The notes beneath the pieces are model-generated. The model saw only the letters and a list, made by a program, of their open reading frames with translations, did no database searches and had not been told where the DNA came from. Positions 1 through 32,435 of a stretch of DNA of 32,435 nt are shown piece by piece. Location: the NCBI GenBank assembly GCA_017882885.1, contig JADGOQ010000115.1, positions 1 through 32,435 on the forward strand. Reading direction: 5' to 3'. The position numbers and the translations under genes were made by a program. The DNA comes from Actinomycetales bacterium (GTDB lineage: Bacteria > Actinomycetota > Actinomycetes > Actinomycetales > Actinomycetaceae). Every line of letters begins with the position of its first letter. Position 1 is the stretch's first letter.

Positions 1-646
1 CATCTCGCAGCCGAGACCGAGCACCAGCAGCCCCCCGAAGTTGGGGTGGTGGGCGTAACCGCGCAGGGTGGGGAGCAGCATCTGGCCACCCTCGCTGGCG
101 GGCACCAGGCCGCAACCGGACCCGTGGGTGATCGCCATGACGCCATCCACATGGGGGTAGGCGTCCAGGACCCCGATCCCGCGGAACTGGTCCGCGATCA
201 TGCGGGCGGTGCTCGCCGAGCAGTTCACCGAGGTGATCACGCCGATGAAGTTGCGGGTGCCCACACGCCCGTCCGGGCGCCGGTAGCCGAGGAACGTCCG
301 CCCGCGCATCGTGTCCGGCGGCGTGACCCGCGCCGTGCCGAACTCGTGTTCACGCGCGGTGTTGTCCATCGCGAGGTTGTGGCACGTGCTCCCCGGCGGC
401 GATGTCCCTGGTGGCACGCCCGATGGACTGCCCGTACTTGTGCACCTGGCCGCCCGCCGGGATCGCGCGGAGCGCCAGCTTGTGCGCGCGCGGGACCGTC
501 GTCCCGACGGCGACCACCCCGCCCGCGTACCGGAGTGCCAACCCCGGGGTCAGGTCACGGGTTGCGATGGCGACGTCGTCGTCCGGCCGCAGCAGGATGG
601 CGACCTCGGCGAGCGGGAGTTCCTGGGCGGTTGGCTGCTCGGTCAT
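1..646 (-). pseudogene. UxaA/GarD-family altronate or galactarate dehydratase, N-terminal part, frameshifted
   Basis: Sugar-acid dehydratase of the altronate/galactarate family, which removes water from a hexarate or hexonate; the exact substrate cannot be told. The ATG at 646 follows a GGAGG site. The first 88 or so residues form the SAF-type domain (HKLALRAIPAGG, then KYGQSIGRATRDIAAGEHV). The frame then breaks near 379-385 on the plus strand: after GEHV it runs into a stop at 350. In the neighbouring frame translation resumes as HNLAMDNTAREHEFG and continues open to base 1, with the family's second-domain landmarks (FLGYRRPDGRVGTRN, then ITSVNCSAST, then THGSGCG). One extra C, or two lost bases, explains this. 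The family is usually about 500 residues, so the rest lies outside the window. It may be a true pseudogene or a sequencing error in a GC run; both halves look otherwise conserved, which favours a recent event or an error. Confidence 0.85.
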
Positions 647-729
647 GGTGGGCCTCCGGGGCGCCGGCGCCGGGGGTCGGGCGGACGCGCGCCGGCGGCC
701 GCGTCAAAGGTCATACTAGTCGCTCGGCG

Positions 730-1866
730 TCAGAGCGGCTCGACCACCTTCTGCCACGCCCCCTCGATCGCGGCGGCCCTGAACCCGAGCGCCTCGTTGA
801 TCCCCAGCATGAAGCGGTTCTCCGCCGCGTTCCAGGTGTGGATGCGGGCGGCGGCCGGGTTCTCCGCCAGCAGGTACTGGAGGTTCGCGGCCTTGGAGAG
901 CATCCCCAGCCGGTGGCCGCGGTGCTCGCCGTGCACGAGGGTGTCCTCCTGGTAGACGGCGTACGTCTTCGAGTTGGGCCACTGGAGTTCGGTGTAGGCG
1001 ACGAGGTCGCCCGTGGGCACGTGCCGGATCGCGGTGAACACGTTGGCGTGGTCCGACTCGATCATCATCTCGCCGCGGTGGACCACCCGCTCGACGTCCC
1101 ACTTCTCCTCGCGGTAGTCGAATCCCGCGCTCGGGGCGTCCACGCTCATCCGGGTGTGGAGTTCCGCCATCCGCTGCCGCCACGGTTCGGGCGTGATGCC
1201 GCGCCACTGGACGACGTCGTAGTCCGGACCCGCCGTCCCCTCGGCGGCCGCGCGCAGGGCCGCGATCTCCCCGAGCCACGCGTCCCGATCGGCCGGGATG
1301 GTGAGGATGGAGTACCGCTCGCCCTGCTCCAACTCGAAACCGAGGTGCCGCAGCCAGACAGCCGCGGGGTCCGTGGCGTCCACGAGGCCCACGCCCGTCT
1401 TCGGGGCGAGCGCGCCGGGGTGGTCGGCGTCCAGCAGGGGGTTGGGGAACCACCCGCCGACGGTGGTGCGCCCGGTGCCGTGCAGGTCCGCGCGCACGAC
1501 GGCGGCAAGCGCCCGGGCGACGCCCTGCCGGCGGGCGGCCTTCCGGACCACCATGCCGACCTCGATCAGGTGGGTGTTGTCCTCTACCGGGAGGTGCACG
1601 ATGGCATATCCGAGCGCTGCCCCGGGCCCGGCCACACGGGGGTCGATCCCCATCGGGTAGGCCGCCCACAGGGCCTTGCGGGTGTACCGCTGGTCCGCGA
1701 GACGCCTGAGGTGGACCGCGACGGGCTCGACGAAGTCGTCGTGGCCGTATGCGTCGAGGAGCCACTCCCAGTCAACATTGTTCATCGCCGCGAACAGGGC
1801 GCCCGCGAGCTCCGAGGCCTCGGCTGATGCCGTCGGAATCGGTGCGCGGTGAATCTCGATCTCCAT
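730..1866 (-). CDS. Tandem GNAT-domain N-acetyltransferase
   Basis: 378-residue protein with two GNAT folds, the layout also seen in mycothiol synthase-like enzymes; the acceptor substrate is unknown. The first domain has the acetyl-CoA loop in EVGMVVRKAARRQGVARAL (about residues 136-154). The second has HGEHRGHRLGMLSKAANLQ followed by TWNAAENRFMLGINEALGF, a C-terminal pattern typical of actinobacterial double-GNAT proteins. The open frame extends 30 codons further upstream, but MEIEIHRAP at 1866 is preferred: the upstream extension is low-complexity, and a -10-like GACACT lies 6 nt before this ATG with no Shine-Dalgarno, so the transcript is probably leaderless. It is divergent from the tocopherol cyclase-like gene. 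It is not mycothiol synthase itself as far as I can judge. Confidence 0.85.
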   Translation of the reverse strand: MEIEIHRAPIPTASAEASELAGALFAAMNNVDWEWLLDAYGHDDFVEPVAVHLRRLADQRYTRKALWAAYPMGIDPRVAGPGAALGYAIVHLPVEDNTHLIEVGMVVRKAARRQGVARALAAVVRADLHGTGRTTVGGWFPNPLLDADHPGALAPKTGVGLVDATDPAAVWLRHLGFELEQGERYSILTIPADRDAWLGEIAALRAAAEGTAGPDYDVVQWRGITPEPWRQRMAELHTRMSVDAPSAGFDYREEKWDVERVVHRGEMMIESDHANVFTAIRHVPTGDLVAYTELQWPNSKTYAVYQEDTLVHGEHRGHRLGMLSKAANLQYLLAENPAAARIHTWNAAENRFMLGINEALGFRAAAIEGAWQKVVEPL

Positions 1867-1872
1867 TCCGTC

Positions 1873-1878
1873 AGTGTC
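1873..1878 (-). promoter_or_regulatory. Candidate -10 hexamer for the GNAT gene
   Basis: On the minus strand GACACT sits 6 nt before the ATG at 1866. It keeps the A at position 2 and T at position 6 of the actinobacterial TANNNT consensus. No Shine-Dalgarno is present, so the start fits a leaderless mRNA. The match is weak on its own and rests on the same spacing seen at other genes here. Confidence 0.35.
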
Positions 1879-2016
1879 GCAGTGCGCGCCGTACCGGGGC
1901 CACGCTTTTTCCTGTCCCCGAAGGCCCCTCCCACCCTGCAGCCGCGGCCCGGGCACTACGAGCCGGAGGACTGGGACTGACCGGCCTCCCCACTACCGGG
2001 CCGGGCCGCGTCACCG

Positions 2017-2022
2017 TAGGTT
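2017..2022 (+). promoter_or_regulatory. Candidate -10 hexamer of a leaderless promoter (tocopherol cyclase-like gene)
   Basis: TAGGTT lies 6 nt before the ATG at 2029. There is no ribosome binding site between them, so transcription probably begins at or next to the start codon. The 1867-2028 gap between the divergent genes shows no other clear element. Confidence 0.55.
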
Positions 2023-2028
2023 GGGTCG

Positions 2029-3093
2029 ATGGACCCGCCTCGCTCCCTCCACGCCGCCTACCGGGCCACGGGCGCCGACCTGCCGTACGGGAACCCCCTC
2101 GCCGCGCACGGCGTCGCGATGGAGGGCTACTACTGGCGAGTCACGGACGTCGCGGCAGGGCGGGTGTTGGCCGCACTGATCGGCGTCAACCGCGGGCCGC
2201 GCGGCCACTGGGCCACGCTCGGCCTCGCCGCCCACCCCGCCGGCACACTCGCGCTCGCCGCGCACCCGGGTGCCCACGCCTCCCGTGAGCGCCTCGAGGT
2301 GCGCGCCGGTGACGCCTTCCGATCGGACGACCGCGAGTTGCATGTGGACCTCGGACCCGACGCACGGCTGGACCTCGTGATCGACGACCCGCTCCCCTGG
2401 CCGCGACGCTCGTTCGGCGGTTCCAGCATCTTCCATGCGGTCCCGGGCCTCAACCAGTACTGGCACCCGTGGCTGCTCGGCGGCCGGGCGAGCGGGCGCG
2501 CCGTCGTCGGCGGGGAGGAGTGGGAGTTCACCGACGCGCAGGTGTACGGCGAGAAGAACTGGGGCCGCGAGGGGTTCCCGGACTCGTGGTGGTGGGGTCA
2601 GGCGCAGGGCTTCGCCGACGACGACGCGTGCGTGGCGTTCGCCGGCGGGCAGGTGACCGCGGGGTGGGGACACGTCGAGGTCACGGCGCTCGCGGTCCGG
2701 CTGCCGGGCGGGCACGTGGTGCGCCTCGGCGACCCGGCGACCTCCCCGGTCCGGGCGCGCATCAGCGACACGGTGTGGGACCTGCGCGGCCACGGCTACG
2801 GGTGGTCGATCGCCGTGCGGGGCGAGGCCCCTCTCGGCAACGCCCACGTGCTTCCGGTCCCCCTCCCCAGCGAGCACCGGAACACGGCCGGGGCGATCGA
2901 GCACCTCGCCGGGAGCGTGCGCGTGGTGGTGCGGCGCGCCGGGCGCGTGGTGTGGCGCGGGGTCTCCGCCCTCGCCGGGCTCGAGCATGGCGGCCTCGCA
3001 CGGGCCGAGGCCGAGTTGCGCCGTCGGGGAGCGCCGCCCGGCGCGGTGGGTGCACCACCGCACCACGAGGCGGAGGCACCGTCGGCGGAGTAG
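2029..3093 (+). CDS. Tocopherol cyclase-like protein
   Basis: 354-residue protein resembling the tocopherol cyclase family (plant VTE1, cyanobacterial enzymes), which closes the chromanol ring of prenylated quinols. Recognisable family signatures are the N-terminal GYYWRVTD (about 33-40), FHAVPGLNQYWHPWLLGG (about 135-152) and YGEKNWGREGFPDSWWWGQ (about 173-191). Tocopherol is not an expected actinobacterial product, so the substrate may be another lipid or quinone; bacterial members of the family are mostly uncharacterised. There is no signal peptide or membrane segment. The start at 2029 is favoured by the -10-like TAGGTT 6 nt upstream. It runs towards the caspase gene, with a terminator hairpin between them. 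No prenyltransferase or methyltransferase of vitamin E synthesis is nearby. Confidence 0.8.
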   Translation: MDPPRSLHAAYRATGADLPYGNPLAAHGVAMEGYYWRVTDVAAGRVLAALIGVNRGPRGHWATLGLAAHPAGTLALAAHPGAHASRERLEVRAGDAFRSDDRELHVDLGPDARLDLVIDDPLPWPRRSFGGSSIFHAVPGLNQYWHPWLLGGRASGRAVVGGEEWEFTDAQVYGEKNWGREGFPDSWWWGQAQGFADDDACVAFAGGQVTAGWGHVEVTALAVRLPGGHVVRLGDPATSPVRARISDTVWDLRGHGYGWSIAVRGEAPLGNAHVLPVPLPSEHRNTAGAIEHLAGSVRVVVRRAGRVVWRGVSALAGLEHGGLARAEAELRRRGAPPGAVGAPPHHEAEAPSAE

Positions 3094-3125
3094 TCCCCGT
3101 CCACCGGGAGGGTTCGCGCTGAAAT

Positions 3126-3143
3126 CGCTTGGTGCGCCAAGCG
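3126..3143. terminator. Hairpin terminator between convergent genes
   Basis: A perfect 7-bp stem, CGCTTGG and CCAAGCG, encloses the tetraloop TGCG in the 103-nt gap between two convergent genes. There is no U-run, as is common in actinobacteria. It could serve both directions. Confidence 0.6.
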
Positions 3144-3196
3144 GCCCCAGCGCCAATCCTCCCCCTCGGCGCGCGGCGTCTCGCGGCTGAGCCCGT

Positions 3197-5149
3197 TCAG
3201 GCGCGCGGCCGCGTCGTCAGGACGAACACGTCATCCGTCCGCCAGTCGGCCACCGCCTCCGCGGGCGACGCGGGCCCGAGGCGCCGCGTCGTCACCCGGG
3301 CCAGCAACCGCTCGAGGGTGGAACGAGGCTGCACCTCTCCCCTGCGCACGGGTGCGGAACCCGCCACGCTGACGTCCAATTCCTCCTGCTGGAGGGAGCG
3401 GGGATCGAACTCGAGGGTGCTCGTCACCACCTTGAGCTGGTCCGTGACGGTGACCGTCCCCTCCGCCCACAACTCGTCCGACACCTGGCCCGTCAGCGCC
3501 ACCTCCGTGGACTCCCCCGGCGCCAGGGCCACCGATCCGGCGGGGAAGGCGTCGGTGAAGATGCCGTACGTCTCGGTGAGGTCGATGAGGGCGCACCACA
3601 GCGGCATGTCGGTCGTGTTCCTGATGGTGACGGTGAACGGGGGCGGGACATCGCCGGCGTACGCGATCTCGACCCGCCCGTCGTCGTCGAGGTCGCCGCC
3701 GGGCGTTCTGATGCCCATCGCCAGCGACCCTTCCGGCAACCGCGTCGCGGGGTTTCGGAGCGCCGACAGCCGTAGCCACCGGGCCACGTGCTCGAGCGCG
3801 GCGACCGTCCGCTGGTCGCGGTGCTCGCCGCTCACCACGGGGACCAGCGGGCGGGTCACCCCGGGGCGGGTGATGGTGAAGCCGTCGGCGGTGGCCTCCA
3901 CGACCACCTCGGCCGCGCGCGCATCCGGGACCAGCACGATCAGCGTCGCGTCGGCCCGGGCGGCGGCCGCCCGCAGCGCCGTCGTGCCGGCGGCGTCGCC
4001 CACCACCCCGATCGTCAGCGGACGGAGCGGGAGGGACGTGACGACGGCGCGGTAGACGAACGACTCGTCGAGCCGGGTGGAGAGGGACACGAGCGAGCGG
4101 TCGGCCAGGACCCGGGTGACGGTCGCCGTCGCCAGGGGCGCCGACGTCGTCGCACCGGTGAGCGGGTGGATGGCCAGTTCGGTCGTGTCCTCCCCGACGG
4201 GATCTGGCAGGCCGTGGACCGCGCCCGCGTCGATGCTCCAGCCGTCGGGCAGGTGGCTCAGGGTCAATTGCCGGGGTGACGGGGGGACGGCACCGCCGAG
4301 GAAGGGCCGGTCGAGGTCGGTGGGATCCGGGGCCTCCACCTGCGGGTGCTGCGACTCCACCTTCCGCATCACGTCCGCGGTGACGTGCCGGAGCACCTGC
4401 CGGTACGTGAGCTGGCCGCCACCCTCCCGGAGCGCCGTCTCCAGGGCCGCGGAGAGGGCACCGCGCCCGCGGCCGAGGACGTTGACCTCCTTGGCCGTCT
4501 CGGAGGACCGGCAGGCCGCGAGCAGCACCTGCGACCCGGCGAGCCCCCACCGCGCCTCCAGCGATCGTGTGGCGCCGCCGGTCGTCGGGGCCACGCCGGT
4601 CACACCCGGGAGGAAGCTGTCGAACGGGCGCACGCGGTAGTCCTCGGGCGCGAGGCGAAGCCGCACGCCGGCCACCACATCCCGGGTGCCGCCGCCGGAG
4701 TGGCAGCAGTCGAGGACGGTGAGCACGTGGCCGCCCCGCGCCGCGACCTCCCCGAGCAGGACCGCGAACTCCTTGTCCGCCAGGTCCCACTGCCCGGGCT
4801 GCCGGCTGTCCACGAGCACGATCGTCTCGTTGCGGTGGTCGGGCTCCAGGGGCCACAGCTCGGCGGGCGACTCCTGCTGCGAGCCGTGCCCGCTGTAGTA
4901 CAGCAGCGCGACGTCGTCCGGACCGGCCTGCCCCAGGTGCTCCCGCATCGCGCCCACCACGGCCGCTCGGGTCGCCGCCGCATCCGTGAGCATCCGCAGG
5001 TCCAACGCGTCCTCGCCGACGCGACCCCGCAGGACCTCGGCGAACGCCGTCACGTCGTTGACGCAGCCGCCGAGTTGCGGCACCGGCGCCGGGTAGGCGT
5101 CGATGCCGATGAGGAGCGCGATGAGCCGGCCCGGCCGGGTGGCGCTCAC
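3197..5149 (-). CDS. Caspase-family (peptidase C14) protease
   Basis: 650-residue bacterial caspase/metacaspase-type cysteine protease. The GTG start at 5149 overlaps the TGA stop of the upstream CHAT gene in a GTGA junction, so the two are co-transcribed and probably translationally coupled; a longer open frame upstream lies inside the CHAT gene and is not used. The catalytic domain covers about residues 8-270: the first strand LIALLIGIDAY, the histidine in YYSGHGSQ (His88) and the cysteine in VLDCCHSGG (Cys149, second Cys). Both dyad residues are intact. A further caspase-fold element is VLLAACRSSETAKE. After about residue 290 come beta-rich segments, including one at about 545-610 (FTVTIRNTTDMPLWCALIDL, then LAPGESTEVALTG) that looks like an immunoglobulin-type sandwich. 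There is no signal peptide or membrane helix, so it should be cytoplasmic. Substrate and activation signal are unknown; the CHAT partner is the obvious candidate upstream factor. Confidence 0.88.
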   Translation of the reverse strand: MSATRPGRLIALLIGIDAYPAPVPQLGGCVNDVTAFAEVLRGRVGEDALDLRMLTDAAATRAAVVGAMREHLGQAGPDDVALLYYSGHGSQQESPAELWPLEPDHRNETIVLVDSRQPGQWDLADKEFAVLLGEVAARGGHVLTVLDCCHSGGGTRDVVAGVRLRLAPEDYRVRPFDSFLPGVTGVAPTTGGATRSLEARWGLAGSQVLLAACRSSETAKEVNVLGRGRGALSAALETALREGGGQLTYRQVLRHVTADVMRKVESQHPQVEAPDPTDLDRPFLGGAVPPSPRQLTLSHLPDGWSIDAGAVHGLPDPVGEDTTELAIHPLTGATTSAPLATATVTRVLADRSLVSLSTRLDESFVYRAVVTSLPLRPLTIGVVGDAAGTTALRAAAARADATLIVLVPDARAAEVVVEATADGFTITRPGVTRPLVPVVSGEHRDQRTVAALEHVARWLRLSALRNPATRLPEGSLAMGIRTPGGDLDDDGRVEIAYAGDVPPPFTVTIRNTTDMPLWCALIDLTETYGIFTDAFPAGSVALAPGESTEVALTGQVSDELWAEGTVTVTDQLKVVTSTLEFDPRSLQQEELDVSVAGSAPVRRGEVQPRSTLERLLARVTTRRLGPASPAEAVADWRTDDVFVLTTRPRA

Positions 5150-7476
5150 GCCGTGTCCTCGAGCACCAGCCACTGCCAGGTGCCGGGATGCGGCTGGTTG
5201 GCGCCGGTGCGGTCCGGGTTGCTGCTGATCAACCGTGCGAGCTCCCACGAGCGGCTGACCGCCGCGTCGCTGACGTTCAGGTTGGCGGCGAAGACGTCGC
5301 CCCGCGACGGGGATCCCACCCCCAGTGCCACCCACGGGATCCGCGCCTCGATCTCGTAACCGTCGGCGGTCCGGACGGCCGCCGTGGTCATGGCGGGCTC
5401 CAGCAGCCCCGCCTGGAAGGTGTTCCGTGCCGTGACGTTGACAGCGGCGGCCGCCCCGTCCGCCGTGACGCCGATCATGACGTGCCGGTCGAGCCCATTT
5501 CGCACCGGGTCCCCGGCGCCGAGCCCGCGCGGATCCGGGCCGAACTCGAACGAGATCGAGTCCCCGCGCCAGAACTGGCTGGGCTGCCCGAGATCCACTT
5601 CGGTGATCGCCGGGTCGGTGACCTCGACGTGCAGGTAGAGTGCCTCGCGGTCCCACTGGGCTTGCCAGATGGACGAGAAGTCGGCCGGTGGGGGGCTTAC
5701 GGGGAACACCTGGTTCTCGACCCCCACGCCCGGGAGTTCCCACCACTCCGCGAAGTCGCCGTCAACCCGCGGCGCAGTGGTCGCGCAACTGGCGGACAGG
5801 GCGCCGACCGCGGTCGGCGCCGCGGGCGCCGGGCCGCACGCTGCCGCGATGGCGTCCACCGCGGCCGTGGGTTCGGACGCCGCCGTGGAACCGTCCGTGG
5901 GCTCGGCCGCGGCGGTGGGCGTGACCTGATCGCCCGGATCGCCGCGGAGCGTTTCCAGGAACACGAGGATCATGAACAGCACCGCGCCGAGCGCGACCAC
6001 GCCGCCGATCAAGCGCAGCCAGATGCGCGGACGAGATCGGCCGATCGCGGAGCCCCCGCCCGGCCGGTCGCCGTCCGCCCCGCCCGGCCGTCCGCTATCG
6101 GCGGGGGGTTGGCCGACGTCGGCGTGACCCGCGGCGGTGGCGGGCACGCGCGCCGTCACCGCGGGCGGCGCCACAGCCACCGGGGTCTCCCCGGTGACCG
6201 CCGGCCGCACGCGCTCGATCAGCTCCGTGACGTCCTGGTAGCCGGGCCGCTCGGACGCGAGTTGCTCGAGCATGGGCAGGGCCGTCTCGGGCGCGTTCGC
6301 GGCGAGTGCTCCCTGCGCGCCCTCGTAGAGCGACTCCCAGCGCCCCTCCCGGGCCGGCGCGGCGGCAGCAGCCGTGGGTTTGATGGAGAATGGCTGGTCC
6401 ACGCCGGAGCGCAGCAGCACCGCGGTGCCCCACTCGGACGCCTCGTCCGAGATGGCCATCGCCTTGCGCACCTCGCACATGGCGGCGTCGATGGGCAGGC
6501 CGCGCGTCAGGAACCAGTAGAACTCGTGGGTGAACACGAGGGCGGCCCGGTCCGAGATCTCGGTCTGCATGGCCACCACGGCGGGCAGGCCCCGCCGCAC
6601 GAACTCCTGCGCGACCCCGGAGAACGCGTCGCGTCCCGAGCTGCGCGCCCCCTCGCAGGCGTTGAGCACGGCCAACTGCAGGCCGCGGGCGTCGTGCAGC
6701 AGCGTCCCGAGGCGCGAGCCGCTCACCCGATGGGCGGTGCCGTCCTCGCGCTCGAGGACGAGGACGCCCTCCTGGCTCTCCTGGTCGAACCCACCGTGCC
6801 CGACGAAGTGGAAGACGTGGTACTCGTCGAGGAGCGCGCGCTGGAGTTCGGTTAGCGTCGCGTTCTCAAGGACCACCAGCTCCAGCTGCCCGCTCTTGAC
6901 GAGGTCCCCGGTGGTCGCGCGCAGCAGCTGTTCCTCACGCTCGACCGCGAGTTCGGGCATGTCGCTGGGGCTGGAGATCATGACCAGCACCCGCAGCGGC
7001 GGCTCGACGGTGATGACCGGCGGCCGCTCGAGCGAGTCCATGAGCCGGACGAGCGGTGTCTCCTTGGACAGTGTGAGGAAGCGGTCGAGCCGGGTGTCGT
7101 AGAGGTACTCCCACGGGACTGGGTCGAGCTCCGGGACGGCGTCGAGCCGCAGCCGGACGCGCAGGTCGCGGCCCTGCGACGTGGCGGCGGCGAGGCTCGC
7201 GCGGAATGCGGTGTCGACGTCGCCGGAGAGGAGCGCCCGCCCGAGTCGCGAGCCGTAGTCCTTGACGTCGACGACGCGGGAGGCGGCGGGGACCAGGCGC
7301 CGCGACGAGACGCGCGGCGGCCCGACGGCGACCATGAACTGGGCGAGGTCGGCGGCGCCGAACGGGAGGGCGAAGGGCGCCGACGCCTCCCCGGCGGGCG
7401 AGGCGAGGACGTTGGCGGCGTACCCCGTGCCGTCGCGCGTGATGGCGATGTCGAAGTCGAGATAGTCACTGGCCAT
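5146..7476 (-). CDS. Membrane-anchored CHAT-domain protease with CBM9-like extracellular domain
   Basis: 776-residue protein in three parts. Residues 1-150 form the N-terminal region common to large bacterial CHAT proteins (LRVRLRLDAVPELDPVPWEYLYD at about 105-127). The CHAT caspase-like protease domain spans about 160-365, with the dyad His227 in HFVGHGGF and Cys274 in AVLNACEGA, both intact; the conserved VVAMQTEISDRAA follows. A short helical repeat-like stretch (about 380-425) and a Pro/Ala-rich linker lead to one membrane helix (about 486-508). The C-terminal 250 residues begin with a Thr/Ala/Pro linker and contain a carbohydrate-binding-module-9-like domain (VDGDFAEWWELPG, then IWQAQWDREALYLHVEVTD, then WRGDSISFEFGPD). 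With Arg-rich sequence before the helix, the protease should face the cytoplasm and the CBM9-like domain the outside. It is the first gene of a two-gene operon with the caspase and is divergent from the iron transporter. Confidence 0.87.
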   Translation of the reverse strand: MASDYLDFDIAITRDGTGYAANVLASPAGEASAPFALPFGAADLAQFMVAVGPPRVSSRRLVPAASRVVDVKDYGSRLGRALLSGDVDTAFRASLAAATSQGRDLRVRLRLDAVPELDPVPWEYLYDTRLDRFLTLSKETPLVRLMDSLERPPVITVEPPLRVLVMISSPSDMPELAVEREEQLLRATTGDLVKSGQLELVVLENATLTELQRALLDEYHVFHFVGHGGFDQESQEGVLVLEREDGTAHRVSGSRLGTLLHDARGLQLAVLNACEGARSSGRDAFSGVAQEFVRRGLPAVVAMQTEISDRAALVFTHEFYWFLTRGLPIDAAMCEVRKAMAISDEASEWGTAVLLRSGVDQPFSIKPTAAAAAPAREGRWESLYEGAQGALAANAPETALPMLEQLASERPGYQDVTELIERVRPAVTGETPVAVAPPAVTARVPATAAGHADVGQPPADSGRPGGADGDRPGGGSAIGRSRPRIWLRLIGGVVALGAVLFMILVFLETLRGDPGDQVTPTAAAEPTDGSTAASEPTAAVDAIAAACGPAPAAPTAVGALSASCATTAPRVDGDFAEWWELPGVGVENQVFPVSPPPADFSSIWQAQWDREALYLHVEVTDPAITEVDLGQPSQFWRGDSISFEFGPDPRGLGAGDPVRNGLDRHVMIGVTADGAAAAVNVTARNTFQAGLLEPAMTTAAVRTADGYEIEARIPWVALGVGSPSRGDVFAANLNVSDAAVSRSWELARLISSNPDRTGANQPHPGTWQWLVLEDTA

Positions 7477-7587
7477 GGCGCCCCCGATCCGACTGGTTGC
7501 CCTGCATGGTAGGCCATGGCGCCACGGGCGGCAATGGCCCGGTCCCGCGGGTCGGGAGGGGCGAGGCTGGGTGGTGCCGGAGTTCCT

Positions 7588-7611
7588 TTACGCAACAGCA
7601 CTGTTGCGTAA
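7588..7611. promoter_or_regulatory. Perfect palindromic operator candidate
   Basis: Arms of 11 bp, TTACGCAACAG and CTGTTGCGTAA, are separated by 2 nt. The site lies in the 203-nt divergent gap between the CHAT gene and the iron-binding protein gene and covers a possible -35 (TTGCGT, 7604-7609) of the iron operon. Such symmetry suggests a dimeric repressor of TetR or similar type; it could act on either divergent gene. No regulator gene is adjacent. Confidence 0.6.
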
Positions 7612-7626
7612 TTGCCGGTTCTCAGG

Positions 7627-7645
7627 TTAGGTTTGCCCTACCCGC
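7627..7645 (+). promoter_or_regulatory. IdeR/DtxR-like iron box overlapping the -10
   Basis: The 19 bases match the known IdeR/DtxR consensus at 13 of 19 positions by eye, including TTAGGTT and the central GCC. The hexamer TAGGTT (7628-7633) inside it fits a -10 placed 18 nt after TTGCGT. Iron-loaded IdeR bound here would block the ferric importer promoter, which agrees with the product of the gene downstream. Confidence 0.6.
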
Positions 7646-7679
7646 CCGGGCTCGCCGGGTCCCGCCCCCAAGGAACGCC

Positions 7680-8723
7680 ATGACCACCCAGCTCCTCCGC
7701 GTCCGGCGGGGCGCCGTCGGCGCAATCGCCCTCGCCCTCGCGGCCGGACTCGCCGCCTGCTCCAGCGCCGAGTCCTCCCCGAACACCAGCGCTTCCGCGG
7801 AGACGCTCACGATCTACTCGGGACGCAACGAGAACCTTGTCGGCCCGATCCTGGAGGGCCTGGAGGACGCGGTGGGCACCCCGGTCGAGGTCCGTTACGC
7901 CGGCTCCAGCGAGCTCGCCGCCCAGTTGCTCGAGGAGGGCGCGGCCACCGACGCCGACATCTTCTTCTCGCAGGACGCCGGGGCGCTCGGCGCGCTGGCC
8001 AACGCCGGCCGGTTCGCCACCCTGCCCGACGACGTGCTGGACCTGGTCCCCGAGAGGTTCCGCGACACCGACGGCCGTTGGGTGGCCACCTCGGCCCGCG
8101 CCCGCGTTCTCGCCTACGCTCCCGCCCTGGCCCCCGAGGTGGAACAGATGACCGGGATCGACCAGATACTCGACGAGAAGTACCGCGGCCTCATCGGCTA
8201 CGCGCCCACCAACGCCTCCTTCCAGACCTTCGTCACCGCGCTGCGGGTGGACCGCGGGGAGGAGGGCGCCCGGGAGTGGCTCGAGCGGTTCGCGGCGCTC
8301 GATCCCCAGGCCTTCGACAACAACCCCGCCGTCCTCGACGCCGTCGACGGCGGCCAGGTCGCCATCGGCCTGATCAACCACTACTACTGGTACGAGCAGG
8401 TGGCGGAGAAGGGTGCGGACGCCGTCTCCGCCCGTATCCGCTTCCTGACCAGCGACGACCCCGGGGCGCTGGTCAACGTCGCCGGTGTGGGCGTGCTGGA
8501 CGGGAGCGACTCCCCCGCCGCGCTCGCGGCCGTCAAGTACCTGCTCTCCGCGGAGGTGCAGCAGTACTTCGCCGACGAGACGGCCGAGTACCCGGTGGTC
8601 CCGGGCGTGACCACGACGGTGCACGACCTGGCGCCGCTCGGCGAGGGGCTCGTCATCGACCTGAACGATCTCGATTCCCTCGAGGAGACCCTCGCGCTCC
8701 TGGACGAGGTCGGACTGACCTGA
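7680..8723 (+). CDS. Ferric-iron ABC transporter substrate-binding lipoprotein
   Basis: 347-residue periplasmic-type binding protein of the FbpA/FutA iron class, tethered outside the membrane as a lipoprotein. Residues 1-26 form a signal peptide ending in the lipobox LAAC (Cys27). The mature part starts with TLTIYSGRNENLVGPILEG, typical of this class, and has ADIFFSQDAGALGAL, the domain-crossing region and GLINHYYWYEQ, whose paired tyrosines match the iron-coordinating tyrosines of FbpA-type proteins. The start at 7680 gives a proper signal peptide, preceded by AAGGAA; the open frame continues upstream through the promoter region and is not used. It is the first gene of a three-gene operon; permease and ATPase follow within 2 nt and by overlap. 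Probably iron-repressed through the IdeR-like box. Confidence 0.92.
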   Translation: MTTQLLRVRRGAVGAIALALAAGLAACSSAESSPNTSASAETLTIYSGRNENLVGPILEGLEDAVGTPVEVRYAGSSELAAQLLEEGAATDADIFFSQDAGALGALANAGRFATLPDDVLDLVPERFRDTDGRWVATSARARVLAYAPALAPEVEQMTGIDQILDEKYRGLIGYAPTNASFQTFVTALRVDRGEEGAREWLERFAALDPQAFDNNPAVLDAVDGGQVAIGLINHYYWYEQVAEKGADAVSARIRFLTSDDPGALVNVAGVGVLDGSDSPAALAAVKYLLSAEVQQYFADETAEYPVVPGVTTTVHDLAPLGEGLVIDLNDLDSLEETLALLDEVGLT

Positions 8724-8725
8724 CG

Positions 8726-10348
8726 ATGGGACAGCGCCGCCGCACCAGCGCCTCCGGGCGCCGCGCCCCGCTGGTGCTGTTCGCGCCCGCCCTGGCGGCC
8801 GCCATGATCGCCCTGGTCCCCATCGCCTACCTCCTGATCCGCACGGCGGAAGCGGGGTGGGCGGCGATCCTGGAGATCCTGTGGCGCGAGCGCACCCTCG
8901 AGCTCGTGCTCCGCAGCCTCGGCCTGGCGGCTGCGGTGACGACGGCGTGCGTCGCCATCGGGGTCGCCCTCGCGTGGCTGACCGCCCGCACGGACCTTCC
9001 CGGCCGGCGGACCTGGGCCGTGGTCGCGGCCCTGCCGCTCGCGATGCCGAGCTTCGTCGCGGCGTACGCGTGGGTGTCGGTCGTCCCGGGCATCGCCGGG
9101 TTCTGGGGCACGTTCCTCGTCCTGACCGCCTGCACCTACCCCTACGTGTACCTGCCGGTGGCGGCGGCGCTCCGGCGGATCGACCCTGCCCTGGAAGAGG
9201 TGTCCCGGTCGCTGGGCCGCGGGCCGTGGCGGACGTACCTCACCGTCACGGCGCGGCAGGTCCGGCCCGCCGTCGCCGCCGGGGCGCTGCTCGTGGCGCT
9301 CTACAGCCTCAGCGACTTCGGGACGCCGTCCCTGATGCGCTACGACGTCTTCACCCGGGTGATCCACACCTCCTACCAGTCCTCCTTCGACCGCACCCCG
9401 GCCGCCGTGCTCTCGCTCGTGCTCGTGGCCATCACCGTCACGATCACGGTGGCGGAGACGCGCAGCCGCGGGCGGGCGGAGCAGGCGCGCATCGGGAGCG
9501 GGGCGGCGCGCGGGCTGCGCGCGGTGCCACTCGGCCGCGGCACCCCGCTCGCGCTCGCGGTGACGGGCGGCGTGGCCGCCGTCGCCCTCGGCTACCCGGC
9601 GGTGGTCCTGGCCTACTGGGTGAGCCGCGGCCAGTCGGCGGGCGTGGAGTGGGACCGCCTCGTGACGGCCGGGGTCTCCACGCTCTGGGTGGCGTTCCTC
9701 GGCGCCGTCGCGGCAACACTCCTCGCGGTGCCGGTGGGTATCGTCGCGGCGCGGTTCCCGAGCAAGGGCGGGCGCTGGATCGAGCACGCGACGTGGTCGG
9801 GCCACGCCCTGCCGGGCATCGTGGTGGCGCTCTCGCTGGTGTTCTTCGGTATCCGCTGGGCAGAGCCGATCTACCAGCGCACCCCCCTCCTCGTCCTCGC
9901 GTACACCGTGCTGTTCATGCCCGCGGCCATCGGCTCGGTGCGCGCCGCCGTGGCGCAGAGCCCGCGCAGCCTGGGGGAGGTCGCCCGCTCGCTGGGGCGG
10001 GGTCCGTTCGGCGTGGTGCGCGACGTCTCCCTCCCCCTCGCCGCGCCCGGCATCGCCGCCGGCTTCGCCCTCGTGATGCTCACCGCGATGAAGGAGCTGC
10101 CCGCCACCCTCCTGCTGCGGCCCACCGGCATGGACACCCTCGCCACCCGGCTGTGGACCGAGACAGGGGTGGGGGCGTACGCGGCGGCCGCGCCCTACGC
10201 CGTCGCGCTCGTCCTGCTGGCGGCGGTGCCCACGTTCCTGCTCTCGCGCGTCCACGTCATGGTGTCCGACGGCGCCGCGGTCGCGAGACCAACCGGTGAG
10301 GGGGCCGTCCTCGAACTGGCCGTGGCACGAGGAGGGGTGGAACCGTGA
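8726..10348 (+). CDS. Ferric-iron ABC transporter permease (fused two-half type)
   Basis: 540-residue inner membrane permease of the FbpB/AfuB type, in which two permease halves are fused. About 12 membrane helices are visible. Each half has its ATPase-contact loop: EEVSRSLGRGPWRTYLTV (about 155-172) and GEVARSLGRGPFGVVRDVSLPL (about 413-434). The ATG lies 2 nt after the stop of the binding-protein gene, so translation is probably coupled; there is no strong Shine-Dalgarno. The frame is open further upstream inside the previous gene, but the MGQRRRTSASGRR start gives the expected short basic N-terminus before the first helix. It passes ferric iron released by the lipoprotein into the cell, driven by the ATPase encoded next. 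Confidence 0.92.
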   Translation: MGQRRRTSASGRRAPLVLFAPALAAAMIALVPIAYLLIRTAEAGWAAILEILWRERTLELVLRSLGLAAAVTTACVAIGVALAWLTARTDLPGRRTWAVVAALPLAMPSFVAAYAWVSVVPGIAGFWGTFLVLTACTYPYVYLPVAAALRRIDPALEEVSRSLGRGPWRTYLTVTARQVRPAVAAGALLVALYSLSDFGTPSLMRYDVFTRVIHTSYQSSFDRTPAAVLSLVLVAITVTITVAETRSRGRAEQARIGSGAARGLRAVPLGRGTPLALAVTGGVAAVALGYPAVVLAYWVSRGQSAGVEWDRLVTAGVSTLWVAFLGAVAATLLAVPVGIVAARFPSKGGRWIEHATWSGHALPGIVVALSLVFFGIRWAEPIYQRTPLLVLAYTVLFMPAAIGSVRAAVAQSPRSLGEVARSLGRGPFGVVRDVSLPLAAPGIAAGFALVMLTAMKELPATLLLRPTGMDTLATRLWTETGVGAYAAAAPYAVALVLLAAVPTFLLSRVHVMVSDGAAVARPTGEGAVLELAVARGGVEP

Positions 10349-11385
10349 CCCGCCTGCAGGTGACCGGGCTGCACAAGGCCTTCGGGCGCACCGAGGTGCT
10401 GCGCGGCCTCGACCTCGACGTGCCCTCCGGCGCCTTCGCCGCCGTCCTGGGGCCGTCCGGCTGCGGCAAGACGACCCTCCTGCGCGTGATCGCGGGCTTC
10501 GAGGACGCCGACGCCGGCGAGGTCCGCCTCGGGGAGCGCGTGGTGGTCTCCGGCCGGCGCGGGGTGCCGGCCGAGCGGCGCCGGGTGACGATCGTGCCGC
10601 AGGAGGGGGCGCTCTTCCCGCACCTCTCGGTGGCCGGCAACGTGGCGTTCGGCCTGCCCCGGCGCATGCGCGACCGCCGCGACCGGGTCGCCGACCTCCT
10701 CGCCCTCGTGGGCCTCGGCGACCTCGGGCGCCGCATGCCGTCGGAGCTCTCCGGGGGCCAGCAGCAACGCGTGGCCGTGGCGCGGGCGCTCGCCCCCGGG
10801 CCCGACGTCGTCCTGCTGGACGAGCCCTTCTCCGCCCTCGACGCCGCCCTGCGCGCCTCGGTGCGCGAGGACGTGCGCACCGCCCTGCACGAGGCGAACA
10901 CCACCGCGGTCCTCGTCACGCACGACCAGGAGGAGGCGCTCAGCACCGCCGACGTCGTCGCGGTGGTGCGCGAGGGGCGGGTGGTCCAGGCGGCCACCCC
11001 GGAGCAGCTCTACCGCGCCCCCGCCGACCTCGCGGTGGCCGCGTTCGTGGGCGAGGTGGTGGTGCTGCCCGCCGAGGTGAGCGACGGCGTCGCCCGGACG
11101 GCGCTCGGCCGGCTCTCGCTCCTTCGCGGACAGGTCACCGCCGGCCGGGGCGTTGTCGCGGTGCGGCCGGAGCAGATCCACCTCCTGCGGTCCGGCCGCG
11201 GGGGCGTCACCGCCCGCGTGCTCGGCACCGCCTTCTACGGGCATGACGCCGCCGTGCGCCTCGAGGTGACCGGGCCGGACGGCGTCGCGGTGCCGGTGCT
11301 GTGCCGCACCCAGGGACCCCTGCCGGCCGACGACGAGGTGGGGCTCCTCGTCGCGGGGCCGGTGTCGTTCTTCGCCGCGTCCTGA
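10345..11385 (+). CDS. Ferric-iron ABC transporter ATP-binding protein
   Basis: 346-residue ATPase of the FbpC type that powers the iron importer. All motifs are intact: Walker A GPSGCGKTT (36-44), Q-loop VPQEG (Gln86), signature LSGGQQQR (135-142), Walker B VVLLDEP (155-161) and H-loop His193 in LVTHDQEEAL. A C-terminal TOBE-like domain starts at about residue 235. The GTG start overlaps the permease stop (GTGA). It ends the operon; a hairpin follows six bases after the stop. Relatives import thiamine or phosphonates, but the FbpA-like partner supports iron. Confidence 0.92.
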   Translation: MTRLQVTGLHKAFGRTEVLRGLDLDVPSGAFAAVLGPSGCGKTTLLRVIAGFEDADAGEVRLGERVVVSGRRGVPAERRRVTIVPQEGALFPHLSVAGNVAFGLPRRMRDRRDRVADLLALVGLGDLGRRMPSELSGGQQQRVAVARALAPGPDVVLLDEPFSALDAALRASVREDVRTALHEANTTAVLVTHDQEEALSTADVVAVVREGRVVQAATPEQLYRAPADLAVAAFVGEVVVLPAEVSDGVARTALGRLSLLRGQVTAGRGVVAVRPEQIHLLRSGRGGVTARVLGTAFYGHDAAVRLEVTGPDGVAVPVLCRTQGPLPADDEVGLLVAGPVSFFAAS

Positions 11386-11390
11386 CGGTC

Positions 11391-11405
11391 GGGCTCACGG
11401 AGCCC
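11391..11405 (+). terminator. Short hairpin terminator after the iron operon
   Basis: GGGCTC and GAGCCC form a perfect 6-bp stem around the triloop ACG, 5 nt after the stop codon of the ATPase gene. No U-run follows. Confidence 0.5.
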
Positions 11406-11422
11406 CCGGCTTCGGTTGAACA

Positions 11423-11553
11423 AACCCTTACCAACCGTGCGCGGTGAGGGTTCACACCCGCGGTCAGCCGTATATCCCTCACCACGGGTGCAAACCCTCT
11501 CCACCGCCGGACGGTAAGGGTTCGCACCACCGGACGGTACGGGTTCGCGCACC
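11423..11553. repeat. Cluster of six copies of a GGTNAGGGTT-type motif in both orientations
   Basis: The 292-nt gap before hrpA holds six related copies of GGT(A/G)AGGGTT(C)GCAC: reverse copies at 11423-11432, 11476-11483 and 11487-11502, forward copies at 11443-11457, 11513-11528 and 11536-11553. Pairs form hairpins: AACCCTTACC with GGTGAGGGTT (10-nt loop), GGTGAGGG with CCCTCACC, and 11487-11502 with 11513-11528 (13 of 16). The last two forward copies belong to a 23-bp tandem repeat (11502-11524 and 11525-11547, two mismatches). There is no credible coding sequence here. Confidence 0.75.
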
Positions 11554-11620
11554 GGAATGTCCGAGTTCACGCGGCCCCACGTCCGCGGTGCGATTCTGCG
11601 CCCACTTCTTGGGGCCAGAA

Positions 11621-11670
11621 CCTGTTGGAGCCAAGACCCGTTGGAGCGGAATCCGCCCATAGGCGAGAAT
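11621..11670 (+). promoter_or_regulatory. Probable hrpA promoter with repeated GTTGGAGC
   Basis: CCTGTTGGAGC (11621-11631) and CCCGTTGGAGC (11637-11647) form a direct repeat 16 nt apart. The second supplies TTGGAG as a possible -35, 18 nt before GAGAAT (11665-11670). That hexamer ends 7 nt before the ATG at 11678, so the mRNA would start at the start codon. Confidence 0.4.
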
Positions 11671-11677
11671 GTCCCCC

Positions 11678-14600
11678 ATGTCCGATACCGCCGCGCCCGA
11701 GGGTTCCACCCCACCGGCGGATCGCGGTGACCAGGGTCGCCAGGATGACCTGCGGCGGGATGACCAGCGGCGGGATGACCGCAACCCCCGCTCCCAGGTC
11801 GCCGGACGACTTCGCAGCCCGGAATCCGGGCGCGGCGGCGGCGACCACCGCCGGGCCCCGCGCCGCAGCTTCACCCCGGACCGGCTGGCCGCCCGCGCGG
11901 CCGCCCTCCCGACCATCACGTACCCCGAGGAACTCCCGGTCTCCGCCCGCCGCGCGGAGATCGCCGCCGCCATCCGCGACCACCAGGTGGTGATCGTGTC
12001 CGGCGAGACCGGCTCGGGCAAGACCACCCAGATCCCCAAGATCTGCCTGGAGCTCGGCCGCGGGATCTCGGGCCTGATCGGCCACACCCAACCCCGCCGC
12101 ATCGCCGCGCGCTCGGTCGCGGAGCGCATCGCGGAGGAGCTCGGCGTCCAGCTGGGTGGGGCCGTCGGCTACCAGGTCCGCTTCACGGACCTCGTCTCGC
12201 AGGACACCCTGGTCAAGCTCATGACGGACGGGATCCTCCTCGCCGAGATCCAGCGCGATCCGCTCCTCAGCCGCTACGACACGATAATCATCGACGAGGC
12301 CCACGAGCGCTCCCTCAACATCGACTTCCTCCTCGGCTACCTCTCCAACCTCCTCCCCCGCCGCCCTGACCTCAAGATCGTCATCACGTCGGCCACCATC
12401 GACTCCGCCCGCTTCGCCGCGCACTTCGGCCCCCGGACCGCCGACGCCGTCGCCGCGGCCGCCCACGGTGACGCCGTGCGGGCCGGCCGGCCGGCCCCGA
12501 TCGTGGAGGTCAGCGGGCGAACGTACCCCGTGGAGATCCGCCACCGCCCGCTCGTCCCCGAGGACGACGACGCCGACCCCCTCGACCAGTTCACCGCCAT
12601 CTGCCGGGCGGCCGACGAGCTCATGGCCGAGGGCCCCGGCGACATCCTCGTGTTCCTCTCCGGCGAGCGCGAGATCCGCGACGCCGCCGACGCCCTCGCC
12701 GACCACCTCGGCACCCGCCTCGTCCCCACCGGGCAGACACGCGGGCACGCGCCGAACGCGGTGGAGGTCGTGCCGCTGTACGCGCGCCTTTCCGCCGCCG
12801 AGCAGCACCGCATCTTCGAGCCGCACACAATCCGCCGGATAGTGCTGGCCACGAACGTGGCGGAGACGTCGCTGACCGTGCCGGGGATCCGCTCCGTCAT
12901 CGACCCCGGCACCGCACGCATCTCCCGCTACTCCAACCGCACCAAGGTGCAGCGCCTGCCGATCGAGCCCATCAGCCGGGCCTCGGCTAACCAGCGCTCG
13001 GGCCGCTGCGGCCGCGTGGCGGACGGCATCGCGATCCGGCTCTACTCCGAGTCGGACTATGAGTCCCGCCCCGAGTTCACCGAGCCCGAGATCCTGCGCA
13101 CCTCGCTCGCCGCGGTGATCCTGCAGATGGCGGCCCTGGGGCTGGGCGAGGTCGCGAAGTTCCCGTTCGTCGACCCGCCGGACATCCGAGCGATCCGCGA
13201 CGGCGTCGCACTGCTGATGGAGATCGGGGCACTGGAGGAGCGCGGCGGGGGTGACCGCGACGCGGGGCCTCGGCTCACCGCGGTCGGGCGCAAGCTGGCC
13301 ACCCTCCCCATCGACCCGCGCCTCGGCCGCATGCTCCTCGAGGCCGGGCAGAACGGCTGCGCCACGGAGGTGCTGGTGGTGGTGGCAGCGCTGTCGGTGC
13401 AGGACGTGCGCGAGCGCCCAACCGAGAAGCAGCAACAGGCCGACCAGCTGCACCGGCGGTTCACCGATCCGACGTCGGACTTCCTCGCCTACCTCAACCT
13501 GTGGCGCTACCTGCGAGTCCAGCAGCGCGACCTCACCAGCTCCGCCTTCCGGCGCCTCTGCCGCGCGGAGTACCTCAACTACCTGCGGATTCGTGAGTGG
13601 CAGGACGTCGTCACCCAGTTGCGGCAGCTCGCCAAACCGCTCGGGCTGACGATGCACACGCTCGGCCTGCCTCCCGCCCGGGAGACCGCGGGACGGACGC
13701 CGGAGGAGGTGGCGAGCGCCGTCGTCGCCCTGGGGCGGAGCGCGGACACGCCCAGCGCGGACGCGATCCACCAATCGCTGCTCGTGGGGCTGCTGTCCAA
13801 CCTGGGGACGTGGGACGACCGCCGCCGGGAGTACGGGGGCGCGCGCGGCAGCCGGTTCGTGGTGTGGCCGGGGTCGGGGCTGGCGAGGAAGCAGTACGAC
13901 TGGGTGATGGCCGCCGAGCTCGTGGAGACGTCGCGGCTGTTCGCACGCACAGTGGCGCGCATCGAGCCGGCGTGGATCGAGCCGGCCGCCGCGCACCTGC
14001 TGAAGCGCACGTACTCCGAGCCGTTCTGGTCCGCGAAACAGGGCGCCGCGATGGTGCACGAGAAGGTGCTGCTGCACGGCATGACCGTGGTGGCGGACCG
14101 CACGGTGCCGCTCACCCGGCTGGGCACCACGGACGCCGTGGAGCTCGCGCGCGAGCTGTTCATCCGGCACGCGCTGGTGGGTGGCGAGTGGCGCACGCAC
14201 CACACGTTCTGGGCCGAGAACAACCGGCTCCTCGAGGAGGCCGAGGCCCTGGAGACCCGCGCCAGGCGCCGCGACCTGCTCATCACCGAGGAGGGCCTCT
14301 TCGACTTCTACGACGACCGCCTCCCGGCCGCCATCACCTCCACCCGCCACTTCGACGCCTGGTGGAAGAGGACCCGCGCCACCGAGCCCGACCTCCTCAC
14401 GTTCTCCCGTGACCTGCTCCTGCCCGGCGCCCGCGACGTGGACGCCGAGGCCTTCCCCACCACGTGGACCCAGGGCGACCTCACCCTGCCCCTGACGTAC
14501 ACGTTCTCCCCCGGCGAGCCCGACGACGGCATCACCGTGGTGGTCCCGGTCTCCGTCCTCGCGCGGTTGCGTCCCGACGGCTTCGACTGGCTGGTGCCCG

Positions 14601-16039
14601 GGCTGCTCGGCGAGCTGTGCGTGGCCACCATCAAGGCGCTGCCCAAGCGGACCCGCGTCCGGCTGGTCCCGGCGCCGGACACCGCCGCGCAGGTCCTCGC
14701 GGCCCTCCCACCGTGGAGCGAGGTGCAGGGGGGCGACGGGCCCAGCTTCCGCGAGGCGTTCGCCGCGGCCGCCCGGCGGCTCAAGGATGTGGAGATCCCG
14801 CTCGAGGAGTTCGAGGAGGAGGCGCTCCCGCCGCACCTGCGCGTCACCTTCCGCGCGATCAACGACAAGGGGGTCACGCTCGCGAGCTCCAGGAACCTGC
14901 TCTCCCTGCAGCGCACACTGGCCGCGCAGGTGCGGGACGCGGTTCGCCAGGTGGTGCGCGGGGCGGTGGCGACCGCCATGGAGGATGGGCGCGGCCGTGG
15001 GCGGGGCCGTGGGGCGAGCGGTGGCGGGGCGTCTTCCCGTCCCACTGGACACAGTCGGGACGGCGCACCCGGTGCTGGGACGACCGGGGGCCCGCGCATG
15101 TCCGCGAACGGGCCCCTGACCAGCGGAATCACCGAGATCGAGGCGCTGGCCGACTGGCCGCAGGAGAACCTCCCCGCGACCGTGGTGACAACTGTGTCCG
15201 GGAGCGTCGGGACGATGGAGGTCCGTGGCTACCCGGCACTTGTCGTGGAGCGCCAAGGACGGGCCGTGGCGTTGCGGGTGCTCCCCACCGCCGGCGAGCA
15301 GGCGCGCGCGCACGCCGAGGGTGTCGTGCGGTTGGCGCTCCAGCGCACGGCGCTGAACCCAGAGCGTGTGACCACGCGGTGGAGCGGGGCGGATGCGCTG
15401 ACGCTGGCATCATCCCCGTACCCCACCACGGCAGCGCTGGTGGAGGACGTGCAGCTCGCGGCGGCGACCGGCCTCGGCCAGTGGGCCGCCGCCAACGTGC
15501 CGCTGGACCTCGTGCGCACCCGCGCGCAGTTCGAATCCCTGGTGGGGTTCCTCAGGGAGCGGCTGGAGGACGACGTCTTTCGGACGGTCGGGGTGGTGGT
15601 GCGGGTCCTCGCGGCATGGCGGGAGGCGGACCGGGAGATCCGGGCGGCCAGTTCGCTCGCCCTGCTGGACGTCGTCTCGGACGTGCGCGACCAGGTTTCG
15701 CGCCTTGTGTACCCGGGATTCATCGCCCGGACACCCCCGGAGCAGCTCCCCCACCTGCCCCGGTACCTTAATGCCGCGCGGCTGCGGATCGAACGGGCGC
15801 AGGCGGGGGGAGCGCGGGCCGACGCGGCGAACGCGTGGCTGGTGGGGTCGCTCGCGGAGGACCTCGAGGTGGCGGTTGAGGCCACGGCGCGCATTGCGCC
15901 GGACCTCGCCCGCGAGCGGACGCTGGCGGAGGTGCGCTGGCTGCTCGAGGAGCTGCGGGTCTCGCTTTTCGCCCAGCAGCTGGGGACGGCGGTCCGGGTG
16001 TCCGACAAGCGGATCCGCAAACTGCTCGAAGGCGCGTGA
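11678..16039 (+). CDS. hrpA: ATP-dependent RNA helicase HrpA (DEAH box)
   Basis: 1453-residue DEAH-box helicase, longer than the 1300 residues of E. coli HrpA, which rescues stalled ribosomes and processes some mRNAs. The first 60 residues are charged and low-complexity. Motifs: Walker A GETGSGKT (about 109-116), DEAH in IIIDEAHERS (206-209), SAT (238-240), then ATNVAETSLTVPGI and the arginine-finger motif QRSGRCGRV. The helicase-associated region and long DUF3418 C-terminal domain follow, ending in the family's WLLEELRVSLFAQQLGT and VSDKRIRKLL. A Gly/Arg-rich insert lies at about 1105-1145. Two starts are possible, 11669 and 11678; I favour 11678 because a -10-like GAGAAT lies 7 nt before it and no Shine-Dalgarno is present. 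It is monocistronic, with no gene closely coupled downstream. Confidence 0.95.
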   Translation: MSDTAAPEGSTPPADRGDQGRQDDLRRDDQRRDDRNPRSQVAGRLRSPESGRGGGDHRRAPRRSFTPDRLAARAAALPTITYPEELPVSARRAEIAAAIRDHQVVIVSGETGSGKTTQIPKICLELGRGISGLIGHTQPRRIAARSVAERIAEELGVQLGGAVGYQVRFTDLVSQDTLVKLMTDGILLAEIQRDPLLSRYDTIIIDEAHERSLNIDFLLGYLSNLLPRRPDLKIVITSATIDSARFAAHFGPRTADAVAAAAHGDAVRAGRPAPIVEVSGRTYPVEIRHRPLVPEDDDADPLDQFTAICRAADELMAEGPGDILVFLSGEREIRDAADALADHLGTRLVPTGQTRGHAPNAVEVVPLYARLSAAEQHRIFEPHTIRRIVLATNVAETSLTVPGIRSVIDPGTARISRYSNRTKVQRLPIEPISRASANQRSGRCGRVADGIAIRLYSESDYESRPEFTEPEILRTSLAAVILQMAALGLGEVAKFPFVDPPDIRAIRDGVALLMEIGALEERGGGDRDAGPRLTAVGRKLATLPIDPRLGRMLLEAGQNGCATEVLVVVAALSVQDVRERPTEKQQQADQLHRRFTDPTSDFLAYLNLWRYLRVQQRDLTSSAFRRLCRAEYLNYLRIREWQDVVTQLRQLAKPLGLTMHTLGLPPARETAGRTPEEVASAVVALGRSADTPSADAIHQSLLVGLLSNLGTWDDRRREYGGARGSRFVVWPGSGLARKQYDWVMAAELVETSRLFARTVARIEPAWIEPAAAHLLKRTYSEPFWSAKQGAAMVHEKVLLHGMTVVADRTVPLTRLGTTDAVELARELFIRHALVGGEWRTHHTFWAENNRLLEEAEALETRARRRDLLITEEGLFDFYDDRLPAAITSTRHFDAWWKRTRATEPDLLTFSRDLLLPGARDVDAEAFPTTWTQGDLTLPLTYTFSPGEPDDGITVVVPVSVLARLRPDGFDWLVPGLLGELCVATIKALPKRTRVRLVPAPDTAAQVLAALPPWSEVQGGDGPSFREAFAAAARRLKDVEIPLEEFEEEALPPHLRVTFRAINDKGVTLASSRNLLSLQRTLAAQVRDAVRQVVRGAVATAMEDGRGRGRGRGASGGGASSRPTGHSRDGAPGAGTTGGPRMSANGPLTSGITEIEALADWPQENLPATVVTTVSGSVGTMEVRGYPALVVERQGRAVALRVLPTAGEQARAHAEGVVRLALQRTALNPERVTTRWSGADALTLASSPYPTTAALVEDVQLAAATGLGQWAAANVPLDLVRTRAQFESLVGFLRERLEDDVFRTVGVVVRVLAAWREADREIRAASSLALLDVVSDVRDQVSRLVYPGFIARTPPEQLPHLPRYLNAARLRIERAQAGGARADAANAWLVGSLAEDLEVAVEATARIAPDLARERTLAEVRWLLEELRVSLFAQQLGTAVRVSDKRIRKLLEGA

Positions 16040-16074
16040 GCCGACCGTGCTCGCGGCGCGCGGCGCGGCGCGGT

Positions 16075-16112
16075 TACGCTTGGGGTGCACCACTCACCCG
16101 GTCGTGGTGCAC
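16075..16112 (+). promoter_or_regulatory. -10 candidate plus inverted repeat before the DUF4190 gene
   Basis: TACGCT (16075-16080) fits a -10. Immediately after it, GTGCACCAC (16085-16093) and GTGGTGCAC (16104-16112) make a perfect 9-bp inverted repeat with a 10-nt loop. It would sit at the very 5' end of the transcript, just before the AGGAGG site, so it could be an operator or a leader hairpin. Confidence 0.5.
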
Positions 16113-16126
16113 GGCAGGAGGACCCC

Positions 16127-16567
16127 ATGAGCCAGCCCCCCGGCGGTGGCTACACCCCCAACTACGACAACCAGCCGCAGTACCCGTCCGATCCGCAGCA
16201 GCAACTCCCGTACGGCACCCCGTCCGGGTCCGGCACCCCGTTCGGAACCGGCGCCCCCGGAACCGGCACGCCGCCCCCCGGGTACTCCCAGTACCCGCAG
16301 CTGGGCTACGGTTACGCCGCGCCGCGGCCCACCAACATGCTCGCGATCGTCTCCCTGGTGACGTCGGTGATCGGGCTGGGGCTGGTGGGGATCATCACGG
16401 GCCACATCGCCCGCGGCCAGATCCGGCGCTCGGGCGAGGGCGGTGCCGGCCTCGCGCTGGCGGGCCTCATCGTGGGGTATGTGGTCACGGCCCTGGAGAT
16501 CCTGTTCGTCCTCGCGTTCATCGGGCTCTTCGCGGCGGGGTGGAGCCAGGGCGTGGGCATGGGCTGA
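16127..16567 (+). CDS. DUF4190 domain small membrane protein
   Basis: 146-residue protein. The first 65 residues are Pro/Gly/Tyr/Gln-rich and disordered (YDNQPQYPSDPQQQLPYG). Two membrane helices follow (about 75-95 and 115-140) with the DUF4190 pattern IITGHIARGQIRRSGEGGAGLALAGLIVGY between and into the second. The function of the family is unknown; such proteins are common in actinobacterial membranes. The ATG at 16127 follows AGGAGG by 6 nt, which decides it against an in-frame GTG at 16085. The next gene starts 30 nt downstream with its own ribosome site, so the two may share a transcript. Confidence 0.85.
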   Translation: MSQPPGGGYTPNYDNQPQYPSDPQQQLPYGTPSGSGTPFGTGAPGTGTPPPGYSQYPQLGYGYAAPRPTNMLAIVSLVTSVIGLGLVGIITGHIARGQIRRSGEGGAGLALAGLIVGYVVTALEILFVLAFIGLFAAGWSQGVGMG

Positions 16568-16597
16568 CCCCCCCGGCCCGCTGACGAAAGGACCTCA

Positions 16598-17062
16598 ATG
16601 GACGCGATCGTCCTGCCGCACGACGGCGACGAGCCGGCCGATCTCGACGACGCCCTCCTCGTCCAGGGGTACGCCGAGGCCGCGGCGGGTGAGGACGCCG
16701 CCGTCGAGACGCTCCGGCTGCGCTACCTCTCGCTGGCCGGGCTGGCGGACATGGTCGCGCCGGCCGTGTTCGCGGGCCTGGTCAACAATGACGAGATCGA
16801 CGCGGACGCGCTCACGGAGGACGAGCTCGGCCACATCCTCGTGGACGACCGGCTCAGGGACCCCGCCTTCACGGGCGAGTGGACCTCCCCCATGCCGCTG
16901 ATGGCGATGGCGCCGCGCTACGCCCCGTACACCGACGTGCCGCGGCCAACGGGGAACGTGCACTTCTTCGACCCGGCCAACGAGTTCACCTACCTGCGAA
17001 CCCTGGAGGATGTGGGGCTCATCCGGCTGCTGCCGGCGGCGGAGCTCCCGGGCCGCGAGTAG
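16598..17062 (+). CDS. Acidic protein of unknown function
   Basis: 154-residue soluble protein that I do not recognise. It is strongly acidic in the first 90 residues (DGDEPADLDDALL, then NNDEIDADALTEDELGHILVDD) and has a conserved-looking tail rich in aromatic and proline residues (MAPRYAPYTDVPRPTGNVHFFDPANEFTYLRTLEDVGLIRLLP). It has no signal peptide, membrane helix or metal motif. GAAAGGA precedes the ATG. It lies 30 nt after the DUF4190 gene and 81 nt before the SprT-like gene, so it could be the second gene of a small operon. Codon use and GC match its neighbours, supporting a real gene. Confidence 0.75.
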   Translation: MDAIVLPHDGDEPADLDDALLVQGYAEAAAGEDAAVETLRLRYLSLAGLADMVAPAVFAGLVNNDEIDADALTEDELGHILVDDRLRDPAFTGEWTSPMPLMAMAPRYAPYTDVPRPTGNVHFFDPANEFTYLRTLEDVGLIRLLPAAELPGRE

Positions 17063-17130
17063 CGGCCACGGCTCGCCCGGGTGCCTGTGGACAACCAGCC
17101 TCATTGGCGGAACCTGTCGGACCCCGGATC

Positions 17131-17136
17131 TAGACT
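17131..17136 (+). promoter_or_regulatory. Candidate -10 hexamer of a leaderless promoter (SprT-like gene)
   Basis: TAGACT ends 7 nt before the GTG at 17144. This spacing and the lack of a Shine-Dalgarno favour a leaderless transcript and help decide the start codon. Confidence 0.5.
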
Positions 17137-17143
17137 GCTGCGT

Positions 17144-17593
17144 GTGGAACTGTGGGATGTGCAGGCGCTGGCCATGGCGCTGATGCGGGAGCACGGCGTC
17201 GCCGGCGAGTGGCACCTCGGTTGGGACCACGCACGCCGCCGCGCGGGGATGTGCCGCTTCCAGACGCGCACCATCACCCTCTCGCGCCATCTGATGGAGT
17301 TGTACGAGCCCCACCACGTGCGCGAGGTGGTGCTCCACGAGATCGCGCACGCGCTGGTCGGCCCGGCCCACAACCACGACGCCGTGTGGCGGGCCAAGGC
17401 GCGCGAGATCGGTTCCAGTGGCAGCCGCGCCCTCCCGGCGGACTCCCCGCGACCACCCGCGCCCTGGCTGGGGCGCTGCCCCCGGGGCCACGAGTACCAG
17501 CGCTACCGCAGGCCACAGGTGCAGGGCTCCTGCTCCCGGTGCTCCGCGCGTTTCGATCCCCGCTTCCTCGTCGAGTGGCATTACCGCGGCTAG
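17144..17593 (+). CDS. SprT-like zinc metalloprotein
   Basis: 149-residue SprT/Spartan-like domain protein. The zinc site HEIAH is at residues 65-69, with a further histidine expected in GPAHNHDAVW (His76 or His78); the catalytic-type glutamate is Glu66. A C-terminal zinc ribbon follows (CPRGH at 112-116, CSRC at 130-133). Eukaryotic relatives cut DNA-protein crosslinks; the bacterial role is not settled. The frame is open back to a GTG at 17081, but the GTG at 17144 (VELWDVQALAMALMREHGV) matches the usual family N-terminus and follows a -10-like TAGACT by 7 nt, so I prefer it. Confidence 0.85.
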   Translation: MELWDVQALAMALMREHGVAGEWHLGWDHARRRAGMCRFQTRTITLSRHLMELYEPHHVREVVLHEIAHALVGPAHNHDAVWRAKAREIGSSGSRALPADSPRPPAPWLGRCPRGHEYQRYRRPQVQGSCSRCSARFDPRFLVEWHYRG

Positions 17594-17596
17594 GCT
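17591..17596 (+). promoter_or_regulatory. Candidate -10 hexamer for the sugar permease operon
   Basis: TAGGCT overlaps the TAG stop of the SprT-like gene, 21 nt before the permease ATG. Here a leader with AGGAGG follows, unlike the leaderless genes. It would give the transporter its own transcript. Confidence 0.4.
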
Positions 17597-17617
17597 GGGG
17601 CGAGACCAGGAGGCGGC

Positions 17618-18529
17618 ATGACCACAGCAGTGGCGCTCCGGCCGGGGCAGCGCGCGCGGCGTCGTCGGGAGACCGCGGCCGCCTACACCCTCCTGGGGCC
17701 GAGCTTCATCGGCGTGGGCGTGTTCCTGGTGGTGCCGGTGTTCATGGTGCTGGTGCTCTCGTTCATGGACTGGGACCTGATCTCGCCGCCCCGCTGGGTG
17801 GGCCCGGACCACTACGCTGACCTCCTGACCAGCGCGAAGATGTGGAACTCGCTCCTCGTCACGGGCAGGTTCGTGCTGATGGCGATCCCCACCTCCATCG
17901 TGCTCGGCCTCCTGCTGGCGATCGCGCTGAACCGCGGGCTGCCGGGGAGCCGCCTCTTGCGCGTGTTGTACGTCCTGCCCTGGGTGTGCGCCCCCTTGGC
18001 GCTGGGCGTGGTGTGGCGCTGGCTCTTCGACCCCTCCCAGGGCGCGGTCAACGTCCTGTTCGGCCGCCGGATCGAGTGGATGTCCAACCCGGACCTGGCG
18101 CTGCCGGCGGTGGCGTTCGTGTCCGTGTGGTCCTCGCTGGGCTACATCTCCCTCTTCTTCCTCGCGGGCCTGCAGCAGATCCCCGCCTCCGTCCACGAGG
18201 CCGCCAAGCTCGACGGCGCCGGCCCGGTGCGCATGCTCTGGTCGGTCACGCTCCCGCTGCTGCGCCCCACCACGTTCTTCGTGACCGTCACCTCGGTGAT
18301 CTCGTCCTTCCAGGTGTTCGACCTCGTCTACGGCCTCACCGGCTCGGCCGCCGGCTACCCGAGCGGCACCACCGACGTCATCGCCGCCCGCATCTACCAG
18401 GAGGCGTTCGTCTCGCTCAAGCTCGGCCCGGCCTCGGCGATGGCCGTGATCCTGTTCGCGGTCCTGGTCGTCATCACGGTGGTGCAGCAGCGGTACTTCA
18501 CCCCGCGAATCACCTACGACATGTCATGA
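17618..18529 (+). CDS. Sugar ABC transporter permease (MalF/UgpA type)
   Basis: 303-residue permease of the carbohydrate-uptake class 1 family with six predicted membrane helices. The ATPase-contact loop HEAAKLDGAGPVRMLWSVTLPLL starts near residue 193. AGGAGG precedes the ATG. Its stop overlaps the start of the second permease (ATGA), so the two form a heterodimer encoded together. The sugar cannot be read from the sequence; alpha- or beta-glucosides, oligosaccharides or glycerol-phosphate are all possible for this class. Confidence 0.92.
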   Translation: MTTAVALRPGQRARRRRETAAAYTLLGPSFIGVGVFLVVPVFMVLVLSFMDWDLISPPRWVGPDHYADLLTSAKMWNSLLVTGRFVLMAIPTSIVLGLLLAIALNRGLPGSRLLRVLYVLPWVCAPLALGVVWRWLFDPSQGAVNVLFGRRIEWMSNPDLALPAVAFVSVWSSLGYISLFFLAGLQQIPASVHEAAKLDGAGPVRMLWSVTLPLLRPTTFFVTVTSVISSFQVFDLVYGLTGSAAGYPSGTTDVIAARIYQEAFVSLKLGPASAMAVILFAVLVVITVVQQRYFTPRITYDMS

Positions 18530-19443
18530 CCACCCCCGACGCCACCCCCGCCCCGCCGGTGCCGCCGGCCGCCGTCGTCGCCCGCGCCACGTCGCCGGCG
18601 AATCGGCACCCGGTCAGGAGGTCGCGGGCCGTCGCGACGCTCCTCACCTACCTGATGCTGCTGGCCGGCGCGGCGCTGATGCTGACGCCGTTCATCTTCT
18701 CGGTGATGACGGCACTGAAGACGCCGCGGCAGTTCAACATCACCCCGCCCCTGACGCTGCCGGACCCCGCCACGTTCGAGAACTTCACCACGCTCTTCTC
18801 GGCGCAGTACCAGTTCTGGGTGCCGATCGCGGTCACCGCGCAGGTGGTGCTCGTGATGGTGGTGGGGCAGCTGTTCTCGTCGGTGCTCGCGGCGTACGCG
18901 TTCGCCACCCTGGAGTTCCCCGGCCGGGACCTGCTGTTCTGGGTGTACCTGTCCACGCTGATGATCCCGGCGGTGGTCACGATCATCCCGCTGTACGTGA
19001 TGGTCACCGAGGCGGGGATGAAGAACACCTTCTGGGGCATGGTGGTGCCGCTGATGTTCGGCTCGCCCTACGCGATCTTCCTGCTGCGGGAGAACTTCCG
19101 CTCGGTGCCGTCCGAGGTGCTCGACGCCGCCCGCCTCGACGGCGCCGGCACCCTCCGCCGCCTCTGGTACGTGATCGTGCCCATGAACAAGCCGATCCTC
19201 GCCACCCTGACGCTCATCACCGTGGTGAGCCACTGGAACAACTTCATGTGGCCGTCCATCATCGCCCCCGCGAAGGAGTGGCGCGTGATCACGGTGGCCA
19301 CGGCCGCGCTGCAGAGCCAGTACTCCGGCAACTGGACCCTGGTCATGGCCGCCACCACCATCGCGCTCGCGCCGCTGATCGTCCTGTTCCTGGCCTTCCA
19401 GGACCAGATCACCCGCTCGATCGGGGTGACGGGGCTGAAGTAG
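18526..19443 (+). CDS. Sugar ABC transporter permease (MalG/UgpE type)
   Basis: 305-residue partner permease with a 33-residue Pro/Ala-rich cytoplasmic N-terminus and six membrane helices. The contact loop VLDAARLDGAGTLRRLWYVIVPM begins near residue 198. The ATG overlaps the stop of the first permease. The frame is open far upstream within that gene, but the ATGA junction and the normal family length decide the start. The C-terminus QDQITRSIGVTGLK is typical of MalG-like proteins. The binding-protein gene follows after 143 nt; no ATPase gene is present in the window for this system. Confidence 0.92.
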   Translation: MTTPDATPAPPVPPAAVVARATSPANRHPVRRSRAVATLLTYLMLLAGAALMLTPFIFSVMTALKTPRQFNITPPLTLPDPATFENFTTLFSAQYQFWVPIAVTAQVVLVMVVGQLFSSVLAAYAFATLEFPGRDLLFWVYLSTLMIPAVVTIIPLYVMVTEAGMKNTFWGMVVPLMFGSPYAIFLLRENFRSVPSEVLDAARLDGAGTLRRLWYVIVPMNKPILATLTLITVVSHWNNFMWPSIIAPAKEWRVITVATAALQSQYSGNWTLVMAATTIALAPLIVLFLAFQDQITRSIGVTGLK

Positions 19444-19468
19444 CGCGGGCGCCGCATCCCAGCAGTCC

Positions 19469-19500
19469 GCACTGTTGCGAAACCGTAATGCACTATTGTC
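19469..19500 (+). promoter_or_regulatory. Direct repeat in the promoter region of the sugar-binding protein gene
   Basis: GCACTGTTGC (19469-19478) and GCACTATTGT (19490-19499) are direct repeats 21 nt apart, about two turns of the helix. TATTGT (19494-19499) could be a -10. The 11-mer GCACTGTTGCG also occurs in the palindrome at 7588-7611. A regulator site is possible; chance cannot be excluded. Confidence 0.4.
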
Positions 19501-19586
19501 CGAGGCAGGTGGAATTTGGCATGCCCGGGGGACAAGGATCGGATGGTATGCGGGTGCGTGTCTGCCCCCGCCCGAAGGAGTTCACC

Positions 19587-20930
19587 ATGAAGTTCCCCGC
19601 GCGCGGAGTTGCCGTAGCGAGTCTCGCGGCCGCCGCACTGGTATTGACGGCCTGCTCTCCGAGTTCCGACTCCACCGATCAAGCCACCACCGAGGACACC
19701 GCGGCCACCGGGACCACTACCGTCACTTTCCGGCTGTGGGACGAGGTGGCCGCTCCGGTGTACGAGGAGTCGTTCGACGCCTTCATGGCGCAGAACACGG
19801 ACATCAAGGTTGAGGTCGAGGTCGTGCCCTGGGCCGACTACTGGGAGCGCCTCCCCCTCGACCTCCAGTCCGGCGACATGGCCGACATCTTCTGGACCAA
19901 CACGTCCAACTTCGGCCGCTTCGCGGACAACGGCAACCTCATAAACATCGACGAGGCCATCGGTGACGACCATGACGAGTGGACCCAGTCCGTGGTCTCG
20001 CTCTACCAGCGCAACGGCGCCCTCTGGGGCGTTCCCCAACTGTGGGACTCGATCGGGCTGTACTACAACAAGGACCTGACCGACGCCGCCGGCGTGGACC
20101 CCATGAACCTCACCTGGGCGCCGGGTGGCGCCGACGGTGACACACTCCTGCCCGCAGCCCGGGCCCTGACCACCGACTCCGCCGGGCTCCACCCCACTGA
20201 GGAGGGCTTCAACAAGGACGACCGCGTCACCTTCGGCTTCAACTCCCAGGCGGACCTCCAGGCCATCTACCTCGACTGGCTCGGCTCCGCGGGTGCCAAG
20301 TTCCAGGGTGCGGACGACAAGTTCGCGTTCGCGTCCCCCGAGGGCGAGGTCGCGTTCCAGTACCTGGTGGACATGGTGAACACGTGGAACGTGGCGCCGT
20401 CGGCCGCCGACACCAACACGAACGGGGACGCCACCCGCGACATGTTCCTGCAGGGCAAGCTCGGCCTGTACCAGTCCGGACCGTACAACCTCAAGACCAT
20501 CGCGGAGGACGCCACGTTCAACTGGGGGCTCGCCCCGATGGTGGCCGGCCCTGAGGGCCGCGTCAGTGTGGTGCACGGCGTGGCCGCGGTGGGCAACGCC
20601 GACACCAAGAACATGGACGCCACCGTCAAGGTCCTGAAGTGGATCGGCTCCGCCGACGGCCAGGCGGCTCTCGCCGGCCAGGGCATCGCGTTCCCGGGCG
20701 TCGTCGACGCACAGCAGGCCTTCGTGGACTACTGGGCGGCAGAGGGCGTTGACGTCCAGGTCTTCGTCGACGCCGCCAACGGCTCCACCATCGCGGCGCC
20801 GGTCGGCCCGAACGTGAACGCCGGCGCCAACGAGATCACGCCGATCCTGCAGGAGATGTTCCTCGGCACCATCCCGGTGGCCGACGCCCTCCAGCAGGCG
20901 CAGGACGCCGGAAACGCGGCGATGGAGTAG
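19587..20930 (+). CDS. Sugar ABC transporter substrate-binding lipoprotein
   Basis: 447-residue extracellular binding protein of the MalE/UgpB class, lipid-anchored. The signal peptide ends in the lipobox LTAC (Cys23) after a Lys/Arg N-terminus. The mature protein begins with a Ser/Thr-rich linker and VTFRLWDEVAAPVYEESFDAF; other class landmarks are DMADIFWTNTSNFGRF, NGALWGVPQLWDSIGLYYNKDL and GPYNLKTIAEDATFNWGLAPM. Aromatic residues at these places normally stack on sugar rings. AAGGAG lies 6 nt before the ATG, which fixes the start; the upstream open frame crosses the promoter and is not used. It is probably made from its own promoter as well as by read-through from the permeases. The ligand is unknown. 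Confidence 0.93.
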   Translation: MKFPARGVAVASLAAAALVLTACSPSSDSTDQATTEDTAATGTTTVTFRLWDEVAAPVYEESFDAFMAQNTDIKVEVEVVPWADYWERLPLDLQSGDMADIFWTNTSNFGRFADNGNLINIDEAIGDDHDEWTQSVVSLYQRNGALWGVPQLWDSIGLYYNKDLTDAAGVDPMNLTWAPGGADGDTLLPAARALTTDSAGLHPTEEGFNKDDRVTFGFNSQADLQAIYLDWLGSAGAKFQGADDKFAFASPEGEVAFQYLVDMVNTWNVAPSAADTNTNGDATRDMFLQGKLGLYQSGPYNLKTIAEDATFNWGLAPMVAGPEGRVSVVHGVAAVGNADTKNMDATVKVLKWIGSADGQAALAGQGIAFPGVVDAQQAFVDYWAAEGVDVQVFVDAANGSTIAAPVGPNVNAGANEITPILQEMFLGTIPVADALQQAQDAGNAAME

Positions 20931-20938
20931 CGGATTCG

Positions 20939-20981
20939 GCCACCCGCACGGCGTCCGGGTTCCGGGTGCTGTGCGGGTGGC
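20939..20981 (+). terminator. Hairpin terminator of the sugar transporter operon
   Basis: An 11-bp perfect stem (GCCACCCGCAC with GTGCGGGTGGC) with a 21-nt loop starts 8 nt after the stop codon. There is no U-run. Confidence 0.6.
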
Positions 20982-21043
20982 GCGCCGCGGCGTGGCCGGC
21001 CCTGGCGGGAGCGCCCGGCGTCAGCCGCGCGCGGATGGAGCCG

Positions 21044-21206
21044 CGGAAGCCACCCGCCAGTGCCCCCCTCCACGCCGAGGGGGAGGCTTCGCACCGAGAT
21101 CGCGGCGCACGCGGCTCACCCTCGGTGGAAACCCTCCCTCTCGGCCAGAATGGCGCCAGAATCCGGCCAGAATCCGGCCAGAACCCGGCCGGAAGCCACC
21201 CGCCAG
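21044..21206. repeat. Flanking 17-bp direct repeats around 11-bp tandem repeats
   Basis: In the 290-nt gap between the convergent sugar-binding protein and metE genes, CGGAAGCCACCCGCCAG occurs at 21044-21060 and again at 21190-21206. Between them lie four tandem 11-bp units of GCCAGAATCCG type (21144-21154, 21155-21165, 21166-21176, 21177-21187), which continue into the second 17-mer. No gene is apparent. Confidence 0.8.
21064..21083. terminator. Possible bidirectional hairpin between convergent genes
   Basis: CCCCCTC and GAGGGGG pair over 7 bp with the loop CACGCC. It lies 137 nt beyond the metE stop, so it may end metE transcription or back up the sugar operon terminator. Confidence 0.4.
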
Positions 21207-21220
21207 CGCCCGGCCTGCTG

Positions 21221-23500
21221 TCAGGGCTCCTGGCGCACCCGCCGGGCGGCCTCGACCATGTTCGCCAGCGCCGGCTCCACCTCGGCGTACCCGCGGGTCT
21301 TCAACCCGCAGTCGGGGTTGACCCACAGGCGTCGCGAATCGATGGACCCCACCGCGAGCCGCAGCAGCGCCTCGATCTCCTCCACGGAGGGGACACGGGG
21401 GGAGTGGATGTCGTAGACGCCGGGGCCGATCCCCCGCTCGAAGCCCACCTCGCGGATCGGCTCGAGGACCTCCATGCGGGAGCGCGCGGCCTCAATCGAA
21501 GTCACGTCCGCGTCGAGGCCGTCGACGGCGTCGATGATCTCGTTGAACTCGGAGTAGCACAGGTGGGTGTGGATCTGCGTGGACGGCTTCACCCCGGAGG
21601 TCGCGAGCCGGAACGAGCGCACTGACCAGGAGATGTACCCCGGCTGGTCCTCCTCGCGCAGCGGCAGCAGTTCGCGCAGCGCGGGCTCATCCACCTGCAC
21701 CACGCGAATCCCGGCGGTCTCGAGGTCCGCCACCTCCTCGCGCAGCGCGAGCGCCACCTGGTCCGCGGAGACGGCCAGCGGCTGGTCGTCGCGCACGAAG
21801 GACCACGCGAGGATCGTCACCGGACCGGTCAGCATCCCCTTCATCGGCTTGCCGGTCAGCGACTGCGCGTACCGCGTCCACTCCACCGTGATGGGGCCGC
21901 GACGCCGCACGGCGCCCCACAGGATGGAGGGCCGCGTACACCGCGAGCCGTAGGACTGCACCCAGCCGTGCTCCGTGGTGGCGAACCCGTCGAGGTTCTC
22001 CGCGAAGTACTGCACCATGTCGTTGCGCTCGGCCTCGCCGTGCACCAGTACGTCCAGCCCCAACCGCTCCTGCAGCGCCACCACGGAGGCGATCTCGCGC
22101 CGCATGGCAGCGTCATAGGCGGCGTCCGAGAGCGTGCCCGCGCGGTGGGCGGCACGCGCCCGCCGGATCTCGCCGGTCTGCGGGAACGAGCCGATCGACG
22201 TCGTCGGCAGCGCCCCCAGCCCCAGGTCCTCCTGCGCCGCCGCGCGCACCAGGTACGGCTCGCGGGCGCGGAACGCGTCCGGCACGACGGGGACATCGCC
22301 CACGCGGACGCCCGGGTGGGCGGCGCGCCGGGCCCGCACGGCCACGGACTCCGCGATCTCGCCGGCGATGGCCCCCCGACCCGCGGCCAGCCCGCGCGCG
22401 AGCGTCAGCACCTCGCCCACCTTCTGGTCGGCGAACGCCAGCCACGTGCGCAGCTCGGGGTACAGGCCCGCCTCGCGCGCGACGTCGTGCGGCACGTGCT
22501 GCAGCGACGTCGAGGTGGCGACGGCGATCGGCGAGTCGTCGCCGAGCCGCGCGCGCAGCTCGCCGAGGATCCCGAAGGCCTCCTGCAGGTCGGCGCGCCA
22601 GATGTTGCGGCCCGAGATCACGCCGGCCACCACGGTCTTGCCGGTGAGGATGTCGACGTCGTCCGGGATCTCGCCGCGCACCAGGTCCAGCCCGATCGCC
22701 TCGATGCCCGACGCCGCCAGCGGCGGCAGCGCGTCACCCAGCGGGCCGTAGGACCCCATCACGAAGATGGCGGGCCGATCGGGGAGGTCGCCGAGTGCCC
22801 GGTAGGCCGACGCCGTCGCCGCCACGACCACCTCGCGCGGCCAGGTGTCGGCCACGAGGGCCGGCTCGTCCAGCTGGACCCATGCGACGCCCGCCTCACT
22901 GAGGGCGGCGAGGAGTTCCGCGTACCCGGCCAGGATGTCGTCGAGCCGGTCGATCGGCGCGAAGCCCTCGGGGGCGCCGTCGGCAGGCTTGGAGAGGAGG
23001 GCGAGGGTCACCGGGCCGACGATGACCGGGCGCAGGTCCGGGGCCTCCGTGGCGAGGCGCACCACACGGTCGTCCACGAGGCGGATCTCGGTGTCCGGGC
23101 CGATCTCGGGGACGAGGTAGTGGTAGTTGGAGTCGAACCACTTGGTCATCTCGAGCGGGGGTCGTTCGCCCTCGCCGCGCGCCACCGTGAAGTAGCCGGT
23201 GAGGTCCAGTGAGCCGTCCGGGAGGCGGAGATCGTCGAAGCGCGTCGGCACGATCCCCAGCGAGGACGCGATGTCCCACACCTGGTCGTACGCGGTGGAG
23301 TCCGCGGGGATCGCACCGGGCTCGGTGAGGCCGAGGGCGGCGAGGCGGTCACGCGTCTGCGCGCGCACGCCGGCGAGCGCCCGCGTGGTCTCCTCGAGGG
23401 ACGCGCGGCCGGCCCAGTAGGCCTCGACCGCCTTCTTGAACTCGCGGTCGCGCCCGATGCGCGGGTAGCCGATGATCGTTGCGGCCGGGAAGGTGGTCAT
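21221..23500 (-). CDS. metE: Cobalamin-independent methionine synthase
   Basis: 759-residue enzyme that transfers the methyl group from 5-methyltetrahydrofolate (triglutamate) to homocysteine, the last step of methionine synthesis; cytoplasmic. The N-terminal half begins with [23 protein letters not shown] and the catalytic half with [19 protein letters not shown] (about 433-451). The zinc ligands are present: His646 and Cys648 in [10 protein letters not shown], Glu670, and Cys731 in NPDCGLKTR, with the same spacing as His641, Cys643, Glu665 and Cys726 of the E. coli enzyme. Length equals the family norm. AGAAGGA precedes the ATG at 23500; the 16 extra codons upstream are not used. It follows metF by 69 nt and probably shares its riboswitch-controlled transcript. 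Confidence 0.97.
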
Positions 23501-23569
23501 GGTGGGGTCCTTCTGTCTGGGGCTTGGGGGACGCTGGGGGTCGTACACGGCTGTGGGATCGGGGGCGGG

Positions 23570-24541
23570 TCAGGGCATGGAGGAGCCGTCGGCGATGAGT
23601 CCCCGACGGCGCAACTCCTCCCACAACGCCACGGCCGGCCCGGCCTGGTTGAAGCTGAAGACGTGCGCGCCGGGGGCGCCGGCGTCGATGGCACCCTGCG
23701 CGAGGTCCGCCGTCGCGATGACGGCGCGGTGGAAGCGCTCGTCGGGGTCGGAGACGTCGAGCAGTTCCCGCAGCGCCCGCGGGAGTTCGACGCCGGTCAG
23801 CCCGGCCAGCCGCGTGAGCCGGCCGGGGTCCGTGAGGGGGATGATGCCGGGCACGATGGGGATGCTGACTCCGGCCGACGGCGCCTCCCGCACCAGCGCC
23901 ACGTACTCGCGCACGTCGTAGAAGACCTGCGTGATGGCGAAATCCGCGCCGGCCTCCTGCTTGGCCCTCATGGCCACGAGTTCGCGGAACCTGTTCTCCC
24001 CGTGGGCGTGCGGGTAGACGGCGCAGCCCACCGACACCGGGCCCTCGATGTCCCCGGCCGCGCGCGCCCCACGCTCCACGGAGCGGATCAGCCGGACGAG
24101 GTCGGTGGCGAAGTCCAGCCCGTCCGGGTGCGGCTGCCAGGACCTGCCCGGCTCGGGGTCCCCGCGCAGTGCGAGGAAGTCGCGCACCCCCGCGGCCAGC
24201 AGGGCGCGAACCCGTGCGACGAGTTCCGCACGGGACGCGCCGACCACGGTGAGGTGCGCCACCGGCGGCACGGTGGTCTCGGTGAGCACCCGGGCGACCA
24301 GCTCGCGGGACGCGGCCCGGCCGGACGCCGTCGACGGGTAGGTGATGGACAGGCACCGTGGCGAGGTGGCCACCAGTTCGCGGACCACGTCCCAGACCGA
24401 CTCCGCCTGCTCGGGCCGGCGGGGCGGGAAGAGCTCGTAGGAGATCCGCACCTGGTGGGTCTCCCGGGCGCCGACGAGGTCCTCCTGCCGGTGTGCGGTG
24501 CAGCACGTGCCGGCGTGCCCCGGGGCGTTGACGATGCTCAT
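23570..24541 (-). CDS. metF: 5,10-methylenetetrahydrofolate reductase
   Basis: 323-residue FAD enzyme that reduces methylenetetrahydrofolate to the 5-methyl form used by MetE, encoded just downstream. Family landmarks: SYELFPPRRPEQAESVWDVV (about 34-53), SITYPSTASG, AHLTVVGASRAEL, DFLALRGDPEPG, and FAITQVFYDVREYVALV with the substrate-binding region after it. The Glu of the conserved EFFPP motif is present in YELFPP. Two consecutive ATGs (24544 and 24541) lie after GGAGA; the second gives the better, though still short, spacing. The N-terminal 30 residues are an extension with no obvious role. The leader upstream is a SAM-clan riboswitch. Confidence 0.95.
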   Translation of the reverse strand: MSIVNAPGHAGTCCTAHRQEDLVGARETHQVRISYELFPPRRPEQAESVWDVVRELVATSPRCLSITYPSTASGRAASRELVARVLTETTVPPVAHLTVVGASRAELVARVRALLAAGVRDFLALRGDPEPGRSWQPHPDGLDFATDLVRLIRSVERGARAAGDIEGPVSVGCAVYPHAHGENRFRELVAMRAKQEAGADFAITQVFYDVREYVALVREAPSAGVSIPIVPGIIPLTDPGRLTRLAGLTGVELPRALRELLDVSDPDERFHRAVIATADLAQGAIDAGAPGAHVFSFNQAGPAVALWEELRRRGLIADGSSMP

Positions 24542-24547
24542 CATTCT

Positions 24548-24645
24548 CCATCGGTCCTGGCTGAAGCACCCTCGCCGCCGCAGGATCTCCGCGTCAGGGG
24601 TTGCTGCGACGTCGACGAGCCAGGTCTCTCGGTCGCTCTGGATGG
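24548..24645 (-). ncRNA. SAM-clan riboswitch (SAM-IV-like) in the metF-metE leader
   Basis: Read on the minus strand, the leader has the SAM-I/SAM-IV core: outer stem P1 CCATC with GATGG; P2 GCGAC with GTCGC followed by GCAACC; a P3 region with CGCGG and CCTGCG; then GGGTGC. The P2 loop CCTGGCT pairs perfectly with the downstream AGCCAGG as the expected pseudoknot, and P1 closes right after it as in SAM-IV rather than after a P4 as in SAM-I. The P1 3' strand shares bases with the metF Shine-Dalgarno GGAGA, so SAM binding should hide it and lower translation. No terminator is seen, in keeping with translational control. I aligned this by eye. Confidence 0.75.
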
Positions 24646-24785
24646 TGGTTACTCGATGATCGCGCCGCGGTCCGCCCGCTGGGGCGCGGGTCCATGGGGT
24701 GAGACGCCGCCGCCAGCCCGTGAGACGCCGTCGGACGCCGCGGCGTCACCCCGGCGCGCTGGTGTGCCCACCCCGTCATCACTCG

Positions 24786-24791
24786 TAGACT
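24786..24791 (+). promoter_or_regulatory. Candidate -10 hexamer of a leaderless promoter (kinase-like/flippase gene)
   Basis: TAGACT lies 7 nt before the ATG at 24799, with no ribosome site between. The remaining bases between the riboswitch and this point (24646-24785) hold no gene or clear element. Confidence 0.5.
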
Positions 24792-24798
24792 CCAGAGC

Positions 24799-27537
24799 AT
24801 GGAGGAGGTGCGGTCGCCAGCAGCGATGCCGCGACCGACCCCTGCCGAAGCCGCCGCCCCCGACCCCGGCGTGGCCCCTTACGCGGTTCCCACGCGCGAG
24901 CTCACCACGCGTCGCGCCCTGCACCTCGTCGACGTCGAGGAGCGGCACATCCGCCGCCCCGGCGACCTGGTGGCGCTCATCCTGTCCGCGGTCGGGATCG
25001 CGCTGGTGCTCGTTCTCGCGATCTACGGCCAGTCCACCGCCGCCGGCGTGACCCAGGACGTCACCCAGGTGGTGAACGCCGCCCTCGGCCAATTGCTGCT
25101 CCTCCCGCTCACCGCGATCGAGGGCCTGGTCGTCTTCCTCATCCCGGTGAGCGTGATCGTCATCACCATCGTGCGCCGGCAGTGGCGCATCCTCCTCGAG
25201 GCGCTGGTCGCGGGACTCCTCGCCGCCGTGATCGCGTGGGCGGCGGTGCAGTTCCTGGACCTGCTGAGCATCAACCATTCCCTCAACGTCGGCCTCACCC
25301 GCAACCCGCGCGGCCTCGCGGTGCCGGCGTTCTCCCCGTTCGTGGCCGCCATCTCCGCCCTGCTGACCGTGGTGGGCCGCGGCCCCAACTCGAAGCTGGT
25401 GCGGTGGTCCTGGTACTTCCTGTTCTTCGTGATCGGCATGGCCGTCATCCGGGGCGACCAGACCATCGCCGGAGCCATCATCACGGTCTTCCTCGGCCGC
25501 ATGGTCGGCTTCGGCTCGCGGTACGTCGGCGGGGCGCGGACTACCCGCGCTGCCGGCCTCGCCCTGATCAGGGGCCTGCGCCGGGCCGGTCTGGACCCCG
25601 ACCGCGTCGTGCGCCTCGACGTCGCCGAGGCACCGTTGCAGGCCTGGCTGGTCTCCTCCAGCGCCCCCGTCGGGTACAACGCCCAACTCCAGGCACCCGC
25701 CGATGCCCTCCCGATGGCGCCCACCCCGGACCACCCCGTGACCCCCCGCCGCCCGGCCTCCACCGGTGAACCGGTGCTCGCCGACTTCTCCGAGATCATG
25801 CGCATGCTCGACTCGGACACCGACGTGATCGTGCCCGACCCACTCCCCATCCCCGCCGACGTCGTCGCGATCCTGGCGGCCGAGCGCCGCACCACCGGCT
25901 CGGGTTACCGCACCTACGGGGTCTGGCAGAGCGGCGTGCGCTCGGACGTCACCGTCATGGACGGCGACCGGCAGGTGGTGGGGCTGCTCGCGAGCCTCTG
26001 GGAGACGATCCGGCTCCGCGGCGTCAGCCGCCGGGTGACCCCCACCCTGCGCGAGACCGCCGAGCACGCCATCCTCATGAACTACGAGGCCGCGAGTGCC
26101 GGCGTCAACGTCCCGTCCATCAATGGGATCGCGGAGGCCGCGGACTCCATCCTGCTCGTGCAGCCCCACGTCGTCGGGCCGCGCACGCTGGTCGAGCTGG
26201 AGTCCGTGCCGGACGAGCTGCTGGACACACTGTGGTCCCAGCTGGGCGGCGCCCATGACCGCGGGATCGCGCACCGGAACATGTCGGCGTCCGACGTCCA
26301 GGTGGACGCGGGGGGCGCCCTGTGGATTCGCGGCTGGGAGGTGGGTGAGATCGCGTCCTCCGAGCTGTCCCGCCGTTTCGACCTTGCCCAGGTCCTCACC
26401 ATGGTCGCCCTCAAGGTGGGCGTGGATCGAGCGCTGGCCTCCGCCCGCCGGAGCCTCTCGAGCACGCAACTGGCGTCCATCGCGCCCCTGCTGCAGGGGG
26501 TCGCGATGCCGCGCGAGACCCGAGCGGCGATGTCCTCCCACAAGAAGATCCTCGGCGAACTGCGGTCCGAGCTCACCGCCCTCATCCCGACGGCGAGTGC
26601 CGAGCCCATCCCGCTGCGGCGGTTCAGCCTGCGCACCGTCCTGTCCACCTCGGTGGCGCTGCTCGCCGCCGTCATCGTGTTCGGGTCGCTCAACTTCCAG
26701 GACGTCATCACCTCCTTCAAGGACGCGAATCCCTGGTGGCTGCTCGCGGCGTTCGGGTTCGGCCTCTCCACCTACTACGGCGCCGCGCTCGGGCTCGTGT
26801 CCTTCACGCAGGAGAAGCTGCCCCTCTGGCGCACCACCAAGGTCCAGATCGCCTCCTCGATCGTCAGCCTCGTGGCCCCCGCCGGGGTGGGGCCGGCAGC
26901 CATCGACCTGCGGTACCTCTCGCGGCAGAAGGTGGACGCGCCGATCGCGGTGGCCACCGTCTCGCTCACGATGGTGGCCCGCTTCGTCGCCACCATCATC
27001 CTGCTGGTCCTGGTCACCGTGTTCACGGGTTCCGCGGGCTCCGTGGCGCTGCCGTCCACCGCGCTGATGGTGGGCATCGCCGTCGTCGTGCTGGTGGTCG
27101 GGGTGCTGGTGGCGATCCCGGCGATCCGCGCCTGGGTGTTCGGCAAGCTGCAGCCCATCGTGCAGCAGGTATGGCCCCGGCTCGTGTGGCTCATGGGCAA
27201 CCCGCGGCGCCTGGCGGTCGGCTTCCTCGGCAACGTCATCATGACGGCCGGCTACGTGGTGGCCTTCGGGTGCACGCTGGCGGCCTTCGGGTACACCCTG
27301 CCGGCGTCCACCCTCGCGATCACCTACCTCGCCTCCAACACGGCGGGGTCGCTGGTCCCCTCGCCCGCTGGCATCGGGCCCGTGGAGCTGGCCCTCACCT
27401 CCGGCCTCACCCTGGCCGGCATCCCCTCGGCCACCGCGCTCTCGGTGACCCTGGTCTTCCGCGTGCTCACCCTGTGGGCGCGCGTGCCGCTCGGCTGGCT
27501 CGCGCTGCGCTCCCTGCAGAGGACGAATGACCTCTGA
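24799..27537 (+). CDS. Membrane protein fusing a degenerate kinase-like domain to a flippase-type (lysylphosphatidylglycerol synthase TM) domain
   Basis: 912-residue protein in three parts. Residues 50-240 carry about six membrane helices. Residues 360-600 form a cytoplasmic kinase-like domain: GYRTYGVWQSGVRSDVTVM in place of the glycine-loop strand, EHAILMNYEAASAGVNVP as the C-helix region, and a catalytic-loop remnant IAHRNMSASDVQV (His492-Arg-Asn494), where the usual Asp is Asn; the DFG position reads GWE. It is therefore probably a pseudokinase or a phosphotransferase-like sensor. Residues 610-905 form an eight-helix domain of the LPG synthase membrane-region type (AAFGFGLSTYYGAALGLVSF, LVAPAGVGPAAIDLRYLSR, SNTAGSLVPSPAGIGPVELAL), which moves lipid-linked cargo in characterised members. 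No aminoacyl-transfer domain is present. The next gene overlaps by 11 nt. Confidence 0.82.
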   Translation: MEEVRSPAAMPRPTPAEAAAPDPGVAPYAVPTRELTTRRALHLVDVEERHIRRPGDLVALILSAVGIALVLVLAIYGQSTAAGVTQDVTQVVNAALGQLLLLPLTAIEGLVVFLIPVSVIVITIVRRQWRILLEALVAGLLAAVIAWAAVQFLDLLSINHSLNVGLTRNPRGLAVPAFSPFVAAISALLTVVGRGPNSKLVRWSWYFLFFVIGMAVIRGDQTIAGAIITVFLGRMVGFGSRYVGGARTTRAAGLALIRGLRRAGLDPDRVVRLDVAEAPLQAWLVSSSAPVGYNAQLQAPADALPMAPTPDHPVTPRRPASTGEPVLADFSEIMRMLDSDTDVIVPDPLPIPADVVAILAAERRTTGSGYRTYGVWQSGVRSDVTVMDGDRQVVGLLASLWETIRLRGVSRRVTPTLRETAEHAILMNYEAASAGVNVPSINGIAEAADSILLVQPHVVGPRTLVELESVPDELLDTLWSQLGGAHDRGIAHRNMSASDVQVDAGGALWIRGWEVGEIASSELSRRFDLAQVLTMVALKVGVDRALASARRSLSSTQLASIAPLLQGVAMPRETRAAMSSHKKILGELRSELTALIPTASAEPIPLRRFSLRTVLSTSVALLAAVIVFGSLNFQDVITSFKDANPWWLLAAFGFGLSTYYGAALGLVSFTQEKLPLWRTTKVQIASSIVSLVAPAGVGPAAIDLRYLSRQKVDAPIAVATVSLTMVARFVATIILLVLVTVFTGSAGSVALPSTALMVGIAVVVLVVGVLVAIPAIRAWVFGKLQPIVQQVWPRLVWLMGNPRRLAVGFLGNVIMTAGYVVAFGCTLAAFGYTLPASTLAITYLASNTAGSLVPSPAGIGPVELALTSGLTLAGIPSATALSVTLVFRVLTLWARVPLGWLALRSLQRTNDL

Positions 27538-28927
27538 GGCGGAGTCCCCGGCCGCGGACCTGCCCGACGGCGCCCCGGTCTCCTCCCCCTCCTCCCCCTC
27601 CTCCGCCGGCCAGGCGGTCACCGTCGCGAGCGCGGTCACCGCCGTCGTCGCCCTCGTGTACGGGCTGTACGCGTGGCTGCAGTGGACGGCCCTGATCGTG
27701 CCGTCGTGGGACCTGGGCATCTTCTCCCAGCTCGCGAAGGCCTACTCCACCCTGGATGCCCCGATCGTCCCCATCAAGGGCGAGGGCTTCAACCTCCTCG
27801 GGGACCATTTCCATCCGCTGCTTGTGCTGCTGGGGCCGGTGTGGGCGCTCTGGCCCTCCGGGCTCACCCTCCTGCTGCTGCAGGCGCTGCTGTTCGCGGT
27901 GGCCACCTGGCCGCTGACGCGCCTCGCGGTGGAGCGCCACGGCGCCGGATTCGGCGCCGTGTTCGGCCTGGCGTTCGGGCTGGGCTGGGGCCTGCAGTCC
28001 GCCGTCGCGGCCCAGTTCCACGAGATCGCGATCGCCGTCCCCCTGGTGGCGTTCGCGCTCACGGCGTACCTCCGCGGGGACCTGGTCCGCTGCGTCCTGT
28101 GGGCGGCGCCGCTGGTGTTCGTGAAGGAGGACCTGGGGCTCACCGCGGCGGCTCTCGGGCTGCTGATCGCGTGGCGCCACCCGGCCGCCCGGCGGCTCGG
28201 CCTCGGCCTCGCCGCGTGGGGCATCCTGTGGACGGTCCTGGCCACCGCCGTCATCCTGCCGGCGCTCAACCCGTCGGACCAGTACGACTACACCTCCCGC
28301 CTCACCGGCCTGCTCACCCCGTTCACCCCGGTGGAGAAGTGGGTGACCCTGGCGATGCTCGTCGCCACCGCGGGGGTGGTGGGGTTGCGGTCGCCGCTCA
28401 TGCTGCTGATGCTGCCCACGCTGGCGTGGCGTTTCGCCGGCGACGTGCCCTACTACTGGGGCTGGCAGTGGCACTACAGCGCGATCCTCATGCCGATCGC
28501 GTTCGCCGCCCTCCTCGACGCCGTCCCCGCCACCCGGCTGCGCCGCAACGCCGCGCTGGGGGTCGCCGTCGCCGTGACGCTGGTGCTGGGCACGGCGCTG
28601 CCCCTGACGACGCTGGTGCGCCCGGCGTCCTATGACCGCACCTGGCGCTGGGACCCGGCCCAGCGCGTCATCGCCGCGATCCCGGAGGGCGCCACCGTCG
28701 ATGCGGACCTGACCCTCCTCGCCTACCTGGCCCCCACGACCACGGTGTACTGGGTCGGCAACGCGAACCCCGTCCCGCAGTTCGTGGTGGTGGACGGGTA
28801 CTCGCCCTGGTGGGGTGGCCATCCGCCCGACGACGTCGCCGCGTGGGCGAGTGCGCGCTTCGGCGTCCCGTTCGAGCTCGTCCTGGACGACGGCGAGTTC
28901 TGGGTGGCGCGACGGGCGGACGGGTGA
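27527..28927 (+). CDS. DUF2079 multi-helix membrane protein
   Basis: 466-residue integral membrane protein with about 10 helices. DUF2079 features: WDLGIFSQLAKAYSTLDAP (about 61-79), GDHFHPLLVLLGPVWALWP, AAQFHEIAIAVPLVAFAL and VKEDLGLTAAALG; the acidic-aromatic loop WDLGIF after the first helix resembles GT-C glycosyltransferases, so it may move a sugar from a lipid carrier, but no member is well characterised. The C-terminal soluble part ends in FELVLDDGEFWVARR. The N-terminal 28 residues are Ser/Pro-rich. The ATG lies 11 nt inside the end of the preceding flippase-type gene, so the two are coupled and may work on the same envelope glycolipid. Confidence 0.85.
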   Translation: MTSEAESPAADLPDGAPVSSPSSPSSAGQAVTVASAVTAVVALVYGLYAWLQWTALIVPSWDLGIFSQLAKAYSTLDAPIVPIKGEGFNLLGDHFHPLLVLLGPVWALWPSGLTLLLLQALLFAVATWPLTRLAVERHGAGFGAVFGLAFGLGWGLQSAVAAQFHEIAIAVPLVAFALTAYLRGDLVRCVLWAAPLVFVKEDLGLTAAALGLLIAWRHPAARRLGLGLAAWGILWTVLATAVILPALNPSDQYDYTSRLTGLLTPFTPVEKWVTLAMLVATAGVVGLRSPLMLLMLPTLAWRFAGDVPYYWGWQWHYSAILMPIAFAALLDAVPATRLRRNAALGVAVAVTLVLGTALPLTTLVRPASYDRTWRWDPAQRVIAAIPEGATVDADLTLLAYLAPTTTVYWVGNANPVPQFVVVDGYSPWWGGHPPDDVAAWASARFGVPFELVLDDGEFWVARRADG

Positions 28928-28939
28928 GGGGCGGGCGTC

Positions 28940-28945
28940 TACAGT
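28940..28945 (+). promoter_or_regulatory. Candidate -10 hexamer of a leaderless promoter (CopC-domain gene)
   Basis: TACAGT lies 7 nt before the GTG at 28953. The spacing repeats that of other leaderless-looking genes in the window and supports this GTG as the true start. Confidence 0.5.
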
Positions 28946-28952
28946 TGATGGG

Positions 28953-29603
28953 GTGACCGCCCTCCGCCTCCCCGGACGCGCCGCGCTGCTGGCGCTCGTC
29001 GCCGGTGCGCTGCTGGCGCCGGCGCTGGCGCTCCCCGCGCAGGCGCACGAACAGCTGGTCTCCTCCGTTCCGGCCGAGGGCGAGGTGCTCAGCGAGCTGC
29101 CCCCGCAGATCGTGCTTGAGTTCACCAACGCCCTCCTCGACGCCACCCCCGCGGTACTGATCCGGGATGCGGCGGACACCACGGTGTACGAGGCCACACC
29201 CACTGTGTCGGACAGGGTGGCCACCGCGCCGTTCCCGGCGCTCAGCGACGGCACGTACCACCTGAACTGGTCCGTGGTCTCCGCGGACGGCCACCGCATC
29301 GAGGGCTCGGTGTCGTTCGAGCTGGCCACCGGGCTGGCCGGGGACGACGGCGCAACGTTCGAGGCCGCTCCCGCCGCGTCGTCCCCCGGGGCGGGCGCGA
29401 CGTCGTCGTCGGTCGACACCACGGCGGCCGCCACGCCGGCGCTGACCCCTACCGCGACGCCGTCGGCGGAGGGTGGGACCTCCGGCCTCAGCGACCTGCC
29501 GACCGCCGCGAAGGTGGCGATCGGCGTGGGCGGGGTGGGCGCGGTGGCGGCCGTGATCGGCGCCATGCTCCGCGCGCGGCGGGGCGGAATCCGCGGACAG
29601 TGA
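28953..29603 (+). CDS. CopC-domain membrane-anchored protein
   Basis: 216-residue exported protein. A signal peptide ends at about AQA (29-31), which would leave His32 as the first mature residue, the usual first copper ligand of CopC. The CopC domain covers about 32-128: HEQLVSSVPAEGEVLSELPP, VLEFTNALLDATPAVLI, and YHLNWSVVSADGHRIEGSVSFEL with the conserved Asp and His. A Ser/Thr/Ala-rich linker and one C-terminal helix (about 188-206) with ARRGG after it anchor it in the membrane. No CopD membrane domain is fused or adjacent, so it may bind copper or be a YobA-like envelope protein. The GTG at 28953 gives a proper signal peptide and follows a -10-like site; the upstream open frame lies in the previous gene. 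The next gene is 22 nt away. Confidence 0.87.
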   Translation: MTALRLPGRAALLALVAGALLAPALALPAQAHEQLVSSVPAEGEVLSELPPQIVLEFTNALLDATPAVLIRDAADTTVYEATPTVSDRVATAPFPALSDGTYHLNWSVVSADGHRIEGSVSFELATGLAGDDGATFEAAPAASSPGAGATSSSVDTTAAATPALTPTATPSAEGGTSGLSDLPTAAKVAIGVGGVGAVAAVIGAMLRARRGGIRGQ

Positions 29604-29625
29604 GCAACGGACAGAAGGAGCAGGC

Positions 29626-30567
29626 GTGAGCGACTACCAGGGCGTCACCCCTCCCCCGGGCGATGCCGGCCGGGGACCGGGTGGCCAGGGACTTGGTGGC
29701 CAGGGACTTGGCGGCCAGGGACCGGGTGGCCACGACGCCGCCGGGCACACCGGCCCGCCCCCCAAGGCGCCCGCGCAGCGGACGCTGATCGTGATCCTGA
29801 CGATGGCGATCGTCCTGTTGCTCGGCATCATCATAGGCATCGTCATCTCCAACCGGGACAGCGCACAGGGCGACCAGGGCTCCACCACCGGAACCGCCGG
29901 CTCGGCGACCGATCCGGCGGCCACCGCTGAAGGCTCGGCCGCGGCCACCCCCGACCCCACCGCGAGCCCCACCCTCACCGAGGAGCAGCAGCAGGAGGTG
30001 CTGGACCTGATCCGGGCCCAGCCCCGCCGCGACCCCGACGACCCGCTCGCCATGGGCGAGGTGGACGCGCCCGTGGTCCTCATCGAGTACGCCGACTTCC
30101 GGTGCCACTATTGCGGCCAGTTCTCGCTGGAGACCCGCCCCGGCCTGATGTCCCTGGTGGACGACGGCACCCTGCGCATCGAGTGGCGCGACTTCCCGGT
30201 GTTCCAGGAGGAGTCCGTGGACCTCGCGGTGGCGGCGCGCGCGGCCGGTGAGCAGGGGCTCTTCTGGGAGTACAACGACGCGGTGTTCACCTACCAGTTC
30301 GTGGACGGCAAGAAGGACTTCTCCGCAGAGCCGCTGGCGGGTCTCGCCCAGCAGGTGGGGGTGCCGGACCCCGAGCAGTTCGCGGCGGACGTCGCCGGGG
30401 AGGAACTCCGCGCCGCGGTCCAGGCGGAATACCAGGCCACCATGGCCCTGTTGGGGCAGGCCTCCACCCCGCAGTTCCTCATCAATGACCAGTACGTGGG
30501 CGGCGCGAAACCGCTCGCGGACTTCGAGGCCGTGATCGCTCAGGAACTCGCGAAGGTCCAGGGCTGA
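29626..30567 (+). CDS. Membrane-anchored DsbA-like thiol-disulfide oxidoreductase
   Basis: 313-residue protein with a Gly/Gln-rich N-terminal tail (about 15-36), one membrane helix (about 53-75), a Thr/Ala/Pro linker, and an extracellular thioredoxin-fold domain from about 125. The redox motif is CHYC (Cys160, Cys163) in YADFRCHYCGQFS, followed by the helical insert and STPQFLIND with the cis-proline, as in DsbA/MdbA-like enzymes that introduce disulfides into exported proteins. The GTG start at 29626 follows AGAAGGAG. It lies 22 nt after the CopC-domain gene and probably shares its transcript; a strong hairpin follows the stop. The Gly-rich tail is encoded by a 15-bp DNA repeat. Confidence 0.9.
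   Translation: MSDYQGVTPPPGDAGRGPGGQGLGGQGLGGQGPGGHDAAGHTGPPPKAPAQRTLIVILTMAIVLLLGIIIGIVISNRDSAQGDQGSTTGTAGSATDPAATAEGSAAATPDPTASPTLTEEQQQEVLDLIRAQPRRDPDDPLAMGEVDAPVVLIEYADFRCHYCGQFSLETRPGLMSLVDDGTLRIEWRDFPVFQEESVDLAVAARAAGEQGLFWEYNDAVFTYQFVDGKKDFSAEPLAGLAQQVGVPDPEQFAADVAGEELRAAVQAEYQATMALLGQASTPQFLINDQYVGGAKPLADFEAVIAQELAKVQG
29680..29731 (+). repeat. 15-bp tandem repeat inside the DsbA-like gene
   Basis: GGTGGCCAGGGACTT occurs at 29680-29694 and 29695-29709, a diverged third copy at 29710-29724 and a half copy after it. Because 15 is a multiple of three, it adds GGQGL units to the cytoplasmic tail without shifting the frame. Confidence 0.85.
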
Positions 30568-30592
30568 GATTCGGAGAGCCGAGGCTCGGGAC

Positions 30593-30624
30593 GGGCCGGC
30601 CGGCGGATCGCCGGCGGCCGGCCC
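30593..30624. terminator. Strong bidirectional hairpin terminator
   Basis: GGGCCGGCC pairs with GGCCGGCCC over 9 bp; an inner GGCG/CGCC stem with loop GAT continues it, leaving a 3-nt bulge. It fills the gap between the convergent DsbA-like and PfkB genes and directly touches the PfkB stop codon. Confidence 0.75.
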
Positions 30625-31581
30625 TCACCACTCAGGGGAGTAGGCGTTCCAGCCGACCTCGGGAGGGGTGGGGGCGCCGGCATCCTTGGGTACCACACCC
30701 AAGATCGCCTTGAGGTCATCCGCGTTCGTCGACCCGTAGACCGGTTCGCTGGACACCAGGCGGGCGGCGGCCTGACAGCCTCGCGTGGCCGCGGTGACGG
30801 CGTCGGCCTTCTCCTTGACAAGGTGGTGCAGGAATACCGCCCAGTACATGTCACCCGCGCCCACGGAGTTGATCGCCTGCGACTCGGGCGAGGTCACATG
30901 GACCGGCTCGGTCATCTCGCGGGTGAGGACGAGGGCGCCGTCGCGGCCCAGGGTCATCGACAGGACCTTCGCAGCCGAACGCTCCCGCAGGTCCTTCAGC
31001 ACCTCCGGCTCGCGGCCGTGCAGCAGCTCGTTCGACATGTTGATGTAGGTGGCGCCGAGGAAGTCCTGGTCGTAGGGGTTGTCCGCACCCTGGATGTCCT
31101 GCAGGTCGACGGCGAAACGCTGGCCCCGTTGCCGCAACGGCTCGATGAGGGGCCGTGCCATGTCCAGGTTGGCGAGCACCACTAGCTTGGCGCGATACAG
31201 GTCCGGCGCCAGGTCCTCGGGTGTGAAGGCGAAATCGGCGGCATCCGTGAGGTCCGTGTTGACCTGGCGGCGGCCGGTGGTGTCGTAGAGCACCACGGAA
31301 CGGGGGGTGCGCGCCAGTTCGCGGCGGCACAGGTGGGTGGACAGGTTGTAGCGGTAGGCCTCGGCGTCGATCATGGCGGCCGGGTAGTCCTCGCCGAGGG
31401 GGCTGGCCAGTGCCACCATGTGGCCAAGGGCGCTGAGGGAGCGCGCCACGTTGAAGCCGACCCCACCCACGGTGTGCCGGATCATGCCGGTGAGGTACCG
31501 CTGCGCCGTGTACTCGACGGGGAACCGCTCGACCGGTAGGGAGGTCTGCTGATTGGCGATGCCAATCGCCACAACTCTCAT
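30625..31581 (-). CDS. PfkB-family carbohydrate kinase
   Basis: 318-residue kinase of the ribokinase/PfkB family, which phosphorylates a sugar or nucleoside with ATP. The first family signature region is HTVGGVGFNVARSLSALG (about 36-53), and the second is NSVGAGDMYWAVFLHHLV with the catalytic GAGD (241-244, Asp244). The substrate-lid region DLTDAADFAF and the ATP-side SMTLGRDGALVLTRE are also visible. AAGGAG lies 6 nt before the ATG at 31581; 18 further codons upstream are not used. It is divergent from hisI and alone in its transcript. The substrate cannot be assigned: ribose, fructose-type sugars, adenosine and pseudouridine are all handled by relatives. Confidence 0.9.
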   Translation of the reverse strand: MRVVAIGIANQQTSLPVERFPVEYTAQRYLTGMIRHTVGGVGFNVARSLSALGHMVALASPLGEDYPAAMIDAEAYRYNLSTHLCRRELARTPRSVVLYDTTGRRQVNTDLTDAADFAFTPEDLAPDLYRAKLVVLANLDMARPLIEPLRQRGQRFAVDLQDIQGADNPYDQDFLGATYINMSNELLHGREPEVLKDLRERSAAKVLSMTLGRDGALVLTREMTEPVHVTSPESQAINSVGAGDMYWAVFLHHLVKEKADAVTAATRGCQAAARLVSSEPVYGSTNADDLKAILGVVPKDAGAPTPPEVGWNAYSPEW

Positions 31582-31667
31582 GACCTGCTCCTTCGGGGGT
31601 CCACCGCGCGCAGAAGTGGCCGGGTCCGGTTCCATTGTTCAACGGGGTCGCGCTTCCTACGGTGCTT

Positions 31668-31703
31668 TTGGGCACCCGTTCCCGCCCTTCTTGGGCACCC
31701 GTT
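31668..31703. promoter_or_regulatory. 13-bp direct repeat in the pfkB-hisI divergent region
   Basis: TTGGGCACCCGTT occurs at 31668-31680 and 31691-31703, 23 nt apart, and GGTGC at 31661-31665 pairs with GCACC in the first copy. The 223-nt gap must hold both promoters. A possible hisI -10 is TAGTTT at 31761-31766. The repeat may bind a regulator of either gene. Confidence 0.45.
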
Positions 31704-31804
31704 GCGGCCGTGGCCCGACGTCGTTCTGGTCACCCCGGACGCCACCAGTGTGGAACGTGATAGTTTCCGTGACGTTTCCTGCCCGTCCCACGTGGAGGCC
31801 CTTG

Positions 31805-32200
31805 ATGACCCAGCCGCAGTTCCAGCCGGATTTCGCCAAGGCCGGCGGCCTCATCACGGCCGTGACCGTGGACGTGTCCAACGGCGAGGTCCTGATGGTC
31901 GCGTACATGAACGAGGAGTCGTTCCGGCTGACGCTCGAGACGGGGAAGGCGCACTACTGGTCGCGGTCCCGGCAGAAGCTCTGGAAGAAGGGTGAATCCT
32001 CGGGGAACATGCAGGATCTCGTCGAGATGCGCATGGACTGCGACCTCGACGCCGTCGTCCTGCGCGTGCGGCAGACCGGACCCGCCTGCCACGAGGGCTT
32101 CCACAGCTGCTTCTACCGCACCGTGGCGGAGGACGGGTCCCTCGTGGAGATTGCCGAGCGCGAAATGACGCCCGAACAGATGTACGGCGGCGCGAAGTGA
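31805..32200 (+). CDS. hisI: Phosphoribosyl-AMP cyclohydrolase
   Basis: 131-residue enzyme of the third step of histidine synthesis, opening the adenine ring of PR-AMP. Characteristic sequence: GEVLMVAYMNEESFRLTLETGKAHYWSRSRQKLWKKGESSGN split over residues 27-68, then the metal site with Asp78, Cys79, Asp80 and the zinc cysteines Cys95 and Cys102 in TGPACHEGFHSCFYR. GGAGG lies 8 nt before the ATG, which fixes the start; the longer upstream frame runs through the promoter. No PR-ATP pyrophosphohydrolase (HisE) domain is fused. hisG follows with a GTGA overlap, so this is the start of a histidine operon. Confidence 0.96.
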   Translation: MTQPQFQPDFAKAGGLITAVTVDVSNGEVLMVAYMNEESFRLTLETGKAHYWSRSRQKLWKKGESSGNMQDLVEMRMDCDLDAVVLRVRQTGPACHEGFHSCFYRTVAEDGSLVEIAEREMTPEQMYGGAK

Positions 32201-32435
32201 ACCTCCTGAACCTCGGGTTGCCGAAGGGGAGCCTGCAGAACGCGACCGTTGACCTGTTCGCGAAGGCCGGCTACGCGATTTCGATCTCGAGCCGCGGCTA
32301 CTACCCCACCATCGACGACGACGAGATCCGCTGCATGCTGATCCGCCCGCAGGAGGCCTCGCGGTACGTCGAGCACGGGCTGATCGACCTGGCGGTCACC
32401 GGTTTCGACTGGATCCTGGGGCGCGACGTGGTGGA
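32197..32435 (+). CDS. hisG: ATP phosphoribosyltransferase, N-terminal part (cut by window end)
   Basis: First enzyme of histidine synthesis, joining ATP and PRPP. Seventy-nine residues are visible: LLNLGLPKGSLQNATVDLF, then ISSRGYYPTIDDDEIRCMLIRPQEASRYVEHGLIDLAVTGFDW, all typical of HisG (LPKGxL start and GxxDxxxTGxD element). The GTG overlaps the stop of hisI, so the genes are coupled. The long form with a regulatory C-terminal domain is usual in actinobacteria, but that part lies beyond the window. Confidence 0.95.
   Translation, partial: MNLLNLGLPKGSLQNATVDLFAKAGYAISISSRGYYPTIDDDEIRCMLIRPQEASRYVEHGLIDLAVTGFDWILGRDVV

Follow-up and report, generated by a model that had tools for sequence, protein, structure and literature searches.

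The locus described here raises the question of what two different caspase-clan proteases do when their genes are joined end to end, and why one of them should span the membrane and carry a carbohydrate-binding type of domain on the outside. The window, by which we mean the whole stretch of DNA that was analysed, is 32,435 nucleotides long, and the features of the gene pair within it are listed in Table 1. The genes are joined by a 4-base GTGA overlap, in which the caspase gene has its GTG start at 5149 and the CHAT gene its TGA stop at 5148–5146; this overlap and the intact dyads (His227/Cys274 and His88/Cys149) are present at the positions and residues given in an earlier note on this DNA. 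The two-gene arrangement is confirmed not to be a product of chance, since the GC content by codon position of both open reading frames fits coding sequence, the dyads are invariant, and the folded parts all have a dN/dS far under 1. One member of the pair is a CHAT protein that includes a CBM9-fold domain; the other is a metacaspase-like protein of family C14. Our preferred answer, held tentatively and with slightly less than even confidence, is that the pair forms a ligand-gated transmembrane receptor protease acting with, and probably switching on, a dedicated Arg/Lys-specific caspase.

Table 1. Features of the CHAT–caspase gene pair, with coordinates as positions in the window.
Feature	Coordinates	Strand	Basis
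CHAT-TM-CBM9 receptor-protease gene (putative receptor function)	5146..7476	(-)	776 aa; ORF, Pfam, homologues
CHAT protease domain, residues 74-345	6442..7257	(-)	Pfam, dyad alignment, fold match to SAVED-CHAT 8tl0
TPR-like helical segment, residues 378-428	6193..6345	(-)	three helices in model; conserved in alignment
Transmembrane helix, residues 489-507	5956..6012	(-)	N-in/C-out by positive-inside rule, 20/20 homologues
Cys547 and Cys564, likely extracellular disulphide	5785..5838	(-)	alignment of 20 CHATs
CBM9-fold ectodomain, residues 565-776	5149..5784	(-)	Pfam CBM9_1, 1i82 profile match, Foldseek
Caspase (Peptidase C14, metacaspase-like) gene	3197..5149	(-)	650 aa, GTG start
Caspase catalytic domain, dyad His88/Cys149	4319..5122	(-)	alignment; S1 residues by motif spacing
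Linker between caspase halves, residues 176-206, candidate processing site	4532..4624	(-)	variable, low model confidence
Caspase C-terminal region, residues 290-650	3200..4282	(-)	conserved, mainly beta

The product of the upstream gene matches the CHAT family over residues 74–345 (PF12770, 113 bits in Pfam), and its His227/Cys274 dyad is invariant in all 20 aligned CHAT homologues. The TPR-like segment (378–428) sits between the CHAT domain and a disordered, fast-evolving linker (residues 433–489), which precedes the transmembrane helix and is rich in arginine near the membrane. The profile built from the 20 CHATs matches both SAVED-CHAT (8tl0) and the CBM9 structure 1i82, and a Foldseek search with an AlphaFold model, in which the placement of domains is unreliable (pTM 0.43), ranks CBM9 structures first and SAVED-CHAT next, with MALT1 and caspases lower. 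The best CHAT-type fold match of the model is 8tl0, and Csx29 (7y9x) is a weak one. A PADLOC match to the protein is restricted to residues 160–377.

The earlier note had proposed a single membrane helix with a CBM9-like domain outside, and several lines of evidence agree with it. CBM9_1 scores 37 bits against a Pfam cut-off of 23, the CHAT profile matches 1i82, the CBM9 of a Thermotoga xylanase, at E=1e-14, Foldseek returns 1i82, 7nwn and 7nwo with TM-scores of 0.76–0.80 of the target, and the pLDDT over this region is mostly about 90–97. Profile and fold comparison thus confirm a CBM9 fold for the ectodomain, with glycan binding itself only putative; tryptophan residues are conserved in the alignment, and the sugar-binding positions are not mappable with confidence. 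Lysine and arginine are more frequent N-terminal than C-terminal of the helix in 20 of 20 homologues, so that the CHAT domain is predicted to lie inside and the CBM9 domain outside. Cys547 and Cys564 are each kept in 18 of the 20 CHATs and are absent together from L030 and L031, which is the behaviour expected of the extracellular disulphide that they likely form.

The caspase matches Peptidase_C14 (72 bits in Pfam) and resembles metacaspases in sequence and fold. His88 and Cys149, together with Cys29, Asp32, Ser86 and Asp147, are invariant among 18 aligned caspases, and the latter four have the same spacing to the dyad motifs as the S1-pocket residues of TbMCA2 (Cys92, Asp95, Ser156 and Asp211; PMC4357240); a preference for Arg or Lys at P1 is therefore predicted. 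In the linker between the caspase halves (176–206), 16 of the 18 homologues have an arginine after T, V, A or Q, an incompletely conserved feature that could mean autoprocessing. The C-terminal region is conserved in 18/18 homologues and has weak matches to Ig-like/SPD-2 folds, and no Pfam family was found for residues 290–650. A Pfam scan revealed no evident sensor domain on the caspase.

The earlier note had named two findings that would speak against its idea, a C-terminal domain lacking the CBM9 fold and genes that are mostly apart in related genomes. The first is contradicted by the fold evidence above, and the second by the pairing that we find. Using the CHAT protein alone as query against 84,980 species genomes, with six search peptides, we identified 17 close CHAT loci, assigned to Terrabacter, Terracoccus, Humibacillus, Intrasporangium or Dermatophilaceae/Intrasporangiaceae; two of the six peptides derive from the ectodomain, which favours CBM9-bearing matches and makes the shared CBM9 tail partly an effect of ascertainment. 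A caspase, 57–68% identical over nearly its full length, adjoins the CHAT gene at 17/17 of these loci, which include close relatives and therefore represent fewer than 17 independent cases. The CHAT gene is doubled ahead of the caspase in L016, and L018 has an extra CHAT downstream of it. In another family of the order, four genomes (L092–L095) contain the same CHAT-TM-CBM9 and caspase genes in divergent orientation. The pairing has thus survived a rearrangement of gene order, and this is the strongest sign that the two genes are coupled. Other types of CHAT adjoin caspase genes as well (L091, L097 and L098), and in distant CHAT–caspase pairs the caspase is fused to an alpha/beta-hydrolase or the partner is a DUF7363-CHAT protein; counts at the order and phylum levels come from samples of genomes. 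We found no paper on a CHAT-TM-CBM9 protein paired with a caspase in a literature search whose coverage left out most subscription journals.

The pair lies outside the HetF, EACC1 System 4, SAVED-CHAT, Craspase and gasdermin systems, as it misses a defining feature of each. The known bacterial caspase-clan systems compared here respond to nucleic acids, nucleotides or events within the cell. The cascade of the SAVED-CHAT proteins is reported to run through a caspase. As in SAVED-CHAT (type III-B CRISPR; Steens et al. 2024, by way of PMC11229360), the protease is a CHAT domain under a fused sensor and part of a proteolytic cascade, a hypothetical one in our case; the sensor here, however, is an extracellular CBM9 domain across a membrane helix, and neither a SAVED domain in the CHAT protein (Pfam) nor a cyclic-nucleotide synthase, Cas10, CRISPR or CBASS gene in the window was found. 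SAVED-CHAT proteins confer immunity through a 'cascade of proteolytic activity', in the wording of PMC11229360. The earlier note had taken gasdermin operons and Csx29 as its precedents; for the hypothetical step in which CHAT cuts the caspase, the SAVED-CHAT cascade is a better precedent than either. No gasdermin pore-former and no gRAMP/Cas7-11 (the partner in Craspase) is among the annotated ORFs of the window. As the earlier note states, no pore-former, nuclease or CRISPR gene is adjacent, and the scanned ORFs of the window include no nuclease, pore-former or Cas gene. The pair may nevertheless operate in the manner of the SAVED-CHAT cascade, only with another sensor.

The remaining comparisons are with systems that share part of the architecture. 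HetF, a cyanobacterial CHAT-TM-TPR protein of the divisome and of heterocysts, also has an N-terminal CHAT domain and a single transmembrane helix, but a CBM9 ectodomain and a caspase partner are not described for it in PMC8406250, and the HetF model NF045509 (NCBIfam) reaches 74 bits where its cut-off is 1200, over the CHAT part only. The EACC1-caspase 'System 4' of Kaur et al. 2020 is similarly an actinobacterial two-gene unit, whose 5′ gene encodes one conserved TM helix and whose 3′ gene is a caspase (PMC7159879); modules that join a TM helix to an extracellular binding protein are described in that work as well. In the present pair, however, the 5′ gene codes for a protease in its own right, and the C-terminus of the caspase is constant whereas that of System 4 is hypervariable; the CHAT protein has no match to an EACC1 domain in Pfam or NCBIfam, and caspase_w_EACC1 (NCBIfam) gives 50 bits where its cut-off is 140. 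With metacaspases (AtMCA-IIf, AtMC4 and TbMCA2) the caspase shares its fold, dyad and S1-pocket residues, and it differs in being bacterial, in its large conserved C-terminal beta region and in having a CHAT partner gene. The xylanase CBM9 modules (1i82, 7nwn) share fold and sequence family with the ectodomain, but serve there to target a xylanase and here form the outer part of a membrane protease.

We propose that the CBM9-fold ectodomain would bind an external ligand, for which an envelope or environmental glycan is the simplest candidate, and that binding would alter how the cytoplasmic CHAT/TPR-like part is assembled and turn the protease on. The co-translated caspase would be its dedicated partner and probable substrate, which CHAT would cut, for example in the variable p20/p10-type linker, to give an active enzyme that cleaves after Arg or Lys and by which the cell might be altered or shut down. 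The ligand class, the gating by assembly, the direction of cleavage and the cellular outcome are the parts that we infer; cleavage from CHAT to caspase is plausible by analogy with the proteolytic cascade of SAVED-CHAT. If true, the pair would relay a signal by proteolysis directly from the outside of a bacterial cell to its inside. The specific prediction is that the caspase linker is cut behind a basic residue in a ligand-dependent way, testable in cultured, named strains of Terrabacter, Humibacillus and Intrasporangium.

The main rival to the CHAT-to-caspase order is the reverse, in which an Arg/Lys-type caspase acts upstream and cuts the juxtamembrane linker of the CHAT protein, freeing the CHAT protease or shedding the ectodomain. 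The metacaspase S1 residues of the caspase are compatible with this, as is the CHAT linker, which is long, disordered, fast-evolving and Arg-rich beside the membrane, but it leaves the placement of the sensor on the CHAT protein unexplained, with no evident sensor domain on the caspase, and we consider it unlikely.

The history of the operon and the selection acting on it bear on a second alternative, in which the membrane CHAT senses a cell-wall glycan and tunes division or the envelope by limited proteolysis, without cell death, as a housekeeping function resembling that of HetF, itself a one-TM CHAT protein of the divisome (PMC8406250). Most of the Dermatophilaceae loci have a largely common neighbourhood, with leuS-like and nadD-like genes among its members, and this suggests that the operon is inherited vertically in this family. 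Among six close relatives, dN/dS is 0.05–0.13 for the N-terminal CHAT part, 0.12–0.32 for the ectodomain, 0.12–0.23 for the caspase and 0.35–0.77 for the linker/TM part, so that all folded parts are, by these ratios, under purifying selection. Diversifying selection on the ectodomain is not seen, and its low values indicate a constrained sensor with no evident arms race. Both patterns would suit a housekeeping role, but the distribution of the operon around its host is patchy. The window locus differs from the Dermatophilaceae chromosomal setting and is flanked by a tocopherol-cyclase-like gene on one side and an Fe-type ABC transporter on the other, with a GNAT gene also nearby. No CHAT orthologue occurs in 213 genomes of the host's family beyond the host itself, and in three congeners the same two flanks enclose a short spacer in place of the operon, which in one of them (G069) retains a relic of about 101 bases with 82% identity to the caspase 3′ end (L051 6884-7001, G069:C321). 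By this comparison the operon is accessory in the host genus, and the simplest reading is that an ancestor gained it, perhaps from a Dermatophilaceae-like donor, and that it was lost in G069. In trees the window sequences fall among Dermatophilaceae, near Intrasporangium oryzae, with modest support (80/81 for the caspase), and the CHAT and caspase trees are largely congruent. With this patchiness and the low HetF score, a housekeeping role is also doubtful, to about the same degree as the reverse order.

Two other possibilities were considered for the locus as such. Contamination of the contig is an unlikely source of the odd distribution, as orthologues of the flanking genes are present in congeners (MetE at 86–89%) in the same gene order. 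A conserved third gene was also rejected, since the candidates (clusters 17 and 18) follow the pair in just 3–4 of 17 loci; by eye, these are glycosidase- and glycosyltransferase-like.

Phage defence or abortive infection, in which the module would sense a damaged envelope or a carbohydrate-active enzyme of a phage and kill the cell, is quite improbable. In its favour, the operon has been gained and lost within the host genus, relatives of the CHAT protein lie beside Trypco1, and other CHATs of the host have weak EAD7 matches. Against it, no defence island was seen around the operon among the window ORFs, the sensor lacks diversifying selection, and the locus is fixed in most Dermatophilaceae loci. 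A phage or plasmid origin is likewise not favoured: there were no matches in viral contigs, no full-length match in plasmids, and a single bacterial-looking record among phages. That record (L104, MT836801.1), named Bacteriophage sp. (UNVERIFIED), resembles an actinobacterial scaffold, apparently mislabelled, in its 74.7% GC and in genes that by eye are subtilase-like and ROK-like. The view in the earlier note that envelope stress or development is as likely as phage defence is a fair one, with evidence on both sides: an arms race is made less likely by the vertical inheritance in Dermatophilaceae and by the purifying selection on the ectodomain, and a conflict-type role is favoured by the patchy loss and gain and by the Trypco1/EAD7 partners that related CHATs have. 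Finally, it is very improbable that the genes are co-transcribed yet act separately, their adjacency being historical: loci with just one of the two do exist (no caspase was detected within the 8.7 kb of L104, a CHAT-TM-CBM9 record, and no CHAT within 20 kb of the G069 caspase paralogue in L053), but the pair occurs in two gene orders across families and is adjacent throughout the 17 loci within one.

The reading of the CHAT protein as a receptor protease that acts on its caspase has a wider form. Related CHAT modules, 34–43% identical mostly over about 340–390 residues, have different C-termini: of three paralogues in one genome (G668), one has a transmembrane helix and a solute-binding domain (L127), one a transmembrane helix and a short ectodomain (L125), and one a dynamin GTPase (L126), and elsewhere there is a CHAT-WD40 protein (L129) and CHAT genes adjoining a Trypco1 gene (L105 and L128). 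The receptor-protease idea derives from this variety on one module, which suggests a constant protease with exchangeable sensors. We speculate, with somewhat less confidence than for the proposed action of the pair, that Actinobacteria possess a family of transmembrane receptor proteases in which a linker and one transmembrane helix connect a constant cytoplasmic CHAT module to exchangeable ectodomains (CBM9, solute-binding protein or other short ectodomains), of which the CBM9 type would relay a glycan signal proteolytically to a dedicated caspase; within that same speculative reading, the family might be the caspase-clan counterpart of receptor kinases. Trypco1 and EAD7 are components of predicted conflict systems (PMC7159879), and these ties link the CHAT module to predicted-conflict parts, with a conflict role itself unproven.

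Several further observations were made in the host and its relatives. The host has two more CHAT genes (L054, G000:C72), each with a weak match to the effector-associated domain EAD7. In G069 the caspase paralogue (L053 6074-14475, G069:C335) is followed by a TY-Chap1 chaperone, a ClpB-like ATPase, a PASTA protein and a vWA/GDSL protein, possibly a separate conflict-type cluster. One Humibacillus xanthopallidus strain has a second CHAT gene (L016 10320-12611) where another has a short gap (L027 10283-10449), so that a sensor paralogue has likely been gained by one or lost by the other. In the window, the spacer ahead of the Fe-type ABC transporter (7600-7680) contains TTAGGTTTGCCCTACC, which by eye resembles a DtxR/IdeR iron box, and this spacer is partly conserved in the three congeners. 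A SAM-I riboswitch (RF00162, 46.5 bits) is present at 24545-24648 (-), upstream of the MTHFR-MetE genes.
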